A stretch of 64,000 nt of DNA, from positions 1 through 64,000 of the forward strand of contig JAIXLB010000020.1 of assembly GCA_026931905.1 (NCBI GenBank), read 5' to 3'. Of the stretch, positions 1-64,000 are shown in pieces. Origin of the DNA: Chitinophagales bacterium (GTDB taxonomy: Bacteria; Bacteroidota; Bacteroidia; Chitinophagales; Chitinophagaceae). Position 1 is the first letter of the stretch. Each line of letters starts with the position of its first letter. The notes under the pieces are model-generated. The model was not told the DNA's origin, searched no databases, and was given only the letters and a program-made list of their open reading frames with translations. Made by a program: the position numbers and the translations under genes.

Positions 1-824
1 GGCAAAGCATAAGCAATAGCAGCAGGAATTAAAACAAAAGCATTGGACATATTGGGCAGCTTAAAAATTCTTCTAATCATACCCATAACTGAAATGTCTT
101 GCATGTAATTTAGATTAACGGCAATATTTTTTTCATTTTTTGTAGTTAATGCTATAAACCAATCTTTATAGGATTGTATTATAAACGATGGACTGCTAAT
201 AAGCATAGGCAAGCAGAACAATACAATTAACCAAAAAATAAAACTCAACACAAATTTTATTTTGTGTTTACTAAATAAAAAAAATGCAATACCTACAATG
301 CCATATAGCTTAACCATAAAGCCTAATGCAATAAATAATGTAGCCCAAAAATCCTTTTCTTTTTGAACCAAAACATAAGACAGGACAATCCAGCTTACTA
401 TCATTGGATTGATTTGAACATTATGAATAGAAGTTTCTAATTCTATTGCACTAAGCAACAAAATCAACATCTTTTTTTTATAAGAAATGGGTAGTTGATT
501 TACTGCATAAAAAAGTATCCATGCATTGAACATACACCACACAAAGCAACCAATAGTATCTGGTAAAACCGAAAAAGGAGCAATAATGATACTAAAAATT
601 GGTCCATATAAATAATCAAAAAGATGAGCAGGTTCCCCTACATATAAGTTTTGGAGTTGTTGTGCATGCGTAAAAACATTTTTATAAATAAGGTAGTTAT
701 TGTAACTATCAGGACCTCTGGAAATTTCTGCAATAGCTGCTGCTGCAGCAAGTAAAAACCAAACTGCAATTGGATAATTTGTTTTAATTTTATTCAATAA
801 GGGTTGGGTATTGATAGTGTTCAT
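1..824 (-). CDS. Glycosyltransferase family 87 (DUF2029)-like membrane protein, 3' end cut by window edge
   Basis: An open frame on the minus strand starts with ATG at 824 and runs off the window, leaving about 274 codons. The translation is a polytopic membrane protein with several hydrophobic segments. A short N-terminal helix is followed by a loop holding PDSYNNY, LYGPIFS and NPMIVSW. This layout and these loop motifs are typical of DUF2029/GT87 polyprenol-phosphate-dependent mannosyltransferase-like proteins, which add a sugar on the periplasmic side of the inner membrane. The GT2 gene at 972 diverges from it, 147 bases away, so the two may act in one glycan pathway. Family membership is fairly clear by pattern; the acceptor is unknown and the C-terminus is missing. 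Confidence 0.7.
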   Translation of the reverse strand, partial: MNTINTQPLLNKIKTNYPIAVWFLLAAAAAIAEISRGPDSYNNYLIYKNVFTHAQQLQNLYVGEPAHLFDYLYGPIFSIIIAPFSVLPDTIGCFVWCMFNAWILFYAVNQLPISYKKKMLILLLSAIELETSIHNVQINPMIVSWIVLSYVLVQKEKDFWATLFIALGFMVKLYGIVGIAFFLFSKHKIKFVLSFIFWLIVLFCLPMLISSPSFIIQSYKDWFIALTTKNEKNIAVNLNYMQDISVMGMIRRIFKLPNMSNAFVLIPAAIAYAL

Positions 825-971
825 AATTAAGAAGCAGTTTTTCAATTATTCATTTAAAGAAAGTATATCAAAAACTTTTGTATTGTATGTAAAGATAAAT
901 AAATCAAAAAAAGAATTTTGTTTACACATGGGTTTGCTTATTAAAGTGTACATTGCTATTTTTATATTCTT

Positions 972-1856
972 ATGAATCAAGTGAAAATTTCCGGATTTAC
1001 TATTATTAAAAATGCAGTTATTAATAATTATCCTATTGTAGAAGCGATACAATCTGTACTACCCGTTGTAGATGAAATGATTGTTTTAATTGGTGATTGT
1101 GAAGATGAAACAGAAAAAAAAATTCAATCTATCAATAACCCTAAAATAAAAATTCATCATTCGGTTTGGAATAAAAATTTAAAAACAGGAGGAGTAGTTT
1201 TAGCAGATGAAACCAACAAAGCCTTTCAATTAATTAATCCAGAAAGCACTTGGGCTTTTTATATTCAAGGCGATGAGGTTATACATGAAAATGGTTATGA
1301 AAATATTTTACAAGCTTGCGAAAAATATAAAGATGATAAAAAAGTAGAAGGCTTATTGTTTAAGTATATTCATTTTTATGGCACCTATGATTATGTTGGT
1401 GATAGCAGAAAATGGTATAATAGAGAAATAAGAATTATAAGAAACGATAAAAATATTTTATCTTATAAAGATGCACAAGGGTTTAGATACTTAGGAAAAA
1501 GAAAGTTGAACGTAAAATTAATTGATGCTTATGTACATCATTATGGCTGGGTAAAAAGCCCTGAACAAATGATGAAAAAATTACAAGAGCAAGATAAATA
1601 TTGGGCTACTGTAAAAAAAGGTAAAGACAAATCTGCAAGCAATAGCTACGATTTTGAAGACAACTACGATTCGCTACAACGCTTTACAGGCACACATCCT
1701 TTGGTTATACAAAAAAGGATACATGAAATAAATTGGCATATAGAATTGGATACTTCTAAAAAAGTGATGAATTTAAAAAAACGATTCATGTATAAATTAG
1801 AACAACTTACAGGAAAAAGATTTTTTGATTTTAAGAACTATAAAATTTTAAAATAA
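972..1856 (+). CDS. Glycosyltransferase family 2-like protein
   Basis: This 294-residue soluble protein opens with a GT-A-type nucleotide-binding strand (ISGFTIIKNA, then a long helix and EMIVLIGD). An acidic motif, QGDEV, near residue 99 sits where GT2 enzymes carry the metal-binding DxD. A basic C-terminal third follows, with YVHHYGW. These features fit the Bacteroidota GT2 proteins that transfer a sugar from a nucleotide donor at the cytoplasmic membrane. There is no signal peptide or membrane segment. It diverges from the GT87-like gene, suggesting surface polysaccharide or glycolipid assembly. Donor and acceptor cannot be told from sequence. Its stop is 29 bases from the convergent T9SS gene and no clear terminator lies between. 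Confidence 0.7.
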   Translation: MNQVKISGFTIIKNAVINNYPIVEAIQSVLPVVDEMIVLIGDCEDETEKKIQSINNPKIKIHHSVWNKNLKTGGVVLADETNKAFQLINPESTWAFYIQGDEVIHENGYENILQACEKYKDDKKVEGLLFKYIHFYGTYDYVGDSRKWYNREIRIIRNDKNILSYKDAQGFRYLGKRKLNVKLIDAYVHHYGWVKSPEQMMKKLQEQDKYWATVKKGKDKSASNSYDFEDNYDSLQRFTGTHPLVIQKRIHEINWHIELDTSKKVMNLKKRFMYKLEQLTGKRFFDFKNYKILK

Positions 1857-1885
1857 ACTTTAAAATGTATTAAGTTACTTTTCCT

Positions 1886-4800
1886 TTACCTTATTATAGC
1901 TACCCAACCTTGTTTTCTTGGAAAGCCACTACCAATATCAATAACATAATAATATACCCCAGTAGGTGCAGGTTTGCCATTATAAGTACCATCCCATGGC
2001 ACATAATTAAAGCCACTGCCAGAATATACTACTTGTCCATTTCTGTTAAATACTTGTACTCTTGATGTAGGAAAAGAATACAAAAAAGGAACCTCCCATT
2101 TATCGTTTATGCCATCGCCATTGGGTGAAAAGGCATTGGGTATATCCATTGAAGTATTATTGATTTTTATCAAAATAGTATCGTAAGCTACACAACCATC
2201 TACAGAAGTAACTTTTAAATAATAATGCACATCTGTAGAATCTGGTGGAGAAGCTTTTGTAGTAAATAAATTTGGAGTAGTTAAATAAGTAGGAGGCGAC
2301 CATTGATAGCTTTTATTATCAGGGCTTTGCGATGCTGTAAGAGTTACTGAACTTCCTACATACATTAGCAAATCATTTCCTGCATAAGCAATAGCTGCTT
2401 TTTTAGCCTTTACAATTACCGTATCTTTTCCTACACAACCATTTAAAGTATTTGTTATAAAATAAGTTCCTGGTGTATTTGCATTTATACTGCTTGTTGT
2501 AGCCCCTGTACTCCACAAATAAGTTGCACCAGGGTAAACTAAAGATTTTAATAATACACTTTCATAAGAACATATTGCAGTATCTGCACCAACATTAGGA
2601 TAAGGTACAGGCTTTATTGTTACCACAATGGTATCTTTTGCAATACATCCATTTAATGTATTGGTTACATTATAAGTGCCACTGCTGATTACATTTATTG
2701 TACTTGTAGTAGCTCCTGTGCTCCACAAATATGTAGTAGCACCAGGGTAAGTTGCATTTAATATTAATGGCGATGCACCACATAAAGTAGTATCAGTTCC
2801 TAAGCTTGGTATAGGCAAATCAGATTTTGTAACAACGATGGTGTCTTTTGCAATACATCCATTTAATGTATTGGTTATAATATAAGATCCTGGAGTATTT
2901 ACAGTAATACTATTTGTTGTTGCTCCTGTATTCCATAAATAAGTTGCTCCTGTATAGGTTGAAGCATTTATGGTTACACTTGCATTAGAACAAATAGCAG
3001 TATCTGCACCTATATTAGGATAGGGAACAGGTTTCATTGTTACCACAATGGTATCATTTGACACACAACCATTCAATGTATTTGTTACAGTGTAAGTACC
3101 ACTGCTGTTTACATTTATTGTACTTGTAGTAGCTCCTGTGCTCCACAAATATGTAGTAGCACCAGGGTAAGTTGCATTTAAGGATAATGGAGCTGCACCA
3201 CATAAGGTAGTATCAGTTCCTAAGTTTGGAATAGGCAAATCAGATTTTGTAACAACGATAGTGTCTTTTGCTTCGCAAGAGCCCAAAGTACTTATAATTG
3301 AATAAGTGCCAGCATTATTAACGTTTATACTATTTGTTGTTGCTCCTGTATTCCATAAATAAGTGGCTCCTGGATAGGTTGTAGCATTAATTGTAACACT
3401 TGTATTAGCACAAAATGCAGTGTCAGTACCTAAGTTTGGTTCTGGAAAATCTACTTTAGTTACAGTAACAGTATCTGTTGCAAAACATCCATTTGCCATA
3501 GTATATTTTACCCAAAACTGCCCACTATTATTTACTATTTTAAAAGTATCTGTTGAATTATCATTCCACAATAAATTACCACCTGCAGGGCTTTTTATTA
3601 CATTTAAAAGAACGCTATCGCCTGTACAAAAACTTGTATCATTGCCTATAAATAAATCAGGATCTCCTTTGGCTACTTTAAAAGTATCTACATTGTAACA
3701 GTTGGTTAAAAAGTTATTAACGGCAATATAAGTTCCAGATTGGTTTACAGTAATTGATTGTGTGTTGTTATTGGGAGGAGGAATATTCCAAATATAATTG
3801 TTAGCAGGTGCAGAACTTTCAGTATGAGCAGTTAAGGTAATTGGAGTAACAGAACAAACAACTGTGTCTGTTGAATAACGAAATGCAATAGAGTCTTTAA
3901 TAAAAACTGTTGTTTTATAAACAAGGTCAGAGCAAGAAGGTCCTACTTCAATTACAACAGAGTCTAATGGTTCAATTACATTATCTACTAAAGGTTCAAT
4001 TTCTACTTCATAGTCCTTTTGCCCTTGCGTAAAAGTAATACTTGTGGGGGCTTTAGAAGCAGTATAATCTACTCCTCTTGTAGCAGAACCTTTGTATGTT
4101 ATAGCCAATGTTTTGCCAGTGGGTCCTGCAGGTTTTTCTAATTCAATTTTTACTTTTACATTTTTACATCCTTCAATTGCTACATTATTATTTCCTTGAT
4201 AATCTGTAAAGCCTCCTGTTTTTGTAAGAGCTATAGAATCCGATCTAAAACTATTGGCTTCAATAAATACACCACTATCAAATACGCCATCAGTAATATC
4301 TTCAACACCAATTTTAATAGTATTGGGTTGGCAAGGAACAACTTTGGCACGAGCAGTTAAAACCGTAGTCATGCCATCATAAATAATATATTGATTGGTG
4401 GAGTTATTCCTGTAATACTGGGTAAAGGGAGATCCTGTTCCTTGAGAAGTACAGTTGGATAAACTGCCATTTGCACCAGCACCAGGGTTTACTGTATTTA
4501 TTTTAACAGGAATGGTAGTGCCAGGAACTAAGGCAATATTTTTAAAAACATTGGGAGGAAAAACAGGTAAGGGGCTTTTTAATAAAAAACCAAATACATC
4601 ATTAAAGCTAGAACAAGCATATTCAGGATATTCTTCTGAAGCAAAAACATAATTCACAACAATAGAGTCTCCTATTGGTATAAAAGTAAATTGTAAAAAA
4701 CACGCATCATTGCCAGTGCCACCACTTGCTAAAAAGTCAAAGTCGGGATCGCCAGCACCAAACGAAGCATCATTTTGAGAAGAAGCAGGAGCCATTACAT

Positions 4801-5035
4801 TGGTTGCTTTACCAGAGGTTAATAACACGCCACTATTTATTCCTAATGTACCTGTATTATCTGTAAAAAAACCAGCAGAGGTAGTAGAACCTGTGAAAGA
4901 AGCACTCACAATTCTTATACCTGGACCTACAATTTTTTGTGCCAACTGCATAGCATTATTATTAGCAGTTACTGTAAATTGTGCCTGCAACTGAAAGGAT
5001 ATAAAAAAAAGAATTACCGAAAATAAATTTTTCAC
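1886..5035 (-). CDS. Large T9SS-secreted protein: choice-of-anchor L domain, Ig/PKD-like repeats, gliding-type C-terminal domain
   Basis: 1049 residues. The start is GTG at 5035; no in-frame ATG precedes the signal peptide (MKNLFSVILFFISFQLQAQ). Residues about 25-260 resemble the choice-of-anchor L domain (FASEEYPEYACSSFNDVFGF). A Calx-beta-like segment (RGVDYTA) follows. From about residue 385 to 960 there are eight Ig/PKD-like modules, each with two cysteines. Five of them, from residue 534, keep an exact 70-residue period with motifs YLWSTGATT and DTIVVT. Residues 963-1049 form a CHU_C / gliding-motility-associated C-terminal domain (FSPNGDGINDKWEV) used for T9SS export. The protein is probably a cell-surface or secreted adhesin; ligand unknown. 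No neighbour on this strand shares an operon with it. Confidence 0.85.
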   Translation of the reverse strand: MKNLFSVILFFISFQLQAQFTVTANNNAMQLAQKIVGPGIRIVSASFTGSTTSAGFFTDNTGTLGINSGVLLTSGKATNVMAPASSQNDASFGAGDPDFDFLASGGTGNDACFLQFTFIPIGDSIVVNYVFASEEYPEYACSSFNDVFGFLLKSPLPVFPPNVFKNIALVPGTTIPVKINTVNPGAGANGSLSNCTSQGTGSPFTQYYRNNSTNQYIIYDGMTTVLTARAKVVPCQPNTIKIGVEDITDGVFDSGVFIEANSFRSDSIALTKTGGFTDYQGNNNVAIEGCKNVKVKIELEKPAGPTGKTLAITYKGSATRGVDYTASKAPTSITFTQGQKDYEVEIEPLVDNVIEPLDSVVIEVGPSCSDLVYKTTVFIKDSIAFRYSTDTVVCSVTPITLTAHTESSAPANNYIWNIPPPNNNTQSITVNQSGTYIAVNNFLTNCYNVDTFKVAKGDPDLFIGNDTSFCTGDSVLLNVIKSPAGGNLLWNDNSTDTFKIVNNSGQFWVKYTMANGCFATDTVTVTKVDFPEPNLGTDTAFCANTSVTINATTYPGATYLWNTGATTNSINVNNAGTYSIISTLGSCEAKDTIVVTKSDLPIPNLGTDTTLCGAAPLSLNATYPGATTYLWSTGATTSTINVNSSGTYTVTNTLNGCVSNDTIVVTMKPVPYPNIGADTAICSNASVTINASTYTGATYLWNTGATTNSITVNTPGSYIITNTLNGCIAKDTIVVTKSDLPIPSLGTDTTLCGASPLILNATYPGATTYLWSTGATTSTINVISSGTYNVTNTLNGCIAKDTIVVTIKPVPYPNVGADTAICSYESVLLKSLVYPGATYLWSTGATTSSINANTPGTYFITNTLNGCVGKDTVIVKAKKAAIAYAGNDLLMYVGSSVTLTASQSPDNKSYQWSPPTYLTTPNLFTTKASPPDSTDVHYYLKVTSVDGCVAYDTILIKINNTSMDIPNAFSPNGDGINDKWEVPFLYSFPTSRVQVFNRNGQVVYSGSGFNYVPWDGTYNGKPAPTGVYYYVIDIGSGFPRKQGWVAIIR
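2387..3436 (-). repeat. Five in-frame 210-bp tandem repeats inside the T9SS protein gene
   Basis: Five consecutive 210-bp units encode 70-residue Ig/PKD-like modules, with starts at 3436, 3226, 3016, 2806 and 2596 on the minus strand. Units alternate between two types: AFCA/AICS-type and TLCG-type. The two TLCG units are nearly identical over long stretches of DNA; the same bases recur near 2700-2760 and 3120-3180, exactly 420 bp apart. This points to recent duplication of a two-module block. Confidence 0.85.
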
Positions 5036-5166
5036 TGCATTTGATAATTGGTTAAGAATAAAAAGACCCGTACAAAATAACAGTTTTTTCTATTTGATAT
5101 AGAGAAATTGTTATAAACTAAACACCCACAATGATACTATTATCATAGCTTTTGTTGCTTTACCTA

Positions 5167-5195
5167 TTGCAATAACATACATTTTACTAATTTTG
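5167..5195 (+). promoter_or_regulatory. Bacteroidota-type promoter for uppS-bamA operon
   Basis: TAATTTTG at 5188-5195 matches the Bacteroidota -7 consensus TAnnTTTG exactly. TTG at 5167-5169 lies 18 bases upstream, as expected for the -33 element. The predicted transcript would start near 5203, only about 10-15 bases before the uppS start codon. Confidence 0.6.
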
Positions 5196-5217
5196 CACCC
5201 TTATAAAAAACGTGAAT

Positions 5218-5988
5218 ATGCAAGAGTTGCTTGAAAAAGTAAACAAAAACCGTTTACCCAAACATATTGCTATTATTATGGATGGCAATGGACGTTGGGC
5301 AGAAGAAAGAGGCGAAGACAGATTGTTTGGGCATTTTCATGGGGTAGAAAGTGTAAGAAATATTGTAGAAGGCTGTGCAGAATTGGGTATTCAATATCTT
5401 ACATTATACGCTTTTAGTACAGAAAACTGGGATAGACCTCAACAAGAAGTAGATGGCTTAATGACTTTATTGGTAGAAACGATAAGAAAAGAAGTACCCG
5501 TTTTAAACAAAAACAATATTAAACTTCATGTAATTGGCGATATAGATATGTTGCCTGAATTAGCTAAAGCAGAATTAAAAGAAGCTATAGCAATGACAGC
5601 TAATAACACAGGCTTAAATCTTATAATGGCATTGAGTTATAGCTCAAGATGGGAAATAATAAATGCAGTAAAAAACATTGGATTAGATATTAAAGCTGGA
5701 AAAATTGATGCAAACAATATTACCCAACAAACATTTGAACAATATTTGGCAACCAAAAATTTTCCAGACCCCGAATTATTAATAAGAACAAGTGGTGAAT
5801 ATAGAATCAGTAATTTTTTATTATACCAAATAGCCTATGCCGAACTGCATTTTACCAACACCTGCTGGCCCGATTTTAAAAAAGAAAGTTTATACGAAGC
5901 ATTAATAGATTATCAAAATAGAGAAAGAAGGTTTGGAAAAACAGGTAAACAAATTCAGGAAGAAACAACCACAAAAATCAGCCAATAA
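5218..5988 (+). CDS. uppS: Isoprenyl transferase (undecaprenyl diphosphate synthase)
   Basis: This enzyme adds isopentenyl units in cis to farnesyl diphosphate, making the C55 lipid carrier for peptidoglycan and surface glycans. The catalytic aspartate motif IIMDGNGRWA is at residues 19-28. The C-terminal signature LLIRTSGEYRISNFLLYQ carries the family's substrate-binding Arg and Ser residues, with Tyr in place of the common Trp. Length (256 residues) is normal. I chose ATG at 5218; an in-frame GTG six bases upstream (5212) would add two residues. There is no Shine-Dalgarno sequence. It is first in the block with bamA, two ompH genes and murI, an order conserved in Bacteroidota. Identification is very secure. 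Confidence 0.95.
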   Translation: MQELLEKVNKNRLPKHIAIIMDGNGRWAEERGEDRLFGHFHGVESVRNIVEGCAELGIQYLTLYAFSTENWDRPQQEVDGLMTLLVETIRKEVPVLNKNNIKLHVIGDIDMLPELAKAELKEAIAMTANNTGLNLIMALSYSSRWEIINAVKNIGLDIKAGKIDANNITQQTFEQYLATKNFPDPELLIRTSGEYRISNFLLYQIAYAELHFTNTCWPDFKKESLYEALIDYQNRERRFGKTGKQIQEETTTKISQ

Positions 5989-6175
5989 TTTTTTTTTAAC
6001 GCCAACTCATATAAAAAACAGAGGGTTATTTTTACAAAACCAAAACTTTTTTTAAAAATAGCTTCTTATTTAACAAACACTTTTAACAAATCCCTTTAAT
6101 TTGCCCCACTAAATTTTTTTCAGCAATTACCCGTATTTGCAACAGGTATGAAGCAAATACTTTTAAGTTACATCT

Positions 6176-8932
6176 ATGCACAAATGCACATTGACTAAAC
6201 TTTTATTTCTTTTTATTATATCTGTTTTTTGTACAGTTAATTTAGCTGCTCAAGAAGCAGAAAAAGATACAACCATTACTTCTATTGATGTAGATTTATT
6301 AAACCTATTCAACCAAAAGAAAGCACAGAAGTATAAAGTAGCTGGTATCACTGTTACAGGAAATAAATACTTTGACGAAACGCTTTTAATTTCTATTGCT
6401 AATATTAATGTTGGCGACGAAATATTAATACCCGGCGGGGATAATTTTTCTAAAGCAATACAAAAGCTATGGGGTCAAAATTATTTTAGCGATGTAGCCA
6501 TTTATGTAACCAAACTACAAGAAAAAAATATTTGGCTCGAAATAAATGTTACCGAAAGACCACGCCTTGCTCGTTTTGATTTTATAGGAGTAAAGAAAGG
6601 CGATAAAGAAGAGCTTACTGGAAAAACAGGATTAGTGCCCAATCGTATTGTTACAGAAAACATGAAACGCAATGCCGAAGACGCCATTAAAAAATTTTAT
6701 GCCGAAAAATCTTTTAGAAACATAACAGTTACTATTGAGGAAAAAAAAGACTCTCTTTTAAACGATGCCATTGAACTATTTTTTTATATAGATAAAGGCA
6801 ATAAAGTTCGTGTAAACAATATAGATTTTGCAGGCACAACCTTAGATGCTCTTAAACTTAAAAAGCAACTAAAAGATACCAAAGAAAAAAGTAGATTTTC
6901 TTTTAAAAAACCCGACGATAAAAGTTATTTTACTGGCGTAAACACTTACTCTTTCAACGATTATTTAAAAGAAAAAGGATTTTTAACTTTCAGCAAAACC
7001 AAAAAAGTATTAGACCCATACATAAGATTAAAATTCTTTTCTTCTGCAAAATTTAATGAAAAAAAGTTTGATGAAGATGTAGAAAAATTAGTAGAATACT
7101 ACAACTCTCAAGGGTATAGAGATGCTATAATTAATAAAGAAGATGTAAAAATTATGCCTAATAAAAGGGGCGATTTAAACATTAGTATTAAAGTAAATGA
7201 AGGCAAAAAATACTATTTTGGAAATATAGCATGGCAAGGAAATACAAAATATTCCGACTCTATTTTAACAGCAATCTTAGGCATCAACAAAGGCGATGTG
7301 TATAATGTAGAAACATTAAATAAAGGATTAGGAAAGCAAATGTCGCCAGATGGAGGCAACGACATTAGTGCATTGTATATGGATGATGGCTATTTATTTT
7401 TTAGAACAGATCCTATTGAAACTGCTGTGTACAACGATACGATAGATTTTTTAATTCGTGTAATAGAAGGACCAGAGGCAACCATTAAAGATGTAAATAT
7501 TAGTGGCAACGAAAGAACAAAAGAATATGTAATAAGAAGAGAAATAAGAACCATACCAGGAGAGAAATTTAGAAGAAGCGATTTAATTCGTTCTCAACGT
7601 GAAATAGCACAGCTAAACTTTTTTAACCAAGAAAAAATTGGCATCAATCCTCGTCCAAATCCTGATGATGGTACGGTAGATATTGATTATTCGGTAGAAG
7701 AAAAAAGTAGCGACCAATTAGAACTTAGTGCGGGATGGGGTGGGGGAATTGGATTAACGGGAACCGTTGGTGTTAGCTTTAATAATTTTTCTTTAAAAAA
7801 TATTTTTAAGAAAAGTGCTTGGTCTCCTTTACCAATGGGTGATGGACAAAAACTAAGCCTTCGTGTACAAAGCAATGGAAGAGCATTTAGATCGTACAAC
7901 TTTTCATTTACTGAACCTTGGCTTGGTGGTAAAAAAAGAAATGCTTTAACCGTTTCATTATTTGATACAAAATTTGCCAATGCTTATGACCCACTTACAG
8001 GTACTTATACAAGCACAGCAGCCAATAGCTCTTATATAAAAACTTCTGGCTTATCTGTAAGTTTAGCAAAACAATTAAAATGGCCCGATGATTATTTTTC
8101 ATTAAGTATTGGTTTAAGCTATTCTCGCTATACACTTAAAAATTATTATATAGATCAAGTTAATTTACCTGGTTTTAATAATGGTAGCTCAAACAACCTA
8201 AGCTTAAAAATTGCACTAATGCGTTCTTCGGTTGATAATCCTTTGTTTCCAAGACAAGGCTCTAGCTTTATGGCAAGTTTACAAATTACTCCCCCCTATT
8301 CATTGTTCAATCAGTCTATTGTTACATCAAACAACCCTTATCAATGGGTAGAGTATCATAAATGGCGTTTCAATTCAGAATGGTATGTACCCTTAACAAG
8401 AGCAGCAGGTCCAGAAAAAAACAAACAATTAGTTTTAAAAGCAGCAGCTAAATTTGGATTCATTGGTAAGTTTAATGATAAATTAAGAGTATCGCCATTC
8501 GAACGTTTTCAATTGGGCGATGCAGGCTTAACCAATCAGTTTGCATTATTGGGTTATGATATTATTGCACAAAGAGGTTATCCTGTTTATCAAACATCAA
8601 ATCCTAAAGTAAATCCAGACCAACAAGGTGCTACAGAATATTTCACAATATTTAATAAATATGTTTTAGAATTGCGTTATCCATTAAGTTTAAACCCAAG
8701 CAGCACCATTTATGCTTTAGGATTTTTTGAAGCAGCCAATGGTTGGTTTAGTATGAAAGAATACAATCCATTTCAATTAAGACGTTCGGTAGGGTTAGGA
8801 ATGAGATTTTATTTACCCATGTTTGGTTTATTAGGATTTGATTATGGCATAGGATTGGATAGAATAACTCCAAATGGAAAATTAAAAGATGCTGCAAGGT
8901 TTACCTTTATGTTGGGTTTTGAACCAGAATAG
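6176..8932 (+). CDS. bamA: Outer membrane protein assembly factor BamA (Omp85 family)
   Basis: 918 residues with a signal peptide ending near AAQ at residue 25. It inserts beta-barrel proteins into the outer membrane. The N-terminal half is a string of POTRA domains (for example KVAGITVTGNKYFDETLL and NISGNERTKEYVIRREI). The C-terminal half, from about residue 515, is the 16-stranded barrel, beginning near LELSAGWGGGIGLTG and ending in the aromatic final strand FTFMLGF. Tyr, Phe and Asn enrichment in the barrel is as expected. The 187-base gap after uppS has a TTTAATTTGCCCC stretch that could be a second, weaker promoter. The two Skp-like chaperone genes directly follow, matching its function. 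Confidence 0.95.
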   Translation: MHKCTLTKLLFLFIISVFCTVNLAAQEAEKDTTITSIDVDLLNLFNQKKAQKYKVAGITVTGNKYFDETLLISIANINVGDEILIPGGDNFSKAIQKLWGQNYFSDVAIYVTKLQEKNIWLEINVTERPRLARFDFIGVKKGDKEELTGKTGLVPNRIVTENMKRNAEDAIKKFYAEKSFRNITVTIEEKKDSLLNDAIELFFYIDKGNKVRVNNIDFAGTTLDALKLKKQLKDTKEKSRFSFKKPDDKSYFTGVNTYSFNDYLKEKGFLTFSKTKKVLDPYIRLKFFSSAKFNEKKFDEDVEKLVEYYNSQGYRDAIINKEDVKIMPNKRGDLNISIKVNEGKKYYFGNIAWQGNTKYSDSILTAILGINKGDVYNVETLNKGLGKQMSPDGGNDISALYMDDGYLFFRTDPIETAVYNDTIDFLIRVIEGPEATIKDVNISGNERTKEYVIRREIRTIPGEKFRRSDLIRSQREIAQLNFFNQEKIGINPRPNPDDGTVDIDYSVEEKSSDQLELSAGWGGGIGLTGTVGVSFNNFSLKNIFKKSAWSPLPMGDGQKLSLRVQSNGRAFRSYNFSFTEPWLGGKKRNALTVSLFDTKFANAYDPLTGTYTSTAANSSYIKTSGLSVSLAKQLKWPDDYFSLSIGLSYSRYTLKNYYIDQVNLPGFNNGSSNNLSLKIALMRSSVDNPLFPRQGSSFMASLQITPPYSLFNQSIVTSNNPYQWVEYHKWRFNSEWYVPLTRAAGPEKNKQLVLKAAAKFGFIGKFNDKLRVSPFERFQLGDAGLTNQFALLGYDIIAQRGYPVYQTSNPKVNPDQQGATEYFTIFNKYVLELRYPLSLNPSSTIYALGFFEAANGWFSMKEYNPFQLRRSVGLGMRFYLPMFGLLGFDYGIGLDRITPNGKLKDAARFTFMLGFEPE

Positions 8933-8966
8933 CATCTAATATTTCAAATACACAAAACAATTCTAT

Positions 8967-9479
8967 ATGAAAAAATTATTACTAATAGTTGTAACGGTGC
9001 TTGCTTTTGCAACTATTTCAAATGCACAACGCTATGCTGTTATTGATACTAAATATATTTTAGATAAAATACCAGAATACAAAACTGCCGACCAAAAACT
9101 ACAAGCTATTGCTGAACAATGGCAAAAAGAAATTGACAACAAACAGGCTGCATTGGATAAAATGTATAAAGATTACGAAGCAGAACAATTTATGTTGAGC
9201 GATGAATTGAAAAAGAAAAGAGAAGACGAAATTTATAACAAAGAAAAAGAAGTAAGAGAATTACAAAAAAAACGCTTTGGCTACGAAGGCGATTTATTTA
9301 AAGAACGTCAAAAATTAGTAAAACCCATACAGGATAGGGTTTATACAGCAGTGCAAAAAATTGCAGTAAACAGAGGATACGATTTTATATTAGATAAAAG
9401 TGAAGGAATTACTGTTATATTTGCCGACCCTAAAATTGACAAAAGCGATGATGTACTAAGAGAATTGGGAATAAAGTAA
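8967..9479 (+). CDS. OmpH/Skp-family periplasmic chaperone (first copy)
   Basis: 170 residues with signal peptide MKKLLLIVVTVLAFATISNAQ. The mature protein opens with the OmpH-type strand YAVIDTKYILDKIPEY. A long charged coiled-coil region (about residues 45-125) forms the tentacles that hold unfolded outer-membrane proteins. The C-terminal strand is YDFILDKSEGITVIFAD. It lies 34 bases after bamA, so it is co-transcribed and would deliver barrels to BamA. Skp proteins work as trimers in the periplasm. Family assignment is secure. Whether this copy or the next is the main Skp cannot be told. Confidence 0.9.
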   Translation: MKKLLLIVVTVLAFATISNAQRYAVIDTKYILDKIPEYKTADQKLQAIAEQWQKEIDNKQAALDKMYKDYEAEQFMLSDELKKKREDEIYNKEKEVRELQKKRFGYEGDLFKERQKLVKPIQDRVYTAVQKIAVNRGYDFILDKSEGITVIFADPKIDKSDDVLRELGIK

Positions 9480-9522
9480 ATTTTTTAAACAATCAATTAA
9501 AACAAAATAAAAATCAAAAGGA

Positions 9523-10119
9523 ATGAAGAAAGTTTTATTGGCTTGTGCTGCAATAGTTATAAGCATTACAGCAGTTACAAAAGCAAATGCACAACAAATT
9601 AAAATTGGTATGTTCGATGAAGAAGCTTTGCTTCATTTTATGCCAGGAATTCAAAAAGTAGATTCTTTATTACAACGATTTGTAGAAGATTCATTACAAA
9701 ACGAATATGAAGATGAATTGTATTTATACCAAACAAAAGACAGCACTTTTAAAGCAGATTCTTCTAAAATGAGTAACGCTTTAAAACAAACTATGAAAAA
9801 AGAAATTGCACAGCATTTTTATAAAATTCAAAACTGGCAACAGTATCAACAACAAAGATTACAAGTAAAACAACAAGAACTTTTAAGACCATTTTTAGAA
9901 AAAATTTATGGGGCTTTACAACAAGTAATTGTAGAGCAAAAATATACCCATGTATTTAAGAAAGATGTTTTTGTACATATAGATAAAGGCGAAGAATTGA
10001 TGCTTCGTGTATTGTACAAACTAAAAGTGCCTGTACCAAAAGAAATAGAAGATCAGTTTAAAGAATTTGGATTAACAGGAACACCAACTACACCAAAAAC
10101 AACTCCTAAGAAAAATTAA
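9523..10119 (+). CDS. OmpH/Skp-family periplasmic chaperone (second copy)
   Basis: 198 residues with a signal peptide ending at KANAQ. The mature protein starts IKIGMFDEEALLHFMPG, the OmpH pattern, followed by a Gln/Lys-rich coiled coil (about residues 60-140) and the C-terminal strand YTHVFKKDVFVHIDKG. A Thr/Pro/Lys-rich tail (TPTTPKTTPKKN) is added at the end and is absent from the first copy. It follows the first ompH gene by 43 bases and ends just before an intrinsic terminator, so it closes the uppS-bamA-ompH-ompH transcript. The two copies have diverged strongly, which suggests different clients or a mixed trimer; that is inference. Confidence 0.88.
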   Translation: MKKVLLACAAIVISITAVTKANAQQIKIGMFDEEALLHFMPGIQKVDSLLQRFVEDSLQNEYEDELYLYQTKDSTFKADSSKMSNALKQTMKKEIAQHFYKIQNWQQYQQQRLQVKQQELLRPFLEKIYGALQQVIVEQKYTHVFKKDVFVHIDKGEELMLRVLYKLKVPVPKEIEDQFKEFGLTGTPTTPKTTPKKN

Positions 10120-10140
10120 TTCTTAGTTTAAAACGATATA

Positions 10141-10180
10141 AAAAAGCTGCTCTACAAAAATATTTTAGAGCAGCTTTTTT
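10141..10180 (+). terminator. Intrinsic terminator after the second ompH gene
   Basis: AAAAAGCTGCTCTA and TAGAGCAGCTTTTT form a long stem with an AT-rich loop, followed on the plus strand by a T run. It lies 21 bases after the ompH stop and before murI, so murI is probably transcribed partly from its own promoter. Confidence 0.85.
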
Positions 10181-10194
10181 ATTTACTTAATTTT

Positions 10195-11040
10195 ATGCTT
10201 TATATGAATACAGTACAACAACAAGGAGCAATAGGAGTATTTGATAGTGGTTATGGTGGACTAACTATTTTAAAAGACATAGTAAAAACACTGCCCACTT
10301 ATAGTTATAAATATCTTGGCGATAATGCACGTACACCCTATGGTACAAGAAGTTTTGAAACAGTACACCAATATACATGGCAAGCGGTACAATGGTTTTT
10401 TCAACAAGGATGCCATTTGGTTGTTTTAGCTTGTAACACAGCCTCTGCAAAAGCTTTAAGAACCATTCAACAAACTAATTTACCTGTATTACAAGATAAA
10501 CATAAAAGAGTTTTAGGTGTAATACGCCCAACTGCTGAAATTATTGGTAATTACACACAAACCAATCATATAGGTATTTTGGGAACTACAGGCACTGTGC
10601 AATCCAGCTCTTATGTGTTAGAAATAGAAAAGTTTTTTCCAAGTGTAAAAGTGCATCAACAGGCTTGCCCTTTGTTTGTGCCTTTAATTGAAAACAATGA
10701 ACATAACAGCCAGGGGGCAAATTTTTTTGTAGAAAAATATTTACAAGAGTTGTTAAATCAATCAAACAACATTGATACCATTTTATTAGCCTGTACACAT
10801 TATCCATTGTTAATAAACAAAATAAAAAACTACATAAACGGCAATACAAAAATTATAAGTCAAGGCGAAATAGTTGCCAATAGTTTAAAGGATTATTTAC
10901 TACGCCACCCCGAAATAAATGCTTTATGCAAACAGGAAAATAAAGTAGAATTTTTTACAACCGATAATACTACAGCTTTCAACAATCAGGCTACAACCTT
11001 TTGGGGGCAAGCTATTTCAAGCATTCAAATAGAGTTATAA
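10195..11040 (+). CDS. murI: Glutamate racemase
   Basis: Converts L-glutamate to D-glutamate for peptidoglycan. The N-terminal motif GVFDSGYGGLTIL and YLGDNARTPYG bind substrate. The two catalytic cysteines are visible as C80 in LACNTASAK and C200 in LLACTHYPLL. At 281 residues the length is typical. The start is ATG at 10195; a second ATG at 10204 (MNTVQQQ) is equally possible, because the family usually has few residues before GVFDSG. It follows the ompH terminator closely. In Bacteroidota murI commonly sits next to the bamA-ompH block. Identification is very secure. Confidence 0.94.
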   Translation: MLYMNTVQQQGAIGVFDSGYGGLTILKDIVKTLPTYSYKYLGDNARTPYGTRSFETVHQYTWQAVQWFFQQGCHLVVLACNTASAKALRTIQQTNLPVLQDKHKRVLGVIRPTAEIIGNYTQTNHIGILGTTGTVQSSSYVLEIEKFFPSVKVHQQACPLFVPLIENNEHNSQGANFFVEKYLQELLNQSNNIDTILLACTHYPLLINKIKNYINGNTKIISQGEIVANSLKDYLLRHPEINALCKQENKVEFFTTDNTTAFNNQATTFWGQAISSIQIEL

Positions 11041-11075
11041 AAAAAGAAGAGCCACTTGTAAAAACAAGCAGCTCT
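11037..11075 (-). terminator. Terminator for the T9SS gene ending at 11120
   Basis: On the minus strand AGAGC-TG-CTTGT-TTTT-ACAAG-TG-GCTCT forms a nearly perfect hairpin and is followed by TTCTTTTTTT. The T run exists only in this orientation, so it serves the minus-strand gene, although it lies right after the murI stop and may also hinder readthrough from murI. Confidence 0.65.
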
Positions 11076-11119
11076 ATGGTTATGAAAACGAAAACTATCA
11101 ACTATTTTATTTACTCAAA

Positions 11120-12427
11120 TTATTGCTTTACAAATCTGATTATAGAAGACTCGCAACCTTCGGCACAGGTTAGTTTTATAATATAATTTCCTGCATTTAA
11201 TGATTGAGTATTTAGAGTAACATTATTATCGCCCATTGTTAACTGAATATTTTGTTGCATTACTGTTTTGCCTGTCATATCTGTAATGATTAAAGTAGCA
11301 TTAGATGCTTTTGGTGCAATAACAGAAACTTTTGCAATATCTCTTGTAGGGTTTGGATAAACTTTTACCAATTCAAATCTTGTTGGTTTATCTGCTTTAA
11401 TAAAAACTGTTTTTGAATAAGAATATTTACCATCCTTATCTATTTGTTTTAATTTGTAGTAAGCAGATGTGTTACTTGCTTTATCACCATAAGTGTAACT
11501 TAAATTTGTATTGCTGTTACCATTTTCTGCTTTAGTTGGTATAAATGCAATAGTGCTAAATTCTGTTCCATTTATGCTGCGTTGAAGTTCAAACCCTGTA
11601 TTGTTCATTTCAGTAGCAGTAGCCCAAGAAAGAATATTATTTGATTCTACTTTTTCTCCATTAAAACTTGCAAATGTAACAGGAGCAACAGAGTTACAAA
11701 CCACTGGGAATATCATTAAACCCCAGCTTGAACCCCATCCATCTTCCATAGAAGACCAAGCACCATTATAAAAATCCCAACCTCCGCCATTATCAGAAGG
11801 ACCTGCTTCATCCATTTCGCTTGTAACTAAGCTTAATGAATCTTTTGTGCTACTACCCCAAGTAAAATTGCTTATATCTATTGAAACAAATATTTTCTTT
11901 GATGCAGGAATTGAAATTGGTGTTGCAAATTGAACTATTGTAAAATCGCTATTGCTAACATCGGTTTTTATGGATCCTAAAGTTAAAGAATTATCTGTAC
12001 CTAAAAGGTTATTTGGTCCATTGGTAGCATCTCCATCATATACTTTTACAGGAACCGTTTTACTTAAATTTGCTGGGTTGGTACTATTGGCTTTTGCAAA
12101 CCAAAAAGCTACACCTGTTAAATAAGTACTATTCGTATAAGATGCTAAATTAAAATAAGCAGCCTTTTGTTCATCTCCGTATTGATTTACTCCTGCAACA
12201 TAACCACCTCCACCAGTTACAGTATAAACTTGAGGCGTCCATGCATCAGCCTGTGTTGTATTAACAGTATCACAAGTGGCTGTTGTTTTTTGTTGATAGT
12301 TATTAGAGGAGTTGCCCAATAATTTAGTTTTATTCAAATAAGTATTGGTAGATTGAACTTGGCGTTGTGCCATAGCAGCACAAACCAATAAACTTGTTGA
12401 TACAAGAAGTAAGTAAATTTTTTTCAT
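11120..12427 (-). CDS. T9SS type A sorting domain-containing secreted protein
   Basis: 435 residues. Signal peptide MKKIYLLLVSTSLLVCAAMAQ. Residues about 45-245 form a beta-rich ectodomain (KVYDGDATNGPNNLLGTDN, SIPASKKIFVSIDISNF) of no family I recognise. Residues about 248-350 hold a fibronectin/Ig-like module (GFELQRSINGTEFSTIAF, YYKLKQIDKDGKYSYSK). The last 80 or so residues are a T9SS type A sorting domain (VYPNPTRD, ITDMTGKTV, LNAGNYIIKL). It is therefore exported by the type IX system and probably fixed to the cell surface. Its C-terminal 185 residues closely match those of the neighbouring gene at 12607, showing duplication of this module. Confidence 0.85.
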   Translation of the reverse strand: MKKIYLLLVSTSLLVCAAMAQRQVQSTNTYLNKTKLLGNSSNNYQQKTTATCDTVNTTQADAWTPQVYTVTGGGGYVAGVNQYGDEQKAAYFNLASYTNSTYLTGVAFWFAKANSTNPANLSKTVPVKVYDGDATNGPNNLLGTDNSLTLGSIKTDVSNSDFTIVQFATPISIPASKKIFVSIDISNFTWGSSTKDSLSLVTSEMDEAGPSDNGGGWDFYNGAWSSMEDGWGSSWGLMIFPVVCNSVAPVTFASFNGEKVESNNILSWATATEMNNTGFELQRSINGTEFSTIAFIPTKAENGNSNTNLSYTYGDKASNTSAYYKLKQIDKDGKYSYSKTVFIKADKPTRFELVKVYPNPTRDIAKVSVIAPKASNATLIITDMTGKTVMQQNIQLTMGDNNVTLNTQSLNAGNYIIKLTCAEGCESSIIRFVKQ

Positions 12428-12550
12428 AAAAATGAAGGTTTAATTATTAAATCTTAATGGTATTAAATGGTTTAAAAATAAGCCTCCAAAAAATAATAGG
12501 ATAATAAAATAGCCTAATTAATTGTTTTAATCGGTAAGTGTTATAAAATA

Positions 12551-12582
12551 AAAAAGGGGCTATCTTTTTTAGATAACCCCTT
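12551..12582 (-). terminator. Terminator for the T9SS gene ending at 12607
   Basis: On the minus strand GGGGTTATCT pairs with AGATAGCCCC (one G-T pair), with an A-rich loop. It is followed by TTTTTTATTTT. It lies 25 bases after the stop of the upstream T9SS gene and before the start of the next one, so the two T9SS genes are separate transcripts. Confidence 0.75.
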
Positions 12583-12606
12583 ATACAATGAAAACAAAAA
12601 ACTAAA

Positions 12607-14706
12607 TTATTGTTTAATAAATTTGTTGATTGAAGATTCGCAACCTTCAGCACAAGTTAATCTTATAATGTAGTTACCTGCTTTTAAAGAAGCAACATCA
12701 ACTACAACATTATTATCACCCATTGCTAATTGTACATTTTGTTGTTTTACAACTTTGCCTGTAATATCAGTAATTGATAATGTAATGATTGAAGCTTTTG
12801 GAGATGCTACAGATACTTTAATATTATCTTTAGCAGGGTTTGGATATACGCTTACTAATTCAAATCTTGTTGGTTTATCTGCTTTAATAAATACAACTTT
12901 AGAGAAAGAAGATTTACCATCTTTATCTATTTGTTTTAATTTGTAGTAAGCAGATGCAGTGCTTGCGTTATCATTATAGGTATATTGTAATGCAACATTG
13001 CTGTTACCATTTTCTGCTTTAGTTGGTACAAATGCTATTGTGCTAAATTCAGTACCATTTACACTACGCTGTAATTCAAATCCTGTATTGTTATTTTCTG
13101 TAACAGTATTCCATTTAAGAATATTTTTAGTGTTTTCTCTTACGCCAGTAAAATCTCCAAAAGTTACTGGTACAGGAGCATTAGCAGTAACAACTATATC
13201 ATCTAAACCAATAACATTTCCATACTGACTTGCACCTTCAAAACCAAGTTGTATAGTTTGTCCTGCGTAAGAAGATAAATCTACAGTTTTGCTTACCCAA
13301 ATTGGGGTAGGGGCTGCACCATTAAATCTTCCAAAGCCAGCACCTGGAATTCTATTCCATGTTTGACCTTTATCTGAAGAGTAAACCACATAAATACTAT
13401 CTAAAAATGTTGATAACGAGTTATCGTTTGTCATCCAAAAAGATATAGACGCTGGTGATGAAAAACTAAAACAACCAGCATATAAAACAGCTCTATGACC
13501 AGCACTACTTGCACCAGAATAACTATCCCACACATAAAATCCTTTTCCAGAATGAGGATAAATAGAATCTGTTAAATCTGCATTTTTAAAAGCTCCAGTA
13601 GTACTTGCAGTTAATGCAATATTTAAATTCCAATGGTTACCACCACTTAAGGTTTTTAGATATTGAAAAACAAGTGGATTAGAAAGTTCTGCACCTGTTG
13701 AAACTGGATAAGTTATATAAACACCTGTATTAGTAATAGTAAAACTCATAGTGTCGTTTGAAGCATTTGAATCGCCTGGTAATTGGCTATAAACTTTTAT
13801 ATTATAAGCACCTTCTGCTGTCATTGGTATTGATGAAAAAGTTACTATTTCTGTAGCGTTTGCTGCCAGTACTCCAGTATTTGATAGAGTAGAGGTATAA
13901 GTTCCTGCACCTGTAACATCTATTTTTACAGGACAAGTTCCAATAGCAATATTGGATGTACCTGTATTTTTTAAAGTAACAGATATAGATTGTGCTGTAT
14001 TAAAGCAAGAAGGTGAAGGGGTGTTTAAAATAGATGAAATAGAAGCATCAGTAGCTATTGGTCTAATTAATTGTATAGCAGGTCTAAAGGCTGAAGGTGC
14101 TAAGATTGTGCTGTTTTCAGCAGGTACTCCTGTACCGTTATACCTTCTTGAGGTTAATGCACTAGCTCCTGCAACAGCATTACCATTAGAGCAATCCCAA
14201 TCGTACGTTCCTGATGTAGCTGATCCACTATTTCTAATAATTAAAACCTGTAAATTAGTACCTGCAGTACGAGCAAATGGTGTGGTTAATGTAGCACTTG
14301 CATCGAAAAGAAATGAAAATCGAGGACCTGCAGATTGAATATTTATACTTCCAGTAAATACTAAAGTATAACCTGATAATGAATAAGTTCCATTTGCTAA
14401 TGTTGTACTTGTAGTAGGCACATTTTTCATATAAATACTATACCCTGGAATTGTGGTTGGTATTGTTCCAGTACTTGTAGTAGTACAGGCAAATTTTATG
14501 GATTGTATTTCATTGCCAGCTCCTATAAAATTAGTTGCTCCTATTTCAGAGTTTAAATAAATGGCTTCAACAGCATGGTAAGTAGATCCTCCTGAAATAA
14601 CATTTGGAGAAGCTCCAGCCATATTTGGGTCTGCTATAGATACAGTTTGTGCCCAACCAGTATAGCTTATAGCTAATAAAAAAATAAAAAGTAATTGTTT
14701 TTTCAT
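12607..14706 (-). CDS. T9SS type A sorting domain-containing protein with CARDB-like and choice-of-anchor-like domains
   Basis: 699 residues. Signal peptide MKKQLLFIFLLAISYTGWAQ. An N-terminal beta domain (about 25-210) contains the text IYMKNVPTTSTTLANGTYSL, which resembles adhesin modules. A CARDB-like module follows (about 215-330; SVTLKNTGTSNI). Next is a jelly-roll/MAM-like domain (about 335-510) with ISFWMTNDNS, GFGRFNGAAPTPIW and VGLDDIVV-like sequence. The final 185 residues match the neighbouring T9SS protein: GFELQRSVNGTEFS and the sorting domain VYPNPAKD, LKAGNYIIRL. It is expected on the cell surface; ligand unknown. The shared module is close enough at protein level to suggest common anchoring or a recent copy event. 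Confidence 0.85.
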   Translation of the reverse strand: MKKQLLFIFLLAISYTGWAQTVSIADPNMAGASPNVISGGSTYHAVEAIYLNSEIGATNFIGAGNEIQSIKFACTTTSTGTIPTTIPGYSIYMKNVPTTSTTLANGTYSLSGYTLVFTGSINIQSAGPRFSFLFDASATLTTPFARTAGTNLQVLIIRNSGSATSGTYDWDCSNGNAVAGASALTSRRYNGTGVPAENSTILAPSAFRPAIQLIRPIATDASISSILNTPSPSCFNTAQSISVTLKNTGTSNIAIGTCPVKIDVTGAGTYTSTLSNTGVLAANATEIVTFSSIPMTAEGAYNIKVYSQLPGDSNASNDTMSFTITNTGVYITYPVSTGAELSNPLVFQYLKTLSGGNHWNLNIALTASTTGAFKNADLTDSIYPHSGKGFYVWDSYSGASSAGHRAVLYAGCFSFSSPASISFWMTNDNSLSTFLDSIYVVYSSDKGQTWNRIPGAGFGRFNGAAPTPIWVSKTVDLSSYAGQTIQLGFEGASQYGNVIGLDDIVVTANAPVPVTFGDFTGVRENTKNILKWNTVTENNNTGFELQRSVNGTEFSTIAFVPTKAENGNSNVALQYTYNDNASTASAYYKLKQIDKDGKSSFSKVVFIKADKPTRFELVSVYPNPAKDNIKVSVASPKASIITLSITDITGKVVKQQNVQLAMGDNNVVVDVASLKAGNYIIRLTCAEGCESSINKFIKQ

Positions 14707-14807
14707 AACCGATGTTTTATTTAATAAATTGATGATTAAGGGCTAAAATTAGCCAAACTTTTGAATAAAAAAATTAATTTCAGAAGATTTTTTTAAATGG
14801 TAATTTT

Positions 14808-15842
14808 CTATCGTTCCCAAACCTTTAAACCTTCACTACAATTTGCACATATATCAATGTTTTTTCTGCTCTGCATTATTTTGGTTCTAAAATCTTTATA
14901 ATTTCCATTCTGCCATATATCTTTAAAGTTTTCACTTTTTAAATTACCTAATTGATGGGTAGCATCTTTATCAAAACAACAAGGTACAACCAAGCCATCC
15001 CAAGTTATTACATTGGCATGCCATAAACGCCAACAATAGTTGTTCATACCACTATTTATTTTCACATCTCCTTCTTTATCTTTTTTGTACCTGCTGTATT
15101 TTTCGTTGGTAGGAATTAATTGGTTGGGGTCGTTTTCGTAATCATATACCTGTGCTGTTTTAAAACGTACTTGATCTACACCTATTTCTTTTCCTAATTT
15201 TTTTACTTCTTCTATTTGATGTTCGTTTGGTCTTACAACTAAAAATTGAAAAAATATAAAAGGTGTTTTGCTTTTTAATTCTTTTTTCCATTTTACAATA
15301 TTTCTTGCTCCTTGTAACACTTTTTCTAATTTACCACCACGTCTGTATTGCTGATATACTTCTTGTGTTGTACCATCTATAGAAATTATTAATCTATCCA
15401 AACCGCTTTCTACTGTTTTTTTTGCTTTTTCTTCTGTAAGATAGTGGGCATTGGTACTGGTGGCTGTATATATACCTCTGTCGTGAGCATATTTTACCAT
15501 TTCCAAAAAGGTGGGGTTCAAATAAGGCTCTCCCTGAAAATAGAAAATAAGGTACATTACATCTTTATAAATTTCATCAATAGTTTTATTGAAAAATGCT
15601 GGGTTTAACATACCCGTTGGTCTGGTAAATTGCCTTAATCCACTGGGACATTCAGGACATCTTAGATTGCAACTGGTGGTTGGTTCAAAAGAAATAGAAA
15701 TAGGATAACCCCATTGAATGGGTTTATGAGTTAATTTACTTAATTGAAAACTTGACCAAACTTTAAAAGCATTCCATGCCCTACGAATAGTAAGTTTAGA
15801 TAAAAAATTAAGAGTATCTGCTGTATTGAAATAAGAGGCCAT
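14808..15842 (-). CDS. Radical SAM protein with SPASM domain
   Basis: 344 residues. The radical SAM cluster motif CNLRCPEC provides C58, C62 and C65, which bind the catalytic 4Fe-4S cluster and SAM. The barrel then shows FQGEPYLNPTF and LIISIDGTTQEVYQQYRRGG. The C-terminal SPASM domain carries NNYCWRLW, VVPCCFD and ICANCSEG, enough cysteines for auxiliary clusters. SPASM enzymes modify peptides or proteins or activate sulfatases. This type (ISFEPTTSCNLRCPECPSG) is widespread in Bacteroidota and its substrate is not established. No small peptide precursor gene is evident next to it. It is monocistronic, with the T9SS genes downstream on the same strand. Confidence 0.88.
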   Translation of the reverse strand: MASYFNTADTLNFLSKLTIRRAWNAFKVWSSFQLSKLTHKPIQWGYPISISFEPTTSCNLRCPECPSGLRQFTRPTGMLNPAFFNKTIDEIYKDVMYLIFYFQGEPYLNPTFLEMVKYAHDRGIYTATSTNAHYLTEEKAKKTVESGLDRLIISIDGTTQEVYQQYRRGGKLEKVLQGARNIVKWKKELKSKTPFIFFQFLVVRPNEHQIEEVKKLGKEIGVDQVRFKTAQVYDYENDPNQLIPTNEKYSRYKKDKEGDVKINSGMNNYCWRLWHANVITWDGLVVPCCFDKDATHQLGNLKSENFKDIWQNGNYKDFRTKIMQSRKNIDICANCSEGLKVWER

Positions 15843-15977
15843 GATATTGTATTATATGCTGTGTAAAAATAAGCATGAAGCCAACAGATAAGTGTTTGGT
15901 TTAATAATTATTCCTTGTTTAGCAAACAAAGCAACCAAAAATTAAAAAATTATGACAAAGATTTTTTTATTTTTTTT

Positions 15978-16130
15978 GTCATCCTGAGCGAAGCGAAGGA
16001 TCTCCTGAAAAGCAGTACTATGGTTTGGGCAGATGTTTCGCTTACGCTCAACATGACATTCTTTTTTTCTTAGCTTACGCTCAGAATGACAAGGAAAACC
16101 CGGCAGATTCTTCATTTCAATCAGAATGAC
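15978..16130. repeat. Cluster of four short interspersed repeats (core GTCATnCTGAGCG)
   Basis: One copy reads forward at 15978-16009 (GTCATCCTGAGCGAAGCGAA and onwards). Three copies read in reverse at 16031-16061, 16071-16091 and 16104-16130. Their cores on the minus strand are GTCATGTTGAGCGTAAGCGA, GTCATTCTGAGCGTAAGC and GTCATTCTGATTGAAATGAA. The copies are opposed and diverged, so the region can fold into hairpins. Such GAGCGAAGCGAA elements are common intergenic repeats in Bacteroidota and Chlorobi genomes. An open frame across them on the minus strand is not a gene. Confidence 0.8.
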
Positions 16131-16307
16131 AATTCTTTTATCATTAATAAAAATCAAATTAAGAAATATGTTCGTACCAATGGAGGACAAATTATAATGC
16201 AAGGCGATGTTATGCTTCCTATTTCTAAAAGAAAAAAAACCGATTTTTTAAAAGATATTAAAGGGGTTTCTTGGTGGCGAAAACCCTTTAGTGGTTTTGA
16301 TTTATAA
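16131..16307 (+). pseudogene. Remnant of a LytTR-type DNA-binding response regulator (C-terminal tail only)
   Basis: The frame reads NSFIINKNQIKKYVRTNGGQ, then IIMQGDVMLPISKRKKTDFL and a short tail ending at a stop at 16307. This resembles the end of LytTR domains, where the pattern is SFIVNxxxIKxY, GGxIxMxD, then S-R/K-R-K-K-xxFL. About 55 residues survive. The receiver domain and most of the LytTR fold are absent, and the sequence upstream is the interspersed repeat cluster, so the gene has been cut at the repeat junction near 16130. An in-frame ATG at 16086 lies inside a repeat and is not a credible start. Basis: motif recognition by eye. Confidence 0.55.
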
Positions 16308-16314
16308 AAAGCGT

Positions 16315-17229
16315 TTACGCATCATGTCTTATATTTTCCATTACTTTAAAAATGTGCAACAAGTAAGGAAATAAAGCATCCATACTTTCTGTTGCACCTC
16401 TGGTAGAACCTGGCAGTGCAACTATTAAAGTTTTTCCTTTTAATCCTCCAAAACTTCTCGATAGCATAGAGTAAGGTGTAAGCTCTTGCCCAAAACTTCT
16501 TGCAGCTTCACCAATACCTGGTATTTCTCTATCAAGCATTGGCTTTAATGCTTCTGGTGTTACATCTCTTGAAGACAAGCCAGTACCTCCTGTAAAAATT
16601 ATTATATCTGTATTATCGTTGTATAGTTGTTGCACTTTGTTTTGTATATTTTCTATTTCATCGGGTATAATACAATATTCTTTAACAGCAACTTGTAGTT
16701 TTTCTAATTTATTCATAATAGCTTTTCCTGCACTATCTTGTTTTTTTCCTGCTGCAATACTATCGCTACAAACAACTACTGCTGCATTAATTTCTCTTGA
16801 AAGCTTTTCTGTGTATTGCGATTTTCCTCCTTTTTTCTTTAAAAGTTTTATGCTTTTTATTTCAATTTCTTTATCAATTGGTTTAAGCATATCGTATAGA
16901 GTAAGAGCTACAACAGAAGCCCCATGCATTGCTTCAACTTCAACTCCTGTACGATAAATGGTATGCACTTCTATTTCTACAATAATGTTTAAATTTTCAA
17001 TAGTGTGTTTTATTTGTGTAAACTCAATAGGCAAAGGATGACAATCGGGAATCATTTCACTGGTTTTTTTTACAGCAAATAATCCTGCTATTTTACTTGC
17101 TTCTATTACATCTCCCTTAGGTACTGTTTTATTTTTTATAGCTTCAATGGTTGCTTGTTTGCTTACTGTTACAATAGCTTGAGCAATAGCTAAGCGATGC
17201 GTTTTTATTTTATTGGTAATATCTATCAT
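16315..17229 (-). CDS. moaCB: Bifunctional molybdenum cofactor protein MoaC-MoaB fusion
   Basis: 304 residues. Residues 1-145 are MoaC, which together with MoaA makes cyclic pyranopterin monophosphate from GTP: CHPLPIE, then VEVEAMHGASVVALTLYDM. Residues about 150-304 are MoaB/MogA-like, which adenylates molybdopterin: VVVCSDSIAAGKKQDSAG, FTGGTGLSSRDVTPEAL and ALPGSTRGATESM. Fusion of the two occurs elsewhere in Bacteroidota. It is the last gene of the nitrate/Moco cluster, six bases after moaE. It supplies two steps that would otherwise be missing from this set. Identification is secure. Confidence 0.93.
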   Translation of the reverse strand: MIDITNKIKTHRLAIAQAIVTVSKQATIEAIKNKTVPKGDVIEASKIAGLFAVKKTSEMIPDCHPLPIEFTQIKHTIENLNIIVEIEVHTIYRTGVEVEAMHGASVVALTLYDMLKPIDKEIEIKSIKLLKKKGGKSQYTEKLSREINAAVVVCSDSIAAGKKQDSAGKAIMNKLEKLQVAVKEYCIIPDEIENIQNKVQQLYNDNTDIIIFTGGTGLSSRDVTPEALKPMLDREIPGIGEAARSFGQELTPYSMLSRSFGGLKGKTLIVALPGSTRGATESMDALFPYLLHIFKVMENIRHDA

Positions 17230-17235
17230 ATAGTT

Positions 17236-17616
17236 TTAAGAATTTATTTTCCATTGATGGTTTTCATTAACAAAAACTTCTTTTCCCCAAACGGGAACTT
17301 CTTTTTTTATTCGTTCAACAATTTCTTCGCAAGCCTTTATTGCTTCTTTTCTATGAGCAGATGAAACAAAAACAAACAAACTTATTTCGCCTGCATTTAC
17401 TACACCCATGCTATGATAAATGTGCATACAAATCAAATCATATTTTTTAAAAGCGTCCTCTCTTATTTCATGAAATTTTTCTTCTGCCATTTCGTTGTAA
17501 GCACTGTATTCTATAGCTTTTACTTCTTGTTGGTTAATAATATCATTACGAACCTGACCTAAAAAAATACTATGTGCACCAATGTTTTTTTTTACTTGCG
17601 CAAAATAGATTCTCAA
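17236..17616 (-). CDS. moaE: Molybdopterin synthase catalytic subunit MoaE
   Basis: 126 residues. With MoaD it inserts the dithiolene sulfurs into cyclic pyranopterin monophosphate. Family motifs are FLGQVRND (about 18-25), AIEYSAYNEMAEEKF, HSMGVVNAGE, AHRKEA and KKEVPVWGKE. In E. coli MoaE the first residue after the Trp in the last motif is the essential lysine K126; here it is Gly followed by Lys, a pattern I believe is common in Bacteroidota. The start codon is TTG at 17616, because no in-frame ATG precedes FLGQVRND and an in-frame TAG lies 12 bases upstream. The N-terminus is about 15 residues shorter than usual, and a run of nine A lies just inside the gene. Confidence 0.88.
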   Translation of the reverse strand: MRIYFAQVKKNIGAHSIFLGQVRNDIINQQEVKAIEYSAYNEMAEEKFHEIREDAFKKYDLICMHIYHSMGVVNAGEISLFVFVSSAHRKEAIKACEEIVERIKKEVPVWGKEVFVNENHQWKINS

Positions 17617-17668
17617 TAAATGAAACTATACTTCAATAAAACTTTTATAATTAGTCTATTTTTAAAAG

Positions 17669-18805
17669 TTATTGATTGATTAAATTTTTTAGTTGATGTT
17701 TTTTCCATGCTTCAATGCCTCCATGCAAACTAAATACTTGTATTGCAGGGTTTTTTTCTTGAATCATTTTTAATGCCTGTAAACTTCTTTTTCCAGACTG
17801 GCAAAAAACAACAATTTTATTGGTTAGTGTTTGATTGCTTATTTTATTTTCAAATAAACTCAACGGAATTTGAATATGCTTAAACTCAACAACAAAAGGC
17901 ATTTCATCGTATTCTCTTACATCAATAATGGTTATATTTTCATTTGTTCTTAGGGCTTCAAAATCATTGATTGAAATTTCGTTGGGCTGTTTTTTTATAC
18001 CACAAAACCAATCGTAATTAAAATTTTCAAACTCGGTTTTTGTTTGCGGAATTATTGTTTGATTGTTTTTATTAATAGAAACATCAAATTCGTAAAAAAA
18101 ATTATTTAGCACATTGTAAGAAAGAATTTTATTGTACAATGGTTTACCAATTTGTGTAATAATTTTTATAACTTCTGTGGCTTGCAATGTACCAATAATT
18201 CCTGGCAACACACCCAAAACTCCTGCTTCATTGCAAGACAAAACCTCTGTTGGCTCTGGTGGTTCAGGAAATAAATCTCTATAATTTGTTTGTAAATTTT
18301 TCTCTTTATCTAAACAATTAAAAACGCCCACTTGCCCTTCAAAACGAAGTATAGCACCATAAATTAAAGGTTTGTTTAAAATTGTGCAAGCATCATTTAT
18401 TAAATAACGTGTTGCAAAATTATCTGTACCATCAAGTACTATATCATAGTTTACAATTATGCTAAGAGCATTGATATTAGTAAGCTTTAAGCAGTGTGTA
18501 ATAAAATTTATTTCAGGGTTAAATGCTTGTAGTTTTTGTATAGCAGTTATTGCTTTATATTTTCCTATATCATCAATATTGTATAAAGTTTGTCTTTGCA
18601 AATTAGATAACTCAATAACATCAAAATCTACAATACCAATTGTACCAACACCTGCGGCAGCTAAATATTGCAATGCAGGACATCCTAAACCTCCAGCACC
18701 CACTACAAGTACTTTAGCCTTAAAAAGTTTTTGTTGCCCATTGCTGCCTAATTCTTTTAAAATTATTTGGCGTTGGTATCGGTTATATGAATTTTTGTTT
18801 TGCAT
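17669..18805 (-). CDS. moeB: MoeB/ThiF-family adenylyltransferase with C-terminal rhodanese domain
   Basis: 378 residues. The N-terminal E1-like domain adenylates the C-terminal glycine of MoaD: RYQRQIILKELG, the nucleotide loop VVGAGGLGCPALQYLAAAGV and DGTDNFATRYLIND. The C-terminal rhodanese domain (about 275-378) has active-site C335 in CQSGKRS and can pass sulfur to the activated MoaD. This is the MoeBR arrangement. The usual zinc-binding CxxC before LFPEPP is replaced by NYRD, so the structural zinc site seen in E. coli MoeB is missing. It starts two bases after the moaD stop, and the AGGAGG made by the last two glycine codons of moaD sits at Shine-Dalgarno distance. Confidence 0.9.
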   Translation of the reverse strand: MQNKNSYNRYQRQIILKELGSNGQQKLFKAKVLVVGAGGLGCPALQYLAAAGVGTIGIVDFDVIELSNLQRQTLYNIDDIGKYKAITAIQKLQAFNPEINFITHCLKLTNINALSIIVNYDIVLDGTDNFATRYLINDACTILNKPLIYGAILRFEGQVGVFNCLDKEKNLQTNYRDLFPEPPEPTEVLSCNEAGVLGVLPGIIGTLQATEVIKIITQIGKPLYNKILSYNVLNNFFYEFDVSINKNNQTIIPQTKTEFENFNYDWFCGIKKQPNEISINDFEALRTNENITIIDVREYDEMPFVVEFKHIQIPLSLFENKISNQTLTNKIVVFCQSGKRSLQALKMIQEKNPAIQVFSLHGGIEAWKKHQLKNLINQ

Positions 18806-18807
18806 TT

Positions 18808-19041
18808 TTATCCTCCTGAAAAAGGTGGTAGAATGGCTACCACATCTTCATTGGTTAATATGGTATTGCTTTGAATTATTTTTTTATTGACCGCTATTGA
18901 ATAAGCTAATTTTTGTAAGAGAGGATACTCTTTTTTTAATTGTTCATTCAACTCATCGGTATCTTTTACATTTTGTAAAATCAACTTTTCTGTGTTTACA
19001 ATTTCAGCAATTTGCCCAAAAACAAGTACACTAATTTTCAT
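18808..19041 (-). CDS. moaD: Molybdopterin synthase sulfur-carrier subunit MoaD
   Basis: 77 residues with a ubiquitin-like fold and the required C-terminal diglycine (ILPPFSGG). The terminal glycine is adenylated by MoeB and then thiocarboxylated to deliver sulfur to MoaE. The N-terminal strand MKISVLVFGQIAEI and the late motif EDVVAILPP are standard. The gene overlaps the end of mobA by 11 bases and is followed after two bases by moeB, so translation is tightly coupled. Being very short, it is identified mainly by the C-terminal motif and position, and both are convincing. Confidence 0.92.
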   Translation of the reverse strand: MKISVLVFGQIAEIVNTEKLILQNVKDTDELNEQLKKEYPLLQKLAYSIAVNKKIIQSNTILTNEDVVAILPPFSGG

Positions 19042-19630
19042 GATTAAAGTTTTGTAATGCTTTAGCTAAATCGTTTTTATCGTTCACATTCATAAATACA
19101 TTTTTATTAAATAATTCATGATTGGTTACATCAATTTTTAGTACATTAAAGTGTGTAATCATTTCTTGCAATTTAATCATTTTCTGTTCAACAAGTTGTT
19201 GCCATTGCTTAAAACATTGTTTGGCATACACACCAAACAAGGGCTGTATTTTATTTTCAAATACAGGAATTGTTATTTCGCTATTGATACTTTTTTCAAC
19301 AATAAATTCTATACTTTGTTTGGTAATAAAAGGCATATCACAACTCACTACAAAAATTTTATTTGCTTTACTGTGTTGCAATGCTGTAAAAATTCCTCCT
19401 GCTGGTCCAATCTCTTTTATAATATCTTCAACAACATCAATATTAAATATTTTGTACTCCTTGTTGTTTGAAATGATGGTTACTTTTTCAAAAACTTGTT
19501 GCAATTTTTCAACGACCCATTCCACTAAAACCTTTTCTCTAAATGGCAGCAAACCCTTATCTGTTCCCATTCTTGAACTTTTGCCTCCTGCTAAAATATA
19601 GGCTTCAATATGGTTTATTTTTTTGTTCAC
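19031..19630 (-). CDS. mobA: Molybdenum cofactor guanylyltransferase MobA
   Basis: 199 residues. It adds GMP to Mo-molybdopterin to give the MGD cofactor that NarG needs. The nucleotide-binding motif AYILAGGKSSRMGTDKGLLP is at residues 10-29. GPAGGIFTAL and VVSCDMPFI (metal-binding Asp) follow, then QPLFGVY. The start is GTG at 19630, which overlaps the TauE/SafE stop as GTGA, supporting this start by translational coupling. The end overlaps moaD. Presence of MobA in this cluster fits NarG, a bis-MGD enzyme. Confidence 0.92.
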   Translation of the reverse strand: MNKKINHIEAYILAGGKSSRMGTDKGLLPFREKVLVEWVVEKLQQVFEKVTIISNNKEYKIFNIDVVEDIIKEIGPAGGIFTALQHSKANKIFVVSCDMPFITKQSIEFIVEKSINSEITIPVFENKIQPLFGVYAKQCFKQWQQLVEQKMIKLQEMITHFNVLKIDVTNHELFNKNVFMNVNDKNDLAKALQNFNHEN

Positions 19631-20364
19631 GCAAGCAATAATTTTACAGAAGCCATTAACAACACAATAGCCAAAACTTTTTTCAGCATTGTGTTATTAA
19701 TTTTTAATGCACCTAAATAAGAACCCAATAACCCGCCTACAAAAGCAATAACAATCATGGTAAGCATTGATGAGTCGAAATGAAATTGTTTGGTAAATAA
19801 TCCTGCCATTCCTGCAAGAGAATTAACTAAAATAAACAAAGCAGAAACTGCTGCTGTTTGCTTCATATTGCCCCACTGTAAAAGTAAAATAACTGGGCTT
19901 AAAATTATTCCACCACCAATGCCTATCATTCCTGAAAGTAAGCCAATCAATGCTCCAATTAATAGGGATAATAGTAAACTTTGTTTTTTATGCGGTTTGT
20001 TTTCATCTGTCTTTATTCCTAAAAGTCTAATAACAGAAAACAACAATAAAATGCCTAAAATTATTTTATACCATTTGGGATTAATAGTTACTAAACCTCC
20101 AATAAAAGCAGCAGGTACAGATGCTATGGCAAAAGGATAAAATAATTTCCACTTAAAATGTTTGCCACGATAATATTGTATAAACGAGGTGAGCGAAACA
20201 AAAATATTTAATAGCAAAGCTGTTGGTCGCATAGTTACTGGTGCAAAAGAAAAAAATGCCATTAATGCTAAATAGCCACTTGCTCCACCATGCCCTACAG
20301 ATGAGTACATAAATGCAACAAAAAATAAAAGCAAATAAAACAACAAAAGGGTTTCGGTATTCAT
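19627..20364 (-). CDS. TauE/SafE-family anion transporter
   Basis: 245 residues, about seven to eight membrane segments. Two family signatures are visible: SSVGHGGASGYLALM near residue 22 and GMIGIGGGIILSPVILLLQW near residue 145. TauE/SafE proteins move sulfite, sulfoacetate or similar anions across the inner membrane. Here the gene lies between moeA and mobA, five bases from moeA and overlapping mobA. That makes a link to Moco likely: uptake of a sulfur or molybdenum oxyanion, or export of a sulfur by-product. No ModABC system is visible in the window. Substrate is inference; family is clear. Confidence 0.85.
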   Translation of the reverse strand: MNTETLLLFYLLLFFVAFMYSSVGHGGASGYLALMAFFSFAPVTMRPTALLLNIFVSLTSFIQYYRGKHFKWKLFYPFAIASVPAAFIGGLVTINPKWYKIILGILLLFSVIRLLGIKTDENKPHKKQSLLLSLLIGALIGLLSGMIGIGGGIILSPVILLLQWGNMKQTAAVSALFILVNSLAGMAGLFTKQFHFDSSMLTMIVIAFVGGLLGSYLGALKINNTMLKKVLAIVLLMASVKLLLA

Positions 20365-20369
20365 TGATA

Positions 20370-21545
20370 TTAATTTAGCATCAACACATTTACAATATCG
20401 TTTTTAAAATAATTCTCTTTGTCTTCTGCCAACTCTATTAAACAATTTGCTTCAGCAAAAGAGTTCATTTTATAACTCTCTTGATGACTTAAAATAAATG
20501 CTGAATTATTTTGTATTTTTCCTTTTAAGAAAAAAGTTAGTCCTCGTTTTTTTGAGTAATCATTTGCTAATGGTAGCTGTAATTTTTTATAATAGTTTTT
20601 CTTTGAAAAAAAACCAATAGCTTCTACAACATATTCATAAAAACAACTTAATACAGATGCAGGATTTCCGGGTAAAGCAAAAATTAATGTTTGCCCGAAA
20701 GTGCCAAAATAAAAGGGTTTACCAGGTTTTTGTTTTACTTTATGAAATATTTTTTTAACACCACATTTTTCAAGAGCAGAGCTTACAAAATCATAATCAC
20801 CAACAGAAATACCACCTGTAATTAATACAATATTTGATTGTAATTGTTGCCGAATGGCTTTTGTTATTGCAGCCTCATCATCATCTACAGTTTGTACAGA
20901 AGTTGGTGAAATATTCATTTGTTGTAAGGCAGCAATTAAAGTGTAAGAATTGGATTCGTAAATTTTTCCTTCTGTTAGTTGTTCGTTTTGTTGCAGTAAT
21001 TCTTTTCCTGTTGTAATAATACTTATGCTTGGGTTGTAATACACTTTTATTTTATAGATGCCAAAGCTTGCTAAAAATGAAATAGTAGCAGGTGTTATAA
21101 TTTGATTTGCTTCTGCAATCAATTCTCCTTTTTTTGTTTGAGAGCCTATTAATCGAATATTATTTCCTTTTTTAAGCAAATCATTTTTTATGGAAATTGT
21201 ATTATCTGTTCTAATTACATTTTCTTGAATTACTACGGTATCAACATCTTTTGGTAAGGCAGCACCTGTAAAAATTCTTACAGCTTTCATAGCAGAAATT
21301 TTTTCCTGAAAAACGTTGCCAGCTTGCACTTCTCCTATAATTTCTAAGTCAGAAGTTTTATCCCAATCTTCAAAAGAAAAAGCATAACCATCCATAGCAG
21401 ATTGATTGAAATGAGGCGTATCGAAAGGGGCATACATTTTTTCTGCTATTACAAAACCCACTGCTTGTATCAATGAAATTTCTTTGATTATTTCTATTAA
21501 ACAATTTTCTTTAATTAATTTTTTTGCTTCTGAAACGCTTACCAT
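20370..21545 (-). CDS. moeA: Molybdopterin molybdenumtransferase MoeA
   Basis: 391 residues. MoeA inserts molybdate into adenylated molybdopterin. The domains follow in the usual order. Domain 1/2 has PHFNQSAMDGYAF (about residue 44) and RIFTGAALPKDVDTVVIQE. The MogA-like domain 3 has TTGKELL, SNSYTL, ITGGISVGDYDFV and the nucleotide-binding loop FALPGNPASV. The short domain 4 closes the protein. Length is normal (E. coli 411). It sits between the SDR-DUF2867 gene and the TauE/SafE gene with gaps of 18 and 5 bases. Identification is secure. Confidence 0.93.
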   Translation of the reverse strand: MVSVSEAKKLIKENCLIEIIKEISLIQAVGFVIAEKMYAPFDTPHFNQSAMDGYAFSFEDWDKTSDLEIIGEVQAGNVFQEKISAMKAVRIFTGAALPKDVDTVVIQENVIRTDNTISIKNDLLKKGNNIRLIGSQTKKGELIAEANQIITPATISFLASFGIYKIKVYYNPSISIITTGKELLQQNEQLTEGKIYESNSYTLIAALQQMNISPTSVQTVDDDEAAITKAIRQQLQSNIVLITGGISVGDYDFVSSALEKCGVKKIFHKVKQKPGKPFYFGTFGQTLIFALPGNPASVLSCFYEYVVEAIGFFSKKNYYKKLQLPLANDYSKKRGLTFFLKGKIQNNSAFILSHQESYKMNSFAEANCLIELAEDKENYFKNDIVNVLMLN

Positions 21546-21563
21546 TGCTATTCTTTTTAAAAT

Positions 21564-23012
21564 TTATTTTTTCCCTGCAATTCGTTTTAGCATATTTCTA
21601 AAAATAAAAAAATGAAAAGGCAACATAGCGTACCAATAATTTCTTCCCATAATTCCTTTAGGTCTAAATGTTGCCGTTTGTTTTAATATAGAACGATTGC
21701 CATTATTTACTATTACAAATTCCAACCAAGCTTCGCCGGGTAATTTCATTTCTGCAAATAATAATAATCTATGATTTTTTTTATCTGCTAATATTACTCT
21801 CCAAAAGTCAATAGTGTCGCCAGTTTCAATATCTACTTTACTTCTTCTTCCTCGAGTTAATCCTACACCTCCAAATAGTTTATCAATTACACCACGCATT
21901 CTCCAAAGCATATCAGCATAATACCAACCATTTTCTCCACCAATACTAAAAAATCTATTGGCTACTTCTTCTATTTCTTCATTAGGTATTTCAGTCCATT
22001 TTTTATCTTTAAAACAACCATTTACGGGTACTTCAATAAATTGGTTTACATCTAAATAATTCAAACTGCTTGAGGCAGAGTCTGTCCAACTTGAAATTAC
22101 CATATTTTGTTCAATACGCTTGAAAGCCATTTGTATAGCACCTTTATAATTAATTAATTCTTGAGGTATTATTTCACGAATAGAAAACTCTTTACAAACA
22201 ACATCATTTTTCATACTATGCACTAATTGTTTTGCAACAGTATAATTGGCAGATGTTGTAAAATAAAGCCAGTAAGCCGAAACTCCAGGAAATAAAACAG
22301 GCAAGGCTATGATGTATCTTTTATACCCCCTTACTGCTGCTAAATCCAATAACATTTGTTTGTAAGATAAAACATCGGGTCCACCAATTTCAAAAGTTTT
22401 ATAAAAGGTTTTTTCGTTTAAAATACAATGCTCTAAATAATAAATTACATTTCTAATAGCTATTGGCTGACATTTTGAATTTAACCAACGAGGCACAATC
22501 ATTACAGGAAGTTTTTCAGTTAAGTCTCTAATAATTTCAAAAGAAACACTTCCTGAACCAACAATAATTCCAGCTTCAAAAATGGTGTAAGGAATACCCG
22601 ATTTAATGAATACATCTTTTACTACTTTTCTTGCAGTTAAATGTTTAGATAAATCTTGGTCGTTACTTATACCACTTAAATAAGCAATTTGTTTTACTTG
22701 AGTAAGCAATGCTACTAATACAAAACACCCTGCAGCTCTTAATTCATACTCTTTTAGTGTAGATGAAGTATCTGCTAAAGAATGAATAAGATAGTAAGCA
22801 ACATCAAATTCTTTGTTTTTAAAATTCTGTACTGCATTTTCTGGATGAAGAAAATCGAATTCAATAATTTGTACTTTATCCAATAAATCTTTTGAAGGCT
22901 TGAATCTATTTTTATCTCTTATTACACATGTTACTTCATGACCAGCTTCTACCAAAACTGGCAACAACCTCATGCCTATATAGCCATTTGCACCTGTAAG
23001 AAGAATACGCAT
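21564..23012 (-). CDS. SDR-family NAD(P)-binding protein with C-terminal DUF2867
   Basis: 482 residues. Residues 1-300 are an atypical short-chain dehydrogenase: Rossmann loop LLTGANGYIG, IIEFDF, AYYLIHSLAD, LSGI and YTIFEAGIIVGSGS. Residues about 325-475 are DUF2867 (GWYYADMLWRMRG, RRSKVDIETGDTIDFW, FRPKGIMGRNYWYAMLPFH). YbjT-like proteins share this layout. Function is unknown in general. Its place between moaA and moeA, with gaps of 18 bases on each side, suggests a job linked to Moco or nitrate respiration, but nothing in the sequence says which. The catalytic Tyr-x3-Lys of classical SDRs is not obvious. Confidence 0.8.
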   Translation of the reverse strand: MRILLTGANGYIGMRLLPVLVEAGHEVTCVIRDKNRFKPSKDLLDKVQIIEFDFLHPENAVQNFKNKEFDVAYYLIHSLADTSSTLKEYELRAAGCFVLVALLTQVKQIAYLSGISNDQDLSKHLTARKVVKDVFIKSGIPYTIFEAGIIVGSGSVSFEIIRDLTEKLPVMIVPRWLNSKCQPIAIRNVIYYLEHCILNEKTFYKTFEIGGPDVLSYKQMLLDLAAVRGYKRYIIALPVLFPGVSAYWLYFTTSANYTVAKQLVHSMKNDVVCKEFSIREIIPQELINYKGAIQMAFKRIEQNMVISSWTDSASSSLNYLDVNQFIEVPVNGCFKDKKWTEIPNEEIEEVANRFFSIGGENGWYYADMLWRMRGVIDKLFGGVGLTRGRRSKVDIETGDTIDFWRVILADKKNHRLLLFAEMKLPGEAWLEFVIVNNGNRSILKQTATFRPKGIMGRNYWYAMLPFHFFIFRNMLKRIAGKK

Positions 23013-23030
23013 ATTAAACAGTTATTTTAG

Positions 23031-24014
23031 TTAACCACCAATATTTATCATACTGCGGTTTTGAATTTTTGATGCTTCTAAGTTACCATCAAAATAATTA
23101 AACTGACCTCCTAATGCTTCTTCTTTTTCTAAAACACATTGTTGAATTAAAGGAACAATGTTTTCGCCTCTTCTTAATGCACTTAAAATATCAACTTCTG
23201 ATTTGGAGAAAAGGCAGTTTTTCATTTTTCCATCAGTGGTTAATCTTAAACGATTGCAACCTGCACAAAAGGGTTTGCTCATGGTGCTAATAATTGCAAA
23301 AGTTCCTTTATATTCTGGAATTTTAAATTGCATTGCTGTATCATGTTTATCATGATGTAATGAAGAAAACTGGTATGTAGATGCAATTACATTTAAAATT
23401 TCTTTGTAAGAAAAAACTTTATTGCTACTCCAATGATTGCCAGCAAATGGCATAAACTCTATAAATCTTACATGTACATTTTCGTTTTTGGTCCAAGCAA
23501 CAAAATCCAAAATTTCATGTTCGTTCATGTCTTTTATTACAACCATATTTACTTTTACATGAAAATTATTTTGCAACAAAAGATTGATATTTTCTTTTAC
23601 TCTGTTAAATTCATCTCTACCCGAAATAAGTTGATTTTTGCTTTTATTTAAAGTGTCAAGACTTACGTTTACAGCTTTTATTCTTGCTGTTTTAAATGTA
23701 TCTATATATTCATGTACAAAAACACCATTGGTTGTAATAGCCAATTCTACATTGAGTTTCGAAAGACGTTGTATAATTTCTCTTGCATCTTTTCTTACCA
23801 AAGGTTCGCCACCAGTAAGACGAATTTTTGTTATTTCTTGCTCTACAAATGCGGTGGCTATTTTTTCTATTTCATCTGCAGACATTTTTGTTGAATGAGA
23901 AAAATAACCTCTTGGTAAATCAACAGGGTTACAGTAAGTACAACGCAAATTGCATTTATCGGTTAATGAAATTCGCAAATAATTGTGTGTACGATTAAAT
24001 TTGTCTGTAAGCAT
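23031..24014 (-). CDS. moaA: GTP 3',8-cyclase MoaA
   Basis: 327 residues. MoaA starts Moco synthesis by rearranging GTP in a radical SAM reaction; MoaC completes the step. The N-terminal cluster is CNLRCTYC (C21, C25, C28), and SAM-binding TGGEPLVR follows. The second 4Fe-4S cluster, which binds GTP, has CAGCNRLRLT and a later Cys (KNCLF). The protein ends in the diglycine tail NIGG required for activity in this family. Length is normal. It follows the hemerythrin gene by 18 bases in the nitrate/Moco cluster. Identification is secure. Confidence 0.95.
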   Translation of the reverse strand: MLTDKFNRTHNYLRISLTDKCNLRCTYCNPVDLPRGYFSHSTKMSADEIEKIATAFVEQEITKIRLTGGEPLVRKDAREIIQRLSKLNVELAITTNGVFVHEYIDTFKTARIKAVNVSLDTLNKSKNQLISGRDEFNRVKENINLLLQNNFHVKVNMVVIKDMNEHEILDFVAWTKNENVHVRFIEFMPFAGNHWSSNKVFSYKEILNVIASTYQFSSLHHDKHDTAMQFKIPEYKGTFAIISTMSKPFCAGCNRLRLTTDGKMKNCLFSKSEVDILSALRRGENIVPLIQQCVLEKEEALGGQFNYFDGNLEASKIQNRSMINIGG

Positions 24015-24032
24015 ACTCCCTTTGTTTAGCTA

Positions 24033-24734
24033 TTATTTTTTACCTAAATCAATCGAAAAATATTTTTTCATTTGCTTGGTTATTTCAATAAAATCTTCTG
24101 CTGTTAAATATTTATGTGCTAAAGGAAAAACAACATTGTCTTCTCTAAAAATGTGCAAACGCAACAACTCTACTAAAGCCAATCCTTGTTCTATTGCAGT
24201 ATCTAATAACAAAGCTTTTGAAATAGGATCTGTAATACGAGATGTAATGCCCATTAAACTAAAAGTGAGTGTTGCTAATTCCATTGTTTTTATGTGGTCG
24301 TTTTCAAGCATATCAACTGCTGTATCTGGAATTGCACCAGATCCATGCTCTCCATTATCAATCATTCTATCATGAATAAATGGAAATAAAACACGTTCTT
24401 CTTTTAAGTTATGCAACACAATATTTTTATCTAAAAATTCGAAAAAATCACTTAGTTTTTTGTTTCTTTCTTTATTAACGCCATCAGTTTTTATTTCAAT
24501 TAGAGTGTCTTCTAAATCTTTAATTTTTTGTAGCGTTATTTTATGTTCGTCTATTAATGTTTGCAACATTGCATGAAGTTCTTCGTAAGGAACAGCCTCT
24601 ATAGCTGGTGGTTTATAAGCATCTGGAGGAGCCATAGGTGAATAAACAGGGTCGGAGTTTCCTTCTTCTTTATCTACAAATCTTTTAATGTAGTCGGGAT
24701 TTTTATTTTCTATGTTTTCAAAAATGTTATTCAT
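24033..24734 (-). CDS. Hemerythrin-like di-iron protein (RIC/YtfE-like ligand set)
   Basis: 233 residues, mostly helical. Likely iron ligands are H64, H108 and E112 (HNLKE), H147, and H194 and E198 (HIFRE). The spacing (44, 4, then 47, 4) closely follows the di-iron ligands of YtfE/RIC, which repairs iron-sulfur clusters after NO or oxidant damage. The N-terminal cysteine-bearing ScdA domain of that family is absent, and the protein has no cysteine at all; instead there is a Pro-rich N-terminus (PMAPPDAYKPP). Its ATG directly abuts the stop of the TDT channel gene. In a nitrate-reducing operon a role in NO or nitrosative stress is plausible but unproven. Confidence 0.8.
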   Translation of the reverse strand: MNNIFENIENKNPDYIKRFVDKEEGNSDPVYSPMAPPDAYKPPAIEAVPYEELHAMLQTLIDEHKITLQKIKDLEDTLIEIKTDGVNKERNKKLSDFFEFLDKNIVLHNLKEERVLFPFIHDRMIDNGEHGSGAIPDTAVDMLENDHIKTMELATLTFSLMGITSRITDPISKALLLDTAIEQGLALVELLRLHIFREDNVVFPLAHKYLTAEDFIEITKQMKKYFSIDLGKK

Positions 24735-25820
24735 TTAATTAGTGGTTTTAATTTTAAAATGTATGTTTCTATATTTTGTAAAAAGAAATCGAAGCAATCC
24801 CAAAAAAGTAAAACTCCAAGCCACAATAGCAATGTAAATAAATACCTCATAAAAGTAGTGTAAAAACGGCATGTGCAATGCTTTTGACATACGAAAAGTG
24901 CAAACTGCATACATACCTTGAGGAAACACAGCACCCCAATACAGGGGGTCGTATTTTAAAGGATATTTTTTTATAACGTGTCGCCAAATTGCCAAGATGA
25001 TTAACATAGGAATCCACCATGTTCCAGTAGCCCAATAAAAAACAGTAAACCCTTTTATGAATGGTACTAACGATTCTAAAAAAGGAGCACTAGGTGCATT
25101 TAAAATTAATACAGAGCCCCCTAATGTTGATATTGCCATTGCACCCATATTTATCCAATAAGGAGGGGCAAGATCATTGGGAGAAAATTTAAAAAAAGTA
25201 TATCTGTAAAAAATGAGTGAAATAATCCAGATGTAAAACATACCTCCCCAAAGCCACATAGATAAAGCAAAGAAATTAATTTCAACTCTATATGGTTGTG
25301 CTATATGAGAGGCAATTAAAGCACTTAAAATAGATACAGATTGTGTAGCAACTATTGCAGTAAGCCAGCCTCCTGTAATGCCTTTGTCTAATGTAGGTTT
25401 ATCTTGTTGTGTAGTAAGAGTTGTAAAAATTGTATAGGTTAAAAAGAGCCACAATAAAACGCCAAAAACTAGCAACAACAATGCTATTGCCAAGTTTTCG
25501 TACATCGTTAAATATTGAATACCCAAAACACATGTTCCTGCAACAAGGGTAAAAAAACCAGTGCTTGACAAGTGATTTGTTATATCTTTTTTTAAAAACG
25601 AAAAACACCAAATACAACGAGCAATAGTAAGAACCCATAACAGCACATAAAAGATATTATTAAGCACAAAAAGAATGGTAGCTATCCATTGCATATTCAT
25701 TAAAAAAGCACCAATAGAAATTATTCCTGTAGCCATAACTAAAGCAAAGTATGCTGGAGAAAGTGTTTCAACTCCTTGCTTAATTTCTTGTTTTAAAATA
25801 TGGCTTACCAAGTTTTTCAT
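24735..25820 (-). CDS. TDT-family (TehA/SLAC1-like) transporter or anion channel
   Basis: 361 residues with about ten membrane segments. The opening LSPAYFALVMATGIISIG is the TDT-family signature shared by tellurite-resistance TehA, the malate transporter Mae1 and plant SLAC1 channels. SLAC1-type channels conduct nitrate and chloride, so in this operon a nitrate/nitrite channel is a reasonable idea. C4-dicarboxylate or other anion transport cannot be excluded. A gap of 87 bases separates it from narK, containing an inverted repeat. Its stop is fused end to start with the hemerythrin ATG. Family assignment is good; substrate is inference. Confidence 0.82.
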   Translation of the reverse strand: MKNLVSHILKQEIKQGVETLSPAYFALVMATGIISIGAFLMNMQWIATILFVLNNIFYVLLWVLTIARCIWCFSFLKKDITNHLSSTGFFTLVAGTCVLGIQYLTMYENLAIALLLLVFGVLLWLFLTYTIFTTLTTQQDKPTLDKGITGGWLTAIVATQSVSILSALIASHIAQPYRVEINFFALSMWLWGGMFYIWIISLIFYRYTFFKFSPNDLAPPYWINMGAMAISTLGGSVLILNAPSAPFLESLVPFIKGFTVFYWATGTWWIPMLIILAIWRHVIKKYPLKYDPLYWGAVFPQGMYAVCTFRMSKALHMPFLHYFYEVFIYIAIVAWSFTFLGLLRFLFTKYRNIHFKIKTTN

Positions 25821-25893
25821 ACTTTTTAAAATTCCTCTCTATCTTTTTATATAAAATTATTTTATTAGCATCTATTTATACAAAGTACTTTTC

Positions 25894-25913
25894 GTGTAAA
25901 ATTATTTTTACAC
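25894..25913. promoter_or_regulatory. Perfect inverted repeat at the narK stop codon
   Basis: GTGTAAAA and TTTTACAC (8-base arms, 4-base spacer) overlap the narK stop codon and lie 74 bases before the TDT gene. No T run follows in the minus direction, so it is not a standard terminator. It might be an operator for an internal promoter or an mRNA processing hairpin. Confidence 0.4.
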
Positions 25914-27404
25914 TTGTGCTACATTATTTTTTTTAGTTACAGCTTTTATTGCTGTGCGTTGCAATACAATACAAACAGCTACCAATGCAGCAAGAAACAT
26001 CCAACAAGAGCTCCAAATACCTGTTTGTTTAAGTAGATAAGCAAAAATTATTGGTCCAAAAAATCCTCCTAAACCACCTAACACTCCTACAATTCCTCCA
26101 ACTGTTCCAATGCTTGTAGGATAATAATCTGAAATGTGTTTAAATACAGCAGCACCGCCAAGCCCCATCATCATTCCTATAATAAAAACAAGCCCTGAAA
26201 AAATCCATTTGTTTGCCTGAAAATAAATTAAGGAAACGCCTTTTGCTATTAATTCTCCTTTTAAAACTTTATCTCCTGTTTTTACATTTGGCACCTGATG
26301 AAATGTAGTGGTGGGTAATAATAAAAATCCCTCTTCGTTGTGATGAATACCAAAACGAATAGCAACATCTGAAGAGTCGCCAACTTTGTTTTGAAGCGTA
26401 TAAGTATCTTCATCAATAACAATTTCTTTTTCTGATACAGCTTTTACAATACCTGCTTTTGAAGCCATAATACCTTGCCCTGGTGCTTGAATTTCCATTC
26501 GAGGAATAAATAAAAATACCATACACACTAAGCATATTCCTAAGGTCCATAATAATACCATTCTTGCTCCAACTTTATCAGACAACCAGCCTCCTGCAGC
26601 TCTAAAAATACCAGCAGGTAAACTAAATGCAGCAGCCATAAACCCTGCAGATACAATAGTTAAAGCATATACATTAACATAGTAAGGAATTAACCATTGT
26701 GATAGTGCAACAAAACTTCCAAATACAAAAAAATAGTAAATGCCAAAACGCCAAACCCTTACTTGTTTTAAAGGCAACAATCTTTCTTTCATTGTTTTAG
26801 ATTCGGCAGGTATTTTGTTTTTTGTGGAGAGAAAAAAAACAACTGCTGTTAGTAAAAGTATAGCTGCATAAAGTTTAGGAAGTGTTCGCCAGGCTTCAAT
26901 GTTTTCGCTATTGTGTGTTAGTGTTTTTAAAATGGTAGGGGCAAAAAAAGTGGTAAGTGCTGCACCTGTATTTCCTACGCCAAAAATACCCAATGCTGTA
27001 CCTTGTTTTTCTTTAGGAAACCATAAACTTGTATAAGCCACACCTGCTGCAAAGCAAGTTCCTGCAATTCCAAAACCAAAGCTGAGCATTAAAAAAGCAG
27101 TATAATTATTGGCTGCTGATAAAAAATACATAGGCAAAGCAGTTAATAACAAAATAATTGTTATCATCCATCTGCCTCCAAACTTATCTGTTAATATGCC
27201 TATTGGTAAACGAAAAATAGAACCCACTAAAACAGGAACTCCTAACAACCATCCTATTTTTATAGGACTCCAATTAAATACACCTCTATCTACAAGATAG
27301 GTTACTAACACACCATTTATCATCCATGCAGCAAAACAAACCATGAATGCAAACGTGTTTAGAAAGAGTATTCTGTATGCTAATTTATTACTTTGCTGAT
27401 TCAT
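25908..27404 (-). CDS. narK: NarK-family nitrate/nitrite MFS transporter with an extra soluble domain
   Basis: 498 residues, 12 predicted membrane segments. The nitrate-porter signatures are present: GFGIAGTCFAAGVAY, LGIFGVGNTGAAL in the N-half, and MGLGGAAVFKHISDYYP, VGGIVGVLGGLGGF in the C-half. The cytoplasmic A-loop DKFGGRW is present as well. It would exchange nitrate and nitrite or bring nitrate in with protons. Unusually, residues about 302-396, between the ninth and tenth segments, form a beta-rich insert (AGIVKAV, EIVIDEDTYTL, VKTGDKVLKGELIAKG) that looks like a hammerhead/barrel-sandwich domain. Topology puts it on the periplasmic side. It lies 15 bases after the small membrane gene, in the nar operon. 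Confidence 0.9.
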   Translation of the reverse strand: MNQQSNKLAYRILFLNTFAFMVCFAAWMINGVLVTYLVDRGVFNWSPIKIGWLLGVPVLVGSIFRLPIGILTDKFGGRWMITIILLLTALPMYFLSAANNYTAFLMLSFGFGIAGTCFAAGVAYTSLWFPKEKQGTALGIFGVGNTGAALTTFFAPTILKTLTHNSENIEAWRTLPKLYAAILLLTAVVFFLSTKNKIPAESKTMKERLLPLKQVRVWRFGIYYFFVFGSFVALSQWLIPYYVNVYALTIVSAGFMAAAFSLPAGIFRAAGGWLSDKVGARMVLLWTLGICLVCMVFLFIPRMEIQAPGQGIMASKAGIVKAVSEKEIVIDEDTYTLQNKVGDSSDVAIRFGIHHNEEGFLLLPTTTFHQVPNVKTGDKVLKGELIAKGVSLIYFQANKWIFSGLVFIIGMMMGLGGAAVFKHISDYYPTSIGTVGGIVGVLGGLGGFFGPIIFAYLLKQTGIWSSCWMFLAALVAVCIVLQRTAIKAVTKKNNVAQV

Positions 27405-27419
27405 ATTTGTAGGTTTAAA

Positions 27420-27869
27420 TTATTCTACTGGTTTATTAAAAATCATTCTTCCTTTATCGGGATATTTTTTTGCAACTCTTACTGTATATTTTCCATTAGG
27501 CACTATAATATTATTTTTTGCAATAGGGTGAAAAGAGTTGCAGTTGCTGTACTTAATGCCATTTATTTCATATTCAAAACGTATGCCTTCGCCTTCTGCA
27601 AAAACATTGCAATAACCAATGGTTGTACCTGTTACATACTCAAAATTTTTTAGCATTGCAGCATCTGTTTTATATACTTTAAAAATAAAAAAGGCAATAA
27701 CAGAAAGAGAGGCTACAAGAAAAAAATGTAGTATGCGTTTTAAAAAAACAGGAGTTTTAAATAGCTTGTAAATATTGAAAACGATGCCTCCTGCAAGTAT
27801 AATAAGTAAAATTGTTTTTACTATTTGGCTTGTTAGCAGTTGCTCATCTGTTACAATATTCAAAAGCAT
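27420..27869 (-). CDS. Small membrane protein of unknown function in the nar operon
   Basis: 149 residues. There are two membrane helices (about 15-36 and 44-65), then a soluble C-terminal domain (about 75-149) rich in beta strands: VTGTTIGYCN, IRFEYEINGIKYSNC, VPNGKYTVRVAKKYPDKG. The pattern of a turn with an internal Gly-Tyr-Cys and a second Cys recalls small DUF3592-like domains, but I do not recognise the family with certainty. It sits two bases after narI and 15 before narK, so it must be transcribed with them. Its position suggests a role at the membrane with NarI or NarK. Confidence 0.7.
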   Translation of the reverse strand: MLLNIVTDEQLLTSQIVKTILLIILAGGIVFNIYKLFKTPVFLKRILHFFLVASLSVIAFFIFKVYKTDAAMLKNFEYVTGTTIGYCNVFAEGEGIRFEYEINGIKYSNCNSFHPIAKNNIIVPNGKYTVRVAKKYPDKGRMIFNKPVE

Positions 27870-27871
27870 AA

Positions 27872-28600
27872 CTAAGTATTTTTAGGACGATGTACCGACC
27901 ATGGAGATTTGCTGCTACGAACTTTATCTTTATCCCAATTCCACATTACTTGTTGATAAGGTCGCCATATATAATTTAATGGAAGAACCAGCATGTGTAT
28001 TAACCTTGAAAAAGGAAGAATACCAATAATGAGATAAGCCCCCATAATATGTAATTTTACTGTCCAGGGCAATAATGCAACTGCAGTAATATCTGGTTGA
28101 AATTTAAAAATGGAATACAAATAAGGCGTTAGTAAAGTAGAAAACCAAGAAGAACCCCATCTAAAATTATAGGCAATCCATAAGCCTGCAAAGGTTTGTA
28201 GAATTAATAAAATGTAAATGGCAAAATCCATTTTATTGGTAACATATTTTAAACGTGGGGTTGTATATCTTCTTATAAAAAGATTAATTAAGCCCACCAA
28301 CATACTAATGCCAAAAATGAATGCAGTAATTTCTAAAACCATTAATCTTACTGGTTGACTGTTCCAGGCAAGTACGCCTTTTGGAATGGTAAATGCAATT
28401 AAATGTCCTAAGAAAATAAATACAATTCCCCAGTGAAAAGGTACAGAACCCATGAATAACTTTTTTCCTTCCAGAAACTGAGATGATAACGAGGAAACCT
28501 GAAATTTTCTGCTTGTGTAGCGATAGATAGAGCCTATTAAAAATGTAGCTAATGCAACATAAGGTAACACAATTAAAATAAAATTATCTAAGTAGTTCAT
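27872..28600 (-). CDS. narI: Respiratory nitrate reductase gamma subunit (cytochrome b)
   Basis: 242 residues with five membrane segments. NarI anchors NarGH and passes quinol electrons through two haems b. All four haem-ligand histidines are visible with the spacing known from E. coli NarI: the pair in FHWGIVFIFLGH (10 apart) and the pair in KLHIMGAYLIIGILP followed by SRLIH (18 apart). The C-terminal cytoplasmic tail is short and basic. The gene follows narJ by 36 bases, giving the order G-H-J-I. Identification is very secure. Confidence 0.95.
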   Translation of the reverse strand: MNYLDNFILIVLPYVALATFLIGSIYRYTSRKFQVSSLSSQFLEGKKLFMGSVPFHWGIVFIFLGHLIAFTIPKGVLAWNSQPVRLMVLEITAFIFGISMLVGLINLFIRRYTTPRLKYVTNKMDFAIYILLILQTFAGLWIAYNFRWGSSWFSTLLTPYLYSIFKFQPDITAVALLPWTVKLHIMGAYLIIGILPFSRLIHMLVLPLNYIWRPYQQVMWNWDKDKVRSSKSPWSVHRPKNT

Positions 28601-28636
28601 AGTTTCTTTATTAAAAATTTTATAAAATAAATGGGT

Positions 28637-29374
28637 TTATTTTTCTGTAAGCATTTCCGATTCTATGCTTTCACAGAAATCTTTTATTGTTTCTTCTTTG
28701 TTTAAAAAAGAATTGTTGTTGCTGCGTTTTGTTGTGGTGGGTTCGTAATTAAAATCTTTTTGCATAACAAGAAATAAAGCCCAAACACAACTTTGATAAA
28801 TTGTTCTGTAGTTTTGAGAATACTCCAACAAAACTTTTTGATGTTTTTTGTAAACAGAATCTTTCTTTTCAATTTTTTCAATAGAAAATTCGTCTATCAT
28901 TTTTTCTAATGCAGGCAGTAGTAAAAACTGTGCAATTTCTGTTTGCATAGCAACATCTTCTATTTTGGGTAATAAGTTTAAAAGATTGGGTAAATGATCG
29001 GCTAATTCTGTTTCACAGATATTGCCTGCTTTTTTGTGTTCTTCGTTTAAATGAACCAAGAGTTTTCCTCTTTTATAATCTTCACCAAATAAAATAAACC
29101 CAATATCTAATGTTGTTAATGCTTGTAAATCGAATGATCTTAAAAACAATTCCTGAATTTCTACAATAGAAGACTCTTTTACAAATGCTACAAAAGGCTC
29201 TAACATTGGAGCAAAGGGTGTATAATTTTTTTGCAAATAATCATACACATTTTTTACTTCTTGTTTATACATTTCGCTTTTAGGATACACAAAAAGATTT
29301 GCCAATAATTCATAGTTTGCCAATGTATTTTTGGTTAATGTTTCTTCTGTTATTGTATTTTGTTCTATTTCCAT
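28637..29374 (-). CDS. narJ: Nitrate reductase assembly chaperone NarJ
   Basis: 245 residues, all helical, no membrane segment. NarJ (TorD-like family) binds the NarG N-terminus and allows cofactor insertion before membrane attachment. Sequence hallmarks are weak, as usual for this family: YELLANLFVYPKSEMY near residue 23, then LQELFLRSFD-like text and LTTLDIGFILFGEDYKRG, which matches the family core with its conserved Leu-x-YGED-like loop. The C-terminal third is charged and ends in KDFCESIESEML. It lies between narH and narI, the standard position. Confidence 0.9.
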   Translation of the reverse strand: MEIEQNTITEETLTKNTLANYELLANLFVYPKSEMYKQEVKNVYDYLQKNYTPFAPMLEPFVAFVKESSIVEIQELFLRSFDLQALTTLDIGFILFGEDYKRGKLLVHLNEEHKKAGNICETELADHLPNLLNLLPKIEDVAMQTEIAQFLLLPALEKMIDEFSIEKIEKKDSVYKKHQKVLLEYSQNYRTIYQSCVWALFLVMQKDFNYEPTTTKRSNNNSFLNKEETIKDFCESIESEMLTEK

Positions 29375-29416
29375 TGACTTTAGTTTTTAATGAATAATAT
29401 TTTTTGCACAGCAATT

Positions 29417-30970
29417 TTAAATTCCTCTTACTACTGGTTTTTTTATTCCAAAACCTGTACCTCCTTTTGTATCTCCTGTAAAATCCATCATTTCAATAGC
29501 TTGCTCTCTGTGAGCAGCAGGAATTACAAAGCGTTCTTCAAATTTTGGTAAAGAGGTTAAAGCATAAATGGCATCTGCTTCTTCGGCAGTCATGTTTGCA
29601 TCTCGTAAGGTTTCTGTAACTTTTTCATCGCTTATATCGCCTACTGTAACTTTTCTACGATGAATACGAACTGCCATTAATTTTTTCCATTTTTCTTTTA
29701 TCAATTCTTCATCACCGGCACTAAATAAATTGGCAATATATTTTAATGGAAAACGAATTTGGTCTAAAGTGCCCCAAAGTTCTTTGGTGCTTGTATCGTA
29801 CAACCAATTGTCTTCCCATTTTTTTGCAATAGGGTGCATTTTATCTTGTTGTTCTGCATTATCTGTTTTCTTTACTGTTGCCATAACAGGTAATAATGGT
29901 GGTACATAAAACAACATGGGTAAAGTACGAAATTCAGGATGTAGCGGTAAAGCCAATTTCCATTCTTTTACAAATCTGTAAATGGGCGAATTTTGTGCTG
30001 CATGAATGGTTGAATCTGCAACGCCATTTTTCTTTGCTTCTCTAATTACATTTTCATCAAAAGGGTTTAGGATAATATCTAACTGTTTTTGAATTAAATC
30101 TTTTTCGTCTGCTTTGGCTGTTTCTTCAATTTTTGAAGCATCGTATAATAAAACGCCCAAGTATCTTATTCTTCCTACACAAGAGTGCATACATGCAGGA
30201 GCTAAACCTGCTTCCATACGAGGATAACATAAAATACATTTTTCTGATTTTCCTGTATGCCAGTTGTAATAAGATTTTTTATAAGGGCAAGCCGTAACAC
30301 ACATTCTCCAAGCTCTGCACACTTCTTGATTGATTAATACTACTCCATCTTCGCCACGTTTGTAAATTGCTCCAGATGGGCAAGATGCAACACAGGCAGG
30401 GTTTAAGCAATGATTACAAATTCTTGGAAGATAGAAGAAAGCCATTTTTTCTAACTGAAACATTACTTCTTTTTCTTCGGGAGAAATATTTTTAAAATTT
30501 GGATCGTTGCGTGCATAATCAGGTGTGCCACTTAAATCATCATCCCAATTGGGTCCCATTTTTATATCAATAGGTTTTCCTGTTATTAATGAAACAGGTC
30601 GTGCAGTTGGTTGATCATCTTTTTCTGGCGATTCTATTAAATCTAAATATTTGTAAGTAAATGGTTCGTAATAATCATCTATTACAGGTAAGTTGGGGTT
30701 GTAAAAAATATTTGTTAAGCCACGTCTTTTTCCTGCACCTTTTAGGTTTATATTTCCATCTTTATTTTTTTCCCAACCGCCTTTGTAAATGCCTTGATCT
30801 TCCCATTTTGATGGATAACCTGTGCCAGGTTTTGTTTCAACATTATTCCACCACATATATTCAGCACCTTTACGGTCTGTCCAAATATTTTTACATGCAA
30901 TAGAGCAGGTATGACAACCTATACACTTATCTAAGTGAAAAACCATTGCAATTTGTGAACGAATATCCAT
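29417..30970 (-). CDS. narH: Respiratory nitrate reductase beta subunit (iron-sulfur)
   Basis: 517 residues. NarH carries electrons from NarI haem to NarG through one 3Fe-4S and three 4Fe-4S clusters. The cysteine groups are clear: CIGCHTCSIACKN at the N-terminus, CNHCLNPACVASCP, CRAWRMCVTACPYKKSY, and KCILCYPRMEAGLAPAC with a further Cys (HSCVG). The Trp in CRAW replaces a cysteine, which is the normal mark of the 3Fe-4S site in NarH. Length matches E. coli NarH (512). It is spaced 34 bases from narG and 42 from narJ. Identification is very secure. Confidence 0.96.
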   Translation of the reverse strand: MDIRSQIAMVFHLDKCIGCHTCSIACKNIWTDRKGAEYMWWNNVETKPGTGYPSKWEDQGIYKGGWEKNKDGNINLKGAGKRRGLTNIFYNPNLPVIDDYYEPFTYKYLDLIESPEKDDQPTARPVSLITGKPIDIKMGPNWDDDLSGTPDYARNDPNFKNISPEEKEVMFQLEKMAFFYLPRICNHCLNPACVASCPSGAIYKRGEDGVVLINQEVCRAWRMCVTACPYKKSYYNWHTGKSEKCILCYPRMEAGLAPACMHSCVGRIRYLGVLLYDASKIEETAKADEKDLIQKQLDIILNPFDENVIREAKKNGVADSTIHAAQNSPIYRFVKEWKLALPLHPEFRTLPMLFYVPPLLPVMATVKKTDNAEQQDKMHPIAKKWEDNWLYDTSTKELWGTLDQIRFPLKYIANLFSAGDEELIKEKWKKLMAVRIHRRKVTVGDISDEKVTETLRDANMTAEEADAIYALTSLPKFEERFVIPAAHREQAIEMMDFTGDTKGGTGFGIKKPVVRGI

Positions 30971-31004
30971 GAGCTTTAAATTATGAGTTATGAATTTTAA
31001 AATT

Positions 31005-34000
31005 TTACCAAACTAATTTTTCCATTTTCTTTACAATAACATGTGTATCTCTTTGAGGAGCTACAGGACCCCAATAATTAAAATGATAAGAGAATTGTCC
31101 GTAGCCTCCATTCAAATAATTGGGTTTTAAGTGAATACGTGTTACACTGTTATGCCCTCCACCTCTACGATTGTCTCTTAATTGAGATTTAGGAATACCA
31201 ACAGTTCTTTCTGGAACGTGATAAACAATACACACACCTGGTGGTATTCTTGAACTTACACAAGCTCTTGTAACATACACACCATGATCGTTATGAACTT
31301 CTACCCAATCATTATCTTTTATGCCTAATTCTTCTGCATCTTTTTCGCTTAACCAGCAAGGCTCCATACCTCTTGAAAGTGTAAGCATTCTTAAATTTTC
31401 CATGTAGGTAGAGTGTATATGCCATTTGCCGTGTGGTGTTAAATAATTTAAAGCTTTTGCTTTTCCTTTTTTCCATGTTTCTCTTAAATCGCCATACACT
31501 TCTGGGCTTGGAGCTGGTTTAAAAGTTGGCAAATGCTCACCATAAGCTATATACATTTCTTGGTCTAAATAAAAATGTTGTCTGCCTGTTAAGGTTCTCC
31601 AAGGCACTAATCTTTCTACATTGTAGGTGTAAGCAGAATAAGCTCTTCCATTATTCATTAAACCAGACCAAACAGGTGAAGTGTTGTAACGATGAGGTTT
31701 TGCTAACAAATCTGCATAACGAATTTTTACGCCCAAAGTATCATCAGATAAATCAACAAGACTTAATCCTGTTTTCTTTTCCATGTACTCGTAGGCTTTT
31801 TTGGTAAGTTTTCCATTGGTTAAAGAAGAAAGATGAAGCACTGCATTGGCAGCCCATTCGTCTTCTTGTATTGAGGGTAATAATTTGTCTTTGAATTTTC
31901 TTTGATGAAAATGTTGTGAGCTACACATTTCATCAAATTCTTCTTTACACATATAATGGTTGCCGTGGGCACTTAATCCTTTATCTCTAATTCCTTCTCC
32001 TAATGTGATGAATTTTTCGTACAAGTCTGTATAATCTCTTTCTACAACACTAAGCTTGTGCATGGTTATTCCTGGAATTGCTTCGCACTCTCCTGCATAC
32101 CAATCTTTAATTGTTGGTTGAGTTATTTCATCAACACTATCGTGTGATAATGGCGTAGCAACAACATCTTTTTGTACTTCTGAAAAATATTTTTTAGCCA
32201 TTTCGCTGGTTGCCTTAGCAAGATGTTTAAAAATATCCCAATCAGTTTTTGATTCCCAAACTGGAGCAATAGCTTGCCCAAGAGGATGTATAAAAGAGTG
32301 TAAGTCGGTACTGTTTAAATCTGCTTTTTCGTACCAAGATGCTGCAGGTAAAACAATATCAGAATACAATGCAGAAGAATCCATTCTAAAATTCAAATCA
32401 ACCACTAAATCCATTTTACCTACAGGTGCTACATCGTGCCATTGAACTTCTTTTGGTTTTTCATCTACATCTTTTGCAATAACATTGCTATGTGTGCCTA
32501 AATAATGTTTTAAAGCATACTCATGTCCTTTCATGCTTCCTACAATAGCATTGCCACGCCATATATACCATAATCTTGGATAGTTTATTTCGTCTTCAGG
32601 CTGTTCTACAGAATATTTTAATTCTTTTGATTTTAATTTTTCGAGAACATAGGCTTTTATTTCGTCATCATTTTTTGCACCATTAGCAACCGCTTGTTTA
32701 GAAAGCTCTAAAGGATTTTCGTTGAACTGAGGATAGAAAGGCATCCAACCATTTCTTACAGAAGTAAAAATGGTATCTGCAACGTGTTTATCTGTCCATT
32801 TGTTTTGGTCTGTTGTGTTGTAATCGGAATGATGACCATCATAACGGTATTGACAAGTATTAATGTAATGCCAAAGAGGGGCTTGTTGTAATCTTGAAAC
32901 AGGTACCCAATCTTTTGCAAAAGAAATAGAACCCCAAGAATCTACAGGAGCTAATTTTTCTTGACCAACATAATGGTTTAATCCTCCTCCATTTTTTCCT
33001 ACACAGCCACACATCATTAAAGCCATAGCTCCTGCTCTGTAGGTAAGGTTTTGATGATACCAGTGATTAACGCCTGCACCTACTAATATCATACATTTTC
33101 CTTCTGTAGTGTTTGCAGTATCTGCCCATTCTCTTGCAAATTGTAATAATGTTTTAGAATCTATTCCTGTAAAAATTTCTTGCCAAGCTGGTGTATATGC
33201 AGCATCTGGGTCATCATAACTTACAGGATAATTTCCTCCTAAGCCTCTATCTACGCCATATTGAGCCATCATTAAATCATACACAGTAGTAACAGCTTTT
33301 TTTACATTATTGGTTTCTATCCATTTTACTGGTACACCTCTTTCTACTTTTTTTGATAACCCAAATTCTGTAAATTCAATATTTAATACCTCGTCTTTTG
33401 AGTTTAATAAACTTAATACTGGGTCGTAATTTTTATCAGTTTCGCCACACTCATATTTCATATTCCATTTGCCCCCATTTTTATCCCAACGATAACCCAT
33501 TGTTCCTTTTGGCACTACAAAGTCTTTTGTTTTTTCATCAATAGATAAAAATTTCCAATCGCCATTTTCAATATCTTTCCATTTTGAAAGTTCATTGGCT
33601 CTTACCATTCTACCTGGTGTAAATCCTTTTTCTGTTTTATCCAAATGCACCAGCATTGGGCTGTCTGTATATCTTTTTACATAATCTATAAAATAAGGAG
33701 TTTGTTTATCGTAATGATATTCTTTTAAAATAACGTGAGTAACAGCCATCCAAAATGCACCATCACTACCAGCATGAAGAGGCACCCATTGGTCTGCATA
33801 TTTACATAACTGACTAAAGTCTGGAGAAAAAACAACAGTCTTTGTTCCGTTGTGTCTTGATTCTGCAAAGAAGTGGCAGTCTGGTGTTCTTGTCATGTTT
33901 AAGTTGGTACCCATATCTGCAATCATTTTTGCATTGTACCAATCTGCACTTTCGCAAACATCAGTTTGTTCGCCCCATATTTCAGGAAATGCAGGGGGTA

Positions 34001-34622
34001 AATCGCAATACCAATCGTAAAAACTAAGGTTTACGCCACCAAATAATTGTAAAAATCTTGCACCAGATGCATAGCTTAACATAGACATTGCAGGTATGGG
34101 CGAAAAACCTATAACTCTGTCGGGTCCATATTTTTTAGCTGTATGAATATTGGCTGCTGCCATTAATTCAAGTACTTCGTCCCAAGATGCTCTTCTAAAA
34201 CCTCCTTTACCTCTTGAGTTTTGGTATCTTTTTCTTTTTTCTTGATTTTTTTGAAGATTTTCCCAAGCCAATACTGGGTTACCATTTGCTTTTTCTTTTT
34301 CTTCTCTATAAGCATCTAATAAAGTGCCTCTTATTAATGGATATTTAATTCTTAAAGGGCTATATAAATACCAAGAATAAGAAATTCCTCTTTGACAACC
34401 ACGGGGTTCATAGGGTGGAAGTTTTTCATCTATCAAAGGATAATCTAATTGCTGGGTTTCAAAAACAACTATTCCTTCTTTTACATGAATTTGCCAGGAG
34501 CAACCTCCTGTACAATTTACACCATGCGTACTTCTTACAATACGATCATGCTGAAATCTATTTCTGTAAAACTCTTCCCATTTGCGAGTTTCAGGCGATA
34601 TAATGTCTTTAATCCAGCTCAT
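31005..34622 (-). CDS. narG: Respiratory nitrate reductase alpha subunit (Mo-bis-MGD)
   Basis: 1205 residues, slightly shorter than E. coli NarG (1247). It reduces nitrate to nitrite in the cytoplasm. The FS0 cluster ligands are H33, C37, C41 ([11 protein letters not shown]) and C76 (RGCQRG), in the same register as E. coli H49/C53/C57/C92. The molybdenum ligand aspartate is D207 in [10 protein letters not shown], equivalent to D222. There is no twin-arginine signal, so the enzyme is the inward-facing NarGHI type rather than the outward-facing archaeal type. It follows the cytochrome gene by 45 bases. Identification is very secure. Confidence 0.97.
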
Positions 34623-34667
34623 ATTTTTATGTATTATTGATGAATGAAAAGTTGTGTTATACTTGGT

Positions 34668-35555
34668 TTAATAAGATTGAATTTGTCTGTCAAATACTGA
34701 ATCATTTACAGGTTGTTTTTTTCTTTTAATCCAGAAAAAAGAATATAACCCTAATAAAATAATGATACCTCCAATTCCTCCTCCTAATAAATAATTGCTA
34801 ATGCTTGATGTTCTTACATCTGGGTCTTGCTCATTTACGGTTGCTAAGAATGCTGTTAAATCTGCAATTTCCTGTGGGGTTACAGGATGAGAGTTATATG
34901 TTTCTTTCATTTGAGGAAAAGGCAAGCCAGAAATTATTCCAGCAACACCATCTTCTGAAAGCCTTGTTACAGCGTGGGTTAAATCTTTAGCTAAAGCACC
35001 ACCACTTATAAATCCTTTTACATCTACATTATGACAAGAATTACAACTTGCTCCATTATTAGTAAAACGAATTTTGCCCACAAATAATAACTTTCCTCTA
35101 TCGCTATTACCTACAAGGGGTTCTGTTGTTGTAGCTGTTGCAGTAGTTGCAGAGCTATTGCTGTGTTCTGTTATATAGGCATAAATGCCTTTTATGGTTT
35201 CATCTGAAAGATTGGCATGATCTGGCATTGGTATTTGATTATATGCTTTAAATAAAGAGTCAGCATATTTATCGCCATTTTTTATAACTGTTTGGGAAGA
35301 TTTTACAAATTTTATAAACCAATCCACAGGTTTGCGTTCTTGAATATTGGCTAAATCGGGTCCTATTAATTTTCCTTTTCCTATTGTATGACAAGCAATA
35401 CAAGTTTCTTTAAATGCAGCTTCGCCACTTTGTGCAAATAAAGAAGTTGAAAACAAAAAACTGTTTAATAAAACAGTAAGAAATACTGAGACAAAAAATT
35501 TATTTATTTTCAAAAAGCTATGAATACAGTTAGTTGGAGTTACTCTAATTTTCAT
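34668..35555 (-). CDS. Membrane-anchored dihaem cytochrome c (NarC-like)
   Basis: 295 residues. An N-terminal signal/anchor ends near FAQ at 42. Two class I cytochrome c domains follow: haem 1 at C52-C55-H56 (CIACH) with likely Met ligand M110 (IPMPDH), and haem 2 at C171-C174-H175 (CNSCH) with likely M216 (FPQMKE). A Ser/Ala/Thr-rich linker joins them. A C-terminal helix at about 255-275 (GGIIILLGLYSFFWI) and a basic tail anchor it in the inner membrane. It is the first gene of the nar operon. In Thermus the nar operon also begins with a dihaem cytochrome (NarC) required for the enzyme; the parallel is by order and architecture. It may feed or receive electrons at NarI. Confidence 0.82.
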   Translation of the reverse strand: MKIRVTPTNCIHSFLKINKFFVSVFLTVLLNSFLFSTSLFAQSGEAAFKETCIACHTIGKGKLIGPDLANIQERKPVDWFIKFVKSSQTVIKNGDKYADSLFKAYNQIPMPDHANLSDETIKGIYAYITEHSNSSATTATATTTEPLVGNSDRGKLLFVGKIRFTNNGASCNSCHNVDVKGFISGGALAKDLTHAVTRLSEDGVAGIISGLPFPQMKETYNSHPVTPQEIADLTAFLATVNEQDPDVRTSSISNYLLGGGIGGIIILLGLYSFFWIKRKKQPVNDSVFDRQIQSY

Positions 35556-35595
35556 AGTTATTAAAGTTTAATTTTTATTATTGCAATGGGTGCAA

Positions 35596-35601
35596 ATTAT
35601 A
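35596..35601 (-). promoter_or_regulatory. Candidate -10 element of the nar operon promoter
   Basis: On the minus strand TATAAT, followed by TTG, lies 41 bases before the cytochrome c start codon. If it is the -10 element, transcription would start near 35589 and the upstream palindrome would be centred at -61.5. It is not an exact match to the Bacteroidota TAnnTTTG form. Confidence 0.4.
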
Positions 35602-35638
35602 CTTGGAATACTGAATAGAAAATGACACAATTAACACC

Positions 35639-35662
35639 AAAGTGTGATTTTTAACACACTTT
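35639..35662. promoter_or_regulatory. Crp/Fnr-type operator upstream of the nar operon
   Basis: Perfect inverted repeat AAAGTGTG-N8-CACACTTT. Read as TGTGA-N6-ACACA it has the size and spacing of a CRP site (TGTGA-N6-TCACA). It lies between the regulator gene and the first nar gene. Its centre is 61 bases upstream of the transcription start inferred from the TATAAT. The neighbouring regulator has a CRP-like R-E-x3-R recognition helix, so it is the obvious candidate binder. Confidence 0.65.
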
Positions 35663-35719
35663 TGAATTGAAAAAAGTTGTATAAGAAATGGGAAGAAAAA
35701 TTAGAATGGAAATTGTTTT

Positions 35720-36433
35720 TTACAAACTTGCATTAGCAATACGTTGTAATTTTTGAGCATCTAAAATTTTAATTTTTTTACCCGTTAGCTCTATGATATT
35801 AGACTCATTAAATTCATATAGAGTACGAATGGCAGACTCCCTTATTGTACCTGCAATTCCTGCAAGTTCATCTCTTTTTAAACTTACATTTATGGTTATG
35901 CCATCATCTTCTGTACCATAAAATTCTGCCAGTAAAAGAATAGATTCTGCAATCCTTTCTCTTACTGTATTTTGGGTTAGGTGTAAAATTTTTGTTTCAG
36001 ATGTTTTTAAATCATTGGCAAGCACTTTCATAAACTGAAAAGGAAGATCGGAATTGGATTTAAACAACTGTTGAATTAAATCGTGTTTTAAAAAACACAA
36101 ACAAACTTCACTTATAGCTATTGCAGTACAATTATATGACTCTTCTCCTATAAAAGATCTATAGCCTACTACATCGCCTTCTTTTGCAAATCGTATAATT
36201 TGTTCTCTTTTTTCGAAACCAAATTTTGAGTATTTTAATTTGCCTTTTGTAATAATATAAAAACCAGGTGGGTATTGACCTTCTTTAAAAAGCGTTTCGC
36301 CACAATCAAGAGTTACATGGGTTTTTTGTTTTTGTAATATAGCTATTTCCTCACTATTTAAAACGCTAAAAAGAGAATGTATTCTGGTAGAACAATGTAG
36401 GCAATCTTGACAAGATGATTGAAGTTCAAACAT
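35720..36433 (-). CDS. Crp/Fnr-family transcription regulator with FNR-like cysteines
   Basis: 237 residues. The N-terminus has C8, C11 and C14 (CQDCLHC), and C111 (SEVCLC) aligns with FNR C122; together these could hold an oxygen- or NO-sensitive Fe-S cluster. Residues about 20-130 are the cyclic-nucleotide-type beta barrel (GETLFKEGQYPPGFYIITKG). A long dimer helix follows, then a winged helix with recognition helix GTIRESAIRTLYEF; R-E-x3-R is the CRP pattern rather than FNR E-x2-S-R. It is transcribed towards the nar operon with the operator between, and follows the SUOX-like gene by 63 bases. Most likely the anaerobic/nitrate regulator of this cluster. Confidence 0.85.
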   Translation of the reverse strand: MFELQSSCQDCLHCSTRIHSLFSVLNSEEIAILQKQKTHVTLDCGETLFKEGQYPPGFYIITKGKLKYSKFGFEKREQIIRFAKEGDVVGYRSFIGEESYNCTAIAISEVCLCFLKHDLIQQLFKSNSDLPFQFMKVLANDLKTSETKILHLTQNTVRERIAESILLLAEFYGTEDDGITINVSLKRDELAGIAGTIRESAIRTLYEFNESNIIELTGKKIKILDAQKLQRIANASL

Positions 36434-36496
36434 AAACTCTTGTTTTTATCGATAACTCAACGCTACTCAAATATAAGAAAATATTTCAGCAAAAAA

Positions 36497-37111
36497 TTAA
36501 TCTACTCGTTTTACATCAATGCTATTAAGCCAATACACATGACGTGGACCAGTTTTTATATCATTTTTACAAATAAGTATCATCTCTCCTTGTTCTTTTA
36601 TAGGCTCACCATTTTCTTCAAATAATACATACACATTATCTCCTGTAGGGTTATTAAAAATTTCTGCCCAAGAAAATGTTGCTTTATAATTATCTGTTGC
36701 TTTTGCTACTATATAAAAATTTCTGTCTTTATGGTTGCTTTGTTTTATAACTGCTTTTTCCAAAATATCTCTAAGCAAAACGCCTTTGCAAGTTTTATTT
36801 ACTTTAGTATTTGCACCACTTTGGCATACAACATTAAAGTTTTCGAGCGTAGCAACTTTCATTTGCTTGAGGGTATCAACATTAAAAACAAGTTCATGTT
36901 CTACATTACCTTTTACTGCTACTTGTTTACTAATATATTTTAAGCTGTCTTCGTGGGAAACAAGCACTACACAAGCATCGCTATTGGTAGATTTATTTAA
37001 TGAGGAACTTGTAGTATCTGATTTTGATGTGTTGCTATTTGGGTTGTTTTTGCAATTACTGAAAACAGCAACAAACATTATTAAAAGAGTTGGAGTGAAT
37101 AGTTTTTTCAT
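36497..37111 (-). CDS. Lipoprotein with sulfite-oxidase-type (SUOX-fold) pterin-binding-like domain
   Basis: 204 residues. The lipoprotein signal ends at C20 (FVAVFSNC), followed by a Ser/Thr/Asn linker to about residue 46. The rest resembles the Oxidored_molyb (SUOX) fold: CKGVLLRDILEKAV, YKATFSWAEIF, GDNVYVLFEENGEPI and GPRHVYWLNSIDVKRV. In active sulfite-oxidase-family enzymes a cysteine binds molybdenum; here C106 and C117 are nearby but the exact match is uncertain, and the domain is much shorter than an enzyme. It may bind a pterin or only keep the fold. It is first in the run of same-strand genes leading to the regulator and nar operon. Confidence 0.65.
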   Translation of the reverse strand: MKKLFTPTLLIMFVAVFSNCKNNPNSNTSKSDTTSSSLNKSTNSDACVVLVSHEDSLKYISKQVAVKGNVEHELVFNVDTLKQMKVATLENFNVVCQSGANTKVNKTCKGVLLRDILEKAVIKQSNHKDRNFYIVAKATDNYKATFSWAEIFNNPTGDNVYVLFEENGEPIKEQGEMILICKNDIKTGPRHVYWLNSIDVKRVD

Positions 37112-37457
37112 GGTTTATGTTTTTATTGTTATTAACGAGTTGAAACTTAATTTTTATAAAAAACCCACTCAAACTGTTGCCCTATTTTTCTAAAAAAAGT
37201 TCAACAAAAGTAAATTCTATGGTTATTAAAAAAATTATTTTTCTTAAATGAGGGTATAAGTAGTTGCTATAAAACCGCCTCAAAGCATTACTATATAAGC
37301 ATTGTAGAGTTTTTAAAAACTATATGGTTTTTAATTTTTTTTACAACAATCATTTTACTGAATAATAAAAATTATACAACTTTGCAGGTTCATTGCTTTT
37401 ACAACAAAAAATTTATTTAGTTGTTAATAGCACAGGTAGATTTTTAAAATAAACAAA
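37112..37457. other. Divergent intergenic region between SUOX-like gene and queD
   Basis: 346 bases of about 75-80% A+T with no gene. It must hold promoters for both directions. Near queD the plus strand has TATACAACTTTGCAGG (about 37374-37389), which resembles a Bacteroidota promoter end but has two extra bases between TA and TTTG. I see no strong hairpin or operator-like palindrome here. Confidence 0.5.
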
Positions 37458-37886
37458 ATGATTGTAGCAAAAAGATTTAATTGGGAAGCAGCTCACAGAT
37501 TGCCTTGGCACGAAGGAAAATGCAAACAAATTCATGGACATTCTTATAAAATGATTGTAGAGTTCGACGGGGAGTTAAACGAAAAAGGAATGGTGGTAGA
37601 TTTTAATGATATAAAAAAAATGATAGAACCCATTGTTAAACAAATTGATCATGCTACTATTATTTCATCTAATGATTTTGAGTTAAAAGAATTGTTTGAA
37701 GCCAAATCTTGGAAGTATTTTTTACTACCTTTTGACTCTACTGCAGAAAATTTATGCAACTATTTTTTAGGATTAATTATAGAGCAACATAAAGATTTGC
37801 TTGTAGCCAACCGTGTAAAAGAAGTTGGTGTAAAAGTTTTCGAAACAGATACAACTTATGCTTATACAAAAGCCACACTAAAATAA
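37458..37886 (+). CDS. queD: 6-carboxytetrahydropterin synthase QueD (PTPS family)
   Basis: 142 residues. QueD turns dihydroneopterin triphosphate into 6-carboxy-tetrahydropterin on the route to queuosine. Zinc ligands are H13 (EAAHRL), H26 and H28 (IHGHSY). The catalytic cysteine is C22 (GKCKQ). Later motifs are VVDFNDIKK, IDHATI and VFETDTTYA, with the catalytic acid-base pair His and the pterin-anchoring Glu. Bacteroidota sequences of this type are usually annotated QueD rather than eukaryotic PTPS. It is followed after 31 bases by the urea transporter gene, but no functional link between them is apparent. Confidence 0.92.
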   Translation: MIVAKRFNWEAAHRLPWHEGKCKQIHGHSYKMIVEFDGELNEKGMVVDFNDIKKMIEPIVKQIDHATIISSNDFELKELFEAKSWKYFLLPFDSTAENLCNYFLGLIIEQHKDLLVANRVKEVGVKVFETDTTYAYTKATLK

Positions 37887-37917
37887 ATTTGTATCAAGTA
37901 TAAAAATACAATTGCTA

Positions 37918-38781
37918 ATGAACTTCTCTTTTTATGTAAAAATAATTTTAAGAGGCGTTGGACAAATTATGTTGCAAGAAAATGCAATAACAGGTTTGTT
38001 TTTTTTAGCAGGATTGTTTTATGTTTCTATTTATATGGGTATAGCAGCTTTACTTGCAACCATTATAGGTACAGTTACAGCATACATTTTAAAATACAAT
38101 AAAGAAGAAATTGAGAAAGGATTATATGGGTTTAATGCAGCATTAATAGGTGTTGCAGTGCTTGTGTTTTGTAAACCAACAATTATTTCTTTTGTTGTAA
38201 TTATTATTGGATCAATTATTTCTACTTTTATTTTTCATTTCTTTTTACAAAGAAAAATACCTGTTTTCACTTTTCCTTTTGTTGTAATTACCTGGCTTAT
38301 TGTATTAATTTTTCATGCTTTTTTTATTCAACATTTAAACGAAAAAATTGCTCTACCAAATACACCCAGTATCAATTATTTATCCCTTGCTTTTAAAGGA
38401 TTTGGGCAAGTAATTTTTCAGGAAAATATGGTTGCAAGTATTCTTTTTTTTGTTGCTGTTTTTATTAGCTCACCTATTAGTGCATTGTATGGATTAGTTG
38501 CTTCTTTTATTGCAGGCGTTGTTGCTTTTTCGTTTTCCTTTTCAATACAAGAAATTAATATGGGGTTATTGGGTTACAATGCAGTTTTGTGTGCTATAGT
38601 TTTTGCAGGAAAAAAACTACATAACTATTTGTGGGCTTTTGTTTCTATACTATTGGCTTTACTAATTAGTACACTAATGTTTACATATAATATAACGCAA
38701 CTTACCTTTCCTTTTGTTGCCTCCACCTGTATAATATTATTTTTTAAACAAACAATTCAACCGAAAATTGCAAAAATCTAA
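37918..38781 (+). CDS. Urea transporter (UT family)
   Basis: 287 residues, about ten membrane segments in two repeated halves. Each half has the UT-family signature: GLYGFNAALIGVAV in the first and GLLGYNAVLCAIVF in the second, with a TFPFVV loop in each half (FTFPFVVITW, LTFPFVAST). Start taken at ATG 37918; a TTG six bases earlier is less likely. UT proteins form channels that let urea pass. No urease genes are in the window; HupE/UreJ at 42.9 kb is a possible metal importer but lies apart. It is likely co-transcribed with queD. Confidence 0.88.
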   Translation: MNFSFYVKIILRGVGQIMLQENAITGLFFLAGLFYVSIYMGIAALLATIIGTVTAYILKYNKEEIEKGLYGFNAALIGVAVLVFCKPTIISFVVIIIGSIISTFIFHFFLQRKIPVFTFPFVVITWLIVLIFHAFFIQHLNEKIALPNTPSINYLSLAFKGFGQVIFQENMVASILFFVAVFISSPISALYGLVASFIAGVVAFSFSFSIQEINMGLLGYNAVLCAIVFAGKKLHNYLWAFVSILLALLISTLMFTYNITQLTFPFVASTCIILFFKQTIQPKIAKI

Positions 38782-38827
38782 AAGTGCCATTAAGGATACA
38801 ATTCTCTTTTTATTTTATTGAAACAAG

Positions 38828-38835
38828 TATCTTTG
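38828..38835 (+). promoter_or_regulatory. Bacteroidota -7 promoter element for the tnaA-tpl pair
   Basis: TATCTTTG matches TAnnTTTG exactly and is followed by CTCGCCC, a C-rich start region like others in this window. It is 50 bases before the tnaA start. A clear TTG at -33 was not found. Confidence 0.5.
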
Positions 38836-38885
38836 CTCGCCCTTTTAAAATTGCACATTAAAAAAATCAACTTTAAAACAATTTT

Positions 38886-41665
<2,780 letters not shown>

Positions 41666-41680
41666 GAAGATATAGTTTTT

Positions 41681-41724
41681 ACAAGAAGAGAGGGTTTGAA
41701 ATTTTTCAAACCCTCTCTTCTTGT
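41681..41724. terminator. Bidirectional terminator hairpin between tpl and yjdM
   Basis: A perfect inverted repeat with 21-base arms (starting ACAAGAAGAGAGGGTTTGAA) and a two-base loop. It lies between two convergent genes and can serve both. T runs beyond the stem are weak on both sides, so strength depends on the stem. Confidence 0.7.
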
Positions 41725-41739
41725 ATGCTACAAATTTAG

Positions 41740-42072
41740 CTACGCCTTTTTTACAAATTCCGATTTTAAAGACATAGATCCAAAGCCGTCAATTCTACAA
41801 TCTATGTTATGGTCGCCTTCTACCAAACGAATATTTTTAACCTTTGTTCCAGATTTTATAGGATGAGGAGAACCTTTAACGGGTAAATTTTTTATTACAA
41901 CAACCGAATCGCCATCAGCCAATCTATTGCCATTGGCATCTTTTACAATCAATCCTTCCTCTATTATTTCATCAGGGTTCCATTCATAAGCACACTCAGG
42001 GCAAATCATTAAAGGATCTACAAAATAAGCATACTGCGATTTACATTTAGGGCAATTGGTATTATCAGTCAT
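41740..42072 (-). CDS. yjdM: Zinc-ribbon protein YjdM (PhnA family)
   Basis: 110 residues. The N-terminal zinc ribbon has CPKC and CPEC (residues about 7-35), and the C-terminal PhnA domain has [23 protein letters not shown] and [23 protein letters not shown]. The family was first tied to phosphonate use but its members are now regarded as proteins of unclear role. No other phosphonate gene is nearby. The start is the ATG before [11 protein letters not shown] Bacteroidota -7 element (TACTTTTG on the minus strand, 42087-42094) lies 15 bases upstream. Confidence 0.93.
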
Positions 42073-42086
42073 AGTAATTTTTGCTA

Positions 42087-42094
42087 CAAAAGTA
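42087..42094 (-). promoter_or_regulatory. Bacteroidota -7 promoter element for yjdM
   Basis: TACTTTTG on the minus strand matches TAnnTTTG exactly, 15 bases before the yjdM start codon. The expected transcript would have a very short leader. Confidence 0.45.
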
Positions 42095-42306
42095 AAACAA
42101 AAACTTGCAAAAGAAACTGTATTAATTTGACTTAAAATTCATTGATGATATAGAATTTGAAAACCCAAAAGCAACAAAAAAATATTTCTTATCTTCAAAA
42201 AGATTGATGATTAATTGTAGAATTGAAATTGATTGAATATTTGACTTTGAGAAATAACCCCATATACTACAGAATACAACACTAAAACGTATTTCATGTT
42301 TAAAAT

Positions 42307-42795
42307 TTATAGGGTAAATAATACATGGCTATTAGGATTATCTAATTTATAACTTTTATCTTTTCCGTTGGCTTTTACTTGAAAAATATTCATCTGTTCT
42401 TTTTTGTATTCGTACAATAAATTGCAGTTGATATTTATTTTTTTAAGCGTAGCAATATTGGGTAATTCAAAATACATCCAAACGCTTTCTCTGTTTATTT
42501 CAAACCCCAAATAATCCAAGTGTGTTGGCTTGTCATCTATTGTAATTGTAAGTTTTTCGGCAATATAATTTTTTATAAGATTATCTGTTGCTGCAATATT
42601 TTTTGGTGCAGATAAATTAACAGACGTTTTTCCATAAGCCTGTAAAGTACTTTCCATATCGTCTGTAAAAACTCTTATAGAAACCTCAATGGTTTTATCT
42701 TTTGCGTTATGATTAAGCTCTATTTTACTTACATAAAATGGATGTATAACAGCTATACAGGTTGCTAAAAACCAATTAAATAAATTATTTACCAT
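42307..42795 (-). CDS. DUF6702-family protein
   Basis: 162 residues with a hydrophobic N-terminus (NLFNWFLATCIAVIHPF) that looks like a signal or anchor. The mature part is beta-rich: HPFYVSKIELNHNAKDKTIEVSIRVF, DYLGFEINRESVWMYFELP, and CNLLYEYKKEQMNIFQVKANG. The phrase HPFYVSxxExxHN is typical of a Bacteroidota family (DUF6702) often found next to HupE/UreJ and M1 peptidase genes, as here. Its function is unknown. It is divergent from hupE with 99 bases between. Confidence 0.75.
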   Translation of the reverse strand: MVNNLFNWFLATCIAVIHPFYVSKIELNHNAKDKTIEVSIRVFTDDMESTLQAYGKTSVNLSAPKNIAATDNLIKNYIAEKLTITIDDKPTHLDYLGFEINRESVWMYFELPNIATLKKININCNLLYEYKKEQMNIFQVKANGKDKSYKLDNPNSHVLFTL

Positions 42796-42894
42796 TTATA
42801 AACATTATTTTGCTAAGGCAAACATCCTTACTTATTTTCAATAATAAATCAAAACTTTTTGTAAAAGTTATTTTATATAACGCTGTATTTTTAA

Positions 42895-43476
42895 ATGGGA
42901 AATTTTCAGTTATATTTTGAAATAGGCTTTAAGCATATTGTAAATATTGGTGCATTGGATCATATTTTATTTATGGCTGCCATTGCATTAAGGTATCAAT
43001 TTGTAGATTTTAAAAAACTTTTAATTATTGTTACAGCTTTTACTTTAGGTCATGCAGTAACATTGGCTTTAGCCATTTTTCATGTAATTTATTTACCTAA
43101 AAATTGGATAGAGTTTTTAATAGCTATTACCATAATTATTACATCGTTCAGCAATTTATTTGTAAAAAAATTTGTGTACAAAGGAAAATTTCCACCCATT
43201 TATTTCTTTGCATTATTTTTTGGATTAATTCATGGAATGGGCTTTGCCACTGAATTTGTTGCATTGGAAGGCACAGGATTTAGTACAGCATTAAATTTAT
43301 TATATGCCAATATAGGAATTGAAATTGGTCAATTATTTTTTGTATTAATTGTTTTAATTCTTTCCTTTATATGCCTAAACATTTTAAAGCAGAACAGAAG
43401 AGAGTATATTTTATTTACGAGTGGAGCCATTTTTGGAATAGCTTTAGAGATGGCTCTTTTACGTTTACCATTTTAA
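42895..43476 (+). CDS. HupE/UreJ-family membrane protein
   Basis: 193 residues with six membrane segments. Motifs: GFKHIVNIGALDHILFM at residues 11-27, then TAFTLGHAVTLALA and FGLIHGMGFA. The His-rich HxxxxxxDH pattern in the first helix and the GLIHGMGFA motif are those of HupE/UreJ, a family tied to nickel uptake for hydrogenase or urease. Here the partner genes are DUF6702 and the M1 peptidase instead, a grouping seen in other Bacteroidota. A metal-import role is possible but not proven. It ends 11 bases before the M1 peptidase start. Confidence 0.83.
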   Translation: MGNFQLYFEIGFKHIVNIGALDHILFMAAIALRYQFVDFKKLLIIVTAFTLGHAVTLALAIFHVIYLPKNWIEFLIAITIIITSFSNLFVKKFVYKGKFPPIYFFALFFGLIHGMGFATEFVALEGTGFSTALNLLYANIGIEIGQLFFVLIVLILSFICLNILKQNRREYILFTSGAIFGIALEMALLRLPF

Positions 43477-43487
43477 AATTTTTCAAA

Positions 43488-45893
43488 ATGAAAAAATTAA
43501 TTTTTCTTATTGTAATGTTTGTAGCACTCAACAGTACAAAAGCACAAAACATTCAAAACAATCCCAACAGTAATCATGGCAACAAGTTCGAACAATTAGG
43601 AACTATTTTACCAACACCTAATGAGTATAGAACTGCAAGTGGTGCACCTGGCAATAAATATTGGCAGCAACGTTGCGATTATAATATTGTGTGCGAATTA
43701 GATGAAAAAAATTTAAAACTTACTGGCGTAGAAACCTTAACTTATTACAACAACTCACCAGATGGATTGCAATATTTATGGTTGCAGTTAGATGAAAATG
43801 AACACAGCACAATTAACAATGCAAATTATCAAGATGCAAGTAAATTATCTTCAATGCAATCAGCATCTGCATTAGAAAAAATGGAAAATGCAACTATTGA
43901 TAATGGCTATGGCTCTCAAATTGTAAAAATTACAGATGCCACAGGAAAACCATTAAAATATACTATTAATAAAACCATGATGAGGGTTGATTTACCTACT
44001 ACTTTAAAAGCTGGTCAGCAATTTGTTTTTAAAATTAATTGGTATTATAAAATAGCAGATAGAATGTCGATGGGTGGACGTGGTGGATATGAATTTTTTC
44101 CAGAAGATGGCAATTATTTATTTACAATGACACAATGGTATCCACGCCTTTGTGTTTATAGCGATTTTCAAGGCTGGCAAAATCATCAGTTTACTGGTCG
44201 TGGAGAATTTGCCTTAACATTTGGAAACTTTAAAGTACAAATGACGGTTCCTGCAGATCATGTTGTTATGGGTACAGGAGAATGTCAAAACTATACTCAA
44301 ACACTTAGTGCTGCACAGCTTCAACGTTGGACAAAAGCCCAAACAACAAAAGAGCCTTTGGAAATTGTAACTTTAGATGAAGCAACTAAAGCAGAAAAAT
44401 CTAAAAGCAATAAAAAGAAAACATGGATTTTTAATGCAAACAATGTAAGAGATTTTGCATGGTGCAGCTCTCGTAAAATTATTTGGGATGCAATGCCCAT
44501 TTCTATTGAAGGAAGAAAAGTAATGTGTATGAGTGGCTATCCAAAAGAAGCGTATGGGTTATACAGAAAGTTTTCTACAAAAGCAGTAGCTCATACCATA
44601 AAAACTTATTCAGATTTTACAATTCCTTACCCTTATCCTGTAGCTCAAAGCATAGAAGCAAGCAATGGAATGGAGTACCCTATGATTTGTTTTAATTTTG
44701 GAAGAACAGAAAAAGATGGCACCTATTCTGAAGCAACAAAAAATGGAATGATTGGCGTAATTATACATGAAGTAGGGCACAACTTTTTCCCAATGATTGT
44801 AAATAGCGATGAACGTCAATGGACTTGGATGGATGAAGGATTAAACACGTTTGTAGAATATTTAACTGAAGAATTATGGGATAATAAATTTCCTTCAAGA
44901 AGGGGTCCTGCATTTACTATTACAGATTATATGCGTTTACCAAAAGATCAGTTAGAACCCATTATGACGAATAGCGAAAACATTATTCAATTTGGTCCAA
45001 ACGCTTACAGCAAACCAGCTACAGCATTAAATATTTTAAGAGAAACAATTATGGGACGTGAATTATTTGATTTTGCTTTTAAACAATATGCCAGAAGATG
45101 GGCTTTTAAACACCCCGAACCTGCAGATTTTTTTAGAGCTATGGAAGATGCAAGTGGCGAAGATTTAGATTGGTTTTGGCGTGGTTGGTTTTACAGCACT
45201 GATGCTTGTGATATAGCCATTGATAGCGTAAAATATGCAGTATATGATAAAACACCAGCATCAAATAATTTTGGAGGAGGAGGAAGAACATCTGCTGCTA
45301 ATAGTAGAAGATCTTTAGATAAACCACAAACACCCAGCTTTGATGATATTTCTAAAATAAGAAACAGAGCAGATAAAAGATTAACTTTTGCTACAGATGC
45401 CGATACTTCTTTAAGAGATTTTTATTGGAGATATGATAGAGGTATTGAGCCTTACGATACTACAAAATATGTTACTGAAAGACCATCATTTGCAGCAGAA
45501 CCTTTAGACGAAGCCACTCATCAAAAATATGCCAACACTCATTTGTACGAAATTACATTTTTAAATAAAGGAGGTTTGGTAATGCCTATTATTGTAGAAT
45601 TTACTTTTGAAGATGGTACCAAACAAACAGAAAGAATTCCTGCTCAAATATGGCGTAAGAACGAGCAAAAAGTAACCAAAGTATTTATGACTCCTAAAAA
45701 AGCAGTAAGTATTGTTTTGGACCCCATGAAAGAAACAGCAGACATTAACGAAACTAACAATATATGGACTGATAATGCTGGAGTAACAAAACCAAGTAGA
45801 TTTTCAGTATTTAAAGGAAGTATGTTTAATAGAAGAAACTTTGGTGGAGCACAAAAAAATCCTATGCAAGCAGCAAACGAAAAAACGAAATAA
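43488..45893 (+). CDS. M1-family metallopeptidase, secreted
   Basis: 801 residues from the ATG at 43488, chosen because it starts a proper signal peptide (MKKLIFLIVMFVALNSTKAQ); an upstream ATG at 43371 lies inside hupE and is not credible. The zinc site is HEVGH at residues 427-431, with the third ligand E450 (MDEGLN) 19 residues on, as in gluzincins. A substrate-binding GMEYP motif takes the place of the usual GAMEN. Aminopeptidase-like activity in the periplasm or outer membrane is expected. The C-terminal third is beta-rich with a Gly-rich link (NNFGGGGR). It is followed by a terminator at 45921. Confidence 0.88.
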   Translation: MKKLIFLIVMFVALNSTKAQNIQNNPNSNHGNKFEQLGTILPTPNEYRTASGAPGNKYWQQRCDYNIVCELDEKNLKLTGVETLTYYNNSPDGLQYLWLQLDENEHSTINNANYQDASKLSSMQSASALEKMENATIDNGYGSQIVKITDATGKPLKYTINKTMMRVDLPTTLKAGQQFVFKINWYYKIADRMSMGGRGGYEFFPEDGNYLFTMTQWYPRLCVYSDFQGWQNHQFTGRGEFALTFGNFKVQMTVPADHVVMGTGECQNYTQTLSAAQLQRWTKAQTTKEPLEIVTLDEATKAEKSKSNKKKTWIFNANNVRDFAWCSSRKIIWDAMPISIEGRKVMCMSGYPKEAYGLYRKFSTKAVAHTIKTYSDFTIPYPYPVAQSIEASNGMEYPMICFNFGRTEKDGTYSEATKNGMIGVIIHEVGHNFFPMIVNSDERQWTWMDEGLNTFVEYLTEELWDNKFPSRRGPAFTITDYMRLPKDQLEPIMTNSENIIQFGPNAYSKPATALNILRETIMGRELFDFAFKQYARRWAFKHPEPADFFRAMEDASGEDLDWFWRGWFYSTDACDIAIDSVKYAVYDKTPASNNFGGGGRTSAANSRRSLDKPQTPSFDDISKIRNRADKRLTFATDADTSLRDFYWRYDRGIEPYDTTKYVTERPSFAAEPLDEATHQKYANTHLYEITFLNKGGLVMPIIVEFTFEDGTKQTERIPAQIWRKNEQKVTKVFMTPKKAVSIVLDPMKETADINETNNIWTDNAGVTKPSRFSVFKGSMFNRRNFGGAQKNPMQAANEKTK

Positions 45894-45920
45894 ACCCTTC
45901 ATCATTTAAAGGGTTCTAAT

Positions 45921-45957
45921 AAAAAAGGCTGTATGAAAACTTCATGCAGCCTTTTTT
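45921..45957. terminator. Bidirectional terminator after the M1 peptidase
   Basis: AAAAAAGGCTG and a matching GCAGCCTTTTTT arm, with inner ATGAA/TTCAT pairs and an AAC loop, form a strong stem with T runs in both orientations. It lies between convergent genes. Confidence 0.85.
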
Positions 45958-45982
45958 ATTTTTAAAAAATCTCAAATTTTAA

Positions 45983-46762
45983 TTAATCTCTGCTTGCAAA
46001 ACGACTTAATAATTTAAGTATCTCAATGTACAACCAAACAATGGTTACAAGCAAACCAAAAGCCCCATACCACTCCATAAATTTAGGTGCTCCTTGTTCT
46101 GCTCCTTTTTCAATCATATCAAAATCTAAAATTAAATTCAAAGCAGCAATAGCTACTACAAACAAACTAATACCAATACCCAACCAACCACCATTTGTAA
46201 TAGACATAAAATCCATTTGAACGCCAAAAAAGCTTAACAATAAAGTAATACCGTAAAAAATAAGAATACCAACCGTAGCACCTATAATAATACTTTTAAA
46301 CTTTTCTGTTGCTTTTATGATACGAAAATTATACAATAAAAACATAGCAATAGCTACTCCAAAAGTTAAGCCTACAGCCTGCATTACAATATTAGAACCA
46401 CCTTCTTCCTTTGCAAAAGTTTCATTAATAACCACCGAAATTGCACCAATAAATAAACCCTCTAAAATACCATAGGCAGGAGCTAAATAAGGAGCCAATT
46501 TTGGTTTAAAAGAAATTATTAAAGCAGCAATTAAACCACCAATAATGCCTACAATCATTAAAGTAAACATTAACTTGTCTTGCCCACTTACATGTAATTG
46601 CCAAGTATAAGCAGCACCACCCACAACAGTAAGTAATAAGAAGCCAAATTTATTAATAGTACCTCTTACACTCATAGTGCCTTGCATATCTGCTTTATCG
46701 CTGAAAGATCTTTCAAAAATTTTCTGTGAAAGAGTTGGATTTCCTGACTTAAAAAGTGCCAT
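45983..46762 (-). CDS. Bax inhibitor-1/YccA family membrane protein
   Basis: 259 residues with seven membrane segments. Motifs: SVRGTINKFGFLLLTVVGGAAYTW near residue 30, AYGILEGLFIGAISVV (the family AxxEGLxxG signature) and GWLGIGISLFVVAIAALNLILDFD with the acidic pair near the end. The family is linked to calcium leak, stress tolerance and membrane-protein quality control (YccA modulates FtsH). The N-terminal 45 residues are hydrophilic and contain a Lys/Ser-rich part. It is monocistronic. Its promoter may be TATCTTTA at 46784-46791 on the minus strand, one base from the consensus. Confidence 0.9.
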   Translation of the reverse strand: MALFKSGNPTLSQKIFERSFSDKADMQGTMSVRGTINKFGFLLLTVVGGAAYTWQLHVSGQDKLMFTLMIVGIIGGLIAALIISFKPKLAPYLAPAYGILEGLFIGAISVVINETFAKEEGGSNIVMQAVGLTFGVAIAMFLLYNFRIIKATEKFKSIIIGATVGILIFYGITLLLSFFGVQMDFMSITNGGWLGIGISLFVVAIAALNLILDFDMIEKGAEQGAPKFMEWYGAFGLLVTIVWLYIEILKLLSRFASRD

Positions 46763-46906
46763 AATTTTATTTTGTTTTAATTGTAAAGATAACTCAATTT
46801 ATCATAATTTACACGTTAAAAAATAATTAAAACCCAAGTGAAAATTATTATTAAAATGTTTAAGATTCTATTACTTTAATTTATCTTGCCCCAAAAATTT
46901 TTATCA

Positions 46907-48154
46907 ATGATTCCCAATTATGCTCATACAGTTACAAAACGGTTTTTAGAATATGTACAAATAGATACACAAAGCAATCCTCATAGCAACACACATCCAT
47001 CAACAGAAAAACAAAAAAATTTATCCAATCTTTTGGCACAACAATTAAAAGAGTTGGGCTTAAAAGATGTTGAAGCAGACGAATTTGGCTATGTGTATGC
47101 TACTATACCATCAAACTCAAGCAAACAAGTTCCTGTAATTTGTTTTTGCAGCCATGTAGATACTGCACCAGATTGTAGTGGCACAAATGTTAAACCTATT
47201 GTGCATGAAAACTACAAGGGTAATGATATTGTTTTGCCAGATGATACTACACAAATTTTATCAGTAAAAGATTATCCCTATTTACAACAACATATTGGTA
47301 ATACAATAATTACAGCAAGTGGCAATACTTTATTAGGAGCAGATGATAAAGCAGGTGTTGCAATTATTATGGATATGGCACATTATTTAACTACAAATCC
47401 ACAAATAAAACATGGCACTATAAAAATTTTATTTACACCAGATGAAGAAATTGGTGCAGGAACTGCTAAAATAAATTTGAAAAAATTAGGAGCCGATTTT
47501 GCTTACACTTTAGATGGTGGCGAATTAGGCACATTGGAAGATGAAACCTTTAGTGCAGATGCTGTAACCATTACAGTTCATGGAGTTATCTCTCACCCTG
47601 GTTATGCCAAAAATAAATTAATAAATGCACTTAAAATTGTTGGCGAAATTTTAGCTGCATTGCCTAAAAATGAATTTAGCCCAGAAACAACAGATAAACG
47701 AGAAGGCTTTGTTCATCCTACAGGTTTTGAAGGTATTGCAGAAAAAGCAAGTGTTAGTTTTATAGTAAGAGATTTTGTTACATCTAAATTAACCGAACAC
47801 GAAAATAGATTAAAGAAAATTGCAGAAACTGTTGTACACAATTATACAGGAGCTACTATGCAATTTGAAGTAGTAGAACAGTATAGAAATATGAAAGAAA
47901 TTTTAAACCAACATCCACATGTGGTAGCCAATGCTTCAGAAGCTTATAAGCGAGCCAGCCTTGATGTTGTAAATGAACCCATACGAGGTGGAACAGATGG
48001 AAGTCGTTTAAGTTTTATGGGTTTGCCTTGCCCTAATTTGTTTACTGGTATGCAAGCTATTCACAGTAAAAAAGAATGGATAGGTGTAAAAGATATGGAA
48101 AAAGCTGTAGAAGTTTTAGTTAATTTAGCACAAGTTTGGGAAGAAAATAGTTAA
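46907..48154 (+). CDS. pepT: Peptidase T (aminotripeptidase, M20B)
   Basis: 415 residues from the ATG at 46907; a TTG 21 bases upstream is possible but lacks support. Peptidase T removes the N-terminal residue from tripeptides, using two zinc ions. Metal-site motifs: CFCSHVDTAPDC, LLGADDKAGVAI, PDEEIGAGTAKI and near the end IRGGTDGSRLSFMGLPCPN. Length is near that of E. coli PepT (408). It is a cytoplasmic enzyme with no signal peptide. It is followed by an ABC ATPase gene after 22 bases. Identification is secure. Confidence 0.94.
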   Translation: MIPNYAHTVTKRFLEYVQIDTQSNPHSNTHPSTEKQKNLSNLLAQQLKELGLKDVEADEFGYVYATIPSNSSKQVPVICFCSHVDTAPDCSGTNVKPIVHENYKGNDIVLPDDTTQILSVKDYPYLQQHIGNTIITASGNTLLGADDKAGVAIIMDMAHYLTTNPQIKHGTIKILFTPDEEIGAGTAKINLKKLGADFAYTLDGGELGTLEDETFSADAVTITVHGVISHPGYAKNKLINALKIVGEILAALPKNEFSPETTDKREGFVHPTGFEGIAEKASVSFIVRDFVTSKLTEHENRLKKIAETVVHNYTGATMQFEVVEQYRNMKEILNQHPHVVANASEAYKRASLDVVNEPIRGGTDGSRLSFMGLPCPNLFTGMQAIHSKKEWIGVKDMEKAVEVLVNLAQVWEENS

Positions 48155-48176
48155 TACATTTTAAACAAAATTCAAC

Positions 48177-49076
48177 ATGAGTACTTCAGTCCTTTCTATT
48201 CAAAACTTAGTAAAATATTATGGCAATATTAAAGCATTGGATGGCATTTCTTACGATATACCAAAAGGGTGTGTATTTGGAATTTTAGGACCCAATGGAA
48301 GTGGAAAAACCACCACATTAGGCATTGTATTAAATGTACTCAACCAAACTTCAGGAAATTTTTTATGGTTTGGAAAACCAAGCAGTTCATCTACCAGACA
48401 ACAAATTGGCAGCTTGTTAGAAACACCCAATTTTTATCATTATTTATCGGCGGTAGATAACTTAAAAATTACACAAGAAATAAGCAAAAGAGGTACAAAA
48501 AAAGATATTGATAATGTTTTAGAAATAGTAAACTTATCTCAAAGAAAAAAAAGTAAATTCAGCACCTACAGCCTTGGTATGAAACAAAGATTAGCCATTG
48601 CAGCAGCTTTGTTGGGCAATCCGGAAGTGTTGGTTTTTGACGAACCAACCAATGGTTTAGACCCTGTAGGCATTGCAGAAATAAGAGAACTTATAAAAAA
48701 ATTAGCACAGGAAGGCAAAACTATAATTATGGCAAGCCATTTATTAGATGAGGTAGAAAAAGTTTGTACCCATGTAGCCATTATGAAAAAAGGCACACTA
48801 ATTACTGCAGGATCTGTACAAAATGTTTTGGTAAATGAAGATATTGTAGAAATTGCTTCATCAAACAATGGTAAACTTTTTGAATTGCTTAAAAACTATA
48901 CAGGACTTCAACAAATTAAACAAGAGCAAGATAAAATACAACTTTACTTTCCATTAGCACAAGCCAATTTAGAAAACATCAATCAGTATTGTTTTAATAA
49001 TGGAATAGTATTAAACTTATTAACTTTAAAACGCAAAAGCTTAGAGTCTAAATTCTTTGAATTAACCAATAATTGA
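48177..49076 (+). CDS. ABC transporter ATP-binding protein
   Basis: 299 residues. Walker A is GPNGSGKTTT near residue 38, the signature is YSLGMKQRLAIAAALLGNP, Walker B is VLVFDEPTNGLDP, and the H-loop is MASHLLDE. The last 80 residues extend beyond the ATPase core, as in the ABC-2 type exporters (CcmA/NatA group). No membrane subunit follows: the next gene is susC after 374 bases. The partner permease must therefore lie elsewhere, or this ATPase works alone. It shares a transcript with pepT, probably by chance. Substrate unknown. Confidence 0.88.
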   Translation: MSTSVLSIQNLVKYYGNIKALDGISYDIPKGCVFGILGPNGSGKTTTLGIVLNVLNQTSGNFLWFGKPSSSSTRQQIGSLLETPNFYHYLSAVDNLKITQEISKRGTKKDIDNVLEIVNLSQRKKSKFSTYSLGMKQRLAIAAALLGNPEVLVFDEPTNGLDPVGIAEIRELIKKLAQEGKTIIMASHLLDEVEKVCTHVAIMKKGTLITAGSVQNVLVNEDIVEIASSNNGKLFELLKNYTGLQQIKQEQDKIQLYFPLAQANLENINQYCFNNGIVLNLLTLKRKSLESKFFELTNN

Positions 49077-49450
49077 TGTTTTCTTTTTAAAGCACCCACT
49101 TAATTATAAATATTTTATTTAGTACACATTTTAAATAAATCAACTCCAGAACAAAAGTGTTTTACTATTTAGCGGTTACAAATACAGCTATTAATTTGTA
49201 ATACATATTTTAGATTATAATCAATGTGTTATACATTACAAATAACATGTTTTAATTATTTTGCAGCACTTTAGTAATATAATTGTCTAAGTAAATGCTA
49301 ACGTATTGTTAGTAATAACTTAATAAAATTATAAAGAAAAACTACTCTCAGAAAGGGTTTTTAAAAAAAATTTTATGGTTATTTAAAATAAATGTTAAAT
49401 ATTTGTCGCAAGACGAAGGATTTTTAAACGTTTAAAAAAAGAAACAATTT
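49077..49450 (+). other. Intergenic region upstream of the susC/susD locus
   Basis: 374 bases without a gene, about 75% A+T. A 7-base inverted repeat (TTGTAAT at 49196, ATTACAA at 49235) and a TGTGT-N6-TTACA sequence (about 49224) lie near its middle. Just before susC there is a perfect 18-base palindrome at 49421-49438. A -7 like sequence (TAAATATTTG, near 49407) is one step from the consensus. No anti-sigma or sigma factor gene is present near. Confidence 0.5.
49421..49438. promoter_or_regulatory. Perfect 18-bp palindrome just upstream of susC
   Basis: TTTTTAAACGTTTAAAAA is fully self-complementary without a spacer and ends 12 bases before the susC start codon. It probably lies inside the leader of the mRNA, so it may act as an operator or affect translation start. 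Confidence 0.4.
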
Positions 49451-52400
49451 ATGAGAAAACTCGCTTATCTGCTATTGAGTATCTGCATAAGTGCAGGTAT
49501 TGCAACAGCTCAGTCAGGCAGAACTGTAACGGGAGTCGTTAAAGGTGATAACGGCAAACCTGTAGCTGATGCATCTGTTGTAGTAAAAGGTACTACAATT
49601 GGTACAACCACAGACACAAAGGGTATATTTACTCTTAAATCTGTTCCAGCATCTGCTACAACATTAGTAGTTTCATCTACTAATTTCGAATCAACTGAAG
49701 TAGCTATTGGTAGTGGTGCTGTATCAGTAACACTTAAAGCAACTTCAGATGAATTAGGAGAAGTAGTAGTAACTGTACCTTATGGAACTCAGAAAAGAAC
49801 AACTTTTACTGGGTCTGCAAATACAGTATCTGCTGCAACTATTAACAAGCAACAAGTAACTTCTGTTACAAGAGTATTAGAAGGTTTAGTTCCTGGTATT
49901 CAAGCTACCAATGGTGGTGGTGCTCCAGGTTCTGGTGCTTCTGTATTAATCAGAGGTATTGGTTCTGTAAATGCTTCTTCATCTCCATTATACGTTGTTA
50001 ATGGTGTTCCTTACGATGGCTCAATTTCAGCTATCGCATCTGAAGACATTGAGTCTATAGATGTATTAAAAGATGCTGCTGCTGCTAACTTGTATGGTTC
50101 AAGAGCTGCTAATGGTGTAATTATGATTACTACCAAAAGAGGTAAAGGTGCTCCATCTTTACAAGGAAGCATTAGACAAGGCTTTATGGCAAGAGGTATT
50201 CCTGAATATGATAGAGTAGGAGCTGCAGATTATTACGAATTATTCTGGGAAGCTTACAGAAACTCTTATGTATATGCTGGTGGTCAATCATTTGCTCAAG
50301 CTGGTGTAAATGCCACTAATGTTTTAACTGGTTCATCTGGTTTAGTTTATAACGCATTTAATGTGCCAGGTAATCAATTAGTAGATCCAGTAACTGGAAA
50401 ATTAAACCCTAATGCACAATTATTATGGAACGAATCTTGGTCTGATGCTTTATTTAGAACAGCTTCAAGAACCAATGCCAATGTAAGCATCTCTGGTTCA
50501 TCAGATAAAGCTAACTATTATGTTAGTGGAGGTTATTTGAATGAAGAAGGTTCAGCTAAATTCTCTGGATATAAAAGATACAATTTTAGAGCAACCGTAG
50601 ATATTAAAGCAAATAGTTGGTTAAAAGCTGGTATTAATATTGATGGAACTTCTGATAAAAGAGAAGGCTTATTTGCTGGTGGTACTGCCACTTCAAATCC
50701 TTTTTATTACAGCCGTCAAATGGGCCCAATTTATCCAGTATATCAAAGAGATTTAACAACAGGTGCTATAGTAAAAGATGCAGATGGCAACCCTGTATTA
50801 GATTTTGGTATACCTGCACAAATGGGTGCTCGTCCTTATGCTGCTAACTCTAACTTAGTGGGTACTTTGTCTTTAGATAAAAGAGAGCAAAAAAGATTGA
50901 ATGGTAACTTTAATCCTTATGTAGAAATTAGTTTCTTAAAAGATTTTACTTTTAGAACTCAAATGGGTTTAAACTACTTCTCAATTGATGCATTAACATA
51001 TCAAAATAATCAATATGGTGATGCTGCTAACGTACAAGGTAGAGCAACATTTACAACACAAACTCAGTTTTCATTAACTGCTAACCAAATTTTAAAGTGG
51101 AGTAAAGACTTTAAAAAACATAATGTTGGTGTTTTATTAGGTCATGAAAACTATAAGTACAAAGAAAGTTATCTTTCTGCTACAAAAACAGGTTTTGCCT
51201 ATCCAGGGCAAACAGCATTAAACAATGGTGCTACTGTTGAAGATCCACCTTCTAATGCTATTGATGAAGAAACAATGGAAAGCTATTTTGGTGGCGTAAA
51301 CTATGCTTACGATGGCAAATATTTAGCATCTGCAAGTTATAGAAGAGATGCTTCTTCTTTATTTGCTCCAGATGTAAGATGGGGTTCTTTCTACTCTTTC
51401 GGTTTAGGCTGGAGAATTTCTCAAGAATCATTCTTGAAAAATGTTAGCTGGATTAATGACTTGAAATTAAAATTAAGTTATGGTGAGTCCGGTAATAAAT
51501 CAATTTATGATGAAAATGGCAACAAATTATTTTATCAATATAAAGATTATTATTATGCTGATGGTTTAGGCAACTTTGCACCTCCTTCAAGACTTGCAAA
51601 CCCTAATTTGAAATGGGAAAAGAATGTAGCCTTAAACTATGGTGTTGAATTTACTTTATTTAAAAGAAGATTACAAGGTACTATTGAATTATATGACAGA
51701 CGTTCAAGCGACTTAATATTTGGTCGTCCTGTTGACCCTTCTATTGGTGCAGGTTCTTCAATTCTTGAAAATATAGGTCAAATTAAAAACACTGGTATTG
51801 AAATTCAGTTAGGTTACAATGTAGTAAAAAGGAAAAACTTTGATTGGAGAGTAGATTTCAATATTTCTTCTTTCAAAAATACTATTACAAAATTACCTCC
51901 AAGACAACGTGCAAATGGTATTATAAAAGGGACTAAGAAATTAATGGAAGGAAAATCAATCTACGATTTTTGGTTAAGAGAATTTGCTGGAGTTAGTGCA
52001 TCTACAGGTAGAGCGTTATATTATAAAGATGTTTTAGGTACAGATGGTAAACCAACTGGCGACAGAACAATAACTGATGATATTACATTAGCTTCTTACT
52101 ATTATGTTGGAGGTTCTGCTATTCCTAAATTTATGGGAGGTATTACCAATTCTTTCCGTTATAAAAACTTCGACCTTCAAGTGTTACTTACTTATTCTTA
52201 CGGTGGTCGTTTTTATGATGCAAACTATGCAAGCATTATGCACTACGGAAGTGCAGGAACTGCATTACATACTGATGCTTTACAACGTTGGCAAAAACCT
52301 GGTGATGTAACTAATGTACCTCGTTTACAAAATGCTTCTGGTCAAGAAGGTGCTTCATCTCGTTTCTTATTAGATGCATCTTATTTGAATGTTAAAAACA

Positions 52401-52600
52401 TTACTTTAAGTTATACATTACCTAATAATGTTGCCAATAAAGTACGTGTTAAAGGAGCTCAATTCTTTGTAAACGTAGATAATGCATTCTTATTAACAGC
52501 TAAAAAAGGAAGCGATCCTCAACAAAGCTTTAGTGGCGTTACAGATGCAAGTTATCCACCATTTAGAACCTTTACAGTTGGTGCTACAATTAAATTATAA
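49451..52600 (+). CDS. SusC/RagA-family TonB-dependent outer membrane transporter
   Basis: 1049 residues. Signal peptide ends at ATAQ (residue 21). A carboxypeptidase-regulatory-like domain (about 22-105: TVTGVVKGDNGKPVADASVV) precedes a TonB box region (LGEVVVTVPYGTQKR), the plug (LRIRGIG-like VLIRGIGSVNASSSPLYVVN, GVPYDGSI, VLKDAAAANLYGSRAANGVI) and the 22-stranded barrel. The last residues form the outer membrane strand FTVGATIKL. It pairs with the next gene, a SusD-like lipoprotein, to import bulky nutrients such as glycans or peptides. No carbohydrase is in the locus, so the substrate is open. Confidence 0.94.
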   Translation: MRKLAYLLLSICISAGIATAQSGRTVTGVVKGDNGKPVADASVVVKGTTIGTTTDTKGIFTLKSVPASATTLVVSSTNFESTEVAIGSGAVSVTLKATSDELGEVVVTVPYGTQKRTTFTGSANTVSAATINKQQVTSVTRVLEGLVPGIQATNGGGAPGSGASVLIRGIGSVNASSSPLYVVNGVPYDGSISAIASEDIESIDVLKDAAAANLYGSRAANGVIMITTKRGKGAPSLQGSIRQGFMARGIPEYDRVGAADYYELFWEAYRNSYVYAGGQSFAQAGVNATNVLTGSSGLVYNAFNVPGNQLVDPVTGKLNPNAQLLWNESWSDALFRTASRTNANVSISGSSDKANYYVSGGYLNEEGSAKFSGYKRYNFRATVDIKANSWLKAGINIDGTSDKREGLFAGGTATSNPFYYSRQMGPIYPVYQRDLTTGAIVKDADGNPVLDFGIPAQMGARPYAANSNLVGTLSLDKREQKRLNGNFNPYVEISFLKDFTFRTQMGLNYFSIDALTYQNNQYGDAANVQGRATFTTQTQFSLTANQILKWSKDFKKHNVGVLLGHENYKYKESYLSATKTGFAYPGQTALNNGATVEDPPSNAIDEETMESYFGGVNYAYDGKYLASASYRRDASSLFAPDVRWGSFYSFGLGWRISQESFLKNVSWINDLKLKLSYGESGNKSIYDENGNKLFYQYKDYYYADGLGNFAPPSRLANPNLKWEKNVALNYGVEFTLFKRRLQGTIELYDRRSSDLIFGRPVDPSIGAGSSILENIGQIKNTGIEIQLGYNVVKRKNFDWRVDFNISSFKNTITKLPPRQRANGIIKGTKKLMEGKSIYDFWLREFAGVSASTGRALYYKDVLGTDGKPTGDRTITDDITLASYYYVGGSAIPKFMGGITNSFRYKNFDLQVLLTYSYGGRFYDANYASIMHYGSAGTALHTDALQRWQKPGDVTNVPRLQNASGQEGASSRFLLDASYLNVKNITLSYTLPNNVANKVRVKGAQFFVNVDNAFLLTAKKGSDPQQSFSGVTDASYPPFRTFTVGATIKL

Positions 52601-52619
52601 AACATAAAAAATAAGTAAT

Positions 52620-54116
52620 ATGAAAAATAAATCTTTAAACCTGCTACTCGTTGCTGCTGTTTTAGCTACAACAGTTGGCTGTAAAAAAGGTTACTTAGAT
52701 ACAAAGCCATCCGATGCAATTACATTGGATCAGGCTTACGAAACGATTGCTGCTATTAACTCTGGCTTAGTTGCAACTTACAACTCAACTTTTGATTTTG
52801 GAGTAGGTAATGGCAATACGGGACATGATAATTTTGGACATAAAGCTGTAGATTTGGCTAATGACCTAATGGGACAAGATATGGTTGTTCATACTCAAGG
52901 TTATGGTTGGTTCAACAGAGATTATCAATATGTAGAATGGACTTTACCTAATGGTACAGGTACTCGTTCTGACAAAGTTTGGTCTTTTTACTATAATATA
53001 ATTAGACAAGTAAACTTAATGTTGGATAATACTGCCAATCAAACAATAACCCCAGCATTAGAAACAGCAAGAGGTCAGGCATTGGGTATTAGAGCTTGGT
53101 GTTATTTTAATTTAATAAATAATTTCCAACAAACCATTAAAGGACATGAAACAGACAAAGGTGTGCCTTTACGTATTAATTCAGATCCTATTTCTTTACC
53201 AAGAGGAACAGCTCAGCAAGTATATGCTCAAATAATCAGCGATTTAACAACTGCTGAAACTTTGTTGAATGGTAAACCAAGAGCTTCTAAAAAGAATATG
53301 GATGTAAGTACTGTAAGAGGTTTACGTGCAAGAGTAGCATTAGCTCAAGAAGATTGGGCAACTGCTGCAAACTATGCAAACCTTGCCAGACAATCTTACA
53401 CTTTAATGAGTAATGCTGTTTATACTTCAAGAACAGGCTTTTCAAGTGTAAATACAAGCGAATGGATTTGGGGTATGCCAATTCCTACAGAACAAGCAAC
53501 TATTTATGCTTCCTTCTTTTCTCACATGGATCCATCGCAGTTAAGCTATGCTCAATTAGGAGGTCAAAAGAAAATAACAAAAGCTTTATACGATCAAATT
53601 CCTGCAACAGATGTTCGTAAACAAGTATTTACAGCACCAGGAACAGGAAATGCCAATTTCCCAGACTATTGTCAAAAGAAACACTTGGTGCCAGTTGTTG
53701 GAAATTGGGCTGCTGATTATTTGTATATGAGAGCTTCTGAAATGTATTTAATAGAAGCAGAGGCTTTAGCAAGACAAGGTGCAGCTAAAGAAGCACAAGC
53801 ACAGGCTGTATTACAATCATTAATTGGGTTAAGAAACCCTGCTTATAATGCTGCTGGATTTACAGGAACAGCTTTAATTAATGAAATTTTATTACAAAGA
53901 AGAATTGAGTTGTGGGGCGAAGGTTTCTCTTTATTTGATATAAAAAGAACACACTCTGGTTTAAACCGTGCTACTGGAGCTGGAAACCATGGTGCACCAA
54001 ACTTTGATCCTATTGTTTATACTCAACCAGATGCAAGCCCTAAATTCTTAATGAGAATACCTCAAAGAGAATTAGATAGCAATACAGAAATGACTGCAGC
54101 TGATCAAAATCCTTAA
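52620..54116 (+). CDS. SusD/RagB-family nutrient-binding lipoprotein
   Basis: 498 residues. A lipoprotein signal ends at C21 (TTVGCKKGYLD). SusD-type TPR helices follow (QAYETIAAINSGLVATY, RGQALGIRAWCYFNLIN) and the C-terminal SusD domain has ADYLYMRASEMYLIEAEALA, LLQRRIELWGEGFSLFDIKR and a Pro-rich end. It sits on the cell surface and forms the lid of the SusC-like transporter just upstream. The gap is 19 bases. The substrate cannot be read from the sequence; SusD proteins vary greatly. Confidence 0.94.
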   Translation: MKNKSLNLLLVAAVLATTVGCKKGYLDTKPSDAITLDQAYETIAAINSGLVATYNSTFDFGVGNGNTGHDNFGHKAVDLANDLMGQDMVVHTQGYGWFNRDYQYVEWTLPNGTGTRSDKVWSFYYNIIRQVNLMLDNTANQTITPALETARGQALGIRAWCYFNLINNFQQTIKGHETDKGVPLRINSDPISLPRGTAQQVYAQIISDLTTAETLLNGKPRASKKNMDVSTVRGLRARVALAQEDWATAANYANLARQSYTLMSNAVYTSRTGFSSVNTSEWIWGMPIPTEQATIYASFFSHMDPSQLSYAQLGGQKKITKALYDQIPATDVRKQVFTAPGTGNANFPDYCQKKHLVPVVGNWAADYLYMRASEMYLIEAEALARQGAAKEAQAQAVLQSLIGLRNPAYNAAGFTGTALINEILLQRRIELWGEGFSLFDIKRTHSGLNRATGAGNHGAPNFDPIVYTQPDASPKFLMRIPQRELDSNTEMTAADQNP

Positions 54117-54153
54117 TTTATTTTAATTATAAATAACTTTAAAATTTAAAAGA

Positions 54154-54993
54154 ATGAAACTTAAATTAATAAATAAAACTACAAGGATTTTAACCTTAGC
54201 CGCCATTGTGCTAATTAGTTTTAGTTCTTGTAAGAAAAATAACATAGCTGTCGATAAAGACGCTTTAATACCACCAGATGCACCTGCTTTAGCACCTAAT
54301 GTTGCAGCAAGAATGGTAGATTATTATGTAACACAAGTTCCAACAAATCCATATAAAATCTTAGTAACCGTAAATAATGTATCAAGTACAGATAGAGTTT
54401 ATAATTTTAATTATACAAGCAGATCTGCTGTTGCTGGTACACAATATACCTCTCCTGCTTCTTTAACTATTCCTGCAGGAGCTACTCAAGATACATTAAG
54501 ATTTCAAGGAATTTATGCAGGATTTAGTGCTGGTAGAAAAGATACCGTTAAAATTAAATTCGATGGTTTAACTGGTTCTAAATTTTATGCAAAAGATTCT
54601 TTTATGATTGTTATGCAAAGATATTGCCCTGTTGTTTTAGCACAATTAGGTGGTTCTTATAACACGATGGAAGGAACTTATGGACCTTATATTAGCGAAG
54701 TATTAAACTTAGTACCAACAGGACCTACTTCTGCTACTGGTACAATAACTAATATATATGATAGCGGAATTGATGCAACTGCAACATTTACTTGGGATAC
54801 TCCAAGTACTTTTAGAGTGGTTATTGCAGGTCAAGCAACTCCTTATACTTCTGGTGGTTTACCTTTGTTTGTTAGAACTAATGCAAGTACTCCAAGTACA
54901 TTCTCTTCTTGCGATAATACTATAACTTTAAACTTACAGTTATATACTACTGCAACGATTGTTGATACATGGACTTCTTCAATGTCTAAGTAA
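54154..54993 (+). CDS. Surface lipoprotein of the SusC/SusD locus, function unknown
   Basis: 279 residues. A lipoprotein signal ends at C27 (ISFSSCKKNN). A Calx-beta or BACON-like beta-sandwich follows (about 60-165: YKILVTVNNVSSTDRVYNFN, AGTQYTSPASLTIPAGATQD), then a second beta domain from about 170 (LAQLGGSYNTMEGTYGPYIS). Such a third, non-enzymatic lipoprotein after SusD is common in Bacteroidota loci and usually helps to bind the substrate at the surface. No catalytic motif is seen. It is followed by a strong terminator, so it closes the three-gene operon. Confidence 0.75.
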   Translation: MKLKLINKTTRILTLAAIVLISFSSCKKNNIAVDKDALIPPDAPALAPNVAARMVDYYVTQVPTNPYKILVTVNNVSSTDRVYNFNYTSRSAVAGTQYTSPASLTIPAGATQDTLRFQGIYAGFSAGRKDTVKIKFDGLTGSKFYAKDSFMIVMQRYCPVVLAQLGGSYNTMEGTYGPYISEVLNLVPTGPTSATGTITNIYDSGIDATATFTWDTPSTFRVVIAGQATPYTSGGLPLFVRTNASTPSTFSSCDNTITLNLQLYTTATIVDTWTSSMSK

Positions 54994-55015
54994 TTAAACA
55001 GGATTAAGTTTATAT

Positions 55016-55060
55016 AAAATTCAAAGAGGCTGAGAATACACTCAGTCTCTTTGAATTTTT
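55016..55060 (+). terminator. Intrinsic terminator after the SusC/SusD operon
   Basis: AAATTCAAAGAG and CTCTTTGAATTT arms with inner CTGAG/CTCAG pairs form a long stem with an AATACA loop, followed by TTAGAATTTAAA. It lies 23 bases after the lipoprotein stop. Confidence 0.8.
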
Positions 55061-55528
55061 AGAATTTAAAAGATGAATGTAAAGTGAGGTTTAATGATAT
55101 ACTTTATTTAAGAAAACCCTTTTGGGGTATTTGTTTAACTAAAAAACGCTCATAAAAGTAAACAACTCTTTTATTTTTGTTGTACAATTAAAAAATCCAA
55201 TATCCAATACAAATCAAATCCCTGTTAGAATCCAATGATGAACAACAAAATTCTATGAAATCCAAATTGTAAGAGCAGTTTTGAAAAGAATTTTTAAAGC
55301 CCCACAAAATTAAGTGGGGCTTACTTTTTAAATAGCTTTTACCGTTTACCAATGTTGTCTTTTTGGAGTGTAAGGTTGGCTAATAAAGTTTAACAAATAT
55401 CAATAAAGCTTCTATTTTTACACTTGTAAATAATTCGGGCTACTATGAAAACAAAGCCCCTGTTAAAAATCCAATAATAATAACCAATCCTGTGAAGCCA
55501 ACACATCTTTTCATCATTAAAAAGGCAA
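55061..55528 (+). other. Intergenic region with a duplicated element and hairpins
   Basis: No gene of reasonable length is seen in 468 bases. Two related stretches of about 55 bases occur at 55213-55268 and 55448-55503 (for example CCCTGTTAGAATCCAATGAT and CCCCTGTTAAAAATCCAATA). Each is followed about 30 bases later by a hairpin, at 55297-55322 and 55529-55564. This looks like a repeated unit; whether it is transcribed is not known. Confidence 0.5.
55297..55322 (+). terminator. Terminator-like hairpin (GCCCCAC/GTGGGGC)
   Basis: AAGCCCCAC and GTGGGGCTT pair with a short AT loop and are followed by ACTTTTTAAAT. There is no gene immediately upstream on the plus strand, so it may end a small transcript or serve as a second stop. 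Confidence 0.55.
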
Positions 55529-55564
55529 AAAAATTACCCTACAAATTGTAGGGTAATTTTTTTG
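55529..55564. terminator. Terminator after the TPR protein gene
   Basis: AAAAAAATTACCCTACAA and its partner arm TTGTAGGGTAATTTTTTT give a strong stem with T runs in both orientations. It lies 17 bases beyond the minus-strand stop at 55581. Confidence 0.8.
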
Positions 55565-55580
55565 TAAATCATTCAATTAT

Positions 55581-56237
55581 TTATCCTGGAATTCTTGAAA
55601 TATATTTTTCTATTTCTTTTACTTGCTCAAGCACTTGTTGTGTTTTTGGTTTACAAGCTTTAGCTTTTCTAAAAAAATCTTTTGCTGCTCTAAACTCTCT
55701 TTTGTTAATAAATATTTGACACATTTGTAAATAAGCAACTGCTTCACTTTCCTTATCTGGAATACCTACACGAATGGCTGCTCTAATATAACTTTCACCT
55801 TGTTTAAAATCTCCTTTTTGCATAGCCATCATTCCTAATTGCAATTTATTGGCACCTTCAGCTTCTGGCATTGGACTTCCTATGGAGCTACTTTTTTTCA
55901 AATGCTTTTCGGCAGTATCAAAATCTTGTTCCATCATAGCTAAATTTCCTTTTATTGTATAATAGGTAGAACGCACAGGTTTAAACAATAAGTTAGGAAA
56001 CCAAATAGTATCTAATATTTTTTTTACTTCTTCAATTTTTCCAGCTTCCATTGGTTCTTGTATTAAACGCAATGGACCAATAAAAAAATGGCTAAACAAA
56101 CCAATAGCACCAATAAAATACAAAGGAAAAGTAGGCCAAAAGCCTGCACTACCTGTAACATTTAAAATAATACCAATAACAACAGCAATAATACTAAGCC
56201 AAAAACGATACTTAATAATAAGATTATAAAACTTCAT
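55581..56237 (-). CDS. Membrane-anchored TPR-like protein
   Basis: 218 residues. Two membrane helices lie at about 10-28 and 35-53. The rest is a helical repeat domain resembling three to four TPR units: YYTIKGNLAMMEQDFDTAEKHLKKS, LQLGMMAMQKGDFKQGESYIRAAI and AYLQMCQIFINKREFRAAKDFFRKA. Such proteins hold protein complexes at the membrane. No partner is visible. It is monocistronic with a good promoter motif upstream (TACATTTG, 56272-56279 on the minus strand) and its own terminator. Confidence 0.75.
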   Translation of the reverse strand: MKFYNLIIKYRFWLSIIAVVIGIILNVTGSAGFWPTFPLYFIGAIGLFSHFFIGPLRLIQEPMEAGKIEEVKKILDTIWFPNLLFKPVRSTYYTIKGNLAMMEQDFDTAEKHLKKSSSIGSPMPEAEGANKLQLGMMAMQKGDFKQGESYIRAAIRVGIPDKESEAVAYLQMCQIFINKREFRAAKDFFRKAKACKPKTQQVLEQVKEIEKYISRIPG

Positions 56238-56271
56238 ACCTAATAAAAATAAAAACGATTAATTAAGGTGG

Positions 56272-56279
56272 CAAATGTA
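56272..56279 (-). promoter_or_regulatory. Bacteroidota -7 promoter element for the TPR gene
   Basis: TACATTTG on the minus strand matches TAnnTTTG and is followed by CCACC. It lies 35 bases before the start codon. Confidence 0.45.
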
Positions 56280-56363
56280 ACTCTTAACTACTAATAAAGA
56301 ATTTAATGCAATGCTTTTTCAATAAAAATAAAATATTGCTTAATATTGAGTAAATTTTTTATA

Positions 56364-56789
56364 ATGAATAAATTACTTGCTGCAATAATTTTAGGATGCT
56401 TTCTATTTTCTTGTAAAGCAAAAGAAAAAGAAAAAAAATTTGATGAAGATAGTTATGAAGCAACTAAAGAAACCTTGGCAGATAAAGAAAAAAAGAACCC
56501 TGCACGATTTATAAAAGTTGAAAACAGAGATAGAAAAAATTTAATTGGGCAAACAGTTGTAATAGGTTATTTAACCAACAATGCTACTGTTTGTACTTAT
56601 AAAGACATAGAAGTAAAATTGAGTTTTTATAGCAAAACCGGCACTTTGGTAGATGAAGGAATAGAAACAGTTTATGAAACTATTATTCCAGGACAAAAAG
56701 TAAAATTTAAAACAAAATACTTTGCACCAAAAGGTACAGATAGTGTAGCTATTAAAATTTTAAAAGCAGTAAGCGAAGTAAATAATTAA
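56364..56789 (+). CDS. Small lipoprotein with FxLYD-like beta domain
   Basis: 141 residues from the ATG at 56364 (a TTG 18 bases upstream is less likely). A lipoprotein signal ends at C17 (GCFLFSCKAK). A highly charged linker of Lys and Glu (about 18-50) leads to a beta-sandwich domain: VVIGYLTNNATVCTYKDIEV, KLSFYSKTGTLVDEG and PGQKVKFKTKYFAPKG. This resembles FxLYD-type modules found in exported proteins. No function is assigned. It is convergent with the aminotransferase gene, with only six bases between stops. Confidence 0.7.
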   Translation: MNKLLAAIILGCFLFSCKAKEKEKKFDEDSYEATKETLADKEKKNPARFIKVENRDRKNLIGQTVVIGYLTNNATVCTYKDIEVKLSFYSKTGTLVDEGIETVYETIIPGQKVKFKTKYFAPKGTDSVAIKILKAVSEVNN

Positions 56790-56795
56790 ACAATT

Positions 56796-57995
56796 TTAAC
56801 GCAAAGCTCTTTTAATAGCTGCAACCATTTTTTCTCCTTTATCTTTTATTTGTTCTTCTGTCCAAAGCAAGCTAATAGAAGTAGAAATACAACAACTCAT
56901 TACAGCATTACTTGCAGCAAAATTTTGAGTTTGTAATTTTAATAACGCTTCTTTTTGAGCTTCGTGTAAGTTGTATAAACTTTTTACTTCTTTTAAATGA
57001 TGCCATTGATTGATGTAGTGCCAGTTATTGGCATACCAATAAAAATTACCTGCTAAAATTCCTTGCTCTTTCATTATGGCAACAAATGCTTTTGTACTAT
57101 TTTCATTGGGTAAAAACCAACTTAAAAAAGTGCAGCTATCGCCTACTGCATCTGGAATTTCTCTAAAAGAAACTTCAGGAATAGTAGCTAATATACTTTT
57201 TAATAAAGCATGATTTTTTCTTTGTATAGCAAGAAAAGATTGCAGCCTGTTTATTTGAGCTAAGCCAACGGCAGCATGTAATTCACTTATTCTAAAATTA
57301 TAGCCTAAAAAAGGATGTAAGTCAGCACCTCTATCAATACCTTTATGGTCGTGCCCATGATCTGTAAAACCATCGCAATTATTGTAAACCGTTGCATCAT
57401 TTGTTACAACAGCACCACCTTCGGCACAGGTAATTGTTTTTACAAAATCAAAACTAAAAGTTCCTGCATTGCCTATTGTGCCTAAAGCTTGTCCTTTATA
57501 AGTTGCACCAATACTTTGACAAGCATCTTCTAATAAAAGTAAATTATGTTCTTTACAAATAGTTTGCAAAGCATCCATATTTGCCATGCTGCCACACATG
57601 TGTACAGGCATTACACATTTTGTTTTTGGTGTAATTGCTTTTTTTACAGCTTCTGGGTTTAATGTTAATGTTTTATCTACATCTACCAAAACAGGAATAG
57701 CACCAACGCTTAATACTGCTTCAAAACTTGCTACAAAAGTGAATGATGGCATAATAACTTCATCGCCTGCACCAATACCCAATGCAGCCATTGCAGTTGT
57801 TAAAGCTGCTGTACCACTACTTGTAAGCTGAGCATATTTACAATGAAATGTTTGGGTAATTGCTTTTTCAAGTTCTACACTTTTCCAAATTCCTTTACGT
57901 GGAGCATCAAAACCATAACGCATTAAAATGCCTGTTTCAAGCACCTCGTTTACTTGTTTTTTTTCATCTTCACCCCAAAGTTCAAAGCCTGGCAT
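56796..57995 (-). CDS. DegT/DnrJ/EryC1/StrS-family PLP aminotransferase
   Basis: 399 residues. The PLP lysine is K186 in FDFVKTITCAEGGA; the earlier PLP-binding text is TSSGTAALTTAMAALGIGAGDEVIMPSFTF and LLEDACQSIGATYKG. These sugar aminotransferases transfer an amino group from glutamate to keto-sugar nucleotides for surface polysaccharides or antibiotics. FTDHGHD and GYNFRISELHAAVG are typical of the family. A Trp-rich stretch (FYWYANNWHYINQWHH) is unusual and may shape the substrate pocket. No other sugar-nucleotide gene is adjacent, so the substrate is open. Promoter motif at 58028-58035. Confidence 0.9.
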   Translation of the reverse strand: MPGFELWGEDEKKQVNEVLETGILMRYGFDAPRKGIWKSVELEKAITQTFHCKYAQLTSSGTAALTTAMAALGIGAGDEVIMPSFTFVASFEAVLSVGAIPVLVDVDKTLTLNPEAVKKAITPKTKCVMPVHMCGSMANMDALQTICKEHNLLLLEDACQSIGATYKGQALGTIGNAGTFSFDFVKTITCAEGGAVVTNDATVYNNCDGFTDHGHDHKGIDRGADLHPFLGYNFRISELHAAVGLAQINRLQSFLAIQRKNHALLKSILATIPEVSFREIPDAVGDSCTFLSWFLPNENSTKAFVAIMKEQGILAGNFYWYANNWHYINQWHHLKEVKSLYNLHEAQKEALLKLQTQNFAASNAVMSCCISTSISLLWTEEQIKDKGEKMVAAIKRALR

Positions 57996-58027
57996 ATTGT
58001 ATAATTTTTTTGTTTGTAAAAAGAAAA

Positions 58028-58035
58028 CAAAAGTA
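58028..58035 (-). promoter_or_regulatory. Bacteroidota -7 promoter element for the aminotransferase gene
   Basis: TACTTTTG on the minus strand matches TAnnTTTG exactly, 33 bases before the start codon. Confidence 0.45.
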
Positions 58036-58197
58036 GTTTAAAAAATGAATATTAAATGATTCAAAAAGAGAAGTGATGTTTTTACTTTTAAGTAAATAAA
58101 ATATTTCCTTTTATCAAATTCTACAACAAATAAATAATGCTATTGCTGCCTGCAAATTTGTTTTGAATTAATTGCTTTAGTAGAAATTTGTAGTTTA

Positions 58198-58205
58198 TAT
58201 TTTTG
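58198..58205 (+). promoter_or_regulatory. Bacteroidota -7 promoter element for the MFS gene
   Basis: TATTTTTG matches TAnnTTTG and lies only 10 bases before the start codon, so the transcript would be nearly leaderless. Confidence 0.4.
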
Positions 58206-58215
58206 AATTATTTGA

Positions 58216-59460
58216 ATGAAAAGATTGTTTAATAAAGATGGATTATCTCCTTTAAAAGAAAAAGAATTTAGATTATTTATTGTATTTCGTTTTCTATACA
58301 TCATGGCTTTGCGAATGGTTGGAACTGTTGTAGCTTACGAACTTTTTCAAATTACCCAAAGCTCCTTTGCTATAGGTTTGGTAGGGCTTTCAGAGTTTAT
58401 ACCTGTATTTTTTCTTGCTTTATATGCAGGGCATAAAATTGATAAAAGCGATAAACGTACAATGATGCTAAATGGTATGTTTATTTATATTTTATGTATT
58501 GTAGGATTAATATTTTTTACCAATCAATCTATTCAAAAACATCTTAGTGTAAAAGCAATAGAATTCAGTTTTTATAGTATCATTTTTATTTCTGGTATTA
58601 TTAGAGCATTTATAGGACCAGCAAATAATGCCATAATTTTTCAGTTAGTGCCACGCAATATTTTACATTTTGCTGCAAGCCTAAGTTCTTCTACTTTTTT
58701 AACAGCTTCTATTGTTGGACATGCAAGTGCAGGGTTTTTTATTGCCTGGTTTGGTGTAAATACAACGTTTATTATTATTCTTGGTTATGTTTTAATTTCA
58801 ATTTATTTTATTTCAAAAATTTCAAAAAAACCTATAGTAAATATTAATGAAAGTGTTCGCCCTTTAAAAAGTATGATTGAAGGATTAACGTATGTTTTTA
58901 AAAATAAAATTTTATTGGGTGCTATATCGTTGGATTTATTTGCTGTATTGTTTGGAGGTGCAGTTGCATTAATACCAGAATTTGCAAGTAAAGTTTTGGG
59001 TGTTGGTCCTATTGGTTTTGGTTGGCTCAATGGTGCATCAGATTTGGGTTCTATGCTTGTTATCATTACACTTACCTTATTTCCTTTAAGAAAAAAGCAA
59101 GGCAAAATTATGATGTATGCTGTGGGTGGTTTTGGGCTTTGTATAATTCTTTTTGGATTAAGTAATTTTTATTTTATTTCCTTTATGTTACTGCTAATGG
59201 CAGGTTGTTTTGATGGTATAAGTGTTTTGGTAAGAAGTACTATTTTACAGCTTACCACACCAGATGAAATGAGAGGTAGGGTTTCTTCTGTAAACTCAAT
59301 GTTTATAAATAGCAGCAACGAATTGGGGCAAATGGAAAGTGGTATTGCTTCAAGATTGTTAGGACTTAGACCATCTATTATTTTTGGAGGTGCAGTTACA
59401 TTGTTGGTTGTAATTGTAACTTGGTTTAATGCTAAGCAGTTAAGAAAAATGGAGTATTGA
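58216..59460 (+). CDS. MFS transporter
   Basis: 414 residues with about 12 membrane segments. The N-terminal half has ALRMVGTVVAYELFQITQSS and the A-loop motif AGHKIDKSDKRTMM. The C-terminal half has IPEFASKVLGVGPIGFGWLN and LTTPDEMRGRVSSVNSMFINSS. The latter motif (DExRGRVSSV) is typical of drug-exporter-like MFS proteins related to enterobactin exporter EntS (MFS_3). The substrate is unknown. It is monocistronic and ends about 40 bases before a shared terminator. Confidence 0.88.
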   Translation: MKRLFNKDGLSPLKEKEFRLFIVFRFLYIMALRMVGTVVAYELFQITQSSFAIGLVGLSEFIPVFFLALYAGHKIDKSDKRTMMLNGMFIYILCIVGLIFFTNQSIQKHLSVKAIEFSFYSIIFISGIIRAFIGPANNAIIFQLVPRNILHFAASLSSSTFLTASIVGHASAGFFIAWFGVNTTFIIILGYVLISIYFISKISKKPIVNINESVRPLKSMIEGLTYVFKNKILLGAISLDLFAVLFGGAVALIPEFASKVLGVGPIGFGWLNGASDLGSMLVIITLTLFPLRKKQGKIMMYAVGGFGLCIILFGLSNFYFISFMLLLMAGCFDGISVLVRSTILQLTTPDEMRGRVSSVNSMFINSSNELGQMESGIASRLLGLRPSIIFGGAVTLLVVIVTWFNAKQLRKMEY

Positions 59461-59500
59461 TGTTCTAATAATTATTTTAGAAAAAATATTTTATAAAAAA

Positions 59501-59532
59501 CAAAACAGTCTTGAAAATTCAAGACTGTTTTG
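59501..59532. terminator. Bidirectional terminator between the MFS gene and atpA
   Basis: CAAAACAGTCTTGA and TCAAGACTGTTTTG form a perfect 14-base stem with an AAAT loop. It is convergent between two genes; the atpA transcript ends here. Confidence 0.85.
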
Positions 59533-59550
59533 GGAAAAATTTGGAAAAAT

Positions 59551-61128
59551 TTATTTGTACTGAGGAATTATTGTAGCTGCTAAATCTGTCATTTTCTTTA
59601 AGCTTTCTTCGTTCAACTGTCCTTTTTTAAATTCTGCTAAAACTTCAGGTAGTTTATTTTGCATTTCAGTTAAAAACATTTCTTCAAATGCTTTTACATT
59701 TTTTACAGCAACTTCTTTTAATAATCCTTGTGTTCCTAAGTAAATAATGGCAATTTGTTTTTCTACTGCAAAAGGTGTGTATTGATTTTGTTTTAAAATT
59801 TCTACATTTCTTGCACCTTTATCAATTACGTTTTTAGTAGCAGCATCTAAATCGCCACCAAATTTAGAGAAGGCTTCTAACTCACGATATAATGCTTGGT
59901 CTAATTTTAAAGTACCAGCTACTTTTTTCATAGATTTAATTTGTGCATTACCACCTACACGACTTACAGAAATACCTACGTTAATAGCAGGACGAATACC
60001 AGCATTAAATAAGTTTCCTTCTAAGAAAATTTGTCCATCAGTAATAGAAATTACATTGGTAGGAATGTAAGCAGAAACGTCCCCTGCTTGTGTTTCAATA
60101 ATTGGTAAAGCTGTTAAACTTCCTCCACCTTTTACCAAGTGTTTCATACTTTCTGGTAAATCGTTCATGTTCTTAGCTACCTCATCATTTTTAATAATTT
60201 TAGCAGCACGTTCTAATAAACGACTATGTAAATAGAATACATCACCAGGATAAGCCTCACGTCCTGGAGGTCTTCTTAATAATAAAGAAACTTCACGATA
60301 AGCAACGGCTTGTTTAGATAAATCGTCATAAATAATTAAAGCCGGACGACCAGAATCTCTAAAAAACTCTCCAATAGCAGCACCAGCAAAAGGTGCATAG
60401 AATTGCTGAGGTGCAGGATCTGATGCAGAAGCTGCAACTATTGTTGTATAAGCCATAGCACCATTATCTGATAAGGTTTTCATTACACCTGCTACTGTAC
60501 TTGCTTTTTGTCCAATAGCTACATATATACAATATACTGGTTTGCCAGCATCAAAAAATTCTTTTTGATTAATAATTGTATCAATAGCAATAGCAGTTTT
60601 ACCTGTTTGTCTGTCGCCAATAATTAATTCACGTTGTCCACGACCAATAGGAATCATAGCGTCAATAGCTTTAATTCCTGTTTGTAAAGGTTCAGTTACG
60701 GGTTCACGATAAATTACCCCTGGAGCTTTACGCTCTAATGGCATTTCGTATAACTCTCCTTTTATAGGACCCTTGCCATCAATAGGCTCTCCTAAAGTAT
60801 TTATTACACGACCTACTACACCTTCACCTACTTTAATAGAAGCAATTTGTCCTGTACGGCGTACTCTTGCTCCTTCCTTAATTTCAGTGCTTTCTCCCAT
60901 TAATACCACACCTACATTGTCTTCTTCTAAGTTTAAAGCAATAGCACGAATTCCATTTTCAAATTCTACAAGCTCACCACTACGCACATTGTTTAAACCA
61001 TATACACGAGCAATACCATCACCTACTTGAAGTACAGTACCTACTTCTTCTAAATCTGCACTTGCATTAAAGTTGCTAAGTTGTTGCCTTAATATGGCTG
61101 ATATTTCATCAGGTTTAATGTTTACCAT
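59551..61128 (-). CDS. atpA: ATP synthase F1 alpha subunit
   Basis: 525 residues. Walker A is GDRQTGKTA, with [13 protein letters not shown] just before. Other conserved sequence: [46 protein letters not shown] and [16 protein letters not shown]. Alpha binds nucleotide in the non-catalytic sites of the F1 hexamer in the cytoplasm. It is the last gene of the atpB-E-F-H-A set here. The gamma gene atpG, which often comes next, is absent: a terminator and a convergent MFS gene follow. Identification is certain. Confidence 0.97.
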
Positions 61129-61155
61129 ATATTCTTAATTATAAGTTTTTAATGT

Positions 61156-61719
61156 TTATCTTATTTCAGAAATGTAAATATTTTTTGCAAATTGTTTTTT
61201 TACATCTCTCAAATCTCTTGTAATACTTGCATCTACCAAGTTATTATCAAATTCTAAAATGAAGCCTCCAATAATTTTTTCATCAACTATTGTTTCCATT
61301 TCTATGCTTTTTACGCCTCTTTCGTTTTTAATTCTTTCTGCTATTGCATTTACTGTTTCTGGGCTTATAGCTACAGCAGTGGTTAATACTACTTTATGAA
61401 TATCTTTTAGTGCATTGTATTCTTCTATAAAAGCATTGGCTATTTCGTGTAAATTGCTTTCTCGTCCTTTATTTACTAAAAGATGATAAAATAACTTTGT
61501 TAATTCGCTTACTTTGCCTTCTGTTACAGCATTTATAATACTTCTTTTCTTATCAGCATTTATAATAGGGCTTTTTAAAAGGTTTCTAAATTCACGACTT
61601 TGCGAACATAAAGCCTCTACATATTTCATATCATTATACACTACATCCAACTGATTTTTTTCTATGGATAAATCCATTAAACTTTTGGCGTATCTATGTG
61701 CTAAACGTGGATTATGCAT
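61156..61719 (-). CDS. atpH: ATP synthase F1 delta subunit
   Basis: 187 residues. Delta links the F1 head to the b stalk. The start PRLAHRYAKSLMDLSIEKNQ and the C-terminal VDEKIIGGFILEFDNNLVDASI match the family (the latter is the usual I-G-G-x-x-x-x-x-x-D signature). Length is standard. It lies 27 bases before atpA and 66 bases after atpF. The gap after atpF is AT-rich with repeated AATTATGAATT-like words. Confidence 0.93.
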   Translation of the reverse strand: MHNPRLAHRYAKSLMDLSIEKNQLDVVYNDMKYVEALCSQSREFRNLLKSPIINADKKRSIINAVTEGKVSELTKLFYHLLVNKGRESNLHEIANAFIEEYNALKDIHKVVLTTAVAISPETVNAIAERIKNERGVKSIEMETIVDEKIIGGFILEFDNNLVDASITRDLRDVKKQFAKNIYISEIR

Positions 61720-61725
61720 TTTTTA

Positions 61726-61797
61726 ATTATGAATTTTGAATTATAAAAGAATATTTTTCAATTCGCAACTTATAATTCGTAATTATTAATTCAACTT
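61726..61797. repeat. AT-rich short repeat words between atpF and atpH
   Basis: The gap contains AATTATGAATTTTGAATTAT and CTTATAATTCGTAATTATTA, related words in both orientations. A similar AATTATGAGTTATGAATTTT occurs between narH and narG (about 30971-31000). These may be tiny intergenic repeats; function unknown. Confidence 0.35.
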
Positions 61798-62298
61798 AAC
61801 GTCTTCGGCTAATTGTTTTATATAATTTTCTTGCTCTGCTTTGTTAGATAATTCTTTTCTTAAAATTTTCTCACTTACTTCAATAACTAAGGCACCCACT
61901 TGATTTTTTACATCAGTTAATGCTGCATTTTTTTGTTGATTGATAGCAACCTGAGCATCAGCAACTATTCTATCATATTCGCTTTTTGCTTTTTCTTTTG
62001 CTTCTGCAATCATTCTATCTGACTGCTCTTTGGCTTCTTTAATTAGAACAGCTCTTTCTTCTCTTGCTTTGTGTAATAAAGCTTCATTTTCATTTGCCAA
62101 AGCAGTCATTTCTGCTTTCATTTTTTCGGCTTTACTCAATGCTTCTTCTATTCCAGATTCACGATCATGAATAGCTTTTAACATTGGCTTCCATGCCATC
62201 TTTTTTAATACTACAAATAAAATAATAAAAGCAATGGTGTTCCAAAACACTAAGCCAATATCAGGAAGTACTAAAGGATTTATTTCTAATAAATACAT
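61786..62298 (-). CDS. atpF: ATP synthase F0 b subunit
   Basis: 170 residues: one N-terminal membrane helix (PDIGLVFWNTIAFIILFVVL) and a long charged coiled coil (about 35-165) with AIHDRESGIEEALSKAEKMK. The b subunit forms the stalk that holds F1 to F0. The opening LVLPDIGLVFWNTIAF is typical for Bacteroidota. It follows atpE by 94 bases, where a terminator-like hairpin is found. Identification is secure. Confidence 0.95.
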   Translation of the reverse strand: MYLLEINPLVLPDIGLVFWNTIAFIILFVVLKKMAWKPMLKAIHDRESGIEEALSKAEKMKAEMTALANENEALLHKAREERAVLIKEAKEQSDRMIAEAKEKAKSEYDRIVADAQVAINQQKNAALTDVKNQVGALVIEVSEKILRKELSNKAEQENYIKQLAEDVKLN

Positions 62299-62339
62299 AT
62301 TGTATAATTATTTTTCTTTCAAGAAAATATTATTTTTTT

Positions 62340-62375
62340 AAAAAACAGGCTCTTTGCCCTGTGCATTGAGCCTGT
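62340..62375 (-). terminator. Terminator-like hairpin directly after atpE
   Basis: On the minus strand ACAGGCTC and GAGCCTGT (8-base arms, 15-base loop) are followed by six T. It lies in the gap between atpE and atpF, starting 18 bases after the atpE stop, and has the form of an intrinsic terminator inside the operon. Confidence 0.6.
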
Positions 62376-62392
62376 AGATTTTTGTGTGTAGA

Positions 62393-62629
<237 letters not shown>

Positions 62630-62652
62630 TTAATGGTTAAAAAATAAAAATT

Positions 62653-63810
62653 TTAAGCTTCATCTCCTTCATTATAGTGAGGTTCGTGATCCCCATGATG
62701 GTGATGTTCTTCTATTGCCATTCCTATATACATTGAACTTAACATTGCAAATATGAAAGCCTGAATAAAGGCTACCAATACTTCAATTAAACCAATAAAT
62801 ACTGCAAAAGGAACTGCTACTATAGAAGTGAAAATACTTTTGAATATAAATATTAAACAAATTAAACTTAATACAAGAATGTGTCCTGCTGTCATGTTTG
62901 CAAACAAACGTATAAACAATGAAATAGGCTTAATGAACACTCCTAATAATTCAATAGGGGCTAAGAATATTTTCATACTCCAGTGCATACCAGGCATCCA
63001 AAAAATATGCTCCCAATAACTTTTATTGCCATTTAAGTTTACTACAATGAAAACAAAAATAGCCAATGTCATGGTAAAAGCTATATTGCCACTCACATTA
63101 GCACCACCTGGAAAAAACGGCACTAACCCTAATAAATTATTGATTAATATGATAAAGAAAATAGTTAAAATAAAAGGTAAGTATTTGTTGTATTTATGTC
63201 CAATAGCAGGTTTTACAACTTCATCTCTCATAAATAATACAACAGGCTCCATGAATGATTGTAAGCCTTTTGGTGCAGATGTAACACCTCTTTTTTTATA
63301 AGCACTTGCAGCAGTAATAAATATTGCACATAATAAAATAATTGAAATAAATAAAGCAGCTACATTTTTTGTAAAAGAAAAATCCCACACTTTTTTATTT
63401 AATTCTTGATTTACTGTACCATCTTCATTTACCACTTTTATTTTTCCATCTATATTTTTATAAGCATAATTTCCTTGATAAATAACAGGTTCATGATGTT
63501 CATTGCTTAACTTAGAAGATGAAAAAACTTCCAATCCTTTATCAGAATATAAAATTACAGGTAAAGGAATTGAAGTATGCCCCCATAAGTGCCAACTATA
63601 ATCGTTTCTTATGTGTTCAAGAATAGTTTTTGATACATTAAATTTTTCTTCTCCGTTATGATTATTTTCCGATCCAGTAACTTGTTCTTGTTCTGTAGCT
63701 TTATTTACAGTAGTATCTGCTTGATTGTTAGCAAATGATTGGCTCGAAAACAATAAGGTTAAAAGGCTAAAAGCCAACACCAGCAAAGATTTCATGCTTC
63801 TTGACATCAT
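62653..63810 (-). CDS. atpB: ATP synthase F0 a subunit (long Bacteroidota form)
   Basis: 385 residues, longer than the E. coli protein (271). A signal peptide (LVLAFSLLTLLFSSQSFA) and a periplasmic domain of about 100 residues precede the five- or six-helix core. The proton-channel arginine lies in ISLFIRLFANMTAGH. GLVPFFPGGANVSGNIAFTM and the conserved Gln/Glu region (LIEVLVAFIQAFIFAMLSSM) follow. The C-terminus is His-rich (EEHHHHGDHEPHYNEGDE). The start is taken at the first of two ATG codons (63810). A promoter element lies 20 bases upstream. Confidence 0.95.
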   Translation of the reverse strand: MMSRSMKSLLVLAFSLLTLLFSSQSFANNQADTTVNKATEQEQVTGSENNHNGEEKFNVSKTILEHIRNDYSWHLWGHTSIPLPVILYSDKGLEVFSSSKLSNEHHEPVIYQGNYAYKNIDGKIKVVNEDGTVNQELNKKVWDFSFTKNVAALFISIILLCAIFITAASAYKKRGVTSAPKGLQSFMEPVVLFMRDEVVKPAIGHKYNKYLPFILTIFFIILINNLLGLVPFFPGGANVSGNIAFTMTLAIFVFIVVNLNGNKSYWEHIFWMPGMHWSMKIFLAPIELLGVFIKPISLFIRLFANMTAGHILVLSLICLIFIFKSIFTSIVAVPFAVFIGLIEVLVAFIQAFIFAMLSSMYIGMAIEEHHHHGDHEPHYNEGDEA

Positions 63811-63830
63811 GTCCTTTTCAAAATTTGCGG

Positions 63831-63838
63831 CAAAGATA
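63831..63838 (-). promoter_or_regulatory. Bacteroidota -7 promoter element for the atp operon
   Basis: TATCTTTG on the minus strand matches TAnnTTTG exactly and lies 20 bases before the atpB start. Followed by CCGC. The leader would be about 14 bases long. Confidence 0.55.
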
Positions 63839-64000
63839 GGGGTATGTTTGTGAATAGTAGAAATTGAAGTTTGGAATTTTGAGAAAATTATTCCTTTGCT
63901 TTAATAGAAAATGCTTTTTAAACACTCCATTTTTGCTTTTAGAAACACATTAATTCCTTATTCCAAAAAGCAGATGTACCAAAAACCCAGAACTTTGTAT

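Follow-up and report, generated by a model that had tools for sequence, protein, structure and literature searches.

A perfect palindrome separates a Crp/Fnr-family regulator gene from a nitrate reductase (nar) operon in the window, the 64,000-nucleotide stretch of Chitinophagales DNA analysed here, raising the question of whether the regulator controls the operon through this site. Judging from sequence comparison, the palindrome is very probably an ordinary activator site for the adjacent regulator. The full reading, in which it serves as this regulator's operator for class I-like activation of cytochrome c-narGHJI, is given a probability of about 0.82. It would tie a Bacteroidota nitrate-respiration operon to a local regulator, with a concrete predicted operator and start site.

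The genes concerned follow one another on the minus strand. A gene for a molybdopterin-binding-domain protein (36497-37111) is followed by the regulator (35720-36433), the palindrome, a diheme cytochrome c gene (34668-35555, PF00034), narG (31005-34622, TIGR01580 with 1456 bits), narH (29417-30970, TIGR01660), a narJ-like chaperone gene (28637-29374, below the TIGR00684 cut-off and placed by its position between narH and narI), and narI (27872-28600, TIGR00351). A small ORF, a narK-like nitrate/nitrite transporter (25908-27404, below the TIGR00886 cut-off), a SLAC1-type transporter, and a hemerythrin-domain protein come after narI. The preliminary description had placed a perfect repeat between the regulator gene and the nar unit, and this holds; the site does precede the nar operon, but the gene directly 3' of it, described there as the first nar gene, is the diheme cytochrome c gene, with narG second. 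A relative of this gene precedes narG in nearly all of 80 related named loci. The window NarG is 92-86% identical to its nearest named relatives (Bacteroidetes, Bacteroidia, Chitinophagaceae).

The palindrome, AAAGTGTGATTTTTAACACACTTT (35639-35662), has the form AAAGTGTG-N8-CACACTTT with 8/8 arm pairs matching, and lies within the 164-bp regulator-cytochrome c intergenic region (35556-35719). The genome (2.38 Mb in 104 contigs) contains this one exact copy; the second-best match has two mismatches and falls inside a coding frame. The E. coli CRP site is TGTGA-N6-TCACA, and class I CRP promoters are centred at -61.5. The palindrome agrees with this CRP consensus at 9/10 positions, its second half being TGTGT. 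That right half-site, GTGTGT and not GTGTGA, counts against the preferred reading.

The closest ortholog of the regulator found is at G697 (63% identity, helix GTIRETATR), which besides the window is the sole locus found to have the order regulator-cytochrome c-narG-narH. A search for closer orthologs, covering a phylum sample and the families of G697 and of a nor/nirK locus, G749, yielded none beyond those used here. Between the two intergenic regions the operator core, TGTGATTTTTAACACA (35643-35658), is identical at 15/16 bases, reading TGTATTAAAAATCACA in G697 and TGTGTTAAAAATCACA on the window minus strand. This is their top 16-mer match and was unmatched in 150 shuffles. At the G697 locus (L209, 4719-5918) the diheme cytochrome c that precedes narG occupies two separate frames.

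The regulator itself, of 237 aa, belongs to the Crp/Fnr superfamily, with PF00027 (68.9 bits) and PF13545 (51.8 bits) both above cut-off; the NCBIfam CRP model reaches 56 of 266 bits, far under its cut-off. Its recognition helix, GTIRESAIR, is of the CRP type (R-E-x3-R) with the equivalents of R180, E181, and R185 all present. The [4Fe-4S] cluster cysteines of FNR in E. coli are C20, C23, C29, and C122. Like FNR, the window regulator has three cysteines (Cys11, Cys14, Cys113) that align with cluster ligands, and these are nearly invariant in its family. Unlike FNR, it lacks the third N-terminal Cys and carries an extra Cys8, found in its nar/nor/nir subgroup and in few others. A role as an Fe-S oxygen sensor is plausible from this pattern. 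Relatives of the regulator adjoin Cu nitrite reductase (nirK) and norC-norB-like genes, including a combined norC-norB-like/nirK locus, and the window's own genome encodes a Sec-type (TIGR04246-like) nosZ, cut by a contig end (C48, L219), and a norC-norB-like pair (C69, L229), so a role in the respiration of nitrogen oxides appears reasonable. Elsewhere in the window, two tandem 461-aa paralogs on the plus strand (38886-41665) are by eye similar to tryptophanase/tyrosine phenol-lyase.

Bacteroidota promoters differ from the textbook type in using a -7 box of the form TAnnTTTG, and this affects how the distance from the operator to the promoter is read. A sigma-70-like scan of the intergenic region scored no promoter, and the minus-strand TATAAT at 35601-35596 is not strong by itself. 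With this hexamer as the -10 element, the palindrome centre (35650.5) lies 61.5 bp from a start at 35589. The sigma-A box of Flavobacterium psychrophilum is TAnnTTTG at -12 to -5; a variant also in use there, TAnnTTGY, with one base fewer between TA and TTG, has been assigned to a probable alternative sigma factor (PMC9723704). Offsets are counted here with the first base past the operator centre as 1. The putative window box, TATAATTTGC (35592-35601, minus strand), can be read as TATAAT at offset 50 or as TAATTTGC (35599-35592) at offset 52. The latter agrees with TAnnTTGY at all positions and with TAnnTTTG at 4/6, a poor match that is not exceeded in any register and that counts against the preferred reading. 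With the T of the box at -12, offset 52 corresponds to an operator centre of -63.5 and offset 30 to -41.5.

These two offsets recur among relatives. In 26 operators lying 3' of a regulator gene (loci L005-L206), a TAnnTTTG-like box (≥5/6 matches) starts exactly at offset 52 in 12 and at offset 30 in 10, the mean being 0.5 boxes per offset with none of the others above 3; the test was devised after the first examples had been seen, and several of the loci are close relatives of each other. The same two peaks had appeared in an earlier, less restrictive count. The ortholog locus G697 has a perfect TAGGTTTG box beginning 52 bases past the operator centre, and G749 has CAACTTTG at the same offset. 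Because both share offset 52 with the window, -63.5 is preferred over -61.5, with a predicted start at about 35587. On either reading the putative box places the operator near -61.5 and in phase, as in class I, relative to a predicted start. The earlier estimate of -61.5 and 35589 was arithmetically correct, but falls 2 bp off once the box is taken as TAnnTTTG-like.

Position does not by itself prove the sign of regulation, and the same regulator might bind the palindrome to repress the operon or to regulate its own gene. This is unlikely, as the site follows the regulator gene and stands clear of the promoter box, some 50 bp upstream of it, and the sites of relatives keep to two exact distances, -63.5 and -41.5, both of them positions from which CRP/FNR-family proteins activate.

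It is very unlikely that the palindrome, 58 bp past the stop codon of the regulator gene, serves as an intrinsic terminator for that gene. Its location 3' of the gene fits, and a pattern scan picks it up as a terminator-like element of the minus strand. However, an intrinsic terminator combines a GC-rich stem with a U-tract, and this stem has three GC pairs only and is followed by the tail GGTGTTAATT, without a U-tract. The fold z-score is an unremarkable -1.2. G697, moreover, keeps one half-site and the spacer unchanged but not the other half, so that the stem is lost and the hairpin is not the conserved feature. Retention of the 15/16 core despite this loss argues against both a terminator, which was rejected, and a chance repeat.

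The match between operator and recognition helix bears on which protein would use the site. Across 59 loci of related regulators, 34 are flanked by TGA-N6-TCA palindromes where shuffles predict 1.6, and none of the other 64 possible cores is as common as TGA. Specificity was compared in the 35 loci with a site. Regulators with R at the position of CRP Arg180 have G ahead of TGA in 8/9 loci, AAGTGTGAGTAAAATCACACTT in G1032 being one such site; those with T there have TATGA- or CATGA-like sites, with G in 1/26. The Fisher p of 3e-6 overstates the support for this association, because the R-type regulators form one clade in the tree and so represent a single R/T switch, which also leaves an independent-pairs test on the tree powerless. 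Rodionov et al. (2005) reported a correlation of R180 and E181 with two motif bases across the superfamily (PMC1274295). The rule pairing R180 with G is already known, and by this comparison the window regulator and its palindrome conform to it together. A second R-type subgroup (L184/L213 at 1888, L195, L197, L204) has a TGTGA-type operator with a box at offset 30, and its operators directly precede a gene resembling, by eye, homogentisate 1,2-dioxygenase.

The genome encodes at least two further HTH_Crp_2 proteins, on C81 and C90, and either might be imagined to use the palindrome. This is highly improbable in view of their helices, GTARVVVSR (V at the Glu position) and LRVETVIR (V at the Arg180 position), which differ from the R-E-x3-R of the adjacent protein.

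In shuffles of the intergenic region, the best-centre score of the palindrome was equalled in 1.5% and its 9/10 match to TGTGA-N6-TCACA in 0.5%. A chance inverted repeat without function is extremely unlikely: some 8-bp repeat with a spacer of ≤12 arises in 13% of these shuffles, and symmetry by itself is therefore weak evidence, but the consensus match combined with perfect arms arose in 0/3000, and the core is conserved in the ortholog.

Under the preferred reading, a dimer of the adjacent regulator would use its R-E-x3-R helices to bind the two GTGTG(A/T) half-sites. Bound at about -63.5 (-61.5 if TATAAT is the -10 element), it would help RNA polymerase on a weak promoter of the Bacteroidota -7 type, switching on cytochrome c-narGHJI and perhaps the remaining cluster genes as well. 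The signal is proposed to be low oxygen or nitrogen oxides. The identity of the operator, its specificity match, and its spacing come from sequence comparison; we infer dimer binding, the polymerase contact, and activation over repression, the last from the operator position. The preliminary description had proposed an operator of the adjacent regulator in a class I position, and the core in the ortholog, the agreement of base and helix, and the fixed distance in relatives all favour that proposal.

Several characterised systems share parts of this arrangement. The window resembles E. coli CRP in having one TGTGA half-site, the N6 spacer, the R-E-x3-R helix, and a palindrome some six turns ahead of the predicted start, and differs in its TGTGT half and the FNR-like cysteines of its regulator. 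Its box is of the Bacteroidota -7 type and relatives prefer -63.5, unlike E. coli class I promoters. As with FNR and DNR, which control nitrate respiration and denitrification (PMC1274295), a Crp/Fnr regulator is paired with a palindrome before nar, nir or nor genes, with activation predicted here; however, the window operator has G, as for CRP, where FNR has T. HcpR of Desulfovibrio recognises wTGTGAnnnnnnTCACAw and other HcpR proteins a TTGAC-type site (PMC1274295). There too one operator base switches with the residue at CRP position 180, but the subfamily and targets differ, and the alternative to G in the window's family is A, with a T-E-x3-R helix. Within the phylum, BT4338 (MalR/Cur) of Bacteroides thetaiotaomicron is a Crp-family activator whose 22-bp palindrome lies 5' of a -7 element (PMC6989115). 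The window shares the Crp-family regulator and the palindrome 5' of a putative -7-type box, whereas the BT4338 operator is TATGTTnTAnAACATA and its regulon responds to carbon limitation (PMC6989115).

A search of the whole genome for the motif, along the lines suggested at the outset, gave no enrichment and no second exact copy. GTGTGA-N7-CACAC with ≤2 mismatches had 57 forward matches vs. 85 in the reversed control, and TGTGA-N6-TCACA with one mismatch had 9 vs. 47; most matches were coding. As the motif is not enriched genome-wide, the regulator looks local and not the head of a global regulon. One further candidate target, at C70:30723, has TATGATTCTACTCACA with GAACTTTG at offset 30. It precedes a small lipoprotein gene, a look-alike of which adjoins the regulator in G749. 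Exact palindromes found elsewhere in the family include hairpins with extended stems and were excluded as evidence. Two other family genomes carry exact AAAGTGTGAT-N4-ATCACACTTT palindromes with similar flanks (L143 and L163, 1501-1524).

Nar loci whose NarG is 86-88% identical to that of the window have other palindromes before the same cytochrome gene. In L052 and L096, TACG-N4-CGTA lies beside a regulator with the helix KEQVSK, with boxes 58 and 48 past the centre, respectively; in L074 a TATGA-type palindrome upstream of the cytochrome gene has a box at 51. Judging by these few loci, similar nar operons seem to have come under one Crp/Fnr regulator or another, each acting from a similar position. 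We would give even odds to a broader proposition for Bacteroidota, that this Crp/Fnr subfamily acts only from -41.5 and -63.5 and that different regulators and operators replaced one another near -63.5 before closely related nar operons. No earlier reports of two fixed operator-box distances were found in the open-access literature. If the proposition is true, the class I position in Bacteroidota would lie 22 bp (two turns) past class II and 2 bp beyond the E. coli standard. The two exact distances, with the natural R/T switch, give a simple guide by which anaerobic regulons in the phylum could be predicted.

The KEQVSK regulator (about 30% identity) recurs in L052, L096, L114, and L126, where cytochrome c-narG of closely related nar operons is preceded, at a similar distance, by a TACG-N4-CGTA-like palindrome. 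In L049, L062, and L101 a second symmetrical element, absent from the window, lies 5' of the cytochrome c gene (AAAAGATAAAATTATCTTTT in L062, AAAGGATAAATTTATCTTTA in L101). It overlaps a TAnnTTTG-like box and is possibly a repressor site.
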